Of a DNA stretch of 64,000 nucleotides, positions 1 to 64,000 are shown piece by piece; position 1 is the first letter of the stretch; every line of letters starts with the position of its first letter. The notes under the pieces were generated by a model, which saw only the letters and a program-made list of their open reading frames with translations, searched no databases and was not told the DNA's origin. The stretch covers positions 1 through 64,000 of the forward strand of contig JAQXDE010000055.1 of the NCBI GenBank assembly GCA_029251525.1, in the 5' to 3' direction. Source of the DNA: Saprospiraceae bacterium (GTDB lineage Bacteria > Bacteroidota > Bacteroidia > Chitinophagales > Saprospiraceae). The position numbers and the translations under genes were made by a program.

Positions 1-1210
1 CCGCTTTAACCATTCCGGCAGAACCAGCTGCAGCTTTGGTATGACCAACTTGTGATTTGACAGAACCTAATGCAATATGTTGTTTCTTCGAGTTGTTTTT
101 CCCAAAAACCATATTCATCGAGGTAAGTTCAGCAGCATCACCTGCACCTGTCCCAGTTCCATGCGCTTCGATTAAGCCAACAGTATCAGCTCCGTATCCA
201 GCATCTTCATAAGTTCTTTCCATTGCCATTGCTTGACCAGATGGGCGAGGAGCGTAAACAGATTTGAAACGTCCATCACTTGAAGTTCCGATACCTTTAA
301 TGACAGAATAGATATTATCACCATCCCGTTCTGCGTCTTCTAATCTTTTTAGAACCAACATTCCTAAACCTTCTCCAATCAACATTCCGTCGGCATCATC
401 TGCAAAAGGAGTAATTTTTCCAGACTTAGAAAAAGCAGGAGTTTTAGAAAAACTCATATACATAAATGGAGAGTTATCGGTATCAACTCCACCTGTCAAC
501 ATCATATCACATCGACCTTCCACTAACTCACTCAACGCCATTTTCATTGCACTTAATGAAGCAGCGCATGCCGCATCCACTACACTATTAATTCCTCCAA
601 GGTCAAAACGATTGGTAATCCTTCCTGAGATCACATTTCCTAACATTCCAGGAAATGAATTTTCATTCCAGCCGATATATGCTTTTTTCATTTTTTCAAT
701 GATTGGCGGAATATCATTTTCAGCAATTCCACTTGATCGCAACGCTTTTTCCCAAACTGGATATTGTAATCGTCCAGTTAGAGGTGTAATCAATTTTTGA
801 CCACCACCAACTCCAATTACTACACCTGTTTTTGCTTTTAATTCAGCGGTGAATTTTTCAGATTTCCGACCGTAACCTGCATCTTCAAATGCATCTCGTG
901 CAGCAACTAAAGCTAATAATTGACTTGCATCAGTTACTTCCAAAATATTTGGCGGCAAACCAAATTCCATTGGATTGAAATCAATTGTTGGAATAAATCC
1001 ACCGACCTTACAGTAGGTTTTATCTTCTGCAAACATATCAGGATCGTAGTAATCTTCAATTAACCATCGATCAGCTGGTACTTCTTTTATACTGTCTTTG
1101 GACTGGAGGATATTAGTCCAAAACTCTTCGAGATTTTTCGCATCGGCGAACATGGCAGACATTCCAATGACTGCGATGGGAGTTTTACTTAGGGAACTGT
1201 TGATGTTCAT
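1..1210 (-). CDS. pfaA: PUFA synthase subunit PfaA, N-terminal ketosynthase domain (cut by window edge)
   Basis: The N-terminal 403 codons of a large multidomain polyketide-type synthase are visible; the rest lies left of base 1. It reads as a beta-ketoacyl synthase: PIAVIGMSAMFAD at the N-terminus, GGFIPTIDFNPMEFGLPPNI, the nucleophile Cys in DAACAAS (about residue 213), and the two catalytic His motifs EAHGTGTGAGDAAE and GHTKAAAG. The FNPMEFGLPPNILE and ENSFPGMLGNVISGRI stretches are hallmarks of PfaA, which starts the anaerobic-type synthesis of EPA, DHA or arachidonic acid, rather than of ordinary modular PKSs. Start is the ATG at 1210, 79 bases after the TetR gene. The other subunits (pfaB, pfaC, pfaD) should lie to the left. 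The chain length of the product cannot be told from this fragment. Confidence 0.9.
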   Translation of the reverse strand, partial: MNINSSLSKTPIAVIGMSAMFADAKNLEEFWTNILQSKDSIKEVPADRWLIEDYYDPDMFAEDKTYCKVGGFIPTIDFNPMEFGLPPNILEVTDASQLLALVAARDAFEDAGYGRKSEKFTAELKAKTGVVIGVGGGQKLITPLTGRLQYPVWEKALRSSGIAENDIPPIIEKMKKAYIGWNENSFPGMLGNVISGRITNRFDLGGINSVVDAACAASLSAMKMALSELVEGRCDMMLTGGVDTDNSPFMYMSFSKTPAFSKSGKITPFADDADGMLIGEGLGMLVLKRLEDAERDGDNIYSVIKGIGTSSDGRFKSVYAPRPSGQAMAMERTYEDAGYGADTVGLIEAHGTGTGAGDAAELTSMNMVFGKNNSKKQHIALGSVKSQVGHTKAAAGSAGMVKA

Positions 1211-1241
1211 TTAATCTAATTTAATTTGTATTTGAGCAGTT

Positions 1242-1276
1242 AAGTCCTTCCAGATTTTTAAAATCTGGAAGGACTT
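1242..1276. repeat. Perfect 16-bp hairpin, copy 1 of a repeated element
   Basis: Arms 1242-1257 and 1261-1276 are perfect inverted repeats around a 3-base loop (core AGTCCTTCCAGATT). The same core with the same dyad recurs at 20811-20842. Here it sits between the TetR gene and pfaA and has no clean T-run on the minus strand, so it may attenuate or stop tetR transcripts, or be a dispersed palindromic repeat. Confidence 0.8.
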
Positions 1277-1288
1277 GCTTCAATACGG

Positions 1289-1906
1289 TTATATGGATAT
1301 TTTAAATAGTTCTTCTTGTTTAGCTAAAAGCCTAACTCCTTTTGAAGTACATAAACCTCTCAAGTAGGGAACTAATGTTCCGAATGTGAGACGTTCTTTA
1401 CTGTATTTGGTTATAGGGAAAAGGTTGTTGTCTTTCAATAACTTAAGCATCACCAAAACCGTTTTTCCTACTACATCAATATCCATGTCTTCTTGAAAAA
1501 TCCCATCTTCGATTCCCCACTGAGCAATATCAAGTATTTGCTGATGAGCGAAATTGTTGGTATTTCGATAAGATTCCTCGAGTAAACCTGGATGGTAATG
1601 AATGATGTCGCTGAAAAAGTTAGGATTTACTTGATAAGTTCTTTTGACGATTTCATGTTGCATGCTACCAAGAGCTGCGATAGCATTTGGAGCTGCATTG
1701 ATTATCGTTTCGTTTTCCGTTTTTATTTTTTGATGATAGACTGCAAGACAAGCACGGAGTAATTCCGTTTTATTTTCAAAATGATTGTACACCGTGCGCT
1801 TAGAGGTACGTAACTGTTTGACAATTTTGTCAACGGTTACTGTTTTTACGCCATTCTCCACAAATAATTGAGTGGCATTTTGAATAATGAGATCTTTTGT
1901 AATCAT
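1289..1906 (-). CDS. TetR/AcrR-family transcriptional regulator
   Basis: This 205-residue protein has an N-terminal TetR helix-turn-helix (about residues 5-50: TVDKIVKQLRTSKRTVYNHF, then ENKTELL) and a long helical C-terminal half for ligand binding. Length is typical of the family. It lies directly upstream of pfaA on the same strand, separated by 78 bases that hold a hairpin, so it is the obvious candidate regulator of the PUFA synthase genes, perhaps sensing a fatty acyl ligand. That role is inferred from position only. Start ATG at 1906 is followed at once by the helix-turn-helix. Confidence 0.85.
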   Translation of the reverse strand: MITKDLIIQNATQLFVENGVKTVTVDKIVKQLRTSKRTVYNHFENKTELLRACLAVYHQKIKTENETIINAAPNAIAALGSMQHEIVKRTYQVNPNFFSDIIHYHPGLLEESYRNTNNFAHQQILDIAQWGIEDGIFQEDMDIDVVGKTVLVMLKLLKDNNLFPITKYSKERLTFGTLVPYLRGLCTSKGVRLLAKQEELFKISI

Positions 1907-2507
1907 CTTTTGAACCTCTTTTTAGATAGTTTTTATTGGCGGAAAATCAAATGGTAATATTTTTGTTCCACCAGTACCACAAAGAAACAAAAGATTTATT
2001 AGAAAGTTTGTTAACTAGATGTGAATTTTGTTTTGTAGGAAAAAAAGTTGGATGAATGGCTTTTTTAGATGTGTTTATTGCAGGAAAAGCAACAAAATCG
2101 AAAGAAAGGTTGATTTAAAATAATGTCCCTACCTTTCTTTCCCTTGATGAAAACAGACTTTTATGACGTTTCCTTTCTATTTCAGATATTAGAATCTTTC
2201 TTTTGATACAAAATGATGAAATTGAAAGCTAATTGAAAGCTAATTGAAAGCTAATTGAATGATGGGTGTAAATTTGCGAAAAATCTTTTTTATTATAATT
2301 TCTTTTTTAAATTTAGATTTCAAAAAACAAATGATTAGCTCCACATTGGATTAACTCCAAATAGTTTTAATATTTTACTAAAACAGAAAATTAAGTAAAA
2401 AAGTTGTGTTTGGAGACCCTGTACATATTAGAGTTTTTCGGAGAATTATTAGTGGTTTTCGTTTTCATTTGATTCAGAGCACTCGTCAAAACTTAAGAAT
2501 AATAATT
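1907..2507. other. Intergenic region, 601 bp
   Basis: It lies between the TetR gene (its promoter should be here) and the end of the 2508-3959 gene. Apart from the short tandem repeat at 2221-2260 nothing coding or structured was recognised. AT content is very high. Confidence 0.6.
2221..2260. repeat. 11-bp tandem repeat
   Basis: The unit ATTGAAAGCTA is repeated three times without error (2221-2253) and followed by a partial fourth copy. It is noncoding. Confidence 0.9.
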
Positions 2508-3959
2508 TTATTTTTTAATCAAAAATAATACGCCCACTCCTGAAGAACTAGGCATTCCAAAAGAATTATTAGTTGTAGTTTTTATAAGACCAGATTCTCC
2601 TGCTGATAGTCCTGAGATGGCTGAATTTAAAGCATTGACATTTGAAACTCCTGGAATATTTGATAAATCAAGAGGTAATGGTGTAATGCCACTAGAGACA
2701 GTAAGCGTCACTTGTCCATCAGTTTCGACAGTAATATTCTCTAAAACATTAGTCCAAGTTAATACACCAGTTCCATCGGTAACAGGAACTAAACCAGCAT
2801 TTTCCACAATATTGGCACCTGTTAACGAGACCTCATAAGGTGTGTCTGACGAACCATTTCCTGTTGTGGTAATACTCGAATTACCAGCTTGTACAATTGT
2901 CTCAAGATCAGAAAGGTCAACAGGGGAAATATCTCCATCAACATCTGTAAAAGTTAAGGTATTTGAAACTGCTGTATAACTTATGGTTGCATCTGACTCA
3001 AAAGAAATTGTAACCACACCATTAGATGTAATAGAAGTAAGTTCCGTTTCAGGAGTTAAGACGCTTGTAATAGGATCAACTAATGATGAAACATCAACCT
3101 TTATCCAATGCGTGCCTGCTGTGATTCCGTCATAATCATTTCCGGAAGCGTTATAAAAATAAGTAATCTGAGCATTAGCGTCATAGGTTATATTTCCTTC
3201 ATGCTTAGTTATTGTATTTAGATTTAGATTGGTATTAGGGTCTCCAGTAACATGGATAATACCAGCTCCATTTGGTGCACTAACAGTTAATACATCTGAC
3301 ACTCCGTATAAGTAGTATTTAACAGTATTACTCACAATTCCACGTTGTACCCATTGAGCAGCAGATGCACAATTGCATCCTAACCCATTAAGGACAGTCG
3401 ATTCACCTAGTGTATTTCCGGTTTGTTTTGTTCCATTTGAATTTGTTCCTGTCCAAGCTGGACCATAAGGATACCATGGTGTACTAATTGGTAAGGCTAG
3501 ATAAGAATTTCCATTTTCATCTAAGTTAATGGACTCCGAACCAGTATGATTCCCGTCCCAAAAATCACTCAAATTATTTGAGATAATTGTTGAGCCATCA
3601 ATTAGGAAAAATGCCCCGTTCTCATCGCTGTTAGTTGTAAGAGTATTATCAATAGCATCTACTGTTGAAGTAGATGCTATTGCATACCAAGATACCTCTC
3701 CCATCCCAGCAGCACTTGCTGCATTTTGTACATGTGTATTATAATCTGAAATGTCACTTGATGTGGCGTCTCGAGTGGTACTAGAGATAAATACTAACCG
3801 ATAAGTATCTCCATCTTTCCAAGCAGCTCCTGTAGAAGGGTTAGTTCCTCCGTTGGCAGTTAGATCTAGGATTCCAAGTTGTGAAGTTAAAGGTAGTTGG
3901 GCTAAAACGTTTTGAGAAATGAAAATTAGTAGAAATAGAAGAATTCTATCCGTATTCAT
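2508..3959 (-). CDS. Secreted surface protein of unknown function
   Basis: This 483-residue protein has a clear signal peptide (about residues 1-20, LLFLLIFISQNVLAQ). Residues about 45-215 form a domain with GDTYRLVFIS, TRDATSSDISDYN, WYAIAST and WVQRG, a pattern seen in secreted proteins of cyanobacteria and planctomycetes. The rest is Thr/Ser-rich, low-complexity beta-type sequence (ITVETDGQVTLTV and similar) resembling adhesin stalks of Bacteroidota. The last residues (GVGVLFLIKK) look like a natural end. No type IX sorting tail is evident. It diverges from the MFS gene at 4110. Function unknown; a surface or adhesion role is inferred. Confidence 0.75.
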   Translation of the reverse strand: MNTDRILLFLLIFISQNVLAQLPLTSQLGILDLTANGGTNPSTGAAWKDGDTYRLVFISSTTRDATSSDISDYNTHVQNAASAAGMGEVSWYAIASTSTVDAIDNTLTTNSDENGAFFLIDGSTIISNNLSDFWDGNHTGSESINLDENGNSYLALPISTPWYPYGPAWTGTNSNGTKQTGNTLGESTVLNGLGCNCASAAQWVQRGIVSNTVKYYLYGVSDVLTVSAPNGAGIIHVTGDPNTNLNLNTITKHEGNITYDANAQITYFYNASGNDYDGITAGTHWIKVDVSSLVDPITSVLTPETELTSITSNGVVTISFESDATISYTAVSNTLTFTDVDGDISPVDLSDLETIVQAGNSSITTTGNGSSDTPYEVSLTGANIVENAGLVPVTDGTGVLTWTNVLENITVETDGQVTLTVSSGITPLPLDLSNIPGVSNVNALNSAISGLSAGESGLIKTTTNNSFGMPSSSGVGVLFLIKK

Positions 3960-4085
3960 TATGCTTAATATTTTGTTGTGCGTGTGATTTATAGCTTAAG
4001 AGTATTAATATACCTTGGATTATTTTTTATGTTTCGTTTTTTTTCAAGATTTTAATTTATTGCAGTCAAGTCTTATTAACGTTTT

Positions 4086-4093
4086 TATCTTTG
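4086..4093 (+). promoter_or_regulatory. Bacteroidota -7 promoter element for the MFS gene
   Basis: TATCTTTG matches the TAnnTTTG consensus and ends 16 bases before the ATG at 4110. A TTG lies at 4060-4062, slightly further upstream than usual for the -33 element. Confidence 0.5.
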
Positions 4094-4109
4094 GTTTAAA
4101 ATTTAGCCT

Positions 4110-5261
4110 ATGCGAGCGAACCGTATTGCTGTTTGCATTTTCTTTTTAGTTAATGGACTTCTTTATGGAAATTGGACTGCACGTCTTCCTGCAATTCAAA
4201 GATTCTATGATATTTCTAATTCCATTTTGGGAGGCTTGCTTTTCACAATGGCTGTAGGTGCAGTATTTGCTATGCCTTTTGCAGGTTGGTTGTCAACTCG
4301 ATTTGGAAGTAAAGTAATTACACAAGTTGGAGGAATACTTTCTTGTATTATTATTCCATGCATAGTTTTCACTCCAAATTTAGCGATTGTTAGTGCTGCG
4401 TTCTTTTCTTTAGGGTTATGTGTTGGAGCAACTGATGTAGCGATGAATGGGCAGGCTGTTTTTGTTGAACGAGCTTATGGAAAAGCTATCATGTCGTCAT
4501 TTCATGCGGTGTTTAGTGTTGGAATGGCATTAGGGGCGGGGAGTGGTGCATTGTTTGCGAAATTTGAAGTTCCTTTACTTTCTCATTTGACCTTAGTAGC
4601 AATCATAGGAGGAGTTGCTTGCCTTGCAGCAGCCTTTTATTTAATTAATGATACACCAGAGGAGGAGGAAAAAAGAGAAAAAGGTGGAAGTTTTGTTTTA
4701 CCAACTAAAGCTATTATACCTTTAGGCATAGTTGCATTTTGTTGTATGTCAGGAGAAGGAGCAATGGCAGATTGGTCTGCTATTTATTTGAATAAAGTGG
4801 TTGGGCAAAGTGAATATTTTAGTGCGATCGGTTATGGTGTTTTTGCCATAGCTATGACTATCGGTCGAGTATTTGGTGATTATTTTACAGAAAGAATAGG
4901 GAAATATAAATTAATGATTTATAACAGTATGTTTTCTGTTGTAGGACTTGTAATTCTATTATCATTCGCGACGACCGGAGCAACATTGGTTGGATTATTT
5001 CTAGTGGGAATAGGTTTGGCGACCATCGTTCCAATTGTTTATTCGTCAGCTGGGAATATGAATGGAATTGATCCAAGTATTGGGATTGCAATGGCAACTA
5101 CAATTGGGTATACTGGTTTTTTCGTTGGACCACCCATGATTGGCTTTTTGTCTGATGCCTTTGGATTGCGAGTTGGATTAGGATTTGTGTTGATTCTATT
5201 TATTGCGATGTTGCTTTTGGTAATTAAAATATATTTAGATAAGGATAAAGTAACCAAATAG
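4110..5261 (+). CDS. MFS transporter, YbjJ-like
   Basis: This 383-residue integral membrane protein has about twelve hydrophobic segments. The N-terminal pattern (FFLVNGLLYGNWTARLPAIQ) and the loop GWLSTRFGSKVI between helices 2 and 3 are typical of the YbjJ branch of the major facilitator superfamily, with GATDVAMNGQ and FHAVFSVGMALGAG following. The charged central loop (EEEEKREKGG, about residues 188-197) separates the two six-helix halves. Substrate is unknown; members are often placed near sugar genes, but none is adjacent here. It is transcribed alone, divergent from the secreted protein gene. Confidence 0.85.
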   Translation: MRANRIAVCIFFLVNGLLYGNWTARLPAIQRFYDISNSILGGLLFTMAVGAVFAMPFAGWLSTRFGSKVITQVGGILSCIIIPCIVFTPNLAIVSAAFFSLGLCVGATDVAMNGQAVFVERAYGKAIMSSFHAVFSVGMALGAGSGALFAKFEVPLLSHLTLVAIIGGVACLAAAFYLINDTPEEEEKREKGGSFVLPTKAIIPLGIVAFCCMSGEGAMADWSAIYLNKVVGQSEYFSAIGYGVFAIAMTIGRVFGDYFTERIGKYKLMIYNSMFSVVGLVILLSFATTGATLVGLFLVGIGLATIVPIVYSSAGNMNGIDPSIGIAMATTIGYTGFFVGPPMIGFLSDAFGLRVGLGFVLILFIAMLLLVIKIYLDKDKVTK

Positions 5262-5315
5262 TATTCACAAAATGAGTATTTTATGGCAATACGTTGTTTA
5301 GGTAAATAATGTTAG

Positions 5316-5498
5316 AATAAATCGGATTCGACTTGTTTAGGTAAAAAAATACTTTCTTTAAAGCTAGATTTACTTATCGATACTTACTTCAATCAGTATA
5401 CGATTAAACGCCAGTTGACTGGACAATGGCATCCAGTTGGAATTGTCACTAATCAAATCATTGATCATGTGTATTTTAGGTCTTTTATGAAAAAATGA
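5316..5498 (+). pseudogene. Possible protein-coding relic (C-terminal fragment)
   Basis: A 60-codon open stretch without an ATG at its beginning ends at TGA 5496-5498. Its second half (LTGQWHPVGIVTNQIIDHVY) has a composition typical of folded protein rather than translated spacer. No family is assigned with confidence; the segment weakly resembles the end of a VOC-type beta-alpha-beta domain. Confidence 0.25.
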
Positions 5499-5727
5499 AC
5501 TAGCATAATTTAATGAATGTTACATTTTTAGTAACAGTATTCAATGAGAAACTCTGAATGGTGCTAGAATTATAACAGCGATTATTTAAAGTCCTCTTTG
5601 AAATCTCAAAAAGTTTCAGCTATAAATTTTGGAAAACAAAAGAAATATACTTTTGGATCGAAGTATACTACTTGTAACAATGAGATGCATGAGGATTTTA
5701 ATTTCCACGAAAGAAGTTGTTTTAAAG

Positions 5728-5765
5728 AAAAGAGGCTGTCCATTTTGTTGTGGACAACCTCTTTT
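5728..5765. terminator. Intrinsic terminator hairpin
   Basis: Arms 5728-5742 and 5751-5765 pair over 15 positions with one mismatch around an 8-base loop, flanked by A-run and T-run. Hairpins of the form AAAGAGGCTGTC...CTCTTT are common terminators in Bacteroidota. It lies 467 bases past the MFS gene and 120 bases past the minus-strand gene end, so it could serve either strand or an unrecognised RNA. Confidence 0.65.
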
Positions 5766-5883
5766 GAAGGAATTGGGTGTAATTTAATTCTTATCTCGTA
5801 ATTCGGAAATGAGGTTCCAAGATTTTAGAAAAAGCCATATTTCACAAAATGAGGTATTTTTTTATCAATTCAGGCATAAATAG

Positions 5884-7014
5884 CTAGGGGTTCAAAGTAT
5901 ACCTAACAGATGCTTGAAAATCATTGTTAAAGTCAGTTGATTCTTCATCGTCAATAAAAAGTTCAGTCAATCCTTTATTGAATCGAAAATCTACAGCTAC
6001 TCTTTCAGTGAGTTGTAATTCATATCCAACACTCAAACCAAGATCAACTTTTTCATAAATAGCGGGGTGGCGTGCATCCGTCGAACTATTGTCAGAATTA
6101 GGATCTTTTACATGAATCCAAGACGGTCTAACACCTGCCATCACACTACTTTTGTCATTTACGTTATATTTAGCTAAAATCGGAAATTCTATTACTGTCA
6201 AATTTCGAGCAATCACTTCTTGATTTGCAGTTACTCGATCAAAGGAAGTTGATACTGAGGTAATTGTTGTTGGAAGACTTAAAGTATTAACTTTTTCTTC
6301 CTTTGTTGTAAATGGCTGAACAAATCCTTTTCTAAAATTCACCTCCGCTTGCACACTCCATTTATCATTTATATTGTACCCTGCAAAAACTCCAACTCCC
6401 GGAGAAATTGCACCTTCTGGGATTAATGGGCTGCCTGAAACTGCTACTGTTCCACCTCCAAAAAATCCTGCTTTCACTCTTTTTTTGAATGGCAAGTTTA
6501 CTCGTGTTATAATTTCTTCACTTTCTAAAAAAGTATTAATTGTTGCAATTGGTTTTGTTAATTCTATTGCCTTTTCTATTTTTTCTTCTTCTTTCAATAG
6601 CTTGATTGGATTCATTTGAGGAAGTGGAGCAATTGGAGATTTTATTTTAGAATCTGTTGGTACATTTTTTTTCTTCAAAGGAATTTGTTGAAGAAAATCA
6701 ATTTTTTCTTTATCCTCTTCCAAATTAATTGCCTTAGTATCAATTGATTTTATTTCTTTTGATTCATTTGTAAAGTCAAATGTTTTTTCTAAAAATTCTT
6801 GAATCGGTTCAAAAGGAACGTACCAAGCAATGGATAACACTGTAACTGTAATTGTTAAAATCGCTAGACTAGATAACCATAATGGAGATCTTCTCGGATT
6901 ATGTTGGTTCAATTTCTTATTTAATGATTTCCATGCTTTAGGGTCAAAGTTGAACTCATGTTCTTCCAGTCGAAGTTTTAATTTCTGATCAGTTGAATTA
7001 TTGATGTTTTTCAT
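5884..7014 (-). CDS. Anti-sigma-like protein with inner-membrane helix and outer-membrane barrel domain (Dma-like)
   Basis: This 376-residue protein has three parts. Residues 1-42 are charged and cytoplasmic-looking, with the DPKAWKSLNKKL motif seen in Bacteroidota anti-sigma factors. A single membrane helix (about 45-65) follows, then a long Lys/Pro/Glu-rich linker (about 70-177). Residues about 178-376 consist of alternating beta strands (KAGFFGGGTVAVS, GVGVFAGYNINDKWSVQAEV, YTLNP end) like the OMP_b-brl family. It overlaps the upstream sigma factor gene by 4 bases, so the two are co-translated. The layout matches the dual membrane-spanning anti-sigma factors described in Bacteroides thetaiotaomicron, in which one chain links outer membrane to cytoplasmic sigma. 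That function is inferred; sequence support is the architecture and the gene pair. Confidence 0.75.
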   Translation of the reverse strand: MKNINNSTDQKLKLRLEEHEFNFDPKAWKSLNKKLNQHNPRRSPLWLSSLAILTITVTVLSIAWYVPFEPIQEFLEKTFDFTNESKEIKSIDTKAINLEEDKEKIDFLQQIPLKKKNVPTDSKIKSPIAPLPQMNPIKLLKEEEKIEKAIELTKPIATINTFLESEEIITRVNLPFKKRVKAGFFGGGTVAVSGSPLIPEGAISPGVGVFAGYNINDKWSVQAEVNFRKGFVQPFTTKEEKVNTLSLPTTITSVSTSFDRVTANQEVIARNLTVIEFPILAKYNVNDKSSVMAGVRPSWIHVKDPNSDNSSTDARHPAIYEKVDLGLSVGYELQLTERVAVDFRFNKGLTELFIDDEESTDFNNDFQASVRYTLNP

Positions 7015-7571
7015 ATTGCGACTTGGATTCTAAATTTGTTAACTAAAATTTGTTTCAGCTCTTTTCTAGCGTTTGATAGATGCCATTTAGAGGTACCATC
7101 ACTGATTCCAAGTTTGTCCCCAATTTCTTGATGTTTGTATCCATCAATTACATAAAGACAAAAAACAGTTCTACTAGAGGGAGGTAACATTTGTATAGCT
7201 TTGTAAAGATCTTCCGTGGCTAAGTTATCAATTGCATCATTATTGATGCTTGTTTCTTTCTCACTATTAAGGTCAATCACTTTTTTGTAGGTAATTTGTT
7301 TTCTTACGTGATCGATCGATGTATTAAAAACTATCCGAGCAATCCATCCTGCAAAGGTTCCAGGTTCTTTGAATTGGTGAATATTAGTAAACACTTTAAA
7401 AAAAGCCATATTAAGTACTTCCGTAGCTTCTTCTCTGTGGCTTGTATAGCGCATGCAAATGCCCAACATTTTACTAAAATACTTTTGGTAAACGTATTTT
7501 TGAGCTAACGGATGTTCTTTCCGACAGCCCAAAATAAGTTCCTGCTCGCTGCTTTGTGGTGTAAATTTCAT
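7011..7571 (-). CDS. ECF RNA polymerase sigma factor
   Basis: A 186-residue sigma-70 family ECF protein. Region 2 contains KYVYQKYFSKMLGICMRYT and GTFAGWIARIVFNTSIDHVR; region 4 contains LPPSSRTVFCLYVIDGYKHQ and a helix-turn-helix GDKLGISDGTSKWHLSNARK. The ATG at 7571 is preferred over an in-frame GTG five codons earlier (7586). The stop overlaps the downstream anti-sigma-like gene (ATGA-type overlap), which strongly suggests a sigma/anti-sigma pair. It diverges from the second sigma module starting at 8232. Confidence 0.92.
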   Translation of the reverse strand: MKFTPQSSEQELILGCRKEHPLAQKYVYQKYFSKMLGICMRYTSHREEATEVLNMAFFKVFTNIHQFKEPGTFAGWIARIVFNTSIDHVRKQITYKKVIDLNSEKETSINNDAIDNLATEDLYKAIQMLPPSSRTVFCLYVIDGYKHQEIGDKLGISDGTSKWHLSNARKELKQILVNKFRIQVAI

Positions 7572-8231
7572 TTTTTCGGTTGTCACTTATATCAACGTTT
7601 TGACCCTAAAATAAGGTTGGGTTTGTTTTTGAAAAAAGTATAAATGTTCACTTCATTCAACAATTTACGAATCGAAATTCAATAATTATCAATTGAAGTG
7701 CCGTTCATTTTTTTAAATAGATAATCTGAAAAGCATTTTAAATTATTCCTCTAAGATGAGTTTTCGTTTAGCTTTGATATTTTTTAAGTTAAGCCCAGAG
7801 TTTTTGATTCTTATAATGTGCTTTTTTGTTTGAAACTAAGGTATGTGGATTGGATAAATTAGTTGTCTTTCTCAAACTGATTTAACCTTGTATTAATATT
7901 CTATTTAAGAATTTAACAATTGTTTAAGAGACTATTGAGAAAAAATCGGGTTTTAAAATTTTCTTTGAGTCAAACTTATATGTTTTTGAATAAGGGGAAT
8001 CGATGTGAAACAACGGGAGTTAATCTGGATTTTGTGAATAGTGAAAAGAAAGGTGATTGTAGAAATCAACTTTCTATCGTCAACTCTGTAAAACTAGACT
8101 CAATAAATTTTATGCAAATAAGGTTTTTAGTAATAATAATTAATCCCCTTGTCGAATTTTTTATTTAAAAATTGTTACCGTTATAACTTTGCCATGATTT
8201 TGTAAAAAACAGATATACGCAATCAATAATA
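7572..8231. other. Divergent spacer between two sigma-factor operons, 660 bp
   Basis: It must hold the promoters of both operons; one -7 element for the rightward operon is at 8184-8191. An 82-codon frame beginning with TTG (7920-8168) and a 25-codon hydrophobic frame (7756-7833) are present but have nothing else in their favour. Confidence 0.5.
8184..8191 (+). promoter_or_regulatory. -7 promoter element of the sigma-FecR-STN operon
   Basis: TAACTTTG matches TAnnTTTG and ends 40 bases before the sigma factor ATG. No good TTG was found at the usual -33 distance. Confidence 0.5.
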
Positions 8232-8786
8232 ATGTCGAAAGAAAATCTTTCTGAAATTTTAGAGAAACTTCAATCGGATGATCAAACTATTTTGAAATCT
8301 TTATTTCAAGAATACTACCTTCCTGTATGTAAAAGTATCTATCGATTTGTTAAAGACAAATCAACAACGGAAGATATTGCTCAAGATGTTTTTATTAAGT
8401 TTTGGGAAAAAAGAAAGAAGCTCAATATTACATCGTCAGTTGCCGCATATTTACATCGGATGGGTATAAATGAAGCGATTTCTTATCTGAGAAGACACAA
8501 ACATTTTGAATCTGAAGAAGTTATCGAGTATTCCGTTCCAAATAATATAGGCTCTGGTGAATCAAAATTATTGCAGTCCGAATTGCAAGATAATGTTAAT
8601 AAAGCTATCGATTCCTTGCCTCCCAAGTGTCGTGCAATCTTTCAACTTAGCCGGTATGAAGAATTAACCTACAAAGAAATTGCTATAAAGTTAGATATTT
8701 CAGTAAAAACGGTTGAGAATCAAATGGGAAGAGCGTTGCGGATTTTGAGAATTAAATTGAGAGGATATTTGAGTTTATTCTTTTAA
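8232..8786 (+). CDS. ECF sigma factor (FecI-like)
   Basis: A 184-residue ECF sigma factor. Region 2 has LFQEYYLPVCKSIYRFV and STTEDIAQDVFIKFWEKR, region 4 has LPPKCRAIFQLSRYEELTYK followed by EIAIKLDISVKTVENQMGRA. This is the form that in Bacteroidota partners with FecR anti-sigma factors, and the FecR gene follows 87 bases downstream. It should direct RNA polymerase to this operon or to envelope genes upon an outer-membrane signal. The ATG at 8232 gives the usual family length. Confidence 0.93.
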   Translation: MSKENLSEILEKLQSDDQTILKSLFQEYYLPVCKSIYRFVKDKSTTEDIAQDVFIKFWEKRKKLNITSSVAAYLHRMGINEAISYLRRHKHFESEEVIEYSVPNNIGSGESKLLQSELQDNVNKAIDSLPPKCRAIFQLSRYEELTYKEIAIKLDISVKTVENQMGRALRILRIKLRGYLSLFF

Positions 8787-8873
8787 AGGATTTTAATATT
8801 CAAAAAAATAAAAACTAAAGTAGGGGTATCTTCCAGTTCATGTCGTCATATTATCGTAAGGCACGAAAAGATT

Positions 8874-9875
8874 ATGAAAGAGAATAAATATATCGAATTA
8901 ATCGCCCAGCATCTATCAGGAAAAATTTCAGAAAGTGATCGAAGAGACTTTAGGGAATGGATAAATTCCAATGCCAAAAATCAAGCGTTGTTAGAGGAAA
9001 TGAGACAATTGTGGGAGATTTCTAAAGAACACGATTTCTCTTTTGATACGAACGTAAAGGAAGCTTGGAAAAAAGTAGAGCAAAGAATAGAGGTAACAAA
9101 TGAGGCCAAAGGTTCGTCATTTAAAGCAATTCGTCTATTCAGTATTAAGCAATATTTAAAAATAGCTGCAGTAATTTTATTCGGTTCAGTTAGCTTATTT
9201 TTATTTTTCCAAAATCAAGAACCCGAATTATTTACTTTTAAAACAATTGAGGAGCAGACGTTGGATTTTCTATTGCCAGATTCAAGTCGAATTGTAATGA
9301 ATGAAAATAGTCATTTGACCTACCAAAATATTGAAGGAAAAAGAATTGTGACTCTAGCTGGAGAGGCTTGGTTTGATGTAAAGCATTTAGATTCAATTCC
9401 TTTTGAGATAGAAAGTGGCGAAACGAAAACTGTGGTACTTGGAACAACATTTAATGTGCGAGCTTATCCGCAAGAAGATATTACTGAAGTTTCTGTTGAG
9501 CGAGGAAAAGTGGCGTTTTTTGAAAAAGAAAATGAGGAGAATAAAAAAATACTAGAGGCAGGAATAGAAGGATTTTTTGATAAAATAGAAAAAACTGAAA
9601 TAGAAATAGAAGTAAGAGAAAATTCAAATGTGGATGCATGGAGAACTTTAACTATTGATTGTGATAACGTTAAATTGAGAAAAGTTTTTGAGACAATGGA
9701 ACGGTATTTTGAATTTGAAATTGAAGTGGCAGATCTTACTATTTTAGATTGTCATTTGTTTGGATCATATGAGAATCCAGAGTTTGATGTTTTATTTAAA
9801 TTAATGAAAGAGGCTCTTGGACTTAAAATAGAGAAAAAAGGAAACACTTATTTCGTTTCAGGTAAAGGCTGTTAA
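8874..9875 (+). CDS. FecR-family anti-sigma factor
   Basis: A 333-residue protein. Residues 1-90 are cytoplasmic, a membrane helix lies at about 94-112 (YLKIAAVILFGSVSLFLFF), then the periplasmic FecR domain (about 120-230: DFLLPDSSRIVMNENSHLTY, GEAWFDV, FEIESGETKTVVLGTTFNVR, EVSVERGKVAF). The end (about 250-333: DNVKLRKVFETMERYFEFEI) is the DUF4974 domain that contacts the outer-membrane partner. FecR proteins hold or activate their sigma factor and receive the signal from an STN domain; both partners flank this gene. It is therefore the middle member of a three-part signalling operon. Confidence 0.93.
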   Translation: MKENKYIELIAQHLSGKISESDRRDFREWINSNAKNQALLEEMRQLWEISKEHDFSFDTNVKEAWKKVEQRIEVTNEAKGSSFKAIRLFSIKQYLKIAAVILFGSVSLFLFFQNQEPELFTFKTIEEQTLDFLLPDSSRIVMNENSHLTYQNIEGKRIVTLAGEAWFDVKHLDSIPFEIESGETKTVVLGTTFNVRAYPQEDITEVSVERGKVAFFEKENEENKKILEAGIEGFFDKIEKTEIEIEVRENSNVDAWRTLTIDCDNVKLRKVFETMERYFEFEIEVADLTILDCHLFGSYENPEFDVLFKLMKEALGLKIEKKGNTYFVSGKGC

Positions 9876-9946
9876 AAGAATTAATCAAAATAATCACAAA
9901 GCGATTTAATCAAAGTTAAATTTTTTTAAAACCCTTAGCAACAACC

Positions 9947-11587
9947 ATGAAAAGCCATCATTGGATTTTTATAACATATTTACTTTTTGCAACAAATACC
10001 TTGTTCGCACAGGTTGCTATGATGGAAAAAAGGGTGACGATTCAATATTTTAATGTGGAGTTGGAAGAAGCGCTGGAGGGAATTAGCAAAGATTATGATG
10101 TCAAATTTACATACAGTATCGATCGGATTTCAGTAGATCAAATTGTAAGTGCAGATATTGAAAATACACCTTTGTCGGTGGCATTGGAAGAGCTGTTAGA
10201 AGAAACGGATATTATTTATGCGAATATCGGCGACCAAGTAGTTTTGAAAGTTGATTTGGGGAAAAGAAAATTATTAGCTGAGAGAAGTACGCAAAAGAAG
10301 GCAATTTCAAAGTCAAAACCTAAAAACCCAAATTGGGTTAGACAAAATATAACAATGCCTTTACAAATTGTAAGTTATCACAGTCCAACCAAATATTTGG
10401 AGGAGCCAGAATATGAAATAGACATTTATCCAGTTTGGGATCCATTTTTTTATAATGTTACTCTGGAAGAGGAGGTTGAGTTTTTTCTGGATGATATTTT
10501 TGATGAATCTTCTAACGGAGAGAAGTTGGCACAAATCACGTTCTTTGGGAATGTGGGTACAAATATGAATAATAATTCCGAAACAATAAATCAAGTTTCT
10601 GCAAATATTCTTTGGGGACATAATGGCGGAGTGAATGGAACAGAGGTCGGAGGGATTATAAATTCAATTGTCAGTGATGTGAAAGGAATTCAAATTGCAG
10701 GTGTTGGAAATGTGGTGGGAGGCGAAATGGAAGGAACACAGATTGGAGGAGTTTTTAATGTGAATCAAGGAACGACAAAAGGGCTGCAAGTAGCAGGGAT
10801 TACAAATATCGGAAGTAAAATAAAGGGCATTCAGGCAGCAGGAATTTTGAATGTGGCAAGAGAAGGATTATCCGGAATTCAGGTAGCTGGGATTGGGAAT
10901 GTTGCGGGTAGAATATCGAAAGGAGGCATGCAAGTATCTGGGATTTTCAATGTCAATAGAGGGGAAACGGACTTTCAAGTTGCACCAATATTGAATGTTG
11001 GAAAAAATGTAAAAGGGTGTCAAATCGGTTTATTTAATATAGCTGATACCATAGGCGGTTCCTCTATAGGTTTGATTAATATTATTAGGAAGGGATATAA
11101 TCGAATAGAATTTTCAGCTTCAGAGGTACTTTATTTCAATGTAGAATTAAAATTAGGATCAAGAGGATTTTATAATATTTTCCACACAGGTTTTCGACCA
11201 CATAAAGATGTTGAGGGTTATTTTGCATTTGGATATGGTTTTGGAACTTATATTCGAACCAAAAAGAAAAGACTTTCTCATAATCTAGAGCTATTGGTTA
11301 CTCAAATTAATAATATTAAACGTTCACCAGATGAAGGAGGACAAAGTACTGAAAAATTAAATCTGCTCAACCAGTTACGATGGACAATTGATTATCGAAT
11401 AGGTAGACAGACTAGCCTATTTGTTGGTCCAACTGTTAATGTGATGGTTTCAAAATTAGTAGATCAAAGTACACATGAATACAGGTTAGATATTTTGCCT
11501 TACAAATTCTTTGAAGAAATAGATCCTGGTTTGACTCCAACATACATTGCAGGTTGGATAGGCATAAATGCTGGAATTAGATTTTGA
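9947..11587 (+). CDS. STN-domain protein with surface-repeat barrel region instead of a TonB receptor
   Basis: A 546-residue protein. Signal peptide 1-22 (ends NTLFAQ), then an STN domain (about 28-100: VTIQYFNVELEEALEGISKD, FTYSIDR, TPLSVALEELLEETDI). After a linker, about residues 205-390 hold nine or so repeats of about 20-24 residues with the pattern GxQxAGxxNV (GIQIAGVGNVV, GTQIGGVFNVN, GLQVAGITNIG, GIQVAGIGNVA), like LA_2272-type surface repeats. The C-terminal part is beta-strand rich and ends in INAGIRF, typical of an outer-membrane barrel. STN domains normally sit on TonB-dependent receptors and talk to FecR; no plug or receptor barrel is present here. It probably takes the receptor's place in the sigma/FecR circuit. 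Confidence 0.8.
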   Translation: MKSHHWIFITYLLFATNTLFAQVAMMEKRVTIQYFNVELEEALEGISKDYDVKFTYSIDRISVDQIVSADIENTPLSVALEELLEETDIIYANIGDQVVLKVDLGKRKLLAERSTQKKAISKSKPKNPNWVRQNITMPLQIVSYHSPTKYLEEPEYEIDIYPVWDPFFYNVTLEEEVEFFLDDIFDESSNGEKLAQITFFGNVGTNMNNNSETINQVSANILWGHNGGVNGTEVGGIINSIVSDVKGIQIAGVGNVVGGEMEGTQIGGVFNVNQGTTKGLQVAGITNIGSKIKGIQAAGILNVAREGLSGIQVAGIGNVAGRISKGGMQVSGIFNVNRGETDFQVAPILNVGKNVKGCQIGLFNIADTIGGSSIGLINIIRKGYNRIEFSASEVLYFNVELKLGSRGFYNIFHTGFRPHKDVEGYFAFGYGFGTYIRTKKKRLSHNLELLVTQINNIKRSPDEGGQSTEKLNLLNQLRWTIDYRIGRQTSLFVGPTVNVMVSKLVDQSTHEYRLDILPYKFFEEIDPGLTPTYIAGWIGINAGIRF

Positions 11588-11898
11588 TTAGAAAACTAGC
11601 AACTCTTTAAATTAGAATGAAAATACTTTTACGAATTATTTTTCTTTAAACGAAATGGTATAATTTCGATATGTGTTTCTTTATCGTTGATGAGAATTTA
11701 AAAGTGAGTTTTACATCAAAATCTGTTAGTAAGGGAACAAAAAACTTTTAATTAGTTGACTTTTAATATGGCTCCAACCTACTTATATTTTGGCAAACAA
11801 AATTATGTTGATCAAGAGTTGGAGCTATTTAATCATTGGTTTGAAAACTAATAAGTAACAATTTTGAACATAATTTTTTTTAACAAAATTTATTAAAT
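11588..11898. other. Intergenic region, 311 bp
   Basis: It separates the STN protein from the small outer-membrane protein. A 27-codon frame with ATG (11768-11851, MAPTYLYFGKQNYVDQELEL...) is present, possibly a relic of a larger gene. No terminator was recognised. Confidence 0.4.
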
Positions 11899-12528
11899 AT
11901 GAAAAGGAACTTAATGTTAATAGTGCTTAGCCTTATAGCGCTTCAAGGATTTGGACAGTCGGAAACACTTTTTAATAGAGCAAGAGTGGTAGGTGCTTTT
12001 GGTGCACCAATTACTGAATTTAGTCAGTTTAAAGGAGATTATATTGTATCTTCTGGAGGCGGAGGTGGATTAATTATCGATGACTTTTTTATAGGGGGAT
12101 ACGGAATGGGTACGGTAGATATTAACGAATTTGTTGAGGATAATGAGGAACTAGAGATGGAAATGGCGCATGGTGGTTTCTGGTTAGGTTATACTTATAA
12201 ATCTTATAAATTGATTCATATTTTTGCGAGTGCAAAGTTAGGATGGGGTGGGATTGATATTGAAATTGATGAGTCAGGTTTTAGAACAGATGATAATATT
12301 TTTGTGGTGAGTCCTGAAATTGGAGTAGAGCTAAATGTTTTTCGGTGGTTTAAAATTGCAGGTACAGTAGGTTACAGGGCGGTCTCGGGTGTGAATTCTA
12401 TTACTGGGCAAAGTAACAAGGATTTTAGTGGAATGGCCGGAACATTGACATTTAGATTGGGTGGATTTGGTGATTGGAAACGAAGTCGAAGGGATAGAAG
12501 TAATAGGAGGAGTAGATTTGATGATTAA
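11899..12528 (+). CDS. Small outer-membrane beta-barrel protein
   Basis: A 209-residue protein with signal peptide (residues 1-19, LMLIVLSLIALQGFGQ) and then alternating glycine-rich beta strands (GGGGGLIIDDFFIGGYGMGT, GGFWLGYTYKSYKLIHIFAS, FVVSPEIGVELNVFRWFKIA, GTLTFRLGGFGDW). The end is unusually basic and arginine-rich (KRSRRDRSNRRSRFDD), which follows the last predicted strand. It probably forms a small barrel in the outer membrane. No family is named with confidence. It follows the STN gene on the same strand and could be part of its regulon; the 311-base gap leaves this open. Confidence 0.75.
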   Translation: MKRNLMLIVLSLIALQGFGQSETLFNRARVVGAFGAPITEFSQFKGDYIVSSGGGGGLIIDDFFIGGYGMGTVDINEFVEDNEELEMEMAHGGFWLGYTYKSYKLIHIFASAKLGWGGIDIEIDESGFRTDDNIFVVSPEIGVELNVFRWFKIAGTVGYRAVSGVNSITGQSNKDFSGMAGTLTFRLGGFGDWKRSRRDRSNRRSRFDD

Positions 12529-12660
12529 GAAAGTTATAGTTTTTGAGTTGGTAGAGTTGAATGTAAAGTTGAAGGAAGTGGAGAGGTGTATTATTGAAAA
12601 TATTTAACTTTCAATGTAGATATTACAGATAGAGATGATTAAAAAAAATATGAATTAATT

Positions 12661-12704
12661 TACCCACAGACTTACGCAGGCTCAACTACCTAAGTCTGTG
12701 GGTA
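12661..12704. terminator. Hairpin between convergent genes
   Basis: Arms 12661-12674 and 12691-12704 (TACCCACAGACTTA and its complement) are perfect over 14 bp with a 16-base loop. It sits between two convergent genes and probably ends both transcripts, although T-runs are weak. Confidence 0.6.
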
Positions 12705-12711
12705 GAAAACA

Positions 12712-13992
12712 TTACTCTTCCTCGTCAGAATTTGAAGCGTTTTTCACGAAAGCTCTACCTGCTTCAGATTCAACTCCTTCTTCTAGTAACCCATTTGTCC
12801 AATCTTTTCTATTGAAGTGTATTGCCCATTCGATTGGCGTTTTTCCTTCAGTAATTCTATTTAAATCAACCTTATGAATTGCCAAAACAGGAAGTGTTCC
12901 AACTGATGATTTTTTAATGGCTTTCACAATTGGTGAAGTTCCATCCTTGCCACCAAAGTAAGGATCAGCACCAGCAGTCAAAAGCAAGTGCAACATTTTA
13001 GGATCTTTATAAGCTAAAAATGCAGGACTCAATAATTGATTTTCATCATTCAACAAATTCGCATCTTTACCTTGGTTTTTATCCAAAATAAATTTTACTA
13101 ATTTGTGTTCTCCCATGCTCACAGCAAGCGTAATAGGTGAGTGATGTTGTTCCAAAACAACCTTTCCGACATTCGCACCTTTTTCAACCAACTGAATTAC
13201 CGCTTTGGTGTTTTTATGAAAAATAGCAGATAGTAGAGGAGTAGTTTTAAACTCTTCATTGATCTCATCTAAGTTTTCTATTTTTTCCAAAAATAAATCT
13301 ACCGCTTCTTGATCTCCATTTTGGATGGCTGCGATAAGTGCGTTTGCAGCCCCTTTATTTTCAACATCATAAGTTTTTTCCAAATGAGAAATAGCAGCAT
13401 CCAAAGCAGCTTTTTCTTTAAGTTCTTTTTGTTTTGCTTTGAAGGCTTCTTTTTGTTTTCGTAACTTTAGAGCTTCTTCTGCTTTTGCTTTTATCTCTTC
13501 ATGAGTAACTTTATCCACTTCTACTTTTTCCAATCGCTTGCTTTCTTTAAAACCTTCCATCTGATTGAGTAATTCCACATAACCTTTTCGTTTTGCTTCT
13601 TCAATTGGACTATTTCCACTTGGTTCTTTTTTGTAAATATTTGCACCAGCCTCCATGAGCAATTGAACATACTCCGCATTTCGCCAAGAGACAGCTTTGA
13701 AAATAGCAGACTCTCCATCTTTGCCAACAAGATTTGGATCAGCTTTTCCTTCCAACAAAATTTCAATAATGTCAGTATTATTATTATCAATTGCGATAGG
13801 CAATGCTCGACGTTGAATGCCATCTTGCAAATTAGGATCGATACCGGCATAGATGCAACGAGCAACTATTTCAGTATCGTTTTTATTCACCGCATTTATT
13901 AAGTCGTGAATTTCAAGATTGAATTTATCAGAAATATATTGAGTTCCTTTTTTTAAAAATTGTCCTGTTTTTTTGAAGAAATCTTCTGCCAT
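12712..13992 (-). CDS. Cytoplasmic ankyrin-repeat protein
   Basis: A 426-residue protein with no signal peptide. Ankyrin repeats fill residues about 25-150 (ALPIAIDNNNTDIIEILLEG, DGESAIFKAVSWRNAEYVQL, LLMEAGANIY) and again about 215-405 (TTPLLSAIFHKNTKAVIQLV, SPITLAVSMGEHKLVKFIL, LLTAGADPYFGGKDGTSPIV). Between them (about 155-210) lies a Lys/Glu/Ala-rich coiled coil. Ankyrin proteins bind other proteins; no partner can be named. It is a single-gene unit with an acidic tail (SDEEE). It could be a scaffold; there is no sign of secretion or of an enzymatic domain. Confidence 0.85.
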   Translation of the reverse strand: MAEDFFKKTGQFLKKGTQYISDKFNLEIHDLINAVNKNDTEIVARCIYAGIDPNLQDGIQRRALPIAIDNNNTDIIEILLEGKADPNLVGKDGESAIFKAVSWRNAEYVQLLMEAGANIYKKEPSGNSPIEEAKRKGYVELLNQMEGFKESKRLEKVEVDKVTHEEIKAKAEEALKLRKQKEAFKAKQKELKEKAALDAAISHLEKTYDVENKGAANALIAAIQNGDQEAVDLFLEKIENLDEINEEFKTTPLLSAIFHKNTKAVIQLVEKGANVGKVVLEQHHSPITLAVSMGEHKLVKFILDKNQGKDANLLNDENQLLSPAFLAYKDPKMLHLLLTAGADPYFGGKDGTSPIVKAIKKSSVGTLPVLAIHKVDLNRITEGKTPIEWAIHFNRKDWTNGLLEEGVESEAGRAFVKNASNSDEEE

Positions 13993-14217
13993 CGTTTTTT
14001 ATTTTATGTTCTTAGAAAAGAATCTATCTAAGGAATCTTATTTAGGTGTAAAAATAGGTTTTTTCAATAATGCTTTTAAAATTAACTATTGATTAATTTT
14101 TTTGAATAAATCCATGAAAAGAGAAATATTTTTTTACTCAAATTATTTTAAATACCTTAATGTTAGTGTGGATTAAAACTAAAAAAGAAACAATATAAAA
14201 TCAAATTTAAAAATTGT

Positions 14218-15570
14218 ATGAAAAGTCTCGACAAACAAAGAATCAAACTCGTCAAAGGGAAAAAAGAATACTTTAAAGGAATCGGTAAAATCAAATTTGA
14301 AGGAAGAAAATCTGATAACCCCTTTTCTTTTAAATGGTATAATGAAAAACAAAAAGTAGGTGGTAAGTCAATGAAGGATCATTTTAGATTTGCGATAGCC
14401 TATTGGCATACCTTCTGTGGAACTGGTGGCGATCCGTTTGGGGCACCTACGAAAAGATTTCCTTGGAATGAAAGTCTTGATCCGATCGAAAATGCCAAAG
14501 ATAAAATGGATGCGGCTTTTGAATTTATCACCAAAATTGGAGCGCCTTATTATTGTTTTCATGATGTGGACATGGTAGATGAAGGAGTAAGTCTAGCGGA
14601 GTCTCAAAAACGATTAGAGATTATAACAGATTATGCTTTAGAAAAACAAAAAATTTCTGGAGTAAAATTACTTTGGGGGACAGCCAATCTTTTTTCTAAT
14701 CCAAGATATATGAATGGTGCAGCAACTAATCCTGATTTTAATGTGGTTGCTTATGCAGGTGGTCAAGTGAAAAACGCCTTGGATGCGACGATCAAATTAG
14801 GTGGAGAGAATTATGTATTCTGGGGTGGCCGAGAAGGGTATCTTTCTTTACTCAATACAAATATGAAAAGGGAAATTGATAATTTTGCTAGATTCCTTCA
14901 TGCTGCAAAAGACTATGCTCGAAACCAAGGATTCAAAGGGACATTTTTTATTGAACCTAAACCATGCGAACCTTCCAAACATCAATATGATTATGATGCA
15001 GCGACAGTAATTGCTTTCCTTCGCGAATATGATTTGATGAATGATTTTAAATTAAACTTAGAATTTAACCATGCAACTTTGGCTGGTCATACGATGGCTC
15101 ATGAAATGCAAGTTGCAGCTAATGCTGGACTACTTGGAAGTATTGATGCTAATCGAGGAGATTATCAAAATGGCTGGGATACCGATCAATTTCCAAATGA
15201 TTTATATGAATTGACAGAGTGTATGTTGGTTCTTTTACAAGCAAGTGGATTGAAAGGAGGAGGGATTAATTTTGATGCAAAGACTCGTCGAAATTCAACT
15301 GACCTAGATGATATTTTTCATTCACATATTGGAGGGATGGATGTTTTTGCAAGAGCCTTATTGGTTGCAAATGATATTTTAAAGGAATCAAAATATGTTG
15401 ATTTAATGAAAGATCGTTACGCATCTTTTACAAGAGGGAACGGAGCAAAGTTTACCAAAGGAAAATTAAGCTTGGAAGATTTATCAAGAATCGCTACCAA
15501 AAATGGTGAGCCAGAGATGCGGAGTGGAAAGCAAGAAATGTTCGAAAATATAATTAATCAGTATATTTAG
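14218..15570 (+). CDS. xylA: Xylose isomerase
   Basis: A 450-residue enzyme that converts D-xylose to D-xylulose with two divalent metal ions. Family marks: [20 protein letters not shown], the catalytic His region [58 protein letters not shown] (metal ligands) and [20 protein letters not shown]. Length is close to that of the class II enzymes, which have an N-terminal extension of about 50 residues. No xylulokinase, xylose transporter or regulator is nearby, so the gene stands alone here. The last codons end in an amphipathic tail as usual. Confidence 0.96.
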
Positions 15571-15715
15571 AAAATGATTAAGTTTGAAAATCTAAAAATC
15601 TAAAAATAGAATATACATAGCTGTAGCATTGTAAATTTTGTCTTTTCAAGTATTTTAAACTTTATTTTTATCGCTAATATTAACTTACTTTGATCTTAAA
15701 GCAATTCAATACAAA

Positions 15716-17260
15716 ATGAATTTCCTAACTAAAATCTTATTACTACTTTTTCCTTTTCTATTATTTACTAATCTACTTTTTGCGCAACAACCAAATGTAT
15801 TGTTTATCATCGTCGATGATATTGGAGTTGGTCCAATTCCAAATTATGAGCCGAATACGACAAAGGCCAATATGCCTCATCTGGAATCAATGATGAATGA
15901 AGGGATTACTTTTGATAATGTTTGGTCTAATCCGGTTTGTGCACCAAGTCGTGCGAATATTTTGACAGGAAAGCATGGTTTTCGAACCAATGTATTAAAT
16001 GCGCAAAGTTTAGCGACTCTTTCATTGGATGAAACTACTTTGCATGAGTATATAGAGCAATCTTCCAATGGAAGTTATAGTAATAGTTTGATTGGGAAAT
16101 GGCACCTTGGAGGTGGAGGTGGAATGAACGCTAATTTGGATTATCCAAATCAGTCTGGGATTGAATATTTTGCTGGAGTTATGGGAGGTGGTGTTTCTGA
16201 TTACAATGATTATAATTTAGTGATAAATGGTCAAGAAATAGCTACTACTGATTATATCACAACTAAGTTTACAGACTTGACCATTGATTGGATTAATGAT
16301 CAAAATCAACCTTGGTTTTGTTGGTTGGCTTATAATGCTGCGCATACTCCTTTGCATTTGCCTCCAACTAATATGCACACGCAAGGAAATTTACCAACAG
16401 ACTCTGCTTCGATTGCTGATAATCCATTGCCCTATTTTATAGCTATGATTGAAAGTATTGATTTTGAAATGGGAAGATTATTCGATAATATTCCAGCTAC
16501 CGAATTAGCGAATACGGTGATTATATTTGTAGGTGATAACGGAACGAGTAGAAATATTATTGAACTTCCATATCTTAATAATCGAGGAAAAGGGAGTTTA
16601 TTTCAAGGCGGTGTACATGTGCCAATGGTTATTTCTGGTGCAGGTGTAAATAGAGCGAATGAACGAGAGGATGCATTGGTTTCTTTTTCAGATTTATTTT
16701 CGACCATTGTGGAGTTAACAGGTATGCCGCTTTCTCAAATTCATGATAGTTATAGTTTTGCACCTTTGCTCTCAGTACAAGGTGATGGGCAGAGAGATTG
16801 TATGTACACGGAGGTTCAATCTGGAGGAAATTCAGATGGTTGGGCAGCACGCGATAAAATCTATAAATATATCAACTTATCGAATGGTGGACAACGATTT
16901 TATAATTTGATTAATGATCCATATGAGACAGATAATTTATTACCTATAGGTATGTTGAACGGAACAGAGTTGACTTCCTTTGAAAAATTATCAAATCATT
17001 TTGATGTAATTAGTTCAATTACTTACCTAGAAAAAGAAGAGACTGGATTTAATGTTTTTCCAAATCCAGCAAACGATAATTTATTTATAGAAATAAAAAA
17101 CTTTGAGAAACAAGACTTTTACATTTTTGATTTTTTTGGAAAGGAAATGAAAAGAGGGGAATTGGATTTTGAGAATGAAACAATTTCTATTGATGAATTA
17201 AATACTGGGATATATTTAATTCAGGTAGGAGAGGAGGTGAGGAAATTTGTGAAAAATTAA
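15716..17260 (+). CDS. Secreted sulfatase with type IX secretion tail
   Basis: A 514-residue protein. Signal peptide 1-23 (LLFAQ), metal-binding DD at 34-35 in LFIIVDDIG, and the sulfatase signature with Cys75 (VCAPSRANILTG), which is turned into formylglycine. IGKWHLGG and FVGDNGTSRNI are further active-site stretches of the family. Residues about 440-514 form a type IX secretion C-terminal domain (VFPNPANDNLFIEI, GIYLIQVGEEVRKFVKN). The enzyme should be exported to the surface or medium to remove sulfate from polysaccharides or other esters. No maturase gene and no polysaccharide-use genes are adjacent. Substrate unknown. Confidence 0.92.
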   Translation: MNFLTKILLLLFPFLLFTNLLFAQQPNVLFIIVDDIGVGPIPNYEPNTTKANMPHLESMMNEGITFDNVWSNPVCAPSRANILTGKHGFRTNVLNAQSLATLSLDETTLHEYIEQSSNGSYSNSLIGKWHLGGGGGMNANLDYPNQSGIEYFAGVMGGGVSDYNDYNLVINGQEIATTDYITTKFTDLTIDWINDQNQPWFCWLAYNAAHTPLHLPPTNMHTQGNLPTDSASIADNPLPYFIAMIESIDFEMGRLFDNIPATELANTVIIFVGDNGTSRNIIELPYLNNRGKGSLFQGGVHVPMVISGAGVNRANEREDALVSFSDLFSTIVELTGMPLSQIHDSYSFAPLLSVQGDGQRDCMYTEVQSGGNSDGWAARDKIYKYINLSNGGQRFYNLINDPYETDNLLPIGMLNGTELTSFEKLSNHFDVISSITYLEKEETGFNVFPNPANDNLFIEIKNFEKQDFYIFDFFGKEMKRGELDFENETISIDELNTGIYLIQVGEEVRKFVKN

Positions 17261-17561
17261 AATTTAGAGAGGAGATTACTTACAAGGTAGCTTCAACCCA
17301 ATTTGTGAATATTATGATATTTAGTATGGAAAGAGAAGCGATTGAAATTGAAAAATATAGAATCAATAATGTATAAATAATGATCTATTAGGTTTCATGT
17401 GGAATTCTGAGTTGATAAGATTTTAGGATAAAATTTCTTACTAAGGAAATAAAAGTATTATCAATTTTGAGAAGGTTTTTATTTTTTTGTTTTGTACCTA
17501 ATCAGGTAAAAGATATTTATTATATTGAGTTTCATTTTTTATCATACAAAACCAACTAACT
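17261..17561. other. Intergenic region, 301 bp
   Basis: Spacer between the sulfatase and the tricorn-type protease, both on the plus strand. Nothing coding or strongly structured was seen. Confidence 0.5.
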
Positions 17562-20500
17562 ATGCTCAAGAAGTTTTTTCCTATCTTTTTCATTTTTTTC
17601 TTTTTTGTATTTCAAATATTCGCACAAGGAAGTCCAATCGTCAGATTCCCTAGTTTAAGCCCTGATGGTTCACAAATTAGTTTCAGCTATCAAGGAGACA
17701 TCTGGACAATGCCAGTCTCTGGTGGAATTGCGCGAAGATTGACTATTCATGAAAGTTATGAATCAAAACCACAGTGGAGTTCTGATGGGAAACAAATTCT
17801 TTTTCAAGGAAATCGTTTTGGAAATAATGATTTATTTGTGATAGATGCAAATGGAAGTGTTCCAAAACGATTGACTCATCATTCTACCAATGATGGCGAT
17901 GCTCGCTGGGGAATTGATGGAGAGATTATTTTTAATACTCGACGCGCATTCCAACAAGTAGAACGAGAACAAGAAATTCATTCTGTCAACAAAAATGGAG
18001 GAACACCTCATCGGATCATGGATGCAGTTGGTTTGATGCCCTCACCTTCTCCCGATGGAAATTATATAATGTTTATCAAAGGGAACTGCAGAGTAGAGCG
18101 AGAGGCTTACACTGGGCCAGCTCATCGAAGTTTATGGTTGTACAACAGGAATAGTGAAACATATATGGAAATGACGGAATTTGAAGGACAGGAGGTTTAC
18201 CCAGACTGGGGAGGGGAAGAAGTATATTTTTTAAGAGCTGTTGATGGTCGTTATAATATCTTTAAACTTAATATAAATGCAGATTCGAAAAATCCAGATC
18301 GATTAGTTCAATTGACTAAGTTTAAAGACGAAGGTATTCGGTATTTCGATGTAAATGAAGATGGATCTACTATCGTTTTTGAGAGAGGCGAGAATATTTA
18401 CACTATGAATACCAAAACAAAAAAGGTTTCTAAAGCATTAAAGATTCAGGTAACACAAGACTATCGTTTTGATCCTATTGAACATAAAACTTATTCAAAA
18501 AGCGCAACTAGTTTTGCTCTATCTCCAAATGAAAAACAAATTGCTTTCATCGTTCGTGGAGAACTTTTTATAAAATTAAATAACAAAGAGAAGAAGCGAT
18601 CGGTTCAATTGACTGATCATCCTTTTCGAGATAAAGAGCCAGTTTGGTTGAATGATACAACCTTACTTTTTGTTTCTGATCGTGATGGGAAATTTGATTT
18701 GTACGCAGTACATTCTAGTGATTCGAAAGAAGTTGATTTATTCAAAACATTTAAAACGAGTGTGAAAAAAATATCGAATGGAGTGGAGGATGAAGAAGGG
18801 ATAGTTATTTCTACTGACCGAAAAAGAATAGCTTACCGTCGAGGTAGAGGAACCTTAGTAGTTGCAGATATCTCACCACAAGGAAATTTAACTAATGAAA
18901 AAATATTAATGGATGGTTGGGCAACGCCAAGTGGCGTAAGCTGGAGTCCCGATAGTAAATGGTTGGCGTATGCTGCAAGCGATTTAGAGTTTAATCGGGA
19001 AATTTATATTCACCATGCCGATGGAAATCAAAAACCAGTTAATGTTAGTTTACACCCGCGTTCTGATTCTTCGCCAAAGTGGAGTAGGGATGGGAGTAAA
19101 TTAGGTTTTATTTCCTCTCGAAATAATGGAGATTCTGATGTTTGGTTTGTTTGGTTGAAAAAAGAAGACTGGGAAAAAACAAAACAAGATTGGGAAGATT
19201 CGGATGAGGATATACTTAATAAAGGAAAAGGTAAAAAAGGAGATAAAAAGAAAGATAAAAAAGTAGAACCGATCCAAATTGATTTTGAAGATATTCATGA
19301 GCGAATTGAGCAAGTTACTCGGTTGGCAGGGAACGAAGGAAATTTGATGGTTTCCAAAGATGGAGAATCATTTTATTTTACAACCAATGGTGGTGGGCGC
19401 GCAGGTTCTTCAGGGCCATCAAGTTTGATGTCAGTAAAATGGAATGGGGAAGAGATAAAAACGGTGGTTAAAAAAATTGATATTTCAAATTTGTCGCTGG
19501 ACAAGGGAGGAAATTTTCTATATGGAATTAGGAGAGGAGGAAGTTTGACCAAAATAAAAGTTGAAGGAGGAAAACAAGAAGGCCTTGGTTTTCAAGCAAA
19601 ATTAGATATTAATCATCGAGAGGAACGAAAGCAAATTTTTGAGGAAGGGTGGCGAAGACTGCGAGATGGTTTTTATGATCCAAATTTCCATGGACAAGAT
19701 TGGAATAAATTAAGAGCTAAATATTACGATCGTTGCATGAACGCCTCTACTCGACAAGATTTTCAAACTTTCTATAATGAAATGTTGGGACAACTTAATG
19801 CAAGTCATATGGGTATGAGAGGTGGAATGTCACCGGAAGATTTGCAAAGAGAACGAACAGGCTTACTTGGAATTGAGGTAGAACCTACATCTCAAGGTGT
19901 AAAAGTAATTTCGGTTGTTCCAGGTACACCAGCTGATAGAATGGAAAGTAAATTAAATATTGGTGATGTGATTCTTTCAGTGGATGGAGAAAATATTTCA
20001 ACTAACAATAATTTTTATAGCTTTTTAAATGGTAAAACTAATGAAAGAATATTGTTAAATGTAGTTACTGCTGCTGGATCTTCAAGAGATGTTATCATTC
20101 GTCCAACAAGTTCTTTGCGAACGGCACTTTACAATGATTGGGTGAAAGAGCGGAAACGATTGACTGAAAAATACTCAAATGGAAAACTCGGATATATTCA
20201 TATTCGAGGAATGAATTGGACTAGTTTTGAACGATTTGAAAGAGAGTTGACAGCAAGCGGTTTAGGGAAAGAAGGGTTGGTGATTGATGTAAGGTTTAAT
20301 GGTGGTGGTTGGACAACAGATATGTTGATGACAGTTTTAAGTGTTCGCCAACATTCATATACTGTTCCTCGAGGTGCTGCTAAAAGTTTAGAAAAGGAAC
20401 ATTTGAAATTCACAGAGACTTATCCTTTTGGGGAACGATTGCCGTTGTCAAGTTGGACAAGACCATCTATTGCACTATGTAATGAAAATAGTTATTCCAA

Positions 20501-20789
20501 TGCAGAGATTTTTTCTCATGCCTATAAACAATTAGGGATAGGAACTTTAGTTGGGAAACCAACTTTTGGAGCTGTTATTTCTACTGGAGGAAGTGGATTG
20601 TTAGATGGTTCATTTGTACGAATGCCTTTCCGAGCGTGGTATGTAAAAGCGACAAAGAAAAATATGGAATGGGGGCCAGCAGTTCCAGATATTGAAGTTC
20701 AAAATTCTGCAAATGGTAAAGCAAAAGGAGAAGATGAGCAATTAAGAAAAGCGGTGAGCGTTTTGTTAGAACAAATAGAAAGTAAATAA
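17562..20789 (+). CDS. Tricorn-type S41 protease with PDZ domain, exported
   Basis: A 1075-residue protein with signal peptide (1-21, FQIFAQ). The N-terminal two thirds are two beta-propeller regions built of WD40/PD40-like repeats (FPSLSPDGSQISFSYQGDIW, KPQWSSDGKQILFQGNRFG, SWSPDSKWLAYAASD). A Lys-rich insert (about 548-565) follows. The core has GWRRLRDGFYDPNFHGQDW, His in LNASHMGM (about 748), a PDZ domain (about 765-850: LLGIEVEPTSQGVKVISVVP) and the catalytic Ser in ENSYSNAEIFSHAY (about 977), as in tricorn. It degrades peptides; here an envelope location is expected from the signal peptide. It ends 21 bases before a strong hairpin. Confidence 0.92.
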   Translation: MLKKFFPIFFIFFFFVFQIFAQGSPIVRFPSLSPDGSQISFSYQGDIWTMPVSGGIARRLTIHESYESKPQWSSDGKQILFQGNRFGNNDLFVIDANGSVPKRLTHHSTNDGDARWGIDGEIIFNTRRAFQQVEREQEIHSVNKNGGTPHRIMDAVGLMPSPSPDGNYIMFIKGNCRVEREAYTGPAHRSLWLYNRNSETYMEMTEFEGQEVYPDWGGEEVYFLRAVDGRYNIFKLNINADSKNPDRLVQLTKFKDEGIRYFDVNEDGSTIVFERGENIYTMNTKTKKVSKALKIQVTQDYRFDPIEHKTYSKSATSFALSPNEKQIAFIVRGELFIKLNNKEKKRSVQLTDHPFRDKEPVWLNDTTLLFVSDRDGKFDLYAVHSSDSKEVDLFKTFKTSVKKISNGVEDEEGIVISTDRKRIAYRRGRGTLVVADISPQGNLTNEKILMDGWATPSGVSWSPDSKWLAYAASDLEFNREIYIHHADGNQKPVNVSLHPRSDSSPKWSRDGSKLGFISSRNNGDSDVWFVWLKKEDWEKTKQDWEDSDEDILNKGKGKKGDKKKDKKVEPIQIDFEDIHERIEQVTRLAGNEGNLMVSKDGESFYFTTNGGGRAGSSGPSSLMSVKWNGEEIKTVVKKIDISNLSLDKGGNFLYGIRRGGSLTKIKVEGGKQEGLGFQAKLDINHREERKQIFEEGWRRLRDGFYDPNFHGQDWNKLRAKYYDRCMNASTRQDFQTFYNEMLGQLNASHMGMRGGMSPEDLQRERTGLLGIEVEPTSQGVKVISVVPGTPADRMESKLNIGDVILSVDGENISTNNNFYSFLNGKTNERILLNVVTAAGSSRDVIIRPTSSLRTALYNDWVKERKRLTEKYSNGKLGYIHIRGMNWTSFERFERELTASGLGKEGLVIDVRFNGGGWTTDMLMTVLSVRQHSYTVPRGAAKSLEKEHLKFTETYPFGERLPLSSWTRPSIALCNENSYSNAEIFSHAYKQLGIGTLVGKPTFGAVISTGGSGLLDGSFVRMPFRAWYVKATKKNMEWGPAVPDIEVQNSANGKAKGEDEQLRKAVSVLLEQIESK

Positions 20790-20810
20790 TATTAGGTTTT
20801 CCTTTTGGAA

Positions 20811-20842
20811 AGTCCTTCCAGATTTTAGAATCTGGAAGGACT
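20811..20842. terminator. Perfect 14-bp hairpin, copy 2 of the repeated element
   Basis: Arms 20811-20824 and 20829-20842 surround the loop TTAG and are followed by a short T-run on the plus strand. It lies between two convergent genes and likely terminates the protease transcript. The core is the same as that at 1242-1276. Confidence 0.75.
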
Positions 20843-20864
20843 TTTATTATAAATAAAAATTAAT

Positions 20865-22118
20865 CTAAGCTTTTACCTTTTCTTTTTTTGCCAAATAAAA
20901 TAACTCTGAACAATTTTCTTTTATCAAAATTTCATTAGCAACTCTGTGAATATCGGCTGAAGTAACATTTTGATAAGCAACAGCTTCAGAATTAATCAAT
21001 TCAGCATCACCTAATAATTCGAAGAAAGCTAAATTGATTGCTTTGTTTAAAATGCTTGCCTCTGAAAATTCTAAAGAGCTCTCCATTTTGTTTTTTATTT
21101 TCGCTAATTCTCGTTCATCGACAAGTTCACTTTTGATAGTTTCGAGTTCTTTCCAGATAGCAGCCTCTGCCTGTTCCATTGAAATTCCATTTGCAGGTTT
21201 TCCTTCCACGATCAATAAACCTGGGTCGATATAACCAGTAACATACGCATCAATTTGAGTGAAGATTTGCTCCTCTTTCATCAATCTTTGATACAATCTA
21301 GCAGATCTACCATTTCCTAAAATATCAGATAACAAATCGATGGAGTAGTAATTATCGTCTACTCTGCCAGGCATATGGAAAGCTAAATATAAAGCATTGG
21401 TTGGAACGTTTGCTTTGTTTTCCTTTCTCCTAAATTCATTTTGAATAGGCTCTTGTTTTAAATTTCTTTGGTAAACGTTTCCACTTGGAATATCACCAAA
21501 CCAGTTTTTTACTAATTTTTTTGCTGATTCAGGTTTAATATTTCCAGCAATAACTAGAATGGCATTATTTGGACAATAGTATTTTTTGAAAAATTCCTTA
21601 ACATCTTCTAAATTGGCATCTTCAACATGTTTAGGCACTTTTCCAATCGTTGGTACTTTGTAAGGGTGTACTTTATAGGCCAAATCAGATAGGTGATGCC
21701 AAACATCCCCATATGGTTGATTGAGACAAGTTTCCTTAAATTCTTCAACTACAACTTTACGTTGAACGTCCAAACTTTTTTTCGAGAAATTTAAACTACT
21801 CATACGATCTGACTCTAGCCAAAGTACTGTTTCTAAATTTTCCATTGGGACTAAGTCGTAATAATTCGTGATGTCAGAATTAGTAAATGCATTGCACTCA
21901 CCACCTGCCATTTGAATTGGATCGTCGAATTCAGGTGCATTTTTCGAACCACCAAACATTAAGTGTTCAAACAAGTGTGCAAAGCCAGTTTTGTCAGGAG
22001 ACTCGTCACGTGCTCCTACATTGTACAAAATATTGACTGCCGCCATCGGCGTACTATTATCCTCATGTACTAAAACTCGCAGTCCATTTTTTAAGGTGAA
22101 TCTTGAAAATTCAATCAT
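20865..22118 (-). CDS. M16 family zinc peptidase (pitrilysin/processing-peptidase type)
   Basis: A 417-residue protein. The inverted zinc motif HLFEH (His48, Glu51, His52) and the downstream acidic ligand region VVVEEFKETCLNQPYG are intact, so it should be an active metallopeptidase. The C-terminal half has the R/Y pair region NGRSARLYQRLMKEEQI found in M16 proteins. The start chosen is Met at 22118 (MIEFSRFTLKNGLRVLVHED); an in-frame ATG at 22205 would add 29 residues unlike any family N-terminus and would begin inside a promoter-like element (22203-22210). There is no signal peptide, so it is probably cytoplasmic. It is a single gene. Confidence 0.92.
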   Translation of the reverse strand: MIEFSRFTLKNGLRVLVHEDNSTPMAAVNILYNVGARDESPDKTGFAHLFEHLMFGGSKNAPEFDDPIQMAGGECNAFTNSDITNYYDLVPMENLETVLWLESDRMSSLNFSKKSLDVQRKVVVEEFKETCLNQPYGDVWHHLSDLAYKVHPYKVPTIGKVPKHVEDANLEDVKEFFKKYYCPNNAILVIAGNIKPESAKKLVKNWFGDIPSGNVYQRNLKQEPIQNEFRRKENKANVPTNALYLAFHMPGRVDDNYYSIDLLSDILGNGRSARLYQRLMKEEQIFTQIDAYVTGYIDPGLLIVEGKPANGISMEQAEAAIWKELETIKSELVDERELAKIKNKMESSLEFSEASILNKAINLAFFELLGDAELINSEAVAYQNVTSADIHRVANEILIKENCSELFYLAKKEKVKA

Positions 22119-22202
22119 ATTAATTGCCGCATTTAGGCACTTATTTTTTTGTATAAAAAACAAAATTACCCTTTTTTCAGTATAAAAATATTTTTCATAC
22201 AC

Positions 22203-22210
22203 CAAAAGTA
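22203..22210 (-). promoter_or_regulatory. -7 promoter element for the M16 peptidase
   Basis: Minus-strand TACTTTTG fits TAnnTTTG and lies 85 bases upstream of the chosen ATG. It overlaps the alternative upstream ATG and so argues against it. Confidence 0.45.
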
Positions 22211-22412
22211 ATATTCCCTACATCTCTAAAAATAACTGAATGTACGAAATGATTTTTTCACTCAGTTGTAAACCTTTCAAGTAGCAACCAATTTTTAATT
22301 GGAAGCAAAAAAGAATTAAAATATATGGGCAAATGCAACAGGCAAACTTAATGAGAGTTGAGCCAACAATATTGTATTGCCTTTTTTATAAAACATTAAA
22401 AATCAATAAGTT

Positions 22413-23165
22413 ATGATGAATAATGATATTTCAAGATTACGGAAGAACCGGGTGGTAAATTTTAAATTAGGGTTAATTACTTCATTGAGTTTTGTTATCA
22501 TGGCATTTAATTTCACATCTCATCCTTTTACTGAATCCATCCATGAGGGCTGCACATTAAAATTTGATGACGAAGAAGTTAAGATTGAAAGAACTTTCCA
22601 AAGAAAAACACCACCACTACCGGAAGTTAATATTTCAGATCACATTGAATCTGTAGATGAAGTTGCGTTGACTGAACCAGTAGAACCACAACCAATTTCG
22701 ATAGATATTGAAAAAGGTCCTGAGCCATTTTTTATTGATCCGTTTGAAGGAGATATTGACGAAATTGAACCTGAAGTGGAAGAACCAATTGATTTTTTAG
22801 TAGAGGAACCTGTTCGAGATTTTGCTGAATACATGCCTAGTTTTGGGATCTGTAACTATAGTGAAATGTCAAAAGATGAATATAAGGCTTGTTCTGATGC
22901 TGCATTGATCAGATATTTTGCAAAACATATTAAATATCCTACTATTGCTCGTGAAAATAGAATCGAGGGAAGAGTAATTTTAAGGTTTGTAATTGATGCA
23001 AATGGTGATGTTCAAAATGCAAAAGTATTGCGTGGTGTATCCGGAGGTTGTTCAGAAGAAGCATTACGAGTACTCAAAAATATGCCAAAATGGAAAGCTG
23101 GAAGACATAGTGGGCGAAATGTGAAAGTGAATTTCACTTTGCCAGTTACCTTTAAATTACAGTAG
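22413..23165 (+). CDS. TonB-family energy-transducing protein
   Basis: A 250-residue protein with one membrane helix near the N-terminus (about 18-34, LGLITSLSFVIMAFNFT), a Pro/Glu-rich periplasmic stretch (about 65-140), and a C-terminal TonB domain (about 165-250: YPTIARENRIEGRVILRFVI, DANGDVQNAKVLRGVSGGCS, GRNVKVNFTLPVTFKLQ). It couples the inner-membrane proton gradient to outer-membrane transport or to sensing. No ExbB/ExbD genes are near. The first Met at 22413 places about 17 positively charged residues before the helix, as expected for an inner-membrane anchor. Confidence 0.9.
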   Translation: MMNNDISRLRKNRVVNFKLGLITSLSFVIMAFNFTSHPFTESIHEGCTLKFDDEEVKIERTFQRKTPPLPEVNISDHIESVDEVALTEPVEPQPISIDIEKGPEPFFIDPFEGDIDEIEPEVEEPIDFLVEEPVRDFAEYMPSFGICNYSEMSKDEYKACSDAALIRYFAKHIKYPTIARENRIEGRVILRFVIDANGDVQNAKVLRGVSGGCSEEALRVLKNMPKWKAGRHSGRNVKVNFTLPVTFKLQ

Positions 23166-23290
23166 GCTTAATAATGTAAATAGATTGTTACGGAAATAAA
23201 GATTGAATTTAGAATTTAAAACATGGTAGTTTTTCGACGACAGGAAGGGGTAGATTCTGAAAGGAACTGCCTTTTTCATTTTTTAGATTT

Positions 23291-23327
23291 GGTCACAGTC
23301 TAAACGGATCTGTGTTAGACTGTGACC
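23291..23327. terminator. Hairpin between convergent genes
   Basis: Arms 23291-23302 and 23316-23327 (GGTCACAGTCTA and its complement) form a perfect 12-bp stem with a 13-base loop, placed between the convergent tonB-like and M14 genes. Confidence 0.6.
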
Positions 23328-23337
23328 AGAGATAATT

Positions 23338-26016
23338 CTAATTATTTCTTAACAACATAACTGCATTCTGCATCATCCTCGATGGTCCACGCCAAAACAT
23401 ACGGTATTGTGTATTATCCAAAAAGAAAACAACTTTTCCTTTACCCATGTTTTTTACTCCGGCAAAAGCATTTCCAGATAGATGTTTCAGGTTTTCTTGA
23501 GAAGCGTAACCTGAAGCTAATAATTTATTTTCATTTTTAGAGTAATAGCCTACCGTTTGGAAACTTGGACTTGGAGCTAAGGCTAACGAACCAAATTTCA
23601 ATGCGAATAAATTATTAGGCATTCCAAAAGCCAGCGGATTTGAAGCATCAATATGAGCATTCAAAGCAGAGCCTGGAATACGTTTTTTTCCATGATAATC
23701 TTCTTGATCTGCGAAGGCTAAGTATTTTGCATTTTCACTGGAATCTTGTTTTACTTCTAATAGTTTCACATCCGTAAAATCTGATTTTTCTTTTGTGAGA
23801 AAAGTAGCTGAACCTTCTGTTGCAATTAAAATACCTCCTCGATTGACCCAATCTTTCAGCTTTGCTAAACTATTTTTAGCAAATAATTTTTTCAAATTAT
23901 TAGGATTTGCACCTGGCATAATTAATACATCGTAATCATTTAAATCTGCAAAACCATATCGTGATCCGAAGTGAGGCATATCAGTTTGTTCCAAAACAGA
24001 GGTTCTAATTCTTTCTACAGGAAGCTCAGTAATTTTATCAAACAAAAAATAAAGTTGCCCACTAGTGTAGGTTGAAAACGGCGGCTCGACTAACATTGCT
24101 ACTCTTGGTTGGTGAATTGGTTTACTACTATTTGAAGCCAAATCAATGCCTTTTAACATCCTTCCTGTTTGTTGTCCATCAATCACAATGTTGCAATCGT
24201 TTGCAATTTCTGCCAAATCTTTTTCAATTGAATTCCACTTATCTCGATTTCTTCCCTTTAGCAAAATTAAACTTCCTGCAGACCAAGTTTTTTGATTGCT
24301 TGAAAATGGTTTTTGAGCAGAACGAACTCGGTAACCTTTTTTCCATAACATTGCTAAAGCTTTGGGAGCATTCGTTTGTTTCCACTCAATCGTATAAGCA
24401 TAATTAGCATTAGGAATTGTAACACCTTTAGCTGTAACCGGCATACTTTTTACTTCTGTAGTTTTAAATCCGTTTTTTAATCCATTGATAGGCAATGAGT
24501 TAGAAGTGTAGAAAGCATTTAAGTTGTAAGCCAATGGAGCAGCCCAAGTGGACATGTCGTACATCACAGAATCTTCGATTGCCATATTTGGGGATAGAAT
24601 ACTATTGATAAACAAATGTCGAGCTTGATCGGTTGAAACGATAAAAGTACCTTTTGTAAAAGTCTTGTTAGTAATATTTTTTCGTTGGTAAGAAGTAACG
24701 TTTTTTACTTGAAAAGAATCTTCTGCTTGATGAATTTTGACACCATGTTTTAATAAAATATTAATCAACTCATATAAATGCCCATCTGGCTCATTAGGGA
24801 AAATATAAGCTTTAACCTTGCTTTTACTATTTTTTGGATTAAGTGTTTCGTACGTATATTTTAGGAAAATATCTTTTCGCTCTGCTGATTTTTTTAAAGT
24901 CGCTAAGGAGGTTGTGTAATGGTCAAAAATTCGTTGCCGCAATGTTAAAATATATCCATCATTCGTTCTTATTGCTCGACCACCTGCGATTCCACCTTGC
25001 TCTGTCAACATCCCGACTGCACCCATCACACTCGGATAACTTGATCCGTAACCTGGGTAGTAAAAGTCAAATGCCTCCCGTGTAAAATAATTGATTTGGT
25101 TTTTATCAAATTCTTCAATATTTGCTCGACCAATCGTGTCAGCTAATGCTTCATATTGAGCAGGAAGTAATAAATTTCGAGGTGTCGTACCTGGAACTGT
25201 AAAATAATTACTATGATATCCTTGCTCATGATAATCAACATGAACTTGTGGCATCCACTTCTGATATACTGAAATATGTCCTCGTGACTCAGGATGAATT
25301 AACCAAATCCAATCCCGATTTAAGTCAAACCAATAATGGTTAGTCCGACCATTTGGGAAGGGAGCATGGTGTTCTAGGTCATGTGGTTCAATCGCCAGTT
25401 CACTTCGCTGAACAGAGTTGTACCAATTGGTATATCTGTCTCGACCATCAGGATTTATACATGGCATCATAACGAAAACTGAATTTTTTAAAATATTTTT
25501 TGTCTCATTATTATCGACAGCAGCTAAACGATAAGCTGCTTGCATCGCTGCTTCTGTACTCGATGCTTCATTGCCATGAATGTTATAGCTATAAGAAACT
25601 ATAACTGGTTGTTCTTTTATCAATTCAGCGGCATCGGAGGCAGAAATATTTTGAGGATCAGCAAGTTGGAGATTATTTTTTCGAATGGTTTCAATATTTT
25701 TTTGATTTTCTTCGGAGGTAATGACTAGATATATGAGTCTTTTTCCTTCGTAAGTTTCCCCGTAAGTATGGATGGAGATTCTTGGTGAGGCTACTGCTAG
25801 TTTTTCAAAATAATCCAAAATGTCAGCATGGATGGAAAACCGTTCACCTAATTTATATCCTAATTCGGTGGCAGGTATAGGAATATTTTTGTTATAAGTT
25901 AGATTGGGCTCAAAGGCAAATCTATCTTCGATTAATTGCTGAGCAAAAAATGAAGTAGTCGTAAATAACAATGAAATTACAAAAGATAGTTTTTTGAGAG
26001 GGAAATATTTTCTCAT
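23338..26016 (-). CDS. M14 family zinc carboxypeptidase, exported
   Basis: An 892-residue protein with signal peptide (1-25, TTSFFAQ). The M14 domain covers about residues 55-370: zinc ligands His147 and Glu150 in NIHGNEASSTE, the NPDGRDRYTNW substrate-binding segment, and the third zinc His in HVDYHEQGYHSNYF; MLTEQGG is near the catalytic Glu. The C-terminal part (about 640-780) contains a glutamine-amidotransferase-like Rossmann segment (YDVLIMPGANPNNLKKLF, LKDWVNRGGILIATEGSA), a common arrangement in large M14 proteins of Bacteroidota. It should trim peptides in the periplasm or outside. It is transcribed alone. Confidence 0.92.
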   Translation of the reverse strand: MRKYFPLKKLSFVISLLFTTTSFFAQQLIEDRFAFEPNLTYNKNIPIPATELGYKLGERFSIHADILDYFEKLAVASPRISIHTYGETYEGKRLIYLVITSEENQKNIETIRKNNLQLADPQNISASDAAELIKEQPVIVSYSYNIHGNEASSTEAAMQAAYRLAAVDNNETKNILKNSVFVMMPCINPDGRDRYTNWYNSVQRSELAIEPHDLEHHAPFPNGRTNHYWFDLNRDWIWLIHPESRGHISVYQKWMPQVHVDYHEQGYHSNYFTVPGTTPRNLLLPAQYEALADTIGRANIEEFDKNQINYFTREAFDFYYPGYGSSYPSVMGAVGMLTEQGGIAGGRAIRTNDGYILTLRQRIFDHYTTSLATLKKSAERKDIFLKYTYETLNPKNSKSKVKAYIFPNEPDGHLYELINILLKHGVKIHQAEDSFQVKNVTSYQRKNITNKTFTKGTFIVSTDQARHLFINSILSPNMAIEDSVMYDMSTWAAPLAYNLNAFYTSNSLPINGLKNGFKTTEVKSMPVTAKGVTIPNANYAYTIEWKQTNAPKALAMLWKKGYRVRSAQKPFSSNQKTWSAGSLILLKGRNRDKWNSIEKDLAEIANDCNIVIDGQQTGRMLKGIDLASNSSKPIHQPRVAMLVEPPFSTYTSGQLYFLFDKITELPVERIRTSVLEQTDMPHFGSRYGFADLNDYDVLIMPGANPNNLKKLFAKNSLAKLKDWVNRGGILIATEGSATFLTKEKSDFTDVKLLEVKQDSSENAKYLAFADQEDYHGKKRIPGSALNAHIDASNPLAFGMPNNLFALKFGSLALAPSPSFQTVGYYSKNENKLLASGYASQENLKHLSGNAFAGVKNMGKGKVVFFLDNTQYRMFWRGPSRMMQNAVMLLRNN

Positions 26017-26550
26017 GATTTTAGAAATTGGTTTTGTTGAAAATAGAAATGGAAAGATAAGAATAATGAAGAGAAATTATCTATAGTATAGACTTTACTA
26101 GTTGACGAAATAATAAGGATTGTAGATAAGTCAATAAAGTCTGGATTAGTCTGTGAATGATTTACTTATAAATTGATCTTAACTCTCATTTGTTTTATAA
26201 AAATAATTCCAATTGTAGAAGAGACAAAAATAATATAGGTAGGTCAAGTCTATCATCCAATTTATAGGGTTTTGTCTGACAAGCCTAATTTCGCAAAGTT
26301 CTTCCATCTACTAATGTAACAAAAGCTTCTATGAGGATCCTAAAGATATTTTGTCGTTTATTCATGGCACCCACTAGTACTTGAAATAGCAATTCGATGA
26401 TGCTTATTGAATCAAATAATTGCAATAAGCATAATTAAAATTTTATTTTTTTGAAAGATAGAGATACTTTTGGTTTTAAATTTAAAGTGGTAGATGATTT
26501 TTTATTTGGAGGAAGTTTTACTTCTTTTGTGAGAAAATAAATCCATATTT
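26017..26550. other. Intergenic region, 534 bp
   Basis: A divergent spacer between the M14 peptidase and the MOSC gene. It contains a 26-codon minus-strand frame (26285-26365, starting MNKRQNIFRILIEAFV) and an ATG-less plus-strand open end just before 26541 (FGFKFKVVDDFLFGGSFTS). Either may be a relic; neither is supported as a gene. Confidence 0.4.
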
Positions 26551-27351
26551 ATGAAAATCTCAGCGCTTCACATCTATCCTGTCAAATCTTTGGGTGGAAT
26601 TTCATTGCAGGAGGCTACTCTAACCTCCAAGGGTCTAATGTACGATCGTAACTGGATGTTGTTGGATGAGAATGGTGTTTTTATGACTCAGCGCAAATAT
26701 CCAAAAATGGCTTTGATTCTTACGAAGATTAAAAATGGTCAATTAATTTTTTCTTATAAGGAGACAGGTTCAATCACAAGTATTCCGATTTTGAAAAAAT
26801 ATGGAGAAACTATTCAATCAAAAGTTTGGAACAACTCGTGTGAAGTTCAAAAAGTAGATTCAATAGGAGAATGGTTTTCCGAAATATTTGGTTTCAGATG
26901 TACTTTAGTTTTTTTTCCTGAAAAAAATATACGAACTAAAAAAGTGGAAGGCGAGATCATTCAAAATTTGGTAAGCCTTGCAGACAAGTCTCCAGTTTTG
27001 ATTACAAATACAGCTTCTTTAAAGGAATTAAATGGTCGATTAGAAAATAAAATATCTATGAATCGTTTTAGATCTAACATTATATTTACGGGAAGAGATG
27101 CATATGAAGAAGATAGATGGAAAAGAATAAATATTGGGGAAACAGATTTTAATACAGTTGAAATTTGTGGTAGATGTAAATTAATAAATGTAGATCATTT
27201 AACCGGCTTACCAACTACGCAACCTTTAGAAGCTCTTTCTCAATATCGCAAAATGGAAAGAGAGATTAAGTTTGGAATGAGGATGACATGTGATTTGAGA
27301 TATGGTAGACAATCTAAAATTAAAATAGGAGATAAAATAGTTGTTGTTTAA
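26551..27351 (+). CDS. MOSC-domain protein (mARC/YcbX type)
   Basis: A 266-residue protein. The N-terminal MOSC_N beta-barrel domain (residues 1-115: ISALHIYPVKSLGGISLQEA, LMYDRNWMLLDENGVFMTQR) is followed by the MOSC domain (about 120-266: NRFRSNIIFTGRDAYEEDRW) with the molybdenum-cofactor-binding Cys in CGRCKLINVDHLTG. Such proteins reduce N-hydroxylated compounds using a molybdenum cofactor. The C-terminal 2Fe-2S ferredoxin domain of YcbX is absent, so electrons must come from a separate protein. It is followed on the same strand, 117 bases later, by fadH, which has its own promoter element. Confidence 0.9.
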   Translation: MKISALHIYPVKSLGGISLQEATLTSKGLMYDRNWMLLDENGVFMTQRKYPKMALILTKIKNGQLIFSYKETGSITSIPILKKYGETIQSKVWNNSCEVQKVDSIGEWFSEIFGFRCTLVFFPEKNIRTKKVEGEIIQNLVSLADKSPVLITNTASLKELNGRLENKISMNRFRSNIIFTGRDAYEEDRWKRINIGETDFNTVEICGRCKLINVDHLTGLPTTQPLEALSQYRKMEREIKFGMRMTCDLRYGRQSKIKIGDKIVVV

Positions 27352-27429
27352 ATATGGCGCTTATAAGTTATTGGTAGTCAATTGTTTAAGTCTATTTTTT
27401 CTTTCAGTATATTTTAAGAAGAAATTTAG

Positions 27430-29496
<2,067 letters not shown>

Positions 29497-29566
29497 ATTT
29501 TAGTTACTGCTTAAATAAAGAAGAATGATAGAAGTTAAAAGGATTGTTTAAGACTGTGTTGTGTAT

Positions 29567-31201
29567 TTATAAATTAGAAATATATTCAATCAAATTAACC
29601 TCTTTTTCCAATTCTAATTTTTTTTTCAATCTATACCTTGCTTTTTGAACACTGCCTGCAGAAATCCCCATTAATTGAGCTATCTCTTTTGTTGTCAAAC
29701 CCATTCTGATATAGGCACAAAAACGAGTATCATTATTATTTAACGTATTACTTTCTTGGTATAATTTTTCAAAAAAGTTTGGATGTACCTCGGCAAAATG
29801 TAGTTTAAATTTCTGCCAATCATCGTCAAAGTTCATATTCATCTCAATATTTCGATCAATATTATTGACTTTTTTTCTTAGTTGCTCATCGTTAGAAACT
29901 TTAATTGTTCCAATTTTTTCTTTCAGATCAGTCAGCATTTTATTTTTTTGCAACATGAACATCGTGTTACTAGCTAGTTCCCTTTCCTTATATTCTAATC
30001 GTTCTTTAAGTCGGTCTCTTTCCTCAGTTTCAAGCATTTGCTCTACTTTTAATTTTTCCAATTCCTCTTTTTGGAGTTGTACTTTTAATCTTCTTCGAAC
30101 ACTTAATTGATATAAAAATAAGGCAATAATACCTAAGAAAATTAGCAAGCCGTTCTTAATCAAATTCTCGTAATATTTAATTTCCTTAAAAGCAATTAAT
30201 TCTTGTTCTCGTTTATCTAATTCGCTTTCGGCTTTAATAGTTGCTAATTTATTTGCTGTTTTTTCTTTTTCCAGTACAGCTTCAATTTGTTTTTCTTTAG
30301 CAAAATAATCGAATGCTTCTGATATATTTCCACGTTCATTATAAATTTCTTTTAGTAATTGATACGTGTATTGCTTTTTGTCCATAAGGTTATTCGCCTC
30401 GCAAATTTCTTTTCCCTTAAGAGCATATTCAATAGCCTTATCCAATTTTTTTTCTTTCTGAAAGGAAATACCAATCAATAAATAATTGTAAGCTAGAAAA
30501 TCTTGATTGTTCGTTTTCTTGGCTATTTGAATGTTACGTTCACAAAATTTTCGTGCAGTTTCATATTGTCCCATAGCAATTAGAGCGCTACTAATATTAC
30601 TTCTAGCAAGGAAAATATCATCTTGTAAATTTAGTTCTTCAGCTATCTCAAGGTTTTTTTGAAAATATTTATGAGCCTCCATTGGTGAACTATCTAGTAA
30701 AGCCTCTCCAAGTTCTCGATAAACGATGTTGGTTGATTTCTTTACTCCGACTTCCTTATATATTTCTAAGGCACGTTTCATTCTATTTATTGAAAGCTCG
30801 AAGTCTTCTTTATTTGCTCTGCCTTTGTGATGAAGTACATATGCTTGCATTAGTTTATTTCCTGAATCAACAGACAGTTCCTCCAGATGTCCGGCATATT
30901 CTTGTGACAGTTCAACACTATCTTCTTTGTGATAAGCTACACGCAATAGGCCTTTCAAAGCATTCATTTGACCTAAAGTATCATCGACTTCTTTTGAAAG
31001 CTCTAGTGCTTTACTTAGGTATTCTTTAGCTTTTACAGTGAAATTATGTTGATAGTATTTTAGCCCTATTTTTTCATATGCTTTAGATCTAGATTTTCCT
31101 TTTAGATCTTCGGAGGCAAGAATTAAACTGTCTACATTTTGTGAAAAACAAGATGTAGTTAGAATAAATAGTATGGTTGTTATATTGTATTGTTTGAACA
31201 T
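29567..31201 (-). CDS. TPR-transmembrane-HTH regulator
   Basis: A 544-residue protein typical of Bacteroidota. It has a signal peptide (1-20, TTSCFSQ), about seven tetratricopeptide repeats (about 35-315, such as YQHNFTVKAKEYLSKALELS), a membrane helix (about 345-363, GLLIFLGIIALFLYQ), a coiled coil (about 370-430), and a C-terminal LuxR/sigma-4-like helix-turn-helix (about 495-535: RMGLTTKEIAQLMGISAGSV, QKARYRLKKKL). The TPRs should face the periplasm and the DNA-binding end the cytoplasm, giving a one-piece sensor-regulator. Target genes are unknown; the convergent neighbour fadH is not an obvious target. Confidence 0.88.
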   Translation of the reverse strand: MFKQYNITTILFILTTSCFSQNVDSLILASEDLKGKSRSKAYEKIGLKYYQHNFTVKAKEYLSKALELSKEVDDTLGQMNALKGLLRVAYHKEDSVELSQEYAGHLEELSVDSGNKLMQAYVLHHKGRANKEDFELSINRMKRALEIYKEVGVKKSTNIVYRELGEALLDSSPMEAHKYFQKNLEIAEELNLQDDIFLARSNISSALIAMGQYETARKFCERNIQIAKKTNNQDFLAYNYLLIGISFQKEKKLDKAIEYALKGKEICEANNLMDKKQYTYQLLKEIYNERGNISEAFDYFAKEKQIEAVLEKEKTANKLATIKAESELDKREQELIAFKEIKYYENLIKNGLLIFLGIIALFLYQLSVRRRLKVQLQKEELEKLKVEQMLETEERDRLKERLEYKERELASNTMFMLQKNKMLTDLKEKIGTIKVSNDEQLRKKVNNIDRNIEMNMNFDDDWQKFKLHFAEVHPNFFEKLYQESNTLNNNDTRFCAYIRMGLTTKEIAQLMGISAGSVQKARYRLKKKLELEKEVNLIEYISNL

Positions 31202-31618
31202 TTATAGAGTGAAAATATGAAAATTTGAGTTAATTTTTTGCAAAAATGGTCTTGGATAATATTTTGATATGAAAAGGATAACAACAAAATTTCTATTTAC
31301 TTTGGGAAATAATTAATTTACTTTTTTAGATCCCGCCTATTTTTAGACAGTATAAAGTGTTTAGGAATAGAGAATACTTCTACAAATGTTTTAGAGATTA
31401 TTCTGCATCCACACCCTTGAGCAAAATATGCAATTTTTAAAGACCAATAGCTGACTAGTTGAAAATATTATGAGATAAGAATCGAGTAATTACTGCTTTC
31501 AGTATTGCAATTTTATTTCAGATTAGTAAAACGGAAATTTGGGCAGGTATATTGAAGAATTTGGAAAATATGTGAGGTAATATTTAAAGTATGTAATTTA
31601 TTGGGCTATCTGGTAAGC
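31202..31618. other. Intergenic region, 417 bp
   Basis: Promoter region of the TPR regulator on the right-hand side; otherwise nothing coding or structured was recognised. Confidence 0.5.
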
Positions 31619-32089
31619 CTATTTTACTTGGCTTGAATTTAAACCTTGCAAGATCATGCTCATATGAGGAATATCATCCTCTAGATATTCTTTACCAATA
31701 GTTTTAAATCCTAAATTTCGATAGAAATCTAGTGCATATACTTGTGCTGATATTTTGATATTTTGATTAGGGAAAAGTTTCTTGCACCATTCAATAGAGA
31801 TAATCATAATTTTTTTTCCAATCCCTTTACTTCTGACTTTTGATGAACTTATGACACGTCCAATAGAGGCGTAATTTTCATAAGAAGTACCTTTCGGAAG
31901 AAGTCTAGTGTAAGCCACCATATCTCCATCTTCGTCCCATCCCATTACATGCCAAGCTTCTTGATCTTTACCATCCGCATCGAGGTATGGACAATCTTGT
32001 TCGACTACAAAAACTTCTTGTCGAAGGGCCATGCTTGCATAAAATTCATCTAAATTTAATTTATAAAAAGGAAGGCATTTGATCTTCAT
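31619..32089 (-). CDS. GNAT N-acetyltransferase, ElaA-like
   Basis: A 156-residue protein with the ElaA pattern: FYASMALRQEVFVVEQDCPY at the N-terminus (about 14-33), then AYTRLLPKG, the acetyl-CoA loop GRVISSSKVRSKGIGKKIM (about 77-95) and AQVYALDFYRNLGFKTIGKE. ElaA proteins acetylate an unknown small substrate. It is preceded upstream by a strong terminator (32186-32224), so it is transcribed on its own. Confidence 0.9.
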   Translation of the reverse strand: MKIKCLPFYKLNLDEFYASMALRQEVFVVEQDCPYLDADGKDQEAWHVMGWDEDGDMVAYTRLLPKGTSYENYASIGRVISSSKVRSKGIGKKIMIISIEWCKKLFPNQNIKISAQVYALDFYRNLGFKTIGKEYLEDDIPHMSMILQGLNSSQVK

Positions 32090-32185
32090 GAAGTAATTTT
32101 TTAAAAAGATAGAATTTTATAAAAGTGCTGATAGCAAAATAAATCTAATTAAAAGTTAGAATAAATTTTCAGAGACCCTAAAATA

Positions 32186-32224
32186 AAAAAAAAATTAGTC
32201 ATTTGTAATGACTAATTTTTTTTT
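32186..32224. terminator. Bidirectional intrinsic terminator
   Basis: Arms 32186-32203 and 32207-32224 form an 18-bp stem (core ATTAGTCATT) with a 3-base loop and A/T runs on both sides. It directly follows the 32241-33008 gene on the minus strand. Confidence 0.88.
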
Positions 32225-32240
32225 ACACATTTTAAGCAGA

Positions 32241-33008
32241 TTAAATTTTATTGACCATCCAATTATCAGAGTCAGTATCACATTTCATCCAAGTAGGAAT
32301 TGGGTCTCCTGTTTCGGAAATGAAATTTACTTGACCATCATCTGTTACCGAATATTTCCAGACATGCTTTTTCGCCTTATCGCTGTACGATCCAAATTGT
32401 AAAATATATTCTAGTATCCAGCCATTGGCAATTCTTTCAATTTTGATATCATTCCCAGCAATTGTTGGTACTCCCAAATCAATTTCTCCGACCCCTTCGA
32501 TATTGTAAAATTCATTTGAAAGCGCAGCCATATTCAATGGCACTTTGCTTCGAATTGTAATTGCATCTTGAGTGCTATTCCATTGGACATGCCTACTGAT
32601 GACCAAGTTATATTCGTCTAGTAAGTCATTGATTTCATCGCTGTCGGTATCATTTACTCCTTGTTGTAAAGGGATTGCCCAATCAACAGTTTTATCAAAA
32701 ATAACATTAAAATGATCTATCGATGGATTGGGGAAAGTGTGCACATTACACTTTGCGATAGATTGTGCAGTTTCATCATTCTTATAAACATTCACTAATT
32801 TTTGATAAATGATTTCAACATTTCCTGGAGAAATAATTATGTTTTGATAACGTAATTCCTCCTTATTAGCCTCCATTCTCAATGCTAATCGAGCAGCATC
32901 TCTTTTAAATTTGCGTTGCAACTTTCTTGATACCTCTTTTGGTTGTGCAAAACTTCCTATACTAGCTAAGATAAACGAAAGCAAAATTATAATTTTAAAA
33001 AAATTCAT
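32241..33008 (-). CDS. Secreted protein of unknown function
   Basis: A 255-residue protein with signal peptide (1-21, LASIGSFAQ). A basic stretch follows (SRKLQRKFKRDAARLALRME), then a soluble mixed region with CNVHTFPNPSIDHFNVIFDK, HVQWNSTQDAITIRSKVPLN, MAALSNEFYNIEGVGEIDLG and a C-terminal beta-rich part (GWILEYILQFGSYSDKAKKH, VWKYSV). Only two cysteines are present (CNV and MKCD). The family is not one with a known function as far as can be recalled; it looks restricted to Saprospiraceae-like genomes, which is an impression, not a search result. It is a single-gene unit ended by a strong terminator. Confidence 0.75.
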   Translation of the reverse strand: MNFFKIIILLSFILASIGSFAQPKEVSRKLQRKFKRDAARLALRMEANKEELRYQNIIISPGNVEIIYQKLVNVYKNDETAQSIAKCNVHTFPNPSIDHFNVIFDKTVDWAIPLQQGVNDTDSDEINDLLDEYNLVISRHVQWNSTQDAITIRSKVPLNMAALSNEFYNIEGVGEIDLGVPTIAGNDIKIERIANGWILEYILQFGSYSDKAKKHVWKYSVTDDGQVNFISETGDPIPTWMKCDTDSDNWMVNKI

Positions 33009-33207
33009 ATCACAAAAATTGATTTTTTAATTATAGAAAGAAAATAGCATTTCTCCACCATAAAATCTTTAACTATTTGCCACATTGGTGACATATGTTT
33101 TTTATGCCTTAAGGTTATAAATGACTGGTTAAATCTTCTAAATCGTTAGAGTCTTTAAGACTAAGGTTATCTTGGATATGTCGTACTTTTTTTATTAAGT
33201 ATCTTGG

Positions 33208-34079
33208 TTAATAGATCATTACAAGTTTTGTTAACAAAAAATAATGCCAATTTTGATTAGGATGTGTTAAATAGTAGTAGCCTTTGTTAAAATTAGTAAC
33301 ATTTAATATTTTTATTTTTTTACCTTTTAAATTTAGCCCTAAATTGATTGGATTAATTTTTATAGCGATATAAAAATCTATTGAGTCAAGTTTTTTTTCT
33401 CCAAAAAAACCACCAATAACATCCCTTCCCATAGTTGAAAATGCGAGTCATATTAAAGTTTTAAAACTCAGTTTTGATAATTTAAAAGTATCCACATTAA
33501 TATATTCATAAAATGGCGTATCAAAAAAAGTGGAATAGTTTTAAACACAAGTAATAATATGACTTGCAACTACTGAATTAAGAATGGTGAAAAATCCGAG
33601 TGAATGACTATTGTTTAATTTCACCATAAAAGATGAGGTCATAGGGTTGTCTAAAAATGAAATGTATTTTAATTTTTTATTACCATTAAAATTTGTGACC
33701 AAATGGCCGGATTTATTTGAGTTTGAGTTTTTAACATCTTGCTCAAGGGTTAAATTTTACTATTTTGAATGGTGCAGAAGACGTTAGTGTTTTTTACAAA
33801 GCTATAGTTAGTTTGAGCAGATGCACCCACTGAAGTTAAATTTAAATCCTATCGAAAAAGACTAGATACGTTATGGCAAGGATTTAATAAAATATCATGA
33901 ATTCCAGAATAATTATCTGTTCGTAATCCAAGTTTTTCTTGAGCTTTAATGGGGGAATCTAGGAAAATGTAGCACTCCAAAATTAAAAAACGCATGAGGG
34001 GTGGCATCTAGAAAGCGCCAAATTTTGTGAGGATATAAAAATTAAAGGAAAGAGAGATCAAGAATATTATTGAGATCAT
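33208..34079 (-). pseudogene. Decayed DUF5723-like outer-membrane protein gene
   Basis: Reading leftward from an ATG at 34079 one finds a signal-peptide-like start (MISIIFLISLSFNFYILTKF), a TAG, then in the same frame KAQEKLGLRTDNYSGIHDIL and LNPCHNVSSLF, a second stop, and DLNLTSVGASAQTNYSFVKN. A frame change follows, giving SFMVKLNNSHSLGFFTI and YSTFFDTPFYEYINVDTFKL, then another, ending in the 74-codon piece (33208-33432) with INPINLGLNLKGKKIKIL. This order of motifs (LGLRT..YSGIH...LNP, DLNL, NYxxxKNT) is that of DUF5723-type outer-membrane proteins of Bacteroidota. At least three stops or frameshifts break it, and the C-terminal part is missing. It begins 9 bases after the dgkA stop. Confidence 0.75.
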
Positions 34080-34087
34080 TTTATTAC

Positions 34088-34453
34088 TTAAGTGCAAAGA
34101 TGAGCCCATATCTTAGGTAGAAAAATTATTAAGCCAATTATCATTGCTCCAATTGCTGATATTAAAACAGCACCAGCAGCTACATCTTTGGTTTTTCCCG
34201 CTAATTCATGAAAGTTAGGGGAAGTCAAATCAGTTAAATATTCAATAGCAGTATTCATTCCCTCCGCGCACAATACTATGGCTATGGCTGAAATCAATAA
34301 ACACCATTCTGTCATACTAACTGAAAAATAGAAGCCAGCTGCAATTACTAAAATAGTGAAAACTAAATGAATCTTAGCATTGGTCTCTGAAAGGAAAAGT
34401 AATTGAATTCCTTTTAAAGCAAATTTGAAACTTTGTAGTCGATTTTTATTCAT
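34088..34453 (-). CDS. dgkA: Diacylglycerol/undecaprenol kinase
   Basis: A 121-residue membrane protein of the DgkA family. Three hydrophobic segments (about 30-46, 49-65, 93-113) and the family motif AEGMNTAIEYLTDLTS (usually E..NTAIE), plus HELAGKTKDVAAGAVLISA, where the acidic and lysine residues bind Mg-ATP. It phosphorylates diacylglycerol or undecaprenol at the inner membrane. Its start overlaps the end of the upstream EEP-fold gene by 4 bases, so the two are translationally coupled. Confidence 0.93.
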   Translation of the reverse strand: MNKNRLQSFKFALKGIQLLFLSETNAKIHLVFTILVIAAGFYFSVSMTEWCLLISAIAIVLCAEGMNTAIEYLTDLTSPNFHELAGKTKDVAAGAVLISAIGAMIIGLIIFLPKIWAHLCT

Positions 34454-35439
34454 TGGATAACGGCAGAAGTGTTAATGGAAGGAATCGAATTAAATTGAAA
34501 AGAGCCTTTGATCCCTAAATATTGAGAAGAGGAAGTTTTTAAGTTTTGAAAACCAATGCATTTAAAATGTTCTGAAAAGAAAATATGATCCCTTGGTGGC
34601 TCAAAAAAAGAACCGAAAACATTGTTTCCAGCAGAAGAAGGTGAAAAACCTCTTCTACTATCTTTTAATCCAGCTTTATTTCGAAAGTCATGAATTTCAT
34701 CTGACCATTGAACTAAATTGTAATCTGCTAAAGTCAAAATAGGGCCATCAATTACATTTACTTTATCAGCAATTCTATTAAGTTGTGTAGTTAATCGATC
34801 ATAGTCTTTTGTATAAAATGGAGGTAAAGTAGTTGAACTAATAAAAAATAATTCTTGATTCTGACCATCCGGTTTTATACTACCAATTATGTTAGGCAAA
34901 TTTTCAACGAAAAAGGTATCTTGATTTTTAATTTCAATTTTTGAAAATACAGCAATTCCTGGGTCAAAACCAACCCTTGCTGTATAATAAGGAAACTTTT
35001 CAGCTAATGTATCTTTAAGGAACTCATAAACTATCGGGTCGATGTTTGGAATACTTAGAATGCATGCTTCAGAGTTTAACATTGCATGAATAGCTCCATC
35101 TGGGTCTTCATTTATATTTGAAATATTGATTAGTCCAATATTAATTATAGTTTGATTTATCGTAGGGATTGGATTTTTAAGATCAGAATTGATATTTAAT
35201 TTTAAGTGGATAGCAAGAATTGAACAAGCAATAAGACTAGTAAACATTAACTTAGGTTGTTTCAATAGCAATAGCACTAATGCTAGTATTAAATATCCAA
35301 ACATAATCTGTAGTGCAAACTCTGATATTGATTTAAAAAAGAAATTTTGAGGAGGGAAAATACAAACCAATGCTCCTAGAGGCAAAGAAGCCATGAGTCC
35401 ATATTGAGTGTATTTATTGTTTATAATGTTTCTTGTCAT
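34450..35439 (-). CDS. Membrane protein with EEP (endonuclease/exonuclease/phosphatase) fold, probably inactive
   Basis: A 329-residue protein. Three membrane helices occupy the N-terminal 85 residues (LMASLPLGALVCIF, MFGYLILALVLLLL, FTSLIACSILAIHL), the usual lead of Bacteroidota membrane EEP proteins. The rest follows the EEP order: INISNINEDPDGAIHAMLN, GIAVFSKIEI, GPILTLADYNLVQWSDEIHD and PPRDHIFFSE. The Asp/Asn of ADYN and the Asp-His of RDHIFF are present. The metal-binding Glu normally found in LQEVD is replaced (SIPNIDP), and the usual His of the THPxP motif reads TTLPPF. By eye this enzyme has lost two catalytic residues. It overlaps dgkA, suggesting a role in membrane lipid handling. 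Confidence 0.7.
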   Translation of the reverse strand: MTRNIINNKYTQYGLMASLPLGALVCIFPPQNFFFKSISEFALQIMFGYLILALVLLLLKQPKLMFTSLIACSILAIHLKLNINSDLKNPIPTINQTIINIGLINISNINEDPDGAIHAMLNSEACILSIPNIDPIVYEFLKDTLAEKFPYYTARVGFDPGIAVFSKIEIKNQDTFFVENLPNIIGSIKPDGQNQELFFISSTTLPPFYTKDYDRLTTQLNRIADKVNVIDGPILTLADYNLVQWSDEIHDFRNKAGLKDSRRGFSPSSAGNNVFGSFFEPPRDHIFFSEHFKCIGFQNLKTSSSQYLGIKGSFQFNSIPSINTSAVIQ

Positions 35440-35509
35440 GTTGCAATATCTAAAAATATGATATTTTATTTGAAAGATTAATGGTTTATTTTAACAGAAA
35501 AATATTTGA

Positions 35510-37606
35510 TTAATCTAGTGATCCTGCAACCACACAGATGGATTTAAATTGCATGGCCTCTTTTGTTGGGGAGAAAATCTCTGCTAAGATGATATAAATA
35601 CCAATTTTTGCTTTTCGACCTTCGTTTGTAATCCCGTTCCATTTGAGTGAACCTTCTCGTCCAAGTAATTCGTTTTGGAATAGCGTTTTGACTAATCTAC
35701 CTTTCACATCATAAATTTTTACAGAAGCTACAAATCCTTGTGTTTCAAAAGAATAATCGATCAATAAAAAATCTTTAAAGCCATCTTCGTTTGGTGAAAA
35801 GGTTTTTTCAGTAATACTAAAAAAATCATTGGCAGGGTTAGTAGGCCGAAATTGAGAATTTTTAAAAGTAGGAGTACCACCACCACTAATAGTTGAAGCA
35901 GAGTGCCAGTTGGAACTATTTTGAGTAGGTAAGTCAAAACTTATTCTTTCTAATGAAATACCCTTAGTATTATCAATAAAAGGAAAATGAAAATCATTGC
36001 TATAATCAAAGGAATCAATTAATACAGTATCTAAATTATATGAGGTGAAAATACTGAGATTTCCATCAGATATATTGAGAGCTGGTAAATCGTTTTCAAT
36101 TAAAAAATCAGGATTCTCTACTCTATAATTTAATAAAGTGAAAAATGGTTCAGGAGTCAAAACAACATATTCACCTGGTTTTATAATTAGGGAGTTTTCC
36201 ACAATCTTATCTCTTCCAGAAGTTCGAGTAGTATTGGAAATGATTAAATCAGAGATATCTAAAAATTTTTCAGAATTATTGTAAAGTTCAACATAATCAC
36301 CTCCGCCAGAAAGGGGATCTGCCAATATTTCATTTATGACAAAGTCACCTGGTTCTATCATTGCTCCAATTAAAAAGTCAAATTGAAAATCTTGTGGATT
36401 TATTTCGATTTCAAGTAAGTTTTTTAAATTTTCTATATGTAAAGTGTAATCAATACCATTAACCAATGGAATATTTAATTCAAGATAAATTCTGAATGGT
36501 TCAACCGGATCAATTTCTGCATTTATTGGGATACCAATTCCCTTATCGATACTATAATTGCTTAAAATTGAACCAGTTATAGTTTCAATTGGCTGGTTGA
36601 ATTCTAATTCCAATTCTGTTGCACTTATCGTTACTAAATCAATTAATTTAGGGCTTTCAAAGTCAATTGTAAATGGAATGTTTGTAGCAACAAGAGGTAT
36701 GTCTGCTTGATCTTTTACATTCTGGATATCTAAATTATAATTAGTTTGATTGGAAAATGGTGAACCAAATTTTAATAAAATTTTTGATTGATTTGCTGAA
36801 GTCCAAGTTGACACTTGCGGACTTCCAATATTATTATTAACAGAGTAATTTGATGTGGTAGCTGCCGTCAAACTATCCACTGCTTCGTCAAATGAAATTT
36901 CTAATTCGGTCAATGAAATTGGAATTACTTGTAAAACAGATGGTGGTGTAATATCAGGTTGCAAAGAGGTAATTGAAATATTATCAAAAAGAAAAGCTTG
37001 GCTGTTACTGCTCGTATTTTTACACCAAAAAGCAAAAAACAAATTTCCTCCCATATAGGTGTTATCAAAAGTAGTTGCCTCTAAATTTAAAATATTGCCA
37101 TTATCATAATTAGCAAAAATGGTCCAAACTCCTATTTTACTTCTAGTGATCTTTACTTTTGCGATAGCAGGTTCACTTCCCAATGCACCCTCAGAAGCTG
37201 ATACAATTTCAGTCTTGATTCCAGCATCAGATCGAAATAAGGTGAGTCGATCGGATGATCCTGTCTCTCCAATCTCTATAAAATACCCATCTGCAGAAGG
37301 AAAATTATTTGTTGAAGATTGTAGATAAATACGTAACCGATTATTATTTGAAGGGGCAAAATCCAATCTAAAATCCAATTCCCATACGGTGCTATCAGGA
37401 ATGTCTACTCCTGTATATATAATTGATGTATCGGAACCAGAAGTGTTTAATTGGAGTTCGTTATTATCATTTACTATAAAATTATTGAGGTCACCTTGCC
37501 AAGTTGGATTAATTGTTAAATTACCATCTGAGAAGCTTTCTGAAAGTTGTCCAAAAAGTGAAATGGAAAAAAAGGATAGAAAAAGTAAGAAAAATGTCTG
37601 TTTCAT
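35510..37606 (-). CDS. Secreted lamin-tail-domain protein with gliding-type C-terminus
   Basis: A 698-residue protein starting at Met 37606, which begins a clean signal peptide (FLLFLSFFSISLFGQ); an ATG 18 codons upstream would add an unlikely leader. Order: jelly-roll-like N-terminal domain (about 20-215), two Ig-like repeats (SVLQVIPISLTELEISFDEA and LIDLVTISATELELEFNQPI), a lamin-tail domain (about 420-530: DFVINEILADPLSGGGDYVE, LYNNSEKFLDISDLIISN), and a FlgD-like/gliding-motility C-terminal domain (FSPNEDGFKDFLLIDYSFE, VKIYDVKGRLVKTLF). The tail suggests type IX export. Lamin-tail domains are seen with extracellular nucleases and phosphatases, but no enzyme domain is present; a structural or surface role is inferred. 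Confidence 0.85.
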   Translation of the reverse strand: MKQTFFLLFLSFFSISLFGQLSESFSDGNLTINPTWQGDLNNFIVNDNNELQLNTSGSDTSIIYTGVDIPDSTVWELDFRLDFAPSNNNRLRIYLQSSTNNFPSADGYFIEIGETGSSDRLTLFRSDAGIKTEIVSASEGALGSEPAIAKVKITRSKIGVWTIFANYDNGNILNLEATTFDNTYMGGNLFFAFWCKNTSSNSQAFLFDNISITSLQPDITPPSVLQVIPISLTELEISFDEAVDSLTAATTSNYSVNNNIGSPQVSTWTSANQSKILLKFGSPFSNQTNYNLDIQNVKDQADIPLVATNIPFTIDFESPKLIDLVTISATELELEFNQPIETITGSILSNYSIDKGIGIPINAEIDPVEPFRIYLELNIPLVNGIDYTLHIENLKNLLEIEINPQDFQFDFLIGAMIEPGDFVINEILADPLSGGGDYVELYNNSEKFLDISDLIISNTTRTSGRDKIVENSLIIKPGEYVVLTPEPFFTLLNYRVENPDFLIENDLPALNISDGNLSIFTSYNLDTVLIDSFDYSNDFHFPFIDNTKGISLERISFDLPTQNSSNWHSASTISGGGTPTFKNSQFRPTNPANDFFSITEKTFSPNEDGFKDFLLIDYSFETQGFVASVKIYDVKGRLVKTLFQNELLGREGSLKWNGITNEGRKAKIGIYIILAEIFSPTKEAMQFKSICVVAGSLD

Positions 37607-37858
37607 AATCAAAAGTAGGTAACTAATTGTTTTTACACGTATATTTGAATCCCTTTCCAATTTTTTTTTTTAACTCTTCATTGAATGAAACCCTTTTAAG
37701 TAAAATCAGTTTTACTTAAGGTATTTCCTAAATACTTAATAATAAGGAAAAGTAAGAAAAATGTCTTAACTAAAAAAAAATCAAATTTCATTTTTTAACC
37801 TTTTGGAATCAGATTCAAATCTGTCTTTCCTAAATCAAATCAAAAAAATAATTAAATT

Positions 37859-38863
37859 ATGAAAATTGCAGTTGTAGGTGTAACAGGTTTAGTTGGTACT
37901 GTTATGTGCGAAGTTTTGGAAGAGCAAAATTTTCCAATTACAGAATTTTTACCAGTTGCCTCGACTCGATCGGTAGGCAAGATAATTAATTTTCAAGGTA
38001 AAGATCATACAGTTATAAGCATGGAGGCAGCTGTAGAAGCTCGTCCTGACATCGCTATTTTTTCTGCAGGAGGAAATGTTTCATTGGAATGGGCACCGTT
38101 ATTTGCAGAAGTTGGAACTACGGTAATTGATAATTCTTCTGCTTGGAGAATGGATCCAAGTAAGAAATTAATTGTGCCTGAAATTAATGCAAATGAATTA
38201 ACTGAAAATGATAAGATCATCGCAAATCCAAATTGTTCTACCATTCAAATGGTCGTCGCATTAGCGCCATTGCATATGAAATATGGAATGAAGCGTTTGG
38301 TGATATCGACTTATCAATCCATTACAGGAACCGGAGTGAAAGCAGTAAATCAATATGAGGCTGAAAAAGAAGGCAAGACTCCGGATGATATGGCTTATAA
38401 TTATCCAATTTTAGATAATTGTATTCCACATTGTGATGTCTTTTTGGATAATGATTATACTAAAGAGGAAATGAAATTGGTCAATGAGACTATCAAAATT
38501 TTTAGTGATGATAGCTTGAGAATTACCGCAACAGCAGTTCGCGTGCCTGTTCAAGGTGGGCACTCAGAATGTGTGAATGTAGAGTTTCACAATGACTTTG
38601 AAATTAAAGAAGTTCGAAAAATGTTAAATGAAGCGCCAGGAATAATTGTTCAAGATGATTTGGCAAATAATAAATATCCTATGCCTCTTTTTTCCAAAAA
38701 TAAAAATGAAGTATTCGTAGGAAGATTGCGAAAAGATGAATCTGCAGACAATGCATTGAATATGTGGATTGTTGCTGATAACCTTAGAAAGGGAGCGGCA
38801 ACTAATGCCATCCAGATTGCTCAATATTTGGTTGAGAACAATTTGGTAGGAATAAAGGTTTAG
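37859..38863 (+). CDS. asd: Aspartate-semialdehyde dehydrogenase
   Basis: A 334-residue enzyme that reduces aspartyl phosphate to aspartate semialdehyde with NADPH, feeding lysine/diaminopimelate, threonine and methionine synthesis. The nucleotide loop AVVGVTGLVGTVM is at the N-terminus, the catalytic Cys126 in NPNCSTIQMV, substrate-binding YQSITGTGVKA, and the catalytic His in RVPVQGGHSECVNVEF. Length and motifs match the bacterial family. It is transcribed alone. Confidence 0.97.
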   Translation: MKIAVVGVTGLVGTVMCEVLEEQNFPITEFLPVASTRSVGKIINFQGKDHTVISMEAAVEARPDIAIFSAGGNVSLEWAPLFAEVGTTVIDNSSAWRMDPSKKLIVPEINANELTENDKIIANPNCSTIQMVVALAPLHMKYGMKRLVISTYQSITGTGVKAVNQYEAEKEGKTPDDMAYNYPILDNCIPHCDVFLDNDYTKEEMKLVNETIKIFSDDSLRITATAVRVPVQGGHSECVNVEFHNDFEIKEVRKMLNEAPGIIVQDDLANNKYPMPLFSKNKNEVFVGRLRKDESADNALNMWIVADNLRKGAATNAIQIAQYLVENNLVGIKV

Positions 38864-39199
38864 ATGGTTGTGTTTTCATAAAGGTTGTATTTTACGATAT
38901 AGTTTTACAGCCACGAATAATATTTTAAACTTCAACGTTGGGAATATAATTGGGTCAAATAAACGATCACAAATAATTTGTCCTTTAATTTGTATTTTCA
39001 TAATTTTAGAGTAAAAAAAATAGAAGAATAAACTAGAGCCACCATTTTTAAAATTTGAAAGTGTTAAAAACCAACAAAAGGCTTAATTTTAGATTTAAAT
39101 AGGTTTTACTCAAATACAATAAACGGATTCTGTCTATGGTAATTGCAGTAAAATTTAAAAACTACAGTATAATTTTTGTAAACATTTATCTACAGTAAC
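38864..39199. other. Intergenic region, 336 bp
   Basis: Upstream region of the coiled-coil gene. A near-consensus -7 element (AATTTTTG at 39172-39179) precedes that gene; nothing else was recognised. Confidence 0.4.
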
Positions 39200-40657
39200 A
39201 TGAAGACCAAACTAGTACTTTGGGGCAAAAATGCCCAAGATGAAAGGATTTTGATAGCCTTACAACTTCGACCACAAGAGAATAAAGTTGATTTATGGAC
39301 ATTTTCCGAAAAAATCGCCACCGAGGATTTTTCTCAAAAAATGCTAAATGAATGGCGGAATGGAATTGATTTAGACTTCCCGGAGGGGTTTACACACTCT
39401 GAAAAAGAACTTTCGATTACTGAAAGTCTCTTACCCGAAGATTTAAAAGTAGAAAGAGGAGATTTAATTCAACGTGCACAAACTGAATGGCATTTTATGG
39501 TTTTGTCTTCAAAATTAAATGAAACATACCAAACAGAACTTCAAGAGATTAAGGAAAAAGTTGCACAATTGAATAATTATAGTGGAGACGTATGGGAGGA
39601 ATTAAAGGGTTTTTGGGCAAAAGTTCAAACACAAGTACGTGAACGTAATTTGTTCAGAGAGCATGCCAATGATCTGAGAGATAGCACGAACGAACTGTTT
39701 GGTAAGATGAAAGAACTAAGAAAATCTTTAGATAAAGAATTTCAGTCAAAGTCTGAGGAGCATATGAATATGTTTAAAACAGGCCTCGGTGAAATTAAGG
39801 AGAGATTGGAAAAGGGATTGAATCTAAATGGTATTTTTGAAGATTTGAAAAAAATTCAAAGAGAATTTAAAGACACTAAATTTTCTCGAGAACATCGATC
39901 TACCATTTGGGATCAATTAGATGGTCTATTTAAAGAAGTAAAAAATAAAAGATATGGTGGTGATTCCAATTCTAATACAGGAAATTCAACACCTTCTGAA
40001 AGATTGAGACGAAGATATGATGGTTTGATGGCTGCTTTGGGTAAGATGGAACAATCTATTAACCGTGATAAGCGTGAGTTAGATTTTCAAAACAGAAAAG
40101 CAGGACAAAGTGGAGGACAATTGGAAGCTCAATTGCGTGAAGCGAAGATGATGATGGTTAAAGAACGAATTCGTTCTAAAGAAGAAAAGTTGAGCGAAAT
40201 GTTGCAAACCAAAGCAGAGTTGGAAAAACGTATAGAAATCCAAAAGGAGAAAGATATCGTTCGGGCTGAAAAGGAAAAAGTGAAAGAAGCCAAAGCAGAG
40301 GCTGCTCAAAAAATCAAAGCAAAGATCAAAGCAGATGAGGCTGCCCGTGCAGGTGACAATGGTAAATTGAAAGAAGCTGCAGAGAAATTAAAAGACAATG
40401 AAGCCACTGCCCCAGAGGAATCTTCAGTTGAAAAGATTGCAACTGAAATTGAAGAGACTCTGGAAAATGTTGTAGATACAGTTAAAGCTGTTGCTCATGT
40501 GGTTAGTGAAAAAATTGATCAAGCTGTTGAGAACTTTAAGGTTCCGGATGCTGAAAAGGAAAAAGCCGATGGAGTTCCGGCAAATGATGAGTTGAAAAAT
40601 GAGGAAGATGGAGTAGAGAAAGCTAAAGATGAAAATGCTCCAAGTGAAGAAGAGTGA
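39200..40657 (+). CDS. Coiled-coil protein with DUF349-like segments
   Basis: A 485-residue soluble protein, no signal peptide. Residues 1-95 form an unrecognised globular start (KLVLWGKNAQDERILIALQL). Residues about 125-255 are helical with the spacing of DUF349 repeats (VWEELKGFWAKVQTQVRERN, STIWDQLDGLFKEVKNKRY). After a Ser/Asn linker (SNSNTGNSTPSE, about 255-266) comes a long Lys/Glu/Ala coiled coil (about 270-400) and a very acidic tail (ENAPSEEE). No enzymatic motif is visible. DUF349 proteins are poorly understood; one suggestion is a role with nucleic acids or ribosomes. The gene is alone and ends in a terminator. Confidence 0.7.
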   Translation: MKTKLVLWGKNAQDERILIALQLRPQENKVDLWTFSEKIATEDFSQKMLNEWRNGIDLDFPEGFTHSEKELSITESLLPEDLKVERGDLIQRAQTEWHFMVLSSKLNETYQTELQEIKEKVAQLNNYSGDVWEELKGFWAKVQTQVRERNLFREHANDLRDSTNELFGKMKELRKSLDKEFQSKSEEHMNMFKTGLGEIKERLEKGLNLNGIFEDLKKIQREFKDTKFSREHRSTIWDQLDGLFKEVKNKRYGGDSNSNTGNSTPSERLRRRYDGLMAALGKMEQSINRDKRELDFQNRKAGQSGGQLEAQLREAKMMMVKERIRSKEEKLSEMLQTKAELEKRIEIQKEKDIVRAEKEKVKEAKAEAAQKIKAKIKADEAARAGDNGKLKEAAEKLKDNEATAPEESSVEKIATEIEETLENVVDTVKAVAHVVSEKIDQAVENFKVPDAEKEKADGVPANDELKNEEDGVEKAKDENAPSEEE

Positions 40658-40673
40658 TTAACATTTAATAAAT

Positions 40674-40716
40674 AAAAAAAGGGGTAAAGGTTCTATGGAA
40701 TTTTTATCCCTTTTTT
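40674..40716. terminator. Intrinsic terminator between convergent genes
   Basis: Arms 40674-40688 and 40702-40716 (AAAAAAGGGGTAAA and its near complement, one G:U pair) with A-run and T-run flanks; it can serve both strands. Confidence 0.8.
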
Positions 40717-40734
40717 CATTTAACTAAAAATTAG

Positions 40735-41097
40735 TTACCAACTCTTAGCAATATTCACGCGAACTCCTTCCCCTCCTGGGTCTTCCATGCATTCAGGATT
40801 TAATTTGTCAAAAAGATATTTACATGCTGCAATTCTTTCGTCGGCATCATCGATAGCTGCATATTCAAATCCACAGACATAATCATTAATATTTTCTTTA
40901 ATTTGTGGATTGTTCTTTTCTTCTAAATGGGCGACCATTGAGTCATGTAGATTTTCGCTATTGCCAATATAGAAGCATTCCCATTTCTCATTTTCCATTT
41001 GAACATACAACATGTAGATTCCAGAGATTGCAGGTATTTTGTTTTTGATATATCGTTCTCTGTACGGCATATTAAATTTTGACCAATTCAAGTACAT
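40735..41097 (-). CDS. Small GIY-YIG-fold protein, probably degenerate active site
   Basis: A 120-residue protein. Residues about 24-60 have the GIY...YIG signature (ISGIYMLYV and CFYIGNSENLHDSMVAHLEE). The helix that normally carries the catalytic Arg (S.NL..R) reads SENLHDSMVAHL without Arg, and the later Glu position reads DERIAACKYLF. Stand-alone short GIY-YIG proteins of this kind occur in many bacteria without known function. An alternative start is Met10, but the upstream Trp-containing segment (NWSKFNMPYRERYI) fits the family, so the longer form is kept. Confidence 0.75.
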   Translation of the reverse strand: MYLNWSKFNMPYRERYIKNKIPAISGIYMLYVQMENEKWECFYIGNSENLHDSMVAHLEEKNNPQIKENINDYVCGFEYAAIDDADERIAACKYLFDKLNPECMEDPGGEGVRVNIAKSW

Positions 41098-41330
41098 AGT
41101 GTTTCCAGTTTTTGTAATAGTATTGTTTTGTATAATAGTTCTTTGTAGACTATTTCAAATATACTTATTTGGAGTATTGGACCTTGAAAAAATAAATATT
41201 TTTTGCAAAAGGTTTATGCAACGGTACCTTTTTCATTGAGAACGGTAGATGTATTTTTTTTTTTATAATTTAAAAAGTTGAATTTAAGTAAGGTTTACTC
41301 TAAATAGAGGAAGATCCAAGAAAAGGAAAT

Positions 41331-41852
41331 CTAATTTGTAAAATGTTTTTTAATGATAGTCTCTAAGAAAAATTGATCAATTGCATCAAAGGAATTTTTC
41401 AAAGTACTGTCTACATCAAAAACGGCGATTAAATTTTTGTCTTTATCAAATACAGGCACAACAATTTCAGATTGGGAGTTAGGGTCGCAAGCAATATGTG
41501 CTTTGTCTTTATTAAGTAAATGCACATCTTTTACTATCTGTGTTTTCTCTTCTCTTGCAGCACGGCCACAGACTCCTTTTGAAAAATCAATATGTAAACA
41601 ACCTAAAGTTCCTTGATATGGACCAACACTCAGTCGCCCATTATTAACTATATAAAAACCCACCCAATAATAATAAGGTAAATAGGTTTTCAAAATGCAA
41701 TTGATTGTTACCATTTTTAGAATCAAATTAGATTCTTTTATCAAATTAGCGTCAATTCCTAATGAAGCTTGTTCATATGCAGCTCTTTTTTTATTGGTTG
41801 TCAGGTTAATGGAGGGTTTTATAAAATAGGGCATCTCCTGCGTTGCACTCAT
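41331..41852 (-). CDS. msrC: Free methionine-(R)-sulfoxide reductase (GAF domain)
   Basis: A 173-residue GAF-domain enzyme that reduces free methionine-R-sulfoxide. The three redox cysteines of the family are conserved: Cys85 (TLGCLHIDF), Cys95 (GVCGRAA) and Cys122 (HIACDPNSQSEIVVPVF). These positions match the E. coli enzyme (84, 94, 118). WVGFYIVNNGRLSVGPYQG forms the substrate side of the pocket. It is cytoplasmic and transcribed alone. Confidence 0.93.
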   Translation of the reverse strand: MSATQEMPYFIKPSINLTTNKKRAAYEQASLGIDANLIKESNLILKMVTINCILKTYLPYYYWVGFYIVNNGRLSVGPYQGTLGCLHIDFSKGVCGRAAREEKTQIVKDVHLLNKDKAHIACDPNSQSEIVVPVFDKDKNLIAVFDVDSTLKNSFDAIDQFFLETIIKKHFTN

Positions 41853-41959
41853 TTAAGGATAGAATTTTGTGTTGAAAAATTAATTAGAGCGAAAATTAAG
41901 TTTAAAATCGTTAAAAAGCAATCTTAATTTTTAACCCAGGGTCTCAATATACTCATCGT

Positions 41960-42505
41960 CTAAAATTCATCTGGGCATTGGATATCTTTGACTGAGATGG
42001 ATTCTAATCGAAAATTATCTAATTGTATTTCCCAGGCTTTGATGATATTTTTTCTAGGAGTGGTTGGCAAATTACTTTCAAATACTGCTAAAAATGGAAT
42101 ATCATCAAATTCTTCTTTTGAGCAAAAGCTTGTTGTTAAGAATTGATTATCCTCTAATTTTATTTTCACCATATCTAGGTTCCGAAAAGTGGCCTCTCCA
42201 TTTGGTAGATGTCTAATTTCCTCTAAGATAATTATTTTTTCTTTTGGGTCCTTTGAGTAAAAATAAGTTCCAATGGAATGTTCTTTTCCTAATAAAATGC
42301 CATTCTCTTCTTCATAATTTTCAAATTGTTCTAATTCACTTATCTCGGAATACCAATTTTTCGAGACAGAGAAGGACGAAAAGTTAACTCCAGCCTGAAC
42401 AACTTTCACCGGTTTTCCTTCATCGAAGAAAGGGACCGAATTAGACAATTGGGTTTGGCACGATGCAAAAAAAACAAATACGAATAATAATATTAGATTT
42501 TTCAT
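41960..42505 (-). CDS. Lipoprotein of unknown function
   Basis: A 181-residue protein. The start at 42505 gives a lipoprotein signal peptide with lipobox FFASC (Cys at about residue 16); an in-frame ATG 16 codons upstream is unlikely because it would put a charged leader before the signal. The mature part has FFDEGKPVKVVQAGVNFSSF, FENYEEENGILLGKEHSIGT and many acidic residues; no family is recognised. It should be anchored in the outer or inner membrane. Confidence 0.75.
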   Translation of the reverse strand: MKNLILLFVFVFFASCQTQLSNSVPFFDEGKPVKVVQAGVNFSSFSVSKNWYSEISELEQFENYEEENGILLGKEHSIGTYFYSKDPKEKIIILEEIRHLPNGEATFRNLDMVKIKLEDNQFLTTSFCSKEEFDDIPFLAVFESNLPTTPRKNIIKAWEIQLDNFRLESISVKDIQCPDEF

Positions 42506-43036
42506 TAAGGTTGTTTTTTTATGATCTAAAAGCTCAATTTCATTCGCCGACATATCATTCTAATCCTTAATGATAAAAACGTAAACCTCTTTTCTTTAAT
42601 TTTTTATTTTTAGGGAAAAATTAGGAACTCACCGGTTACGCTAAAGTCTCTATAATATCTATTATCTAAAAAATGTTACCTTTTACAAAAGAGTTGTAGA
42701 ATATGATGAAGAGGGTGGGGTATTAATATAGAAAGATAGGCCTGTTATATTGTACCAGAAATTCCTTCATTAATTTTTTTTTCGGTAATTGAACATAATT
42801 TGAGGAAATTAAAACGATGCTGATATTGTTTGAGTAGGAATGAAGAAAAAATATTCATTGCAAAGAAGGCATCGAGTCTTTCAAAATTATTATTACCAAT
42901 ATTTTTTATTAAAACAAAAATTGGTGATGCTTTGAACGGTTAACACTTGAATCTTCATAAACTAATTTTACAATCAAATCCTATGTTTACCCCAAAATGA
43001 CTTACTTTTCTCCTTCTCCTTTTTTAAATTTACAAA
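42506..43036. other. Intergenic region, 531 bp
   Basis: A divergent spacer between the lipoprotein gene and mtnA. No coding remnant, clear promoter or riboswitch fold was recognised. Confidence 0.5.
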
Positions 43037-44122
43037 ATGAAAATTAATGGAAAAAAATTCCACACTATTTGGCTAAAAGAAAATGATGAACAAATTGTAC
43101 AAATTATCGATCAACGATTTTTACCACACGAGTTTGTGATCGAAAATTTGGAAACAGTAGACGATGTTGAACGAGCTATCCGTGAGATGCATGTGCGGGG
43201 GGCACCACTAATTGGAGTTGCTGCAGCTTTTGGAATGTATTTATCCGCACTAGAAGCTATTGATAATCAGCAGTTTACAAAATACATTAATGAGTCAGCA
43301 GAAAAGTTAAAAGCTGCTCGGCCGACTGCGGTTAATCTTGCATGGGCGGTCGACCAACAATTGGAATTAGTTTCTGAAAATTATAAAATCCTTCCCTCTA
43401 TACTTTTAGAAAATGCAGAGCGTATCAAAAAAGAGAGTATTGATCGTTGCAAAAAAATCGGAGAATTTGGATTGCCATTAATAGAAGATATTTATCAAAG
43501 AACAGAACAGATTGTTAATATTTTAACTCATTGCAATGCTGGTTGGATGGCTTGCATTGATTACGGAACTGCAACCGCACCAATCTATGCGGCGCATGAT
43601 AAAGGAATTCCTGTTCATGTTTGGGTTGATGAAACTCGCCCTCGAAATCAAGGAGCAAGAATAACTGCTTTTGAATTACAGGAACATGGTGTGCCTCATA
43701 CCGTCATAACAGATAATGCTGGTGGACATCTAATGCAACATGGAGAAGTCGATATGGTATTGGTTGGAACAGACCGTACTGCACGTAATGGAGATGTATG
43801 CAATAAAATTGGAACCTATTTAAAAGCACTTGCAGCGAAAGATAATAACATTCCATTTTATGTTGGAGCGCCAACAAGTAGCATTGATTTTTCTTTAAAA
43901 AATGGCTTTGAAATTCCAATTGAAGAAAGGGGAGAGGAGGAAGTAAAATATATTCAAGGAATGTGTGATGGTGAAATAAAAAAAATTTTACTTACTCCCA
44001 AAGCAAGTCCAGCTGCAAATTTTGCTTTCGATGTTACCCCAGCAAGATTGGTAACTGGACTAATTACGGAATTTGGAATTTGCAAAGCAAGTCAAGAAGA
44101 ATTGCTTCGATTGTATCAATAG
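43037..44122 (+). CDS. mtnA: Methylthioribose-1-phosphate isomerase
   Basis: A 361-residue enzyme of the methionine salvage pathway that turns 5-methylthioribose-1-phosphate into the ribulose form. Family motifs: MHVRGAPLIGVAAAFGMYL, catalytic Cys166 in ILTHCNAGW, HVWVDETRPRNQGARITAFE, NAGGHLMQHGEVDMVLVG and the catalytic Asp246 in GTDRTARNGDV, CNKIGTYLKAL. It resembles eIF2B subunits, but the Cys and Asp mark the isomerase. No other salvage gene is adjacent; two co-directional genes follow closely. Confidence 0.95.
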   Translation: MKINGKKFHTIWLKENDEQIVQIIDQRFLPHEFVIENLETVDDVERAIREMHVRGAPLIGVAAAFGMYLSALEAIDNQQFTKYINESAEKLKAARPTAVNLAWAVDQQLELVSENYKILPSILLENAERIKKESIDRCKKIGEFGLPLIEDIYQRTEQIVNILTHCNAGWMACIDYGTATAPIYAAHDKGIPVHVWVDETRPRNQGARITAFELQEHGVPHTVITDNAGGHLMQHGEVDMVLVGTDRTARNGDVCNKIGTYLKALAAKDNNIPFYVGAPTSSIDFSLKNGFEIPIEERGEEEVKYIQGMCDGEIKKILLTPKASPAANFAFDVTPARLVTGLITEFGICKASQEELLRLYQ

Positions 44123-44173
44123 GACTATTCTCTACAACTTTTTAAAACTAGAGATGTTTTAAATAAAAAAAAC

Positions 44174-44671
44174 ATGCAAGTTTGTGAACTCGAGCCACAA
44201 GGAAGCGCCCCGTGGGAGTTGCTTCGAAAATACGGAGGACAGTTTGGTCTTATTGAAAAAATAAAAATGGGAGGCGTTGGCTCTCCCAAAATTAAGTATA
44301 TTTCAGGCTTATCAAAAGTAGATAAATTTGTAGAAGAAACAGCTGGAAGTGATATTCCACATCTTAATTTTGAATTATTGAAAAACGGACTCTTAGCTCG
44401 CATCAATAAAACACAGTATCTTAAAGGTGTGTTGATTGCTTATGATGAAATCACTTCAATAAATTTAAGTATCTCCGAAAAATTATTAAATCAAGGGAAC
44501 ATATTTGAGGAGTTAGAAAAAACAAATATTAAAAGTGCTTTGCTAGTTATTGAATCTTTGCATAGTGAAATTCTAACTTGCGAAGTTTCAACTCAAGCTT
44601 ACATAAATCTCAAAAAGTATTTTCAAAAAAATAAAATTCTTCAAAATAAATTCTTTTCAGAAATATTATAG
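44174..44671 (+). CDS. Unknown cytoplasmic protein between mtnA and a thioesterase
   Basis: A 165-residue protein with no signal peptide or membrane segment. It lies 51 bases after mtnA and 2 bases before the thioesterase gene, so it is probably in their operon. Visible stretches are KYGGQFGLIEKIKMGGVGSP, FVEETAGSDIPHLNFELLKN and GLLARINKTQYLKGVLIAYD; the last part is helical and Lys-rich (YINLKKYFQKNKILQNKFF). The alternation of strands and helices suggests a small alpha/beta domain. No family recognised. Confidence 0.7.
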   Translation: MQVCELEPQGSAPWELLRKYGGQFGLIEKIKMGGVGSPKIKYISGLSKVDKFVEETAGSDIPHLNFELLKNGLLARINKTQYLKGVLIAYDEITSINLSISEKLLNQGNIFEELEKTNIKSALLVIESLHSEILTCEVSTQAYINLKKYFQKNKILQNKFFSEIL

Positions 44672-44673
44672 GT

Positions 44674-45105
44674 ATGCGAGAACTGCTCAAAGAATTTCCC
44701 TCAATTATTGAACTTCCTGTGCAATGGGGAGAAATGGATGCCGCCAAACATGTCAACAATTCCGTATATATTCGTTGGGGAGAATCTGCCAGAATTGCTT
44801 ACTTTGATAGAATGAATTTAGATAATTCATTTACCGAACAAATAGGACCTATTTTAGGATGGCAAGATTGTAAGTACATTTTTCCAGTTACTTATCCTGA
44901 TACAATTTCGATTGGTGTAAAAACAGTCGAAATAAAATACGATCGATTTTTTGTAGAATGTCATATGTTTAGTCACAAGCACCAAAGGCTTGTGGCAATT
45001 AATAAAAATTCTATTATTGCTTACGATTATCATAATTTTAAAAAAGTAGAATTGCCCGAGGAGTGGATTGTAAAAATAAACGTACTTGAAGGCAAAATAT
45101 CTTGA
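44674..45105 (+). CDS. Acyl-CoA thioesterase, hot-dog fold (YbgC/FcbC type)
   Basis: A 143-residue protein with the 4-hydroxybenzoyl-CoA thioesterase pattern: LPVQWGEMDAAKHVNNSVYI with the catalytic Asp replaced in context by Asp22-type MDAAKHVNN, then RWGESARIAYFDRM. Later strands (TIKTVEIKYDRFFVECHMF type pattern) complete the hot-dog fold. It hydrolyses an acyl-CoA or acyl-protein thioester in the cytoplasm; the substrate is unknown. It starts 2 bases after the stop of the unknown gene upstream, in a likely operon with mtnA. Confidence 0.88.
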   Translation: MRELLKEFPSIIELPVQWGEMDAAKHVNNSVYIRWGESARIAYFDRMNLDNSFTEQIGPILGWQDCKYIFPVTYPDTISIGVKTVEIKYDRFFVECHMFSHKHQRLVAINKNSIIAYDYHNFKKVELPEEWIVKINVLEGKIS

Positions 45106-45202
45106 CAAATTTTTAAATTCAAATCACGAAAACCAGATATTTTTGCAATATTTCTATTGCACTGGCATCTTACTCTTTGTCTCTAATAAAAATCTTATAA
45201 AT

Positions 45203-45883
45203 ATGAAACAGTTAATTATTATTTCAGTCCTGTTAATTTTTGCAACGTTGGGTTGTAGCCCAAAAAATGGTGGAACACCTAAAATGGATAATACTAAAAA
45301 TCCAAGAATTGGAAATTATGTTAAAGGAAAGGGTTATGGAAAATATTCAGTTGCGACATTTGCCGGTGGATGTTTTTGGTGTACTGAAGCATCATTCGAA
45401 AGAATCAATGGAGTAATAGATGTAATCAGTGGCTATTCTGGTGGAAATACAGAACATCCAACTTACAAAGAAGTTTGCTCAGAAACCACAGGGCATGCGG
45501 AAGCGATTCAAATTTATTTTGATCCGGCATTAATTAGTTTTAATAAATTGTTGGACATATTTTTTGTTGCACATGATCCGACTCAATTAAATCGACAGGG
45601 AAATGATATTGGTGCGTCTTATCGATCGGCTATTTATTATCAAAATAAAAAGCAGAAAGAAATTATTGATGCAAAAATTAAAATTTTGAACGAATCGACT
45701 TTTAATAATGAAATAGTTACTGAAGTAAAAGCTTTTGATGAATTTTGGGTAGCAGAAGAATACCACCAAAATTTTTATGAGATAAATCCTCAGCAAAGTT
45801 ATGTATACAATGTGAGTCGACCGAAAGTGGAAAAGGTGATGAAAACATTCAATGATATTTTGAAACCAAGATACAAGAAGTAA
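45203..45883 (+). CDS. msrA: Peptide methionine sulfoxide reductase A, lipoprotein form
   Basis: A 226-residue enzyme that reduces methionine-S-sulfoxide in proteins. The start at 45203 gives a lipoprotein signal peptide (IFATLGCSP, Cys18); an ATG at 45086 lies inside the preceding gene and would give a poor leader. The catalytic motif FAGGCFWCTE (Cys57, Cys60) is followed by VIDVISGYSGGNTEHPTYKE, TGHAEAIQIYFDP, and HDPTQLNRQGNDIGASYRSA. AEEYHQNF is the conserved substrate-pocket region. An envelope location is expected, where it would repair oxidised surface proteins. A decayed gene with an MsrA-like end follows. Confidence 0.95.
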   Translation: MKQLIIISVLLIFATLGCSPKNGGTPKMDNTKNPRIGNYVKGKGYGKYSVATFAGGCFWCTEASFERINGVIDVISGYSGGNTEHPTYKEVCSETTGHAEAIQIYFDPALISFNKLLDIFFVAHDPTQLNRQGNDIGASYRSAIYYQNKKQKEIIDAKIKILNESTFNNEIVTEVKAFDEFWVAEEYHQNFYEINPQQSYVYNVSRPKVEKVMKTFNDILKPRYKK

Positions 45884-45965
45884 CTAGCCATAAAGAAAAC
45901 TATTACTTAGGAAATATATTCAGAATAGTTAGTGTGGTTTTATTGAAAAAAAAAGATTATCGATT

Positions 45966-46692
45966 ATGCTAGGAACTATTTTTCTTTTATTTGCTTTTTA
46001 ATTTAATGATAGCAAAGAGAAATTAAGATGTTCCAAAAATAGAAAGTAGCAATCACGAAGAACTCGGAAAAGTAACTTGGGAAAGAGATTTTGAAATTGG
46101 ACTATTAAAATCCAAGATTGAAGATAAGCTAGTATTTTTGCTTTTTCAACAAGTTTCAGGTTGCTCCATTTGTCTAGATTTTTAAGATAATGTATTGATA
46201 TTCCCCAGTAGTAGAGGCCATTGATACGCTTTTGTGCCTGTTTCTCTTTATGATAAAAAAGGAAAGGGTTTAGCTGTTTTAAAAATGTACAACCAACCCT
46301 TTTTGAATAGTCCTGTTGTTAGAATTGTTAATGCAGTAAATAAAATATTGTAAACTGAGTGTATGGGAATTACTCTGCTTTAGGATTTGTTCATACGATG
46401 GTTTTTGCCTTACAAAAAAAAGATATTCTGGCTTGTTTAAATTTGTTAAAACAAAGCTTTAAAGCAGAAGCAAGTGGAACAAAAACTGCTACATTTTTTT
46501 TATTGTTTTTGGACTGGTGATAGAGAATTGGGAGGCTTTAACGGCCTTTTAGAAATTTAACCTGGTTTTATGCATGGTTAAGAAGTAGTTGAGGTGAGGT
46601 GTAATCTAAATAAAAAAAGTAGAATTGCGATCAATATTGACTTTGTAAAAGCCCTAAAAATTTTAGGTGTTATAATGTTATCTATAGTTTGA
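45966..46692 (+). pseudogene. Decayed thioredoxin-like/MsrA-like fusion gene
   Basis: From ATG 45966 a signal-peptide-like start (MLGTIFLLFAF) runs into a stop. Then, from 46027, KIESSNHEELGKVTWERDFE and LVFLLFQQVSGCSICLDF read as a thioredoxin-like domain with its CxxC (CSIC). After further stops and frame changes come VVEAIDTL, NSPVVRIVNAVN, and FFYCFWTGDRELGGFNGLLE with GFMHG and EVVEVRCN, which recall MsrA-type motifs. At least four stops or frameshifts break it. It follows the intact msrA gene on the same strand. This is read by eye and the family name of the parent protein is not certain. Confidence 0.7.
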
Positions 46693-46878
46693 ATAGATAT
46701 AAGCTGATCTATTTAATTTTTTTGCCTAAGCTTTTTTTAGAGCAAGAAATCGAGATGATTTTAAGTAAAAATTATTAAATTAATGTGATCTTGTAAAAAA
46801 TTAGATTCAAGAACAACTTTATTTTAATCAATCTTTTTTTTTGTTAAACAAAAATTAATTTCCTTTTGTTTTGATAAT

Positions 46879-48411
46879 ATGAAAAAACAAACAGCGCATA
46901 TTATAGGGTCTGGATTTGCGGGCCTAGCTACAGCAGCTAGTTTAGCTCAGAAAGGTATAGATGTAACCGTTTTTGAAAAAAACCAAACGATTGGTGGCCG
47001 AGCAAGACAGTTTCAAGAACAAGGATTTACCTTCGATATGGGGCCAAGTTGGTACTGGATGCCTGATGTTTTTGAAGGTTTTTTCAATCGTTTTGGAAAA
47101 AAGGGAGCAGATTATTTTGACCTAAAAAAATTAGATCCTGGCTTTACCATTTTTTTTGAAAATGATCAACGAATGGATGTTCCAGCAGAACTTTCAGGAA
47201 TTTATGAAATGTTTGAAAATTTAGAGAAAGGAAGCGCGGATAAGCTCCGAAAATTTCTTAAGGAAGGAAAATACAAATACGAGGTAGGTGTTAAAGATTT
47301 AGTGTACAGGCCTAACATTTCCTTCACTGAAATCCTTGACCCTCGATTGGCAATGGCTTCCCTAAAATTAGATGTTTTTAAACCGTTTGATAAGTATGTA
47401 GCTAAATATTTCAAGCATCCATTTTTACGAAAGTTAATGGAATTCCCGATTTTGTTTTTGGGAGCAATGCCACAAGATACACCAGCTTTATACAGCTTAA
47501 TGAACTACTCAGCATTGACTGATGGAACTTGGTACCCGATGGGAGGTATGTATAAGATTGTTGAGGCAATGGAGTCCGTTGCTCTCGAACAAGGTGTAAA
47601 GTTTCAGACAGGTGCAGAGGTGGAAAAAATTATTGTCGAAAATAAAAAAGCAAGAGGAATTCAAGTCAAAGGAGAGGAATTTCGTTCAGATGTAACAATT
47701 GCTTCTGCAGATTACCACCATGTAGATCAGTTTTTATTAGAGAAACAAAATCGACAATACACTCCAAAATATTGGGACAAAAGGCATTTAGCTCCTTCGT
47801 CCCTGATCTTTTATCTAGGTGTCAACAAAAAAATCCCAAAACTCAATCATCATAATTTATTTTTCGATACTGATTTTGAAGCTCACGCCAAAGCGATCTA
47901 CAAAGATCCATCTTATCCAGATGATCCGCTCTTTTATGTATGTTGCCCTTCAAAAACAGATGATTCGGTAGCTCCAATTGGAAGCGAAAATATTTTTATA
48001 CTCATACCTATTGCAGTAAATTTAGAAGATAATGATGAATTACGCCAAGTATACTTTGACAAAGTAATGACTCGACTAGAAAAAACGACTGGAACAAATG
48101 TTCGAGAACACATTGTTTACCAGAAAAGTTATTCTGTTAATGATTTCAAGAAAGATTATCACTCCTTTAAAGGAAATGCATATGGTTTAGCTAATACCTT
48201 ATTTCAGACTGCGATTTTTAAACCAAAGATGAAAAGTAAAAAGGTAGATGATTTGTATTATGCTGGACAATTGACTACGCCAGGTCCTGGGGTTCCTCCC
48301 TCCCTAATATCAGGAATGGTTGCAGCAGACCTAGTAGGACAGCAAGTTTTTGGTTTGGAAAAAGATTTTGTAAAAAATGCGAAAGATGACTTAAATAAAA
48401 TTTCTATTTAA
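46879..48411 (+). CDS. crtI: Phytoene desaturase
   Basis: A 510-residue FAD enzyme. The N-terminal dinucleotide-binding fold is AHIIGSGFAGLATAASLAQK with VTVFEKNQTIGGRARQF, then FDMGPSWYWMPDVFEGFF, a CrtI hallmark. The C-terminal signature is YYAGQLTTPGPGVPPSLISG, also typical. It introduces double bonds into phytoene to make neurosporene or lycopene. crtB follows 85 bases downstream, though a terminator-like hairpin lies in between. No cyclase is in the window. Confidence 0.96.
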   Translation: MKKQTAHIIGSGFAGLATAASLAQKGIDVTVFEKNQTIGGRARQFQEQGFTFDMGPSWYWMPDVFEGFFNRFGKKGADYFDLKKLDPGFTIFFENDQRMDVPAELSGIYEMFENLEKGSADKLRKFLKEGKYKYEVGVKDLVYRPNISFTEILDPRLAMASLKLDVFKPFDKYVAKYFKHPFLRKLMEFPILFLGAMPQDTPALYSLMNYSALTDGTWYPMGGMYKIVEAMESVALEQGVKFQTGAEVEKIIVENKKARGIQVKGEEFRSDVTIASADYHHVDQFLLEKQNRQYTPKYWDKRHLAPSSLIFYLGVNKKIPKLNHHNLFFDTDFEAHAKAIYKDPSYPDDPLFYVCCPSKTDDSVAPIGSENIFILIPIAVNLEDNDELRQVYFDKVMTRLEKTTGTNVREHIVYQKSYSVNDFKKDYHSFKGNAYGLANTLFQTAIFKPKMKSKKVDDLYYAGQLTTPGPGVPPSLISGMVAADLVGQQVFGLEKDFVKNAKDDLNKISI

Positions 48412-48422
48412 TAACTTACACA

Positions 48423-48463
48423 TACTCTAAGTTTTTTTTATAAAAGTTTAGAGTAATTTTTTT
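48423..48463 (+). terminator. Terminator-like hairpin between crtI and crtB
   Basis: Arms 48423-48430 (TACTCTAA) and 48448-48455 form an 8-bp stem with a loop of 17 bases, followed at once by a run of eight T. Flanking CTTACA (48416-48421) and TGTAAG can pair further out. It may end crtI transcripts or let only part of them reach crtB. Confidence 0.55.
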
Positions 48464-48496
48464 TGTAAGTATTGATAAACTAGCATTTAACTGATT

Positions 48497-49333
48497 ATGA
48501 AAGAATTATATGACACGCTTTCTCGCAAAGTCAGCAAATCAACGACTCGACTTTACAGTACGAGCTTCTCGATGGGCATTATTATGTTGGGTAAAGAAAT
48601 TCATTCTCCCATTTACTCGGTTTATGGATTTGTAAGATTAGCTGACGAAATTGTAGATAGTTTTCATGATTTCGATAAAGCGAAAATGTTGAAGGAGTTT
48701 CGCGAACAAACCTATCAAGCAATTGAAGAAAAAATCAGCTTGAATCCAATTCTTAATAGCTTCCAAGAAGTGGTAAATCACTACAAAATTGAAAAAGAAT
48801 TAATAGATACCTTTTTGGATTCTATGGAAATGGATTTACACCAAAATTTTCATGACATGGCTTCCTATGAAAAATATATCTTAGGTTCTGCTGAAGTGGT
48901 AGGCTTGATGTGTCTACGAGTTTTTACAAATGGAAATGAAGAACAATATCAATACCTCAAGCCATCCGCTATGAGATTGGGTGCAGCGTTTCAAAAAGTG
49001 AACTTCCTAAGAGATATTCAAGCTGATTTCGATGGTATGGGACGTACCTATTTTCCTGGAGTAAACTTTGAAAATTTTAATCATAACCAAAAAATAGAAA
49101 TCGAAAAGGATATTCGAGCTGATTTTGATACTGCGTTGATTGGAATAAAGCAATTGCCGAAAAGTTCTCGCTTAGGTGTTTATGCTGCGTATCGTTACTA
49201 CACTGCTTTATTTCAAAAAATCACTATGCTTACTCCACAACGAATCATGAATGAGAGAATTAGAATTTCTAATCCTCGAAAACTATGGTTGACTTGTAGA
49301 TGTTTTTTAAAATTACGTTTGAATTTGCTGTAA
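48497..49333 (+). CDS. crtB: Phytoene synthase
   Basis: A 278-residue enzyme joining two geranylgeranyl diphosphates to phytoene. It has both Asp-rich Mg-binding motifs: VRLADEIVDSFHD and the second, LRDIQADFDGMGRTYFP, plus FQKVNFLRDI upstream of it. The N-terminal helix YSTSFSMGIIML is typical. Length matches the bacterial form. It lies between crtI and crtZ (40 bases to crtZ). Confidence 0.96.
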   Translation: MKELYDTLSRKVSKSTTRLYSTSFSMGIIMLGKEIHSPIYSVYGFVRLADEIVDSFHDFDKAKMLKEFREQTYQAIEEKISLNPILNSFQEVVNHYKIEKELIDTFLDSMEMDLHQNFHDMASYEKYILGSAEVVGLMCLRVFTNGNEEQYQYLKPSAMRLGAAFQKVNFLRDIQADFDGMGRTYFPGVNFENFNHNQKIEIEKDIRADFDTALIGIKQLPKSSRLGVYAAYRYYTALFQKITMLTPQRIMNERIRISNPRKLWLTCRCFLKLRLNLL

Positions 49334-49373
49334 TAATTGACTATAGTCAGTTTCAAAATTAATAAACAAATAA

Positions 49374-49862
49374 ATGACAATGATTGGCATTTTAATTCTA
49401 GTATTAACCTTCTTAATAATGGAGGGTATCACTTGGTTTACCCATAAATACGTCATGCATGGATTTCTTTGGTATCTGCATGCGGATCACCATGAGCCGA
49501 AGTATCCACACGTTTTCGAAAAAAACGATTTGTTCTTCGTCATGTTTGCAATACCAAGTATTGCTTTGATTTATTTTGGTTTTGAAACACCAGGGTTTGA
49601 TGTAAGAATTTGGATAGGATTCGGAATCATGGCTTATGGAGCAGCTTATTTTTTTGTACATGATATTTTTATTCACCAACGATTTAAGATTTTCAGAAAT
49701 ACAAATAGTGTTTACTTTAAAGGTTTGCGAAAAGGACATAAAGTTCATCACAAACATCTGGATAAAGAGCATGGAGAATGCTTTGGAATGTTGTGGGTGC
49801 CGATGAAATATTTCAAAGAAGCAGCAAGAAGTAAAGAAAAAAATAAAAGGGTGGGCGCTTAA
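49374..49862 (+). CDS. crtZ: Beta-carotene hydroxylase
   Basis: A 162-residue membrane protein of the fatty-acid hydroxylase superfamily. It has four hydrophobic segments and the His clusters that bind two irons: HKYVMHG, HADHHEPKYPHVFEKND, HDIFIHQRF and KGHKVHHKHLD. It adds hydroxyl groups at C-3 of beta-ionone rings, giving zeaxanthin or related xanthophylls. Its presence implies that a lycopene cyclase exists elsewhere in the genome. The start at 49374 is an ATG followed by a normal membrane helix. Confidence 0.95.
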   Translation: MTMIGILILVLTFLIMEGITWFTHKYVMHGFLWYLHADHHEPKYPHVFEKNDLFFVMFAIPSIALIYFGFETPGFDVRIWIGFGIMAYGAAYFFVHDIFIHQRFKIFRNTNSVYFKGLRKGHKVHHKHLDKEHGECFGMLWVPMKYFKEAARSKEKNKRVGA

Positions 49863-49884
49863 AAAGTTTTGACAATAAAAGTTT

Positions 49885-49925
49885 AAAAAAGGATTATCCA
49901 AATTATGATTGGGTAATCCTTTTTT
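49885..49925. terminator. Intrinsic terminator after crtZ
   Basis: Arms 49885-49900 and 49910-49925 (AAAAAAGGATTATCCA with a G:U pair) plus a T-run, 22 bases past the crtZ stop. Confidence 0.88.
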
Positions 49926-50616
49926 GTTGGGACACCTATTTTTGAAAAAAAACTGAAAAGTACTTTTAGCATTAAAATATAAGGTAATAGTAATTACCAA
50001 AATTTGCTCACCTGATACCTAAGTATGAGAAGTCATATAAATTTAATTAAAATGAATATAGAGGTGAATATGCAAAAGATGGAAGGCACTTGTTGCAGAA
50101 ATATAAAGTCTTTTGGGATTGAAACCTTCTTTATCTAATGATTTTAAGAGGTAGAATTATAGAACTAATTCAAGTAGTTTTTTTCAATTAAATGTTAAGT
50201 GGAGAAAGTTAGTAATATTCATATTGGTAAGCATATGGTATTTAAAATTCGAAATCACTAGTTCGAAAACTTTCGTATATCCGCATGTTAGACACGATTA
50301 ATAATGTCAAAGATTTTATTTTAGAAAAGGTTATTACTATTTAAGTAAGATAAATTTTATGATGCAGTTAATATATTTGAGAGTAGTGTGCTATCGTTAT
50401 CGTATAGTAGTGGATTTCTAGTTTCGCTATTTTTGAAATTTATTTTTATGCCCAATCATCTATTGTTGAACCAATGCAGCAATCTTATAGGATTTCAATT
50501 TTTACATATTCCATACCTACTACCTTTTACATACCACGTTTAATAATAATTTATTTACTTTATCTCATAATGCAGAGGTTTTCTAGAATTAAAAACAATT
50601 TTGATATATTTATCGA
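49926..50616. other. Intergenic region, 691 bp
   Basis: Between the crtZ terminator and the small membrane protein gene. Reading frames are short and interrupted throughout; no domain, RNA or repeat was recognised. The crt terminator and the low coding content suggest a decayed or purely spacer segment. Confidence 0.45.
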
Positions 50617-50832
50617 ATGAAAGAACACAAACCTTCTATGAAAAATAAAAATGGATTCTTTTGGATCTTAGCCTTTCTTATTCTTTTACTTTTAACACAA
50701 GATTATTTATTTACTACATGGAAGAATGGAACCTCATTTCTGGGTTTTCCCGTTTGGTTAAGTTGGTTTATAATAATTCATTTTTTATTTATCGTTGTGT
50801 TTTATTTTTTCTCAAAGAAATATTGGAAATAA
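50617..50832 (+). CDS. Small two-helix membrane protein (DUF3311-like) paired with symporter
   Basis: A 71-residue protein with two membrane helices (about 14-27 and 46-66) joined by a short loop containing the FLGFPVWLSWF motif, where LGxP before the second helix is characteristic of the small DUF3311-type partners of sodium:solute symporters. It lies 67 bases upstream of such a symporter gene on the same strand. It probably forms part of or helps assemble the transporter. A second Met at residue 8 could be the start. Confidence 0.7.
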   Translation: MKEHKPSMKNKNGFFWILAFLILLLLTQDYLFTTWKNGTSFLGFPVWLSWFIIIHFLFIVVFYFFSKKYWK

Positions 50833-50899
50833 ATTAACTGGTTTTTAATGACTTAAGAATATACGGTCTAAGCATAAAAGATAAATTAAAATCTAAAAA

Positions 50900-52336
50900 A
50901 TGGTTTACGTAATTTTAATAGGCTACATAGCCATTGTTTTTTTAGGAAGCTTACGTGGGGCAAAAAAAGATGTAACAACGCCTGAAGGGTACTTCTTAGC
51001 TAATCGGAATTTAGGAACATTAGCATTGTTTTTTACTATTTTAGCAACAAATTTTAGTGCTTTTTATTTTTTAGGATTTGCAGGTGCAGGTTACCGAATT
51101 GGGTATTCACATTATGTGGTGATGGCATTTGGGACAGGCTTTGCTTGCTTGTCATTTTTTCTATTGGGAACTAAAATTTGGAGGCTCGGAAAACAGAAAG
51201 GATATATCACTCCTGCAGAATTAATTCGAGATCAGACTGGAAGTTTGATTTTAGCGTATTTGTATTCAGGCATAATGTTACTATTTACTTTTCCTTACTT
51301 AGCTTTGCAAATTATTGGTTCTGGATATATTTTAGAAGCAATTACACAAGGGCAAGTCCCTTATTTTTTGGGAGCTACTCTTTTGACCTTATTTACCATC
51401 GGTTATGTTTGGATAGGAGGAATGAAAAGTGTGGCGAAGACGGATTTAAAACAAGGAATGTTGGCAATTACTTTAATGTTGGCAGCAGTTATGGTTATTG
51501 GTAATAGTTTAGGTGGATTAACATTGGCGAATGAAAAAGTTTTTGAAATACAACCAGAATTATTTTTTAGAGAAGGAATGGGAAATGCTTACCCTCCTCA
51601 AAAATGGTTTAGTATGTTAATCTTTTGGATGTTTTGCATTCCAATGTTTCCACAGATTTTTATGAGGTTTTATATTGCTAAAAATTTACCGACTCTGAAA
51701 AAGTCAGCATTACTCTATGGTTTGATTCCACTGTTTATTTCGATTCTTCCAGTAATAATTGGAGTCTTAGGGCATTTGACTTTTCCTGATTTGATGAGTT
51801 TGGAGCCTGAATTGATGAAAAAAGAGACCGATCAAATTTTACCAAAAATGTTACTTGAACATAGCCCAGAATGGTTCGCAGCTTTAGTGATGACTGGGGC
51901 ATTGGCAGCATTTATGTCTACATTAGATTCACAATTGTTAGCATTAAGCACGATGGTTACTAGAGATTTTATTTTACCCTATCGAAAAAAAATAGACCTG
52001 AGACAACAAGTTTTTATTGGAAGAATTTGGGTTGTAATTATAGCATTTATTGGATTGGCAATTGCTGCTCAACCATTTACAACGATTTTTGATATGGGGA
52101 AATTAGCTTTTAGTGGATTAGCTATTTTATTCCCAGTAACATTAATGATATTACGAGGGGGTGGTGTCAATCCAAAATTTGGTATTGCCTCAATTCTTGT
52201 TGGAGTATTGTTATTACTTGGTTTTTATTACAAGATTATCTCAAGTGAATGGTTGTTTGGATTCGAAAGTCCGATTATAGTTTTAGCTGTAAGTTTTCTT
52301 ATTGTATTGTTAGGGAAGTTGGTTCCAAATAAATAG
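50900..52336 (+). CDS. Sodium:solute symporter (SSS family)
   Basis: A 478-residue protein with about 13 membrane helices and the SSS pattern: YFLANRNLGTLALFFTILAT, NFSAFYFLGFAGAGYRIGYS, YVWIGGMKSVAKTDLKQGML, and ALAAFMSTLDSQLLALSTMV (helix 8 Na-site Ser/Thr region). It imports a small solute with sodium. The PanF/proline/acetate branches cannot be told apart by eye; PanF-like is the best guess. It follows the small DUF3311-like gene. Confidence 0.92.
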   Translation: MVYVILIGYIAIVFLGSLRGAKKDVTTPEGYFLANRNLGTLALFFTILATNFSAFYFLGFAGAGYRIGYSHYVVMAFGTGFACLSFFLLGTKIWRLGKQKGYITPAELIRDQTGSLILAYLYSGIMLLFTFPYLALQIIGSGYILEAITQGQVPYFLGATLLTLFTIGYVWIGGMKSVAKTDLKQGMLAITLMLAAVMVIGNSLGGLTLANEKVFEIQPELFFREGMGNAYPPQKWFSMLIFWMFCIPMFPQIFMRFYIAKNLPTLKKSALLYGLIPLFISILPVIIGVLGHLTFPDLMSLEPELMKKETDQILPKMLLEHSPEWFAALVMTGALAAFMSTLDSQLLALSTMVTRDFILPYRKKIDLRQQVFIGRIWVVIIAFIGLAIAAQPFTTIFDMGKLAFSGLAILFPVTLMILRGGGVNPKFGIASILVGVLLLLGFYYKIISSEWLFGFESPIIVLAVSFLIVLLGKLVPNK

Positions 52337-52540
52337 TATCTAAATATAAGTTTCATTCGTCTAAAAAATAACGTTGTTTATTCATAAATATTTAATTTAG
52401 TTTTGCTACTGAATTAAGAAACTTAAGTTTTGTTATAATATAAATTTGAATCCTAAGTAATCGATTTAACTATTGAGCTCCATCATTAATTGAGCTAAAG
52501 ATTCACAAAATGAATATGTTTTAAAAACAGCAACTACACT

Positions 52541-53140
52541 ATGGTAATCGATTTAATGTTTTTTATTTTTGCTGCTACAGGCTTCTGGCTAGGGTATTCA
52601 AGGGGAATCATTTCTACTGTTTTCACTGTTTTTTCCTATTTTTTTGGAGTAATCGTCGCCATCACTTTCTCCGATGGGATGACCAAATTTCTTCAAACTA
52701 CTTTTAATGACGATTCTGCTTTATACTATATTGCAGGACTATTTTTATCATTTGTACTTGCGATGTTTTTAATTAGGATGATAGCACGTGGTTTAGAAAA
52801 TATATTAAAAGCTGGAAATGTCAATACAATTAATCAATTGTTTGGGGGGATATTATTAAGTGGTGTTTTAGTAGTATTTTTTAGCTTTCTCGTTCGTTTT
52901 GGAAATGAAGCAAGAATGATAGAGCCTAAAACAAAAAAAGAATCAATTACCTATGAACAACTTGAAATTTTACCTGATCACACAATGGTTGTTTTGGGGA
53001 AAATAACTCCACTTTTCCGACAACTCTGGAATAATACGATGGACATGATGGATAAAGTGAAAACACAAAGTATAGAAAAAGAGGAGAGCAATCCGAATGT
53101 TTATGATATTCCAAAAAATGCTAGTGGTTATGAGGATTAA
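52541..53140 (+). CDS. CvpA-family membrane protein
   Basis: A 199-residue protein with four membrane helices at the N-terminal 130 residues and the CvpA features: MVIDLMFFIFAATGFWLGYS, RGIISTVFTVFSYFFGVIVA, and NTINQLFGGILLSGVLVVFF. The C-terminal 70 residues are soluble and charged. CvpA is linked to envelope functions and colicin V production in E. coli; its biochemical role is not settled. The next gene starts 42 bases downstream on the same strand. Confidence 0.88.
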   Translation: MVIDLMFFIFAATGFWLGYSRGIISTVFTVFSYFFGVIVAITFSDGMTKFLQTTFNDDSALYYIAGLFLSFVLAMFLIRMIARGLENILKAGNVNTINQLFGGILLSGVLVVFFSFLVRFGNEARMIEPKTKKESITYEQLEILPDHTMVVLGKITPLFRQLWNNTMDMMDKVKTQSIEKEESNPNVYDIPKNASGYED

Positions 53141-53182
53141 ACTTTTTCCCTCGTTTTTTATTTTATTAAAAAAGAAAACAGA

Positions 53183-53779
53183 ATGTCTGATTTTTGGAAA
53201 AAAATAAAAAATGTATTCTCAGCTGCGGAGGCAAGTTCATCGATTCATCCGACGATTCATGAAGTCATTGATCGTTCGGAAAAAGAGGTAGTGGATTATG
53301 AACATTGGAAAAATTCACTTGCTGCTCGTCGGTTAATTGATTGGCTTAAAAATGAATATTTCACTTTCCTCACTTCTCCAAAAAATATTGATCGCTCGAT
53401 TGATTTTTTGAATTCTGCTTCAAAAAAAGGTTTCGTGATTCATTTTTCCAACATGGAATATCGATTAGAGGAAATCACTTTTCTGTTTGATTATCTAAAA
53501 GAAAGGGTGAAGGAATTACCTTACCGGATTTATGTATCTGATACTCGGACTTATCCTAAAAATGATTCTGTAGAAACCATTCATCGGCATTATTTAAAAC
53601 CTTCATTGAAACTAAAGGTGGCTAGTCAAAAAGCAGGTCAGGAATTTGGAAATATTACCATTGAAATGCTTTTAAAAAATGATCAAATTGTAAATTTGAA
53701 ATTCTCGGCGACGACGTATCGAGATCACCAGTTTAAGGAGGCAGGGAATTTTAATGATTTGATGAAAGCGATTTTTTGA
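53183..53779 (+). CDS. Unknown cytoplasmic protein downstream of CvpA gene
   Basis: A 198-residue soluble protein without signal peptide. Start region MSDFWKKIKNVFSAAEASSS, then HEVIDRSEKEVVDYEHWKNS, LAARRLIDWLKNEYFTFLT, GFVIHFSNMEYRLEEITFLF and ELPYRIYVSDTRTYPKNDSV. A mixed alpha/beta composition with no known motif. It is in a probable two-gene unit with cvpA and ends at a strong terminator. No family recognised; it looks like a conserved protein of the lineage. Confidence 0.75.
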   Translation: MSDFWKKIKNVFSAAEASSSIHPTIHEVIDRSEKEVVDYEHWKNSLAARRLIDWLKNEYFTFLTSPKNIDRSIDFLNSASKKGFVIHFSNMEYRLEEITFLFDYLKERVKELPYRIYVSDTRTYPKNDSVETIHRHYLKPSLKLKVASQKAGQEFGNITIEMLLKNDQIVNLKFSATTYRDHQFKEAGNFNDLMKAIF

Positions 53780-53788
53780 TATTTTTAT

Positions 53789-53830
53789 TATGAAGGTAGA
53801 GACTATATTTACCTTGTCTCTACCTTCATA
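53789..53830. terminator. Bidirectional terminator
   Basis: Arms 53789-53803 and 53816-53830 (TATGAAGGTAGAGAC and complement) give a perfect 15-bp stem with a 12-base loop between two convergent genes. Confidence 0.85.
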
Positions 53831-53833
53831 AAA

Positions 53834-55282
53834 TTAATTTTTCCAATTCTTTCTTTCTTGCTCTACGTGCTCTAAAACTACTTTTACCCCATACTTTTCT
53901 TCCAAATGTTTCGCCATCGAATCAGCTGAATAAACGGATCGATGCTGCCCACCTGTACAACCAAAATTAACATTTAAATTAGTAAAGCTTCTTTCGATAT
54001 AATTCTCCACCGCTTTGTCCACGATGCGATAGGTTTCATTTAAAAAGTCTCCGATGTTACTATGATGTTGTAAAAAATTAATCACAGATTCATCTCGGCC
54101 TGTCAATTTTTTATAAGGTTCGTAACGACCTGGATTATGAATAAATCGGCAATCAAAAACAAAACCTTCCCCATGTCCAGAGTCATCCGCTGGAATACCT
54201 TTTTTATAAGAAAAACTTCGAACGCCAACTGTGAGTAAACTCGATGACCCTTTAATTTTATCAAATGGTTCAAATGCTTTAGTGTTCACAACTGAGGTCA
54301 ATGCTTTTTCCAATTCAGGAATTTCGATAGGCGGTTTTGCATTTTCCAAAACCCATTTTACATTGCGAATGGCGAATGGAATACTTTTGATAAAATACTC
54401 TTTTCGCTCGTACAAACCTCGGAAGCCATAAGTCCCAAATGTCTGAATATTCCGCATCAAGACGTATCCGTAAAAGTATTGTTTGAATTGCTCACGGTCG
54501 ATAGTCGTGAGTTTTTCTGCAGCATCGAGATAGTGATTTAAAAGTTCATCTCGAATGTCTTGCGGAATATTTGCCTTAGATTGATAGAGTAGAGAAGCCA
54601 AGTCATATTGTAAAGCTCCTTTTCTACCACCTTGATAATCAATAAAATATGGATTGCCATTTTTTATCATAATGTTTCTAGTTTGGAAATCTCGAAACAT
54701 GAAATTTTCACAATCCGTTTGCAAAAGATAATCTGCAAAACGATGCATGTCTTCTTCCAAGGCTTGCTCGTCGAATGGAATTTTTGCTAATTTTAAAAAA
54801 TAATATTTGAAGGTATTGAAATCCCAAAGCATGCTTTGTTTGTCAAAACGCTCGCGTGGATAGCAAAAAGAGTAGTCTATTTCTGTACCTCCTTCAATTT
54901 GCAAATGAGCTAATCTTTCCACAACTTTTTTATAAATCTGAATTAAATAATTGGGAAACAAATCTCCTTTTTGCAACAAGTAACTGTACAAAGTTGTCGC
55001 TCCCAAATCTTCTTGCAAATAAACATTTTCATCTAATCGCTCGACATAAATTTCAGGAACGGGTAATTTTTTATTTTTAAAATGCTTGGAAAAAGAAAGG
55101 AAAGCAGCATTCTCTTTTCGATCTGCATTGAATGCGCCAACAGCTATTTTGTCACCATTCGACAATCGATAATAAATTCGAGGTGAAGCTGAGGGAGCAA
55201 GAGGCAAAATTAATGTTGGAGGTACGCCTGCCCATTCTTCGAATAGTTCAGAGAGGAGGAATTCTATTTTTTGATTGGTCAT
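53834..55282 (-). CDS. Fusion of APH-type sugar kinase (AmgK-like) and RapZ C-terminal domain
   Basis: A 482-residue protein. Residues about 1-325 are an aminoglycoside-phosphotransferase fold with FRDFQTRNIMI (catalytic Asp and metal Asn kept; the usual His is Phe) and FIDYQGGRKGALQYDLASLL, the pattern of AmgK, the kinase that phosphorylates the anomeric carbon of MurNAc and GlcNAc. Residues about 345-482 are the RapZ C-terminal domain: GVRSFSYKKGIP, DSGHGEGFVFDCRFIHNPGR and VNFGCTGGQHRSVYSADSMA. In E. coli this half of RapZ binds glucosamine-6-phosphate. The fusion suggests a kinase or signalling protein tied to cell-wall amino sugars. The MurU-type nucleotidyltransferase that often follows is not present here. 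Confidence 0.88.
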   Translation of the reverse strand: MTNQKIEFLLSELFEEWAGVPPTLILPLAPSASPRIYYRLSNGDKIAVGAFNADRKENAAFLSFSKHFKNKKLPVPEIYVERLDENVYLQEDLGATTLYSYLLQKGDLFPNYLIQIYKKVVERLAHLQIEGGTEIDYSFCYPRERFDKQSMLWDFNTFKYYFLKLAKIPFDEQALEEDMHRFADYLLQTDCENFMFRDFQTRNIMIKNGNPYFIDYQGGRKGALQYDLASLLYQSKANIPQDIRDELLNHYLDAAEKLTTIDREQFKQYFYGYVLMRNIQTFGTYGFRGLYERKEYFIKSIPFAIRNVKWVLENAKPPIEIPELEKALTSVVNTKAFEPFDKIKGSSSLLTVGVRSFSYKKGIPADDSGHGEGFVFDCRFIHNPGRYEPYKKLTGRDESVINFLQHHSNIGDFLNETYRIVDKAVENYIERSFTNLNVNFGCTGGQHRSVYSADSMAKHLEEKYGVKVVLEHVEQERKNWKN

Positions 55283-55357
55283 TTGATTGGATTTGAAAAT
55301 TTGAATATTTAAGAGTCTAAGATAGGAGTTTTTATTTTTGTGTTTGGAGCTTTACAT

Positions 55358-55489
55358 TTAAAAATGAACGGAAACAGTAAATCTAGCCATTGTGGGTATT
55401 CCTCCTGATTTAAAAGATACAGGTGAAGTAAAATAAATATTGGCAGGTCTTCTTGCGGTTTGCCTCCATTCGTTATCCATTTCATTCAT
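55358..55489 (-). CDS. Short open frame, possible relic of a protein C-terminus
   Basis: A 43-codon frame with ATG at 55489 (MNEMDNEWRQTARRPANIYF, ending SGGIPTMARFTVSVHF). The composition is protein-like and the end resembles that of a beta-strand outer-membrane protein. No upstream continuation in frame (stop 6 codons before). It may be a small protein or the remains of a larger gene. Confidence 0.3.
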   Translation of the reverse strand: MNEMDNEWRQTARRPANIYFTSPVSFKSGGIPTMARFTVSVHF

Positions 55490-55619
55490 CAATAAAACGA
55501 CTTATTTAACTTCTGTTGGTTTATCCTTAATTTAGGGAAAAGCAGAAAAGAATGAGAAGGAAAGAAAAAGAATGGAGATTATATTTTTCATACTATTTTA
55601 CAAAAAAGAAAAGTCATCT

Positions 55620-56006
55620 TTAATATTCCTGCACATAAATAATTGTATCCAACTGAAATCTAGTCTCCACCAAATTAATCCGAATACTTCCTCTAATCCG
55701 TTGCCCTTCATCTCCCCATTCCTCATCTCGACCATGCGCCACCAACCAGTGAGTGCCCAAAGGCAAACCTTCAATACACCCTTGTCCATCCGCATCCACT
55801 TGGAAATTAGCATCGAAAATATCTAGTTTGTTTAAGTCGTAACCTGGAAAAACAGAATCATTATATTTAAGATAAACTTTGGTATTCGGCATCAACGCTT
55901 GATGATGCTGCACTTTTAAACAAACTTGTGAGCGATCCACAGGTTCTTTATTGCAAGAGGTCATTGCAATAATTCCTATGAAAAGTGTAAAAATTAATCG
56001 ATTCAT
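55620..56006 (-). CDS. Small lipoprotein of unknown function
   Basis: A 128-residue protein with a lipoprotein signal (IIAMTSCNKE, Cys at about 18). The mature part is beta-rich with VCLKVQHHQALMPNTKVYLK, DADGQGCIEGLPLGTHWLVA and IRGSIRINLVETRFQLDTII, resembling a carboxypeptidase-regulatory or transthyretin-like fold (GLPLGTHWL is the usual turn in such domains). No function can be assigned. It stands alone, followed by a short open frame and the RapZ fusion gene. Confidence 0.72.
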   Translation of the reverse strand: MNRLIFTLFIGIIAMTSCNKEPVDRSQVCLKVQHHQALMPNTKVYLKYNDSVFPGYDLNKLDIFDANFQVDADGQGCIEGLPLGTHWLVAHGRDEEWGDEGQRIRGSIRINLVETRFQLDTIIYVQEY

Positions 56007-56088
56007 TTTTTTTCGTTTTAATTCTATAATATGAACGATCTTTTAAGATAAGTAGTTTTGGATTAACTTTTATTTTTTGGAAAAATAA

Positions 56089-56121
56089 AGGGCTATTAAC
56101 ATTTAAATCGCTAATAGCCCT
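56089..56121 (-). terminator. Terminator after obgE
   Basis: Arms 56089-56098 and 56112-56121 (AGGGCTATTA and complement) with a T-rich stretch following on the minus strand; 24 bases past the obgE stop. Confidence 0.8.
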
Positions 56122-56144
56122 AACTTTTTATATGCAATAGAAAA

Positions 56145-57149
56145 TTATTTCTCCTCTTTCACATTCATTGCCGCCCATAATTTATCCTTCAATTCCTCTA
56201 AACCAATTTGTGCTACCGAGGAAATAAAAACCGTCTCAATTCCCACTGGTAATTCAGGTTGCAACATTTCCTTTAACTCTTCATCAATCAAATCACTTTT
56301 GGTAATCGCTAAAATCCGAGGTTTATCCAATAATTCAGGGTTAAACATTTTAAGTTCATTCAACAAAATTTCATATTCCTTTTTGATACTGTCTGTATCA
56401 GAAGGAACCATAAAAAGTAAAATCGCATTTCGCTCAATATGTCGCAAAAATCGATGACCAATTCCTTTACCTTCATGTGCATTCTCAATAATCCCTGGAA
56501 TATCCGCAATTATAAAAGATCGATGATCTCGATATTTTACAATCCCCAAATTAGGAGTTAAAGTAGTAAATGCGTAGCTCGCAATTTTAGGTTTTGCAGC
56601 AGTTACGACGGAAAGTAAGGTAGATTTCCCAGCATTAGGGAAACCAACTAAACCAATATCCGCCAATACTTTTAGCTCTAAAATTTTCCATTCTTCCACA
56701 CCTTCTTCGCCAGGTTGAGCATATCGAGGAGCTTGATTAGTAGAAGATTTAAAATGAGAGTTTCCTAAACCACCACGTCCACCTTTTGCTAAAATTTTTT
56801 CCTCGCCATGTTCCGTAATTTCAAAATGGACTTCACCTGATTCCACGTCTTTGGCAATAGTTCCCAATGGAACATCAATGTATATATCTTCTCCTTCAGC
56901 TCCACTTCGATGATTTTCACCACCATTAGCGCCATCCTTGGCAATTACATGCTTTCGATAACGAACAGGAAGCAGAGTCCATATATTTCGATTGCCTCTC
57001 AAAATAATATGTCCGCCTCGACCACCATCACCACCATCAGGTCCACCCATCGCGGTAATTTTATCTCTTCGGAAATGCGCAGAGCCTTGCCCACCTTTTC
57101 CAGTTCTACAACAAATTCTTACAAAGTCTATGAAATTTTGTTCTGCCAT
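56145..57149 (-). CDS. obgE: GTPase Obg/CgtA
   Basis: A 334-residue GTPase linked to late ribosome assembly and stress. The Obg fold (about 5-155) has [40 protein letters not shown] and [20 protein letters not shown]. The G domain (about 158-330) contains [12 protein letters not shown] (P-loop), ADIPGI (G3) and TKSD (G4). The C-terminal OCT domain is missing, as is normal in Bacteroidota. The -7 element at 57164-57171 lies 15 bases before the ATG at 57149, and adk lies further upstream with its own terminator. Confidence 0.97.
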
Positions 57150-57163
57150 TACTAATTTTTTTG

Positions 57164-57171
57164 CAAAAATA
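57164..57171 (-). promoter_or_regulatory. -7 promoter element for obgE
   Basis: Minus-strand TATTTTTG fits TAnnTTTG and ends 15 bases before the obgE ATG. A TTG is present at 57189-57191 on the minus strand, 17 bases further up. Confidence 0.5.
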
Positions 57172-57224
57172 GTTCTTTTTCAACTATTCAATAAATTTAT
57201 TGATTTTCAATTCGGTCAATAAAA

Positions 57225-57255
57225 AATGTCATCGCACATAAAGTACAATGACATT
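57225..57255 (-). terminator. Terminator after adk
   Basis: Minus-strand hairpin with arms AATGTCAT/ATGACATT (57225-57232 and 57247-57255) followed by TTTTT; it separates adk from obgE. Confidence 0.65.
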
Positions 57256-57284
57256 CGAAATACTTATTAAAAAACCGTGTTTTT

Positions 57285-57863
57285 TTAGCGTTTCATCCAA
57301 AAGATCATCGCACAAAGTCTTTCAAAAATTTCTTCAATAGAACCTACCCCATCTACCTTATTCGCGCGTTTTTGTTTTTCGTAAAATCCAAAAACAGGAG
57401 CGGTTTCATTATTATAGGTTTCAATACGGTTAGCAATGATATTTTCATCTTGATCGTCAGCTCGACCTGAATCTTTTCCTCTCTCTAGTAATCTTTTTAT
57501 CAATTCTTCATCAGGAACATCTAATGCTAACAAACCAGAAACAGCGAGATCTTTTTTTGCTAGAAAATTGTCTAACGCCTCTGCTTGAGCAATCGTTCGT
57601 GGAAATCCATCAAAAATGTAACCTGGTACATCAGAGTTTTCATTTACTTTTGCTTTAAGCATGTTAATCGTTACTGAATCAGGGACTAAATCTCCTTTTT
57701 CAATATAACTTTTTGCTTCTATCCCTAACGGAGTATCATTTTTCATATTATATCGAAAAAGATCCCCTGTTGAGATATGTAATAGGCTGTATTTGTCAAC
57801 TAATTTACTTGCTTGTGTTCCTTTGCCAGACCCTGGAGGTCCGAATAAGATTAGATTTAACAT
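57285..57863 (-). CDS. adk: Adenylate kinase
   Basis: A 192-residue enzyme. P-loop LFGPPGSGKGTQASKL, DGFPRTIAQAEALD and the Arg-rich lid RLLERGKDSGRADDQDE. The lid is the short form without the zinc-binding Cys residues. It converts ATP and AMP to 2 ADP. The start at 57863 is directly before MLNLILFGPPGSG; an ATG at 57950 would add 29 residues that have no counterpart in the family. It is transcribed alone. Confidence 0.96.
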   Translation of the reverse strand: MLNLILFGPPGSGKGTQASKLVDKYSLLHISTGDLFRYNMKNDTPLGIEAKSYIEKGDLVPDSVTINMLKAKVNENSDVPGYIFDGFPRTIAQAEALDNFLAKKDLAVSGLLALDVPDEELIKRLLERGKDSGRADDQDENIIANRIETYNNETAPVFGFYEKQKRANKVDGVGSIEEIFERLCAMIFWMKR

Positions 57864-58281
57864 GTGTGTGAAATTTGATTTTAGAAATACATCGCGAATA
57901 TAAGAAAAAAACATGGCGGTCTGCTTTAGCAGGCCCAAAAATAAAACCAACTTTCATTTATTAAACTTGAACAATATTTATGCGATAGAAATTTTAGATT
58001 CTTAAAACAAATAAGATTGCTTTTAAGTTTGATTTTTTTTAGATTAAAAAGGTTCGGTAGTGTGTAATCGGAATGATGACAAATTGATTTTTAACAGCTC
58101 TATTCTTAAGTTATTACTGCACGTTATGATGTGTATTCTAAGATTAAAACACTTTTAAAACAATTTATTTTAAAATAAATAAACAAATTGTTGTTTTATT
58201 GCAAGTTTTATACTACATTTGTTATGTATTCGAAATTATTTGATTAGAAATTTCGTTTTTTAATAACAAAAAGTTTTAAAA
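57864..58281. other. Intergenic region, 418 bp, with promoter of the AntA-like gene
   Basis: Divergent spacer. A good Bacteroidota promoter for the rightward gene is at 58191-58221. Short self-complementary A/T tracts are present near 58150-58200; nothing else recognised. Confidence 0.5.
58191..58221 (+). promoter_or_regulatory. Bacteroidota promoter (TTG - 20 bp - TACATTTG)
   Basis: A -33-type TTG at 58191-58193 and a -7 element TACATTTG at 58214-58221 are 20 bases apart, the spacing typical of Bacteroidota. Transcription would start about 55 bases before the ATG at 58282. Confidence 0.6.
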
Positions 58282-59100
58282 ATGGATATTCAGATTTTAA
58301 TAAGCAAAAAAGGAACACAAGTTGTCACTGCTACTAACTTACATGATGTTTTAGACTTACCTCTTCATAAATACAATGGTAATATTAAAAAATGGTTTTG
58401 TGATATTTATGCATTTCAAGATGATGTGCGAAAGCCTGAAGTTATGCACGATTATGCTTTGCGTTCTCTTAAAGGAAAAAGGGAGGATTATTATATCTCA
58501 CTTGAATTAGCAAAGTTGATCACATTAAATTCAACTAGTTTAGTTAAGGCAGAAGTGGCAAAATACTTTCTCTCTTTGAAGCAAAGAGAAAAAAAGGAGG
58601 AAATGTTGACAAAAGATCAAGTTTTAGCAGTTTTGGAACTAACGAAAGTCATGGGGATGATTTCTTGTCAAAAATCGGTGGAAAAGCAACATCAAAATAA
58701 ATATAACCAATCACAAGGTAAGCCATACCAATGGTGGAAGTATCGAGCCAACCTTTTAGGATACTCTGTTCAGGAATTAAAGGACAAAATGCATGAGGTA
58801 GGACAAAATTATAAAAGCAAAAACTTACTTCAACTTTTAATGCATCTGGATAAATATGAAATTATTAGAATGGCAGTAATTGATTTGTTTTTAGCCTTGG
58901 GGAAAAGTGAAGGATTTGCCAAAAATATGGGAGATTTAGCTAAAGTTTTTGCTCGAGAAATGAAAGTTGAGATTTGGGATGATCGAAAATCAGACATTCA
59001 ATTCACTCATAATGTAAATATGGAATTAGTGAATGAGGTAAAATGTTTTCAAAATGAGGGAGGGACTTTAGGATTGTGGTTGCATCGAGCCACAGCATGA
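58282..59100 (+). CDS. Phage antirepressor-like protein (AntA/AntB type)
   Basis: A 272-residue soluble protein. Residues about 1-105 match the AntA/AntB antirepressor layout: VTATNLHDVLDLPLHKYNGN, IKKWFCDIYAFQDDVRKPE, then REDYYISLELAKLITLNSTS and EVAKYFLSLKQRE (the RKYF-type helix). The remaining residues are helical and not recognised (about 165-215: WWKYRANLLGYSVQELKDKM). No other phage gene is near, so it seems to be a lone chromosomal relic or a domesticated regulator. The promoter at 58191-58221 is intact and it reads without interruption. Confidence 0.6.
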   Translation: MDIQILISKKGTQVVTATNLHDVLDLPLHKYNGNIKKWFCDIYAFQDDVRKPEVMHDYALRSLKGKREDYYISLELAKLITLNSTSLVKAEVAKYFLSLKQREKKEEMLTKDQVLAVLELTKVMGMISCQKSVEKQHQNKYNQSQGKPYQWWKYRANLLGYSVQELKDKMHEVGQNYKSKNLLQLLMHLDKYEIIRMAVIDLFLALGKSEGFAKNMGDLAKVFAREMKVEIWDDRKSDIQFTHNVNMELVNEVKCFQNEGGTLGLWLHRATA

Positions 59101-59220
59101 TTTGCTAACAAGATAAAATTTGGTACGAAATTTACCTATAGCAAAATATCATATTTGAACTAATTTAATCATCGAATGTTACTCCGTGACTGAACCTTTT
59201 AACTCTTAAAAATTTTAACT

Positions 59221-59319
59221 ATGCATTTTTTCTTTTCTATTCTTCAAAACGACAATCGAAATACAGATTTTGATTCAAATGATTCCGATCAACAAAACGA
59301 TGATTCGGACGAAACTTAA
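59221..59319 (+). CDS. Small acidic open frame, 32 codons
   Basis: The frame starts MHFFFSILQNDNRNTDFDSN and ends in Asp/Ser/Gln-rich residues. It is the only ATG frame of note between the antirepressor-like gene and parE. No promoter, homologue or binding site can be given in support. Confidence 0.2.
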   Translation: MHFFFSILQNDNRNTDFDSNDSDQQNDDSDET

Positions 59320-59521
59320 AGAAAGACATTAAAAAGGGTACTTGATATTCTAGATATTTTAGATTAACAAATGTACTGAAATATATTTCCTCAAACTTAT
59401 TAGAGTAAAACTACATGCCTTTCGTTGTCTTTTGTACAGCGGAGGGTTTTTTATTTCGAAAACTAATCATAATTGTGGTGTAATTCAATTGGTAATTAAT
59501 TCTTTTTTTTAATAAAACTTT

Positions 59522-59529
59522 TATTTTTG
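59522..59529 (+). promoter_or_regulatory. -7 promoter element for parE
   Basis: TATTTTTG fits TAnnTTTG and ends 47 bases before the ATG at 59577. It overlaps an in-frame GTG at 59529, which would make that GTG an unlikely start. Confidence 0.5.
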
Positions 59530-59576
59530 TGGGGAATAGAATTCGGAACACTAAAAATCAAAATCAATACCGAAAG

Positions 59577-61499
59577 ATGGCAGAAGTAACTTATAACGAA
59601 GATAATATTAGATCCCTTGATTGGAAGGAACATATCCGCTTACGTCCTGGGATGTACATTGGAAAACTAGGTGATGGATCTGCGCCTGATGATGGAATCT
59701 ATATACTAGTTAAAGAAATATTTGATAACTCGATTGATGAATATGTGATGGGGCATGGAAAGCATGTAGATGTAAAAATCGAAGATGGAAGAGTTTATGT
59801 TCGAGATTTTGGTCGAGGAATACCTTTGGGAAAAGTGGTGGATTGTGTTTCCAAAATAAATACAGGTGGTAAGTATGATTCAAAAGCTTTTAAAAAATCA
59901 GTCGGATTGAACGGAGTAGGTACAAAAGCTGTCAATGCCTTGTCTGATAAGTTTAAAGTTCAAGCCTTTCGAGAGGGAAAAACTAAATTAGCAGAGTTTG
60001 AAAGAGGTGTATTGACTAATGATGCTAAAATGAAGAGTACAAAAGAGGAAAATGGAACACTCATTGAATTCGAACCTGATTTATCTATTTTCAAAAAGTA
60101 TAAATTTAGGCCTGAGTTTGTTGAAGCTCAACTATGGAATTATGCATTTTTGAATGCAGGCTTGAAGATTCATTTTAATAAAAAGACTCTTTATTCTAAA
60201 AATGGGCTATTGGATCTTTTGACCAAAAAAGTTGGAGGAGAAGAGTTGCGATATCCAATAGTTCACTTAAAAGGAGAGGATATTGAGTTAGCGATTTCTC
60301 ATGGCCAACAATATGGGGAACAATATTATTCTTTCGTCAATGGTCAAAATACAACCCAAGGTGGAACTCACTTGGCCGCTTTCCGAGAGGCATTGGTGAA
60401 TGCTGTTCGAAAACATTTTAATAAAAATTTTGATGCAAAAGATGTGCGTGCTTCGATTGTGGCAGCAATAAGTGTTCGAGTGGAAGAACCAGTTTTTGAA
60501 TCTCAAACAAAAACAAAATTAGGATCCTTAAATATTGCCCCAGGAGGTGCTACTGTTCGATCATTCGTCAATGATTTTGTTGGAGAAAAACTTGATAATT
60601 TTTTACATAAAAATAAAAGCGTTGCAGAAGCATTATTGAAAAGAATTCAACAATCGGAAAGAGAAAGAAAAGAAATCGCGGGCATAAAAAAACTAGCTAA
60701 TCAAAGAGCTAAAAAAGCTAACCTTCACAATAAAAAATTAAGAGATTGTCGAATACATTTTAACGATACAAAAAAGAAAGTAACAGAAGAGGATAAATTA
60801 TTAACAACTGTATTTATTACAGAGGGAGACTCTGCGAGTGGTTCAATTACAAAGGCGAGGGATGTTCAAAGACAAGCAGTTTTTAGTTTGCGAGGGAAGC
60901 CATTGAATTGTTTTGGTTTGTCCAAAAAAGTGGTTTACGAGAATGAAGAGTTAAATTTGTTGCAACATGCTTTGAATATTGAGGATAGCATGGATGATCT
61001 TCGGTATAATAGAGTAGTAATTGCAACAGATGCAGATGTTGATGGAATGCACATTCGTTTGTTGTTGTTGACTTTCTTTTTGCAGTTTTTCCCAGACTTA
61101 GTCCGAAGTGGACATTTATATATTTTAGATACTCCACTTTTTCGAGTTCGAGATAAAAAGAATACCTATTATTGCTATACTGAAAAGGAGCGAAAAGGAG
61201 CTATTAAAAAATTAAGAGGTAAAGCAGAGATTACCCGATTCAAAGGTTTGGGAGAAATTTCTCCTGATGAATTTGGAGATTTTATTGGAGAAGATATAAG
61301 GTTAGATCCTGTTTTAATGGGAGAGGATACAAGTATTGAAGGTATTTTATCTTATTATATGGGAAAAAATACGCCACAGCGTCAAGACTTTATTATTGAT
61401 AATTTGAGAATAGAATTGGATTCTGTGAATGATGAAAATGATCCTGAAGCAAAGATTGCTGAGGAGGAAATAAACGACAAATCTACTGTTGAAGCATAA
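59577..61499 (+). CDS. parE: DNA topoisomerase IV subunit B (ParE)
   Basis: A 640-residue type IIA topoisomerase ATPase subunit. GHKL ATPase motifs [37 protein letters not shown] and [16 protein letters not shown]; the transducer domain follows, and the Toprim domain has [10 protein letters not shown] and [19 protein letters not shown]. It lacks the large insert of GyrB and has the [11 protein letters not shown] start of Bacteroidota ParE. Partner ParC is not in this window; normally it lies next to it. The ATG at 59577 is chosen because an upstream in-frame GTG (59529) lies in the promoter. Confidence 0.93.
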
Positions 61500-61500
61500 A

Positions 61501-61542
61501 AAAACAATGCTTCGTTAATTTAAAATTGGTGAAGTATTGTTT
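61501..61542 (+). terminator. Terminator after parE
   Basis: Arms 61501-61513 and 61531-61542 (AAACAATGCTTC with one G:U pair) directly after the parE stop. Confidence 0.65.
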
Positions 61543-61765
61543 ATCTGCCCTTTTGTCTTACTTTTTTACCAGAAATGCCACAAATAGTTCTATTCAAGAG
61601 GATTTTGGCAATGGCACATCAATTGACTATTACCTGTTAATAACTAATTTTTCACAAAGCTGACATGTTGACCACTAACTATATTTATGATAAAGTACGT
61701 TGAATTAAATTAAGTCAGCTTTTTTCTAAAAATACAGATTGTGTTCATACTTCTTTTAGAGTTAA

Positions 61766-64000
61766 ATGGGCAACATTCAATCTTACAATAGATACAACAA
61801 TATGATGTTTGAAGATTTTTTTTACCTACAAGGTATTGATGATGGAACAGATTTTATGCCTTTGTTTCAAGTTGATGAAGGAGAAGATGATACAACTTCT
61901 GATGATGAGTATTCTGAAATCATTCCAGTTTTAGCTTTAAAAAATACAGTACTATTTCCAGGGATTGTGATCCCAATTACAGTTGGGCGAGACAAGTCGT
62001 TAAAAGCAATTCAAAAAGCTTATGCAGGTGATAGGATGGTTGCGGTGTTGTCGCAAAAAGATGCAAAGGTAGAAGATCCAAGTTTTGATGATTTATACCA
62101 TACTGGGACGGTAGCAAGGATTATTAAGTTATTAAAAATGCCGGATGGTACGGCTACAGCTATCCTGCAAGGTCGAAAAAGGTTCGCAGTTTCTGAATTG
62201 ACAAAAACAACGCCTCACTTGGAAGGACGAATTTCAGTAGTTGCAGATGTGTCTGCAAAAAATGAGTTAGAATTTGATGCAATTATATCTTCAATTAAAG
62301 ATATGGCAAAACAAATCATCGAATTGTCTCCACAGATTCCTTCAGAGGCTATGGTGATATTAAAAAATATTAACAAAAATTCTTTTCTCCTCAATTTTAT
62401 TGCCTCTAATTTGGGGATTAAAATACCTGCGAAACAGCAAATTTTAGAAACTAATGAGTTGGATACTAGAGCAGAGAGTATTTTGCATCATATGGATAAT
62501 GAGTTGCAATTATTGGAACTTAAAGATAAAATCGAAGGCAAAGTTCGAGGTGATATTGAAAAACAACAACGAGATTATTACCTGAATCAACAACTCAAAA
62601 CGATTCAAGAAGAGTTAGGTGGAAATCCTCAAGAGGGTGAGTTAAAAGTGATGATGGACAAAGCGGAGACGAAAAAATGGCCAACTACAATAGGTGAAGC
62701 TTTCAAAAAAGAAATCACTCGATTGGGGAGAGTAAATCCCCAAGCTGCGGAGTATTCTGTTTTATTTAATTATATCGATTTGTTGTTGGAATTACCATGG
62801 AATGAGTTTACGGAGGATAAATTCGATTTAAAAAATGTCAAGAAAGAATTAGACAAAGATCATTTTGGTTTGGAGAAAGTGAAAGATCGAATCTTAGAAC
62901 ATTTGGCGGTTTTGAAATTAAAAGGAGACATGAAATCTCCAATTATTTGTTTAGTTGGCCCTCCCGGAGTTGGAAAAACTTCATTGGGGCGATCAATAGC
63001 AAATGCTTTGGGTAGAAAATTCGTTAGAATGTCTTTGGGTGGATTACATGATGAATCAGAAATTAGAGGGCATCGAAAAACGTACATAGGTGCAATGCCA
63101 GGAAGGATTATTCAATCTATTAAAAAAGCAAAAACTTCGAACCCAGTGTTTATCTTAGATGAAATTGACAAAGTGGGGAGAGATCATCGTGGAGATCCAT
63201 CATCAGCATTGCTAGAAGTTTTAGATCCAGAGCAGAATGAAACATTTCAAGACAATTATTTGGATTTGGAATATGACCTGTCCAAAGTTTTGTTCATTGC
63301 AACAGCAAATTCTTTAAGTACGATACAACCAGCTTTATTAGATCGAATGGAAATAATACAGGTGAGTGGATATTCTACAGAGGAAAAAATTCAAATTGCG
63401 AAAAACCATCTAGTACCAAAGCAACGAAAGGCTCATGGACTAAGAGCAAAGAATGTAAAGTTCTCCCAGAAGATTTTAAAGGAAATTATTGAGGGCTACA
63501 CCCGAGAATCTGGGGTTCGGGGTTTAGATCGACAAATTGCTGGAGCAATGAGAGGTATTGCCAAACGAGTGGCAATGGAAGAAAAATACGATGTTAGCTT
63601 AAAATCGGAGATGGTTGTCGAGTTATTAGGGCCAACCAAGTTTTCGAAAGATATGTATAAAGAAGCACATGTAGCGGGAGTGACAGTAGGTTTGGCTTGG
63701 ACGCAAGTAGGAGGAGATATTTTATTTATTGAATCAAGCTTGAGCAAAGGGACTGGTAAGTTAATTTTGACCGGAAACTTAGGTGATGTAATGAAAGAAT
63801 CGGCGACAACTGCTTTAACTTACTTGAAGTCAAACGCAGAGAAGTTTAAAATTGATCCAGAGATTTTTTCCAAAAAAGATGTTCATATCCATGTACCGGA
63901 AGGAGCTATTCCTAAAGATGGCCCTTCAGCAGGTATTACGATGTTGACTGCTTTGGCATCTGCTTTTAATGATAAACCTGTGAAATCTCATTTGGCAATG
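61766..64000 (+). CDS. lon: ATP-dependent protease Lon (cut by window edge)
   Basis: The first 745 codons of Lon are visible; the rest lies to the right. The N-terminal substrate-binding domain has [20 protein letters not shown] and [13 protein letters not shown]-like strands. The AAA+ domain carries Walker [12 protein letters not shown] and Walker [14 protein letters not shown], and the protease domain begins with [19 protein letters not shown]. The catalytic Ser in [10 protein letters not shown] is present at about residue 720; the catalytic Lys lies beyond the window. The ATG at 61766 is the first in frame; one at 61802 (MMFEDFFYL) is an equally possible start. It follows parE after 266 bases. 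Confidence 0.95.

Follow-up and report, generated by a model that had tools for sequence, protein, structure and literature searches.

Cell-surface signaling through FecR-type proteins is usually regarded as a property of TonB-dependent transporters. The FecA-FecR-FecI, PupB-PupR, and FoxA-FoxR systems share several features with the locus described here: an ECF sigma factor, a FecR-type regulator with an STN-like C-terminal domain, an STN domain on the outer-membrane partner, and the operon order. However, the partner in FecA-type systems is a TonB receptor, whereas the partner in our locus is a repeat-plus-strand module with no plug and no receptor barrel. Docking of the transducer STN on the C-terminal domain of the FecR-type protein is established for PupB-PupR and FoxA-FoxR (PMC7186176, PMC11637429). 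The STN binds this C-terminal part before the signal arrives (PMC7186176) and shields it from proteolysis (PMC11637429).

The PUMA3 system of Pseudomonas aeruginosa (VreA-VreR-VreI) also has an STN domain on a protein other than a TonB receptor, alongside a regulator of the FecR type and an ECF sigma factor, and it is the sole such precedent that we found. VreA, a mostly soluble protein of about 238 residues, ends in a TolA/TonB-like domain (PMC2729926). In contrast, the partner in our locus has a surface-repeat and barrel-like module without a TolA/TonB-like domain. The Dma proteins are related in another way, because there, too, a non-TonB outer-membrane β-barrel controls an ECF sigma factor across the envelope, and a sister family carries our module fused in this manner. 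However, Dma is a single polypeptide with an anti-sigma domain, a transmembrane helix, a tether, and a C-terminal barrel, whereas the link in our locus is split between FecR and an STN::module protein. The sigma factor also differs from those of Dma systems, as it belongs to the FecI clade. To our knowledge, the signals of the recently found Dma anti-sigma factors are not known. Finally, the LA_2272 and VC2662 surface-repeat proteins of NCBIfam share the GxQxxGxxN repeats. These models lack an STN and are not known to be tied to sigma control, whereas our protein has an STN and stands in a sigma-control setting.

The window that we analyzed is a 64,000-nucleotide stretch of a Saprospiraceae genome (contig JAQXDE010000055.1). 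A first-pass annotation had placed a sigma factor, a FecR protein, and an STN protein in one operon at 8232-11587, and profile matches confirmed this arrangement at the level of sequence. The first gene (8232..8786, + strand) encodes a predicted FecI-like ECF sigma factor of the Bacteroidota sigma-70 subfamily (TIGR02985, 156 bits against a cutoff of 126.4). In our tree, it clusters with the sigma factors of other FecR loci with a support of 99. As in FecI-FecR-FecA systems, it adjoins the gene of a FecR-type membrane anti-sigma factor or sigma regulator (8874..9875, +). Both domains of that protein scored over their cutoffs (PF04773, 57 bits; FecR_C, PF16344, 34 bits), and FecR_C, the STN-like C-terminal domain, spans residues 264 to 327.

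The third gene (9947..11587, +) encodes a 546-residue protein that we propose to be the outer-membrane transducer. Its closest named records are from two uncultured Saprospiraceae (78 to 79% identity). The protein begins with a signal-peptide-like sequence, followed by an STN signaling domain (residues 25 to 102; 10019..10252, +). A variable and presumably periplasmic tether, gappy and poorly conserved between conserved flanks, comes next (residues 103 to 194; 10253..10528, +). The C-terminal module consists of 16-residue, LA_2272-like GxQxxGxxN repeats (residues ~225 to 375; 10619..11071, +) and eight amphipathic, barrel-like strands ending in a terminal Phe (residues 383 to 546; 11093..11584, +).

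A separate Dma/Das-type pair on the reverse strand (5884-7014 and 7011-7586) lies divergently beside the operon. Its ECF sigma gene overlaps the partner gene by 4 bases. The partner protein has a transmembrane helix at residues 45 to 63 and an OMP_b-brl domain (E = 4e-11), and the pair is kept in the congeners G001 and G004.

The Pfam STN score of the single transducer protein (19.4 bits) is below the curated cutoff (28.4), and doubt about the domain was therefore justified. Among 13 homologs, 11 matched STN (best, 1.4e-7), and 12 matched the related FecR_C. A 13-sequence profile aligned with the STN domains of TonB receptors over 78 of 78 columns at a probability of 99.66% (E = 2.6e-25), whereas 10 column-shuffled controls reached at most 0.67%. 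This comparison ruled out a false STN match and upheld the assignment of an STN domain to the third protein. When solved structures were searched by profile, only PilQ was matched, weakly (E = 0.025) and through the STN part. Pfam searches at E values of up to 10 found no Plug or TonB-receptor domain in the protein and no TolA/TonB-like domain after the STN, in agreement with the earlier view that the STN is not joined to a plug and TonB-receptor barrel. Thus, by profile and by pairing, the partner of this FecR carries an STN domain as in FecI-FecR-FecA systems. However, it is not a TonB-dependent receptor with a plug and a 22-strand barrel.

The transducer contains six strict GxQxxGxxN copies, against a mean of 0.014 and a maximum of 2 in shuffled sequences. 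About eight to nine loose copies recur at a spacing of about 16 residues. The roughly nine GxQxAGxxNV repeats of the first-pass annotation are real. A suggested domain search for LA_2272-type repeats succeeded in 12 of 13 homologs (best, 1.4e-14) but left the window protein itself below threshold, at 13.3 of 25 bits. The strand-rich end was also recovered. The in-out alternation of its eight strands scored 21.8, compared with 9.4 ± 2.4 in permutations, with the strand borders taken from a low-confidence AF2 model. The pLDDT was 33 for the whole protein and 39 for the module alone, and the low-confidence module model has three short strands per repeat in a solenoid-like pattern. Because both AF2 runs used an alignment of three close sequences, we make no fold claims beyond the strand borders. 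A Foldseek search with the module model returned nothing better than an E value of 0.29. An outer-membrane location of the module is suggested by the alternating strands, by the Phe at the C terminus, and by the analogy to Dma, and the outer-membrane role proposed for it earlier fits the comparative data.

We then consider whether this FecR might work with a separate STN receptor encoded elsewhere. The genome has exactly three FecR genes and three STN genes, which are paired one to one, side by side. In the two remaining STN proteins, the STN is accompanied by CarboxypepD_reg and Plug domains, and both are ordinary TonB receptors. Therefore, no STN receptor is to spare, and the genome-wide searches found none unpaired. 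The proposal of an STN circuit without a TonB receptor survived this test.

We read 31 STN::module loci besides the window and counted the 29 with at least 2.2 kb of upstream sequence. FecR was immediately upstream of the STN::module gene in 28 of the 29, and an ECF sigma gene was additionally upstream in 24. Module genes without an STN had FecR nearby in 4 of 38 cases, and all four were copies adjoining an STN::module gene. The STN::module architecture occurs in many families within the same class, and the module is invariably C-terminal, with about 340 to 380 residues. In the remoter matches that we inspected, the module was solitary, mostly with a hydrophobic N terminus, and had no adjoining sigma or FecR gene. 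A search of viral contigs found no relative. Six STN::module loci (L043, L069, L070, L073, L074, and L081) contain a second, STN-less module copy; the sensor might act on this copy or together with it.

Purifying selection acts on all three proteins of the window circuit, namely the sigma factor, FecR, and the transducer. For the transducer, dN/dS is about 0.07 to 0.13, with synonymous sites close to saturation, and a degenerate transducer gene was thereby ruled out. These data bear on the idea that the STN is an evolutionary leftover on a surface protein, with FecR acting alone or through something else. The subthreshold STN score of the single protein would agree with such a remnant. However, the profile confirmation of the STN, its near-constant place beside FecR, and the selection on the transducer make this idea very improbable.

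The genes around the circuit vary. A plug-containing, STN-less receptor is near the STN::module gene in 13 of the 29 loci, with none nearby in the other 16, and a DUF2807 protein is near it in 18. A homolog of the small outer-membrane β-barrel-like protein encoded downstream in the window (11899..12528, +; weak OMP_b-brl match) is a recurrent operon partner, found in 8 of the 29. The G001 congener has sigma, FecR, STN::module, two copies of the 11899 type, the receptor, and DUF2807, followed by ankyrin and sugar-isomerase-like genes that are also downstream in the window. In the window and in G003, the receptor and DUF2807 are absent between conserved flanks. The G004 congener has a plug-bearing, STN-less operon receptor whose frame is broken, perhaps through an assembly error. 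The same congener has a 306-residue gene between sigma and FecR (L034, 10550-11470, −) that is absent from the window and gave no Pfam match.

Because the operon receptor is lost and the circuit is under purifying selection, the circuit seems to persist in the window genome without that receptor. This argues that import is dispensable, without proving it. The earlier statement that the signal cannot come from import was too strong in view of the plug-bearing, STN-less receptors in G001, G004, and the 13 relatives' loci. Such a receptor might capture a substrate and touch the module, which would pass an import signal on to FecR. In the window genome, the receptor would have to be one of two diverged, unlinked paralogs of the operon receptor (38% and 36%); the DUF2807 paralog is likewise diverged (about 29%) and unlinked. 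These paralogs and the receptors near the 13 loci, and also in Dma-type loci, give some ground to the adaptor idea, in which a receptor would be the actual sensor. However, the paralogs stand apart from any sigma or FecR gene, the operon receptor is missing from both the window and G003 while the window circuit is maintained, and more than half of the loci have no such receptor nearby. We therefore consider an adaptor role unlikely.

A candidate sigma-target promoter, TTGAC-N16-ACCTA, precedes the 11899 gene (11756..11781, +). Its footprint is kept in G001 and G004 and is also found 5′ of the G001 receptor gene. Genome-wide, the element had one exact match, and its 12 one-mismatch matches compared with 20 for the reversed control, so there was no enrichment over that control. 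We therefore call it a candidate promoter and withhold a regulon claim. A TAACTTTG box 5′ of the sigma gene (7990-8240) is kept in three congeners; it resembles what we take to be the Bacteroidota housekeeping −7 element. The conserved element of the 11899 gene differs from this box.

We suggest, with a probability of roughly two in three, that the locus encodes a FecI-FecR-type cell-surface-signaling circuit in which the outer-membrane transducer is an STN-bearing repeat-plus-barrel module and not a TonB receptor. In this scenario, the module in the outer membrane would sense an outside ligand or the state of the membrane. Before the signal, it would hold its STN on FecR, where the STN would dock at the STN-like C-terminal domain. 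If the module changed, this docking would be altered, and the direction of the switch is likewise presumed. FecR would then be proteolyzed, and the sigma factor would switch on envelope genes. The target here is probably the 11899 gene, to which relatives probably add the genes of the STN-less receptor and DUF2807.

A variant of this scheme differs solely in the stimulus. The module would bind no ligand, and barrel misassembly or a membrane disturbance would make the STN release FecR and start an envelope response, akin to other envelope-stress sigma systems. The neighbor genes encode envelope proteins, a second module copy adjoins the sensor in several loci, and the covalent Dma version of the module resembles Dma1 and Dma2, whose loss alters outer-membrane vesiculation (PMC13088901). 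However, stress-response genes are not evident in the loci, and the stimulus cannot be read off the sequence. We regard a reporter of assembly or integrity as possible but somewhat unlikely.

The Dma version is found in nine genomes (the family of G038), where the same module is carried by a protein of about 670 to 760 residues. An N-terminal segment of about 45 residues, predicted to be cytosolic, is followed by a transmembrane helix and a long tether, an anatomy described for Dma in Bacteroides (PMC13088901). An ECF sigma gene is directly 5′ of the module gene in seven of the nine loci; no sigma was detected in L145, and L149 starts at a contig end. DUF2807 is upstream of the sigma gene, and, in the loci with enough upstream sequence, a receptor precedes DUF2807; STN-less receptors occur here too. 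The order in L146 and L148 is receptor-DUF2807-sigma-Dma::module, and L047 is the FecR-type counterpart, with receptor-DUF2807-sigma-FecR-STN::module. A second Dma-type protein with an ECF sigma factor is encoded in G004 (L055, 7924-9859, −), and its barrel is weakly module-like (E = 4e-4).

Quick trees of the sigma factor, module, receptor, and DUF2807, with moderate support at several forks, placed the sigmas of FecR-type and Dma-type loci in separate clades. The Dma-type modules formed a single group (support 99), and the receptors and DUF2807 proteins of Dma loci nested among those of FecR loci. The simplest reading of these sequence comparisons is that one sensor and gene set was conserved while the sigma factor and the trans-envelope relay were exchanged. 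Because relatives carry the same sensor on another type of anti-sigma factor, the repeat-plus-barrel module may be an exchangeable sensing part. There is perhaps an even chance that Bacteroidota have an exchangeable outer-membrane sensor cartridge that signals without TonB on two relays, one noncovalent (STN and FecR) and one covalent (the Dma tether), and that the sensor and neighbor genes stay while the sigma factor and its regulator are exchanged.

The first-pass annotation had named no earlier description of this combination. We found no description of the STN-repeat-barrel form or of its exchange with Dma in the open-license literature, which is no proof of novelty; the placement of an STN on a nonreceptor has its precedent in VreA of PUMA3 (PMC2729926). 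This widespread variant, in which FecR has a different outer-membrane partner, would uncouple FecR signaling from import. The exchange of relays would serve as a natural experiment showing which properties an outer-membrane sensor must have to govern a sigma factor. It would also tie FecR signaling to the newly described Dma anti-sigma factors. The LA_2272-type repeat proteins would gain their first testable functional setting.
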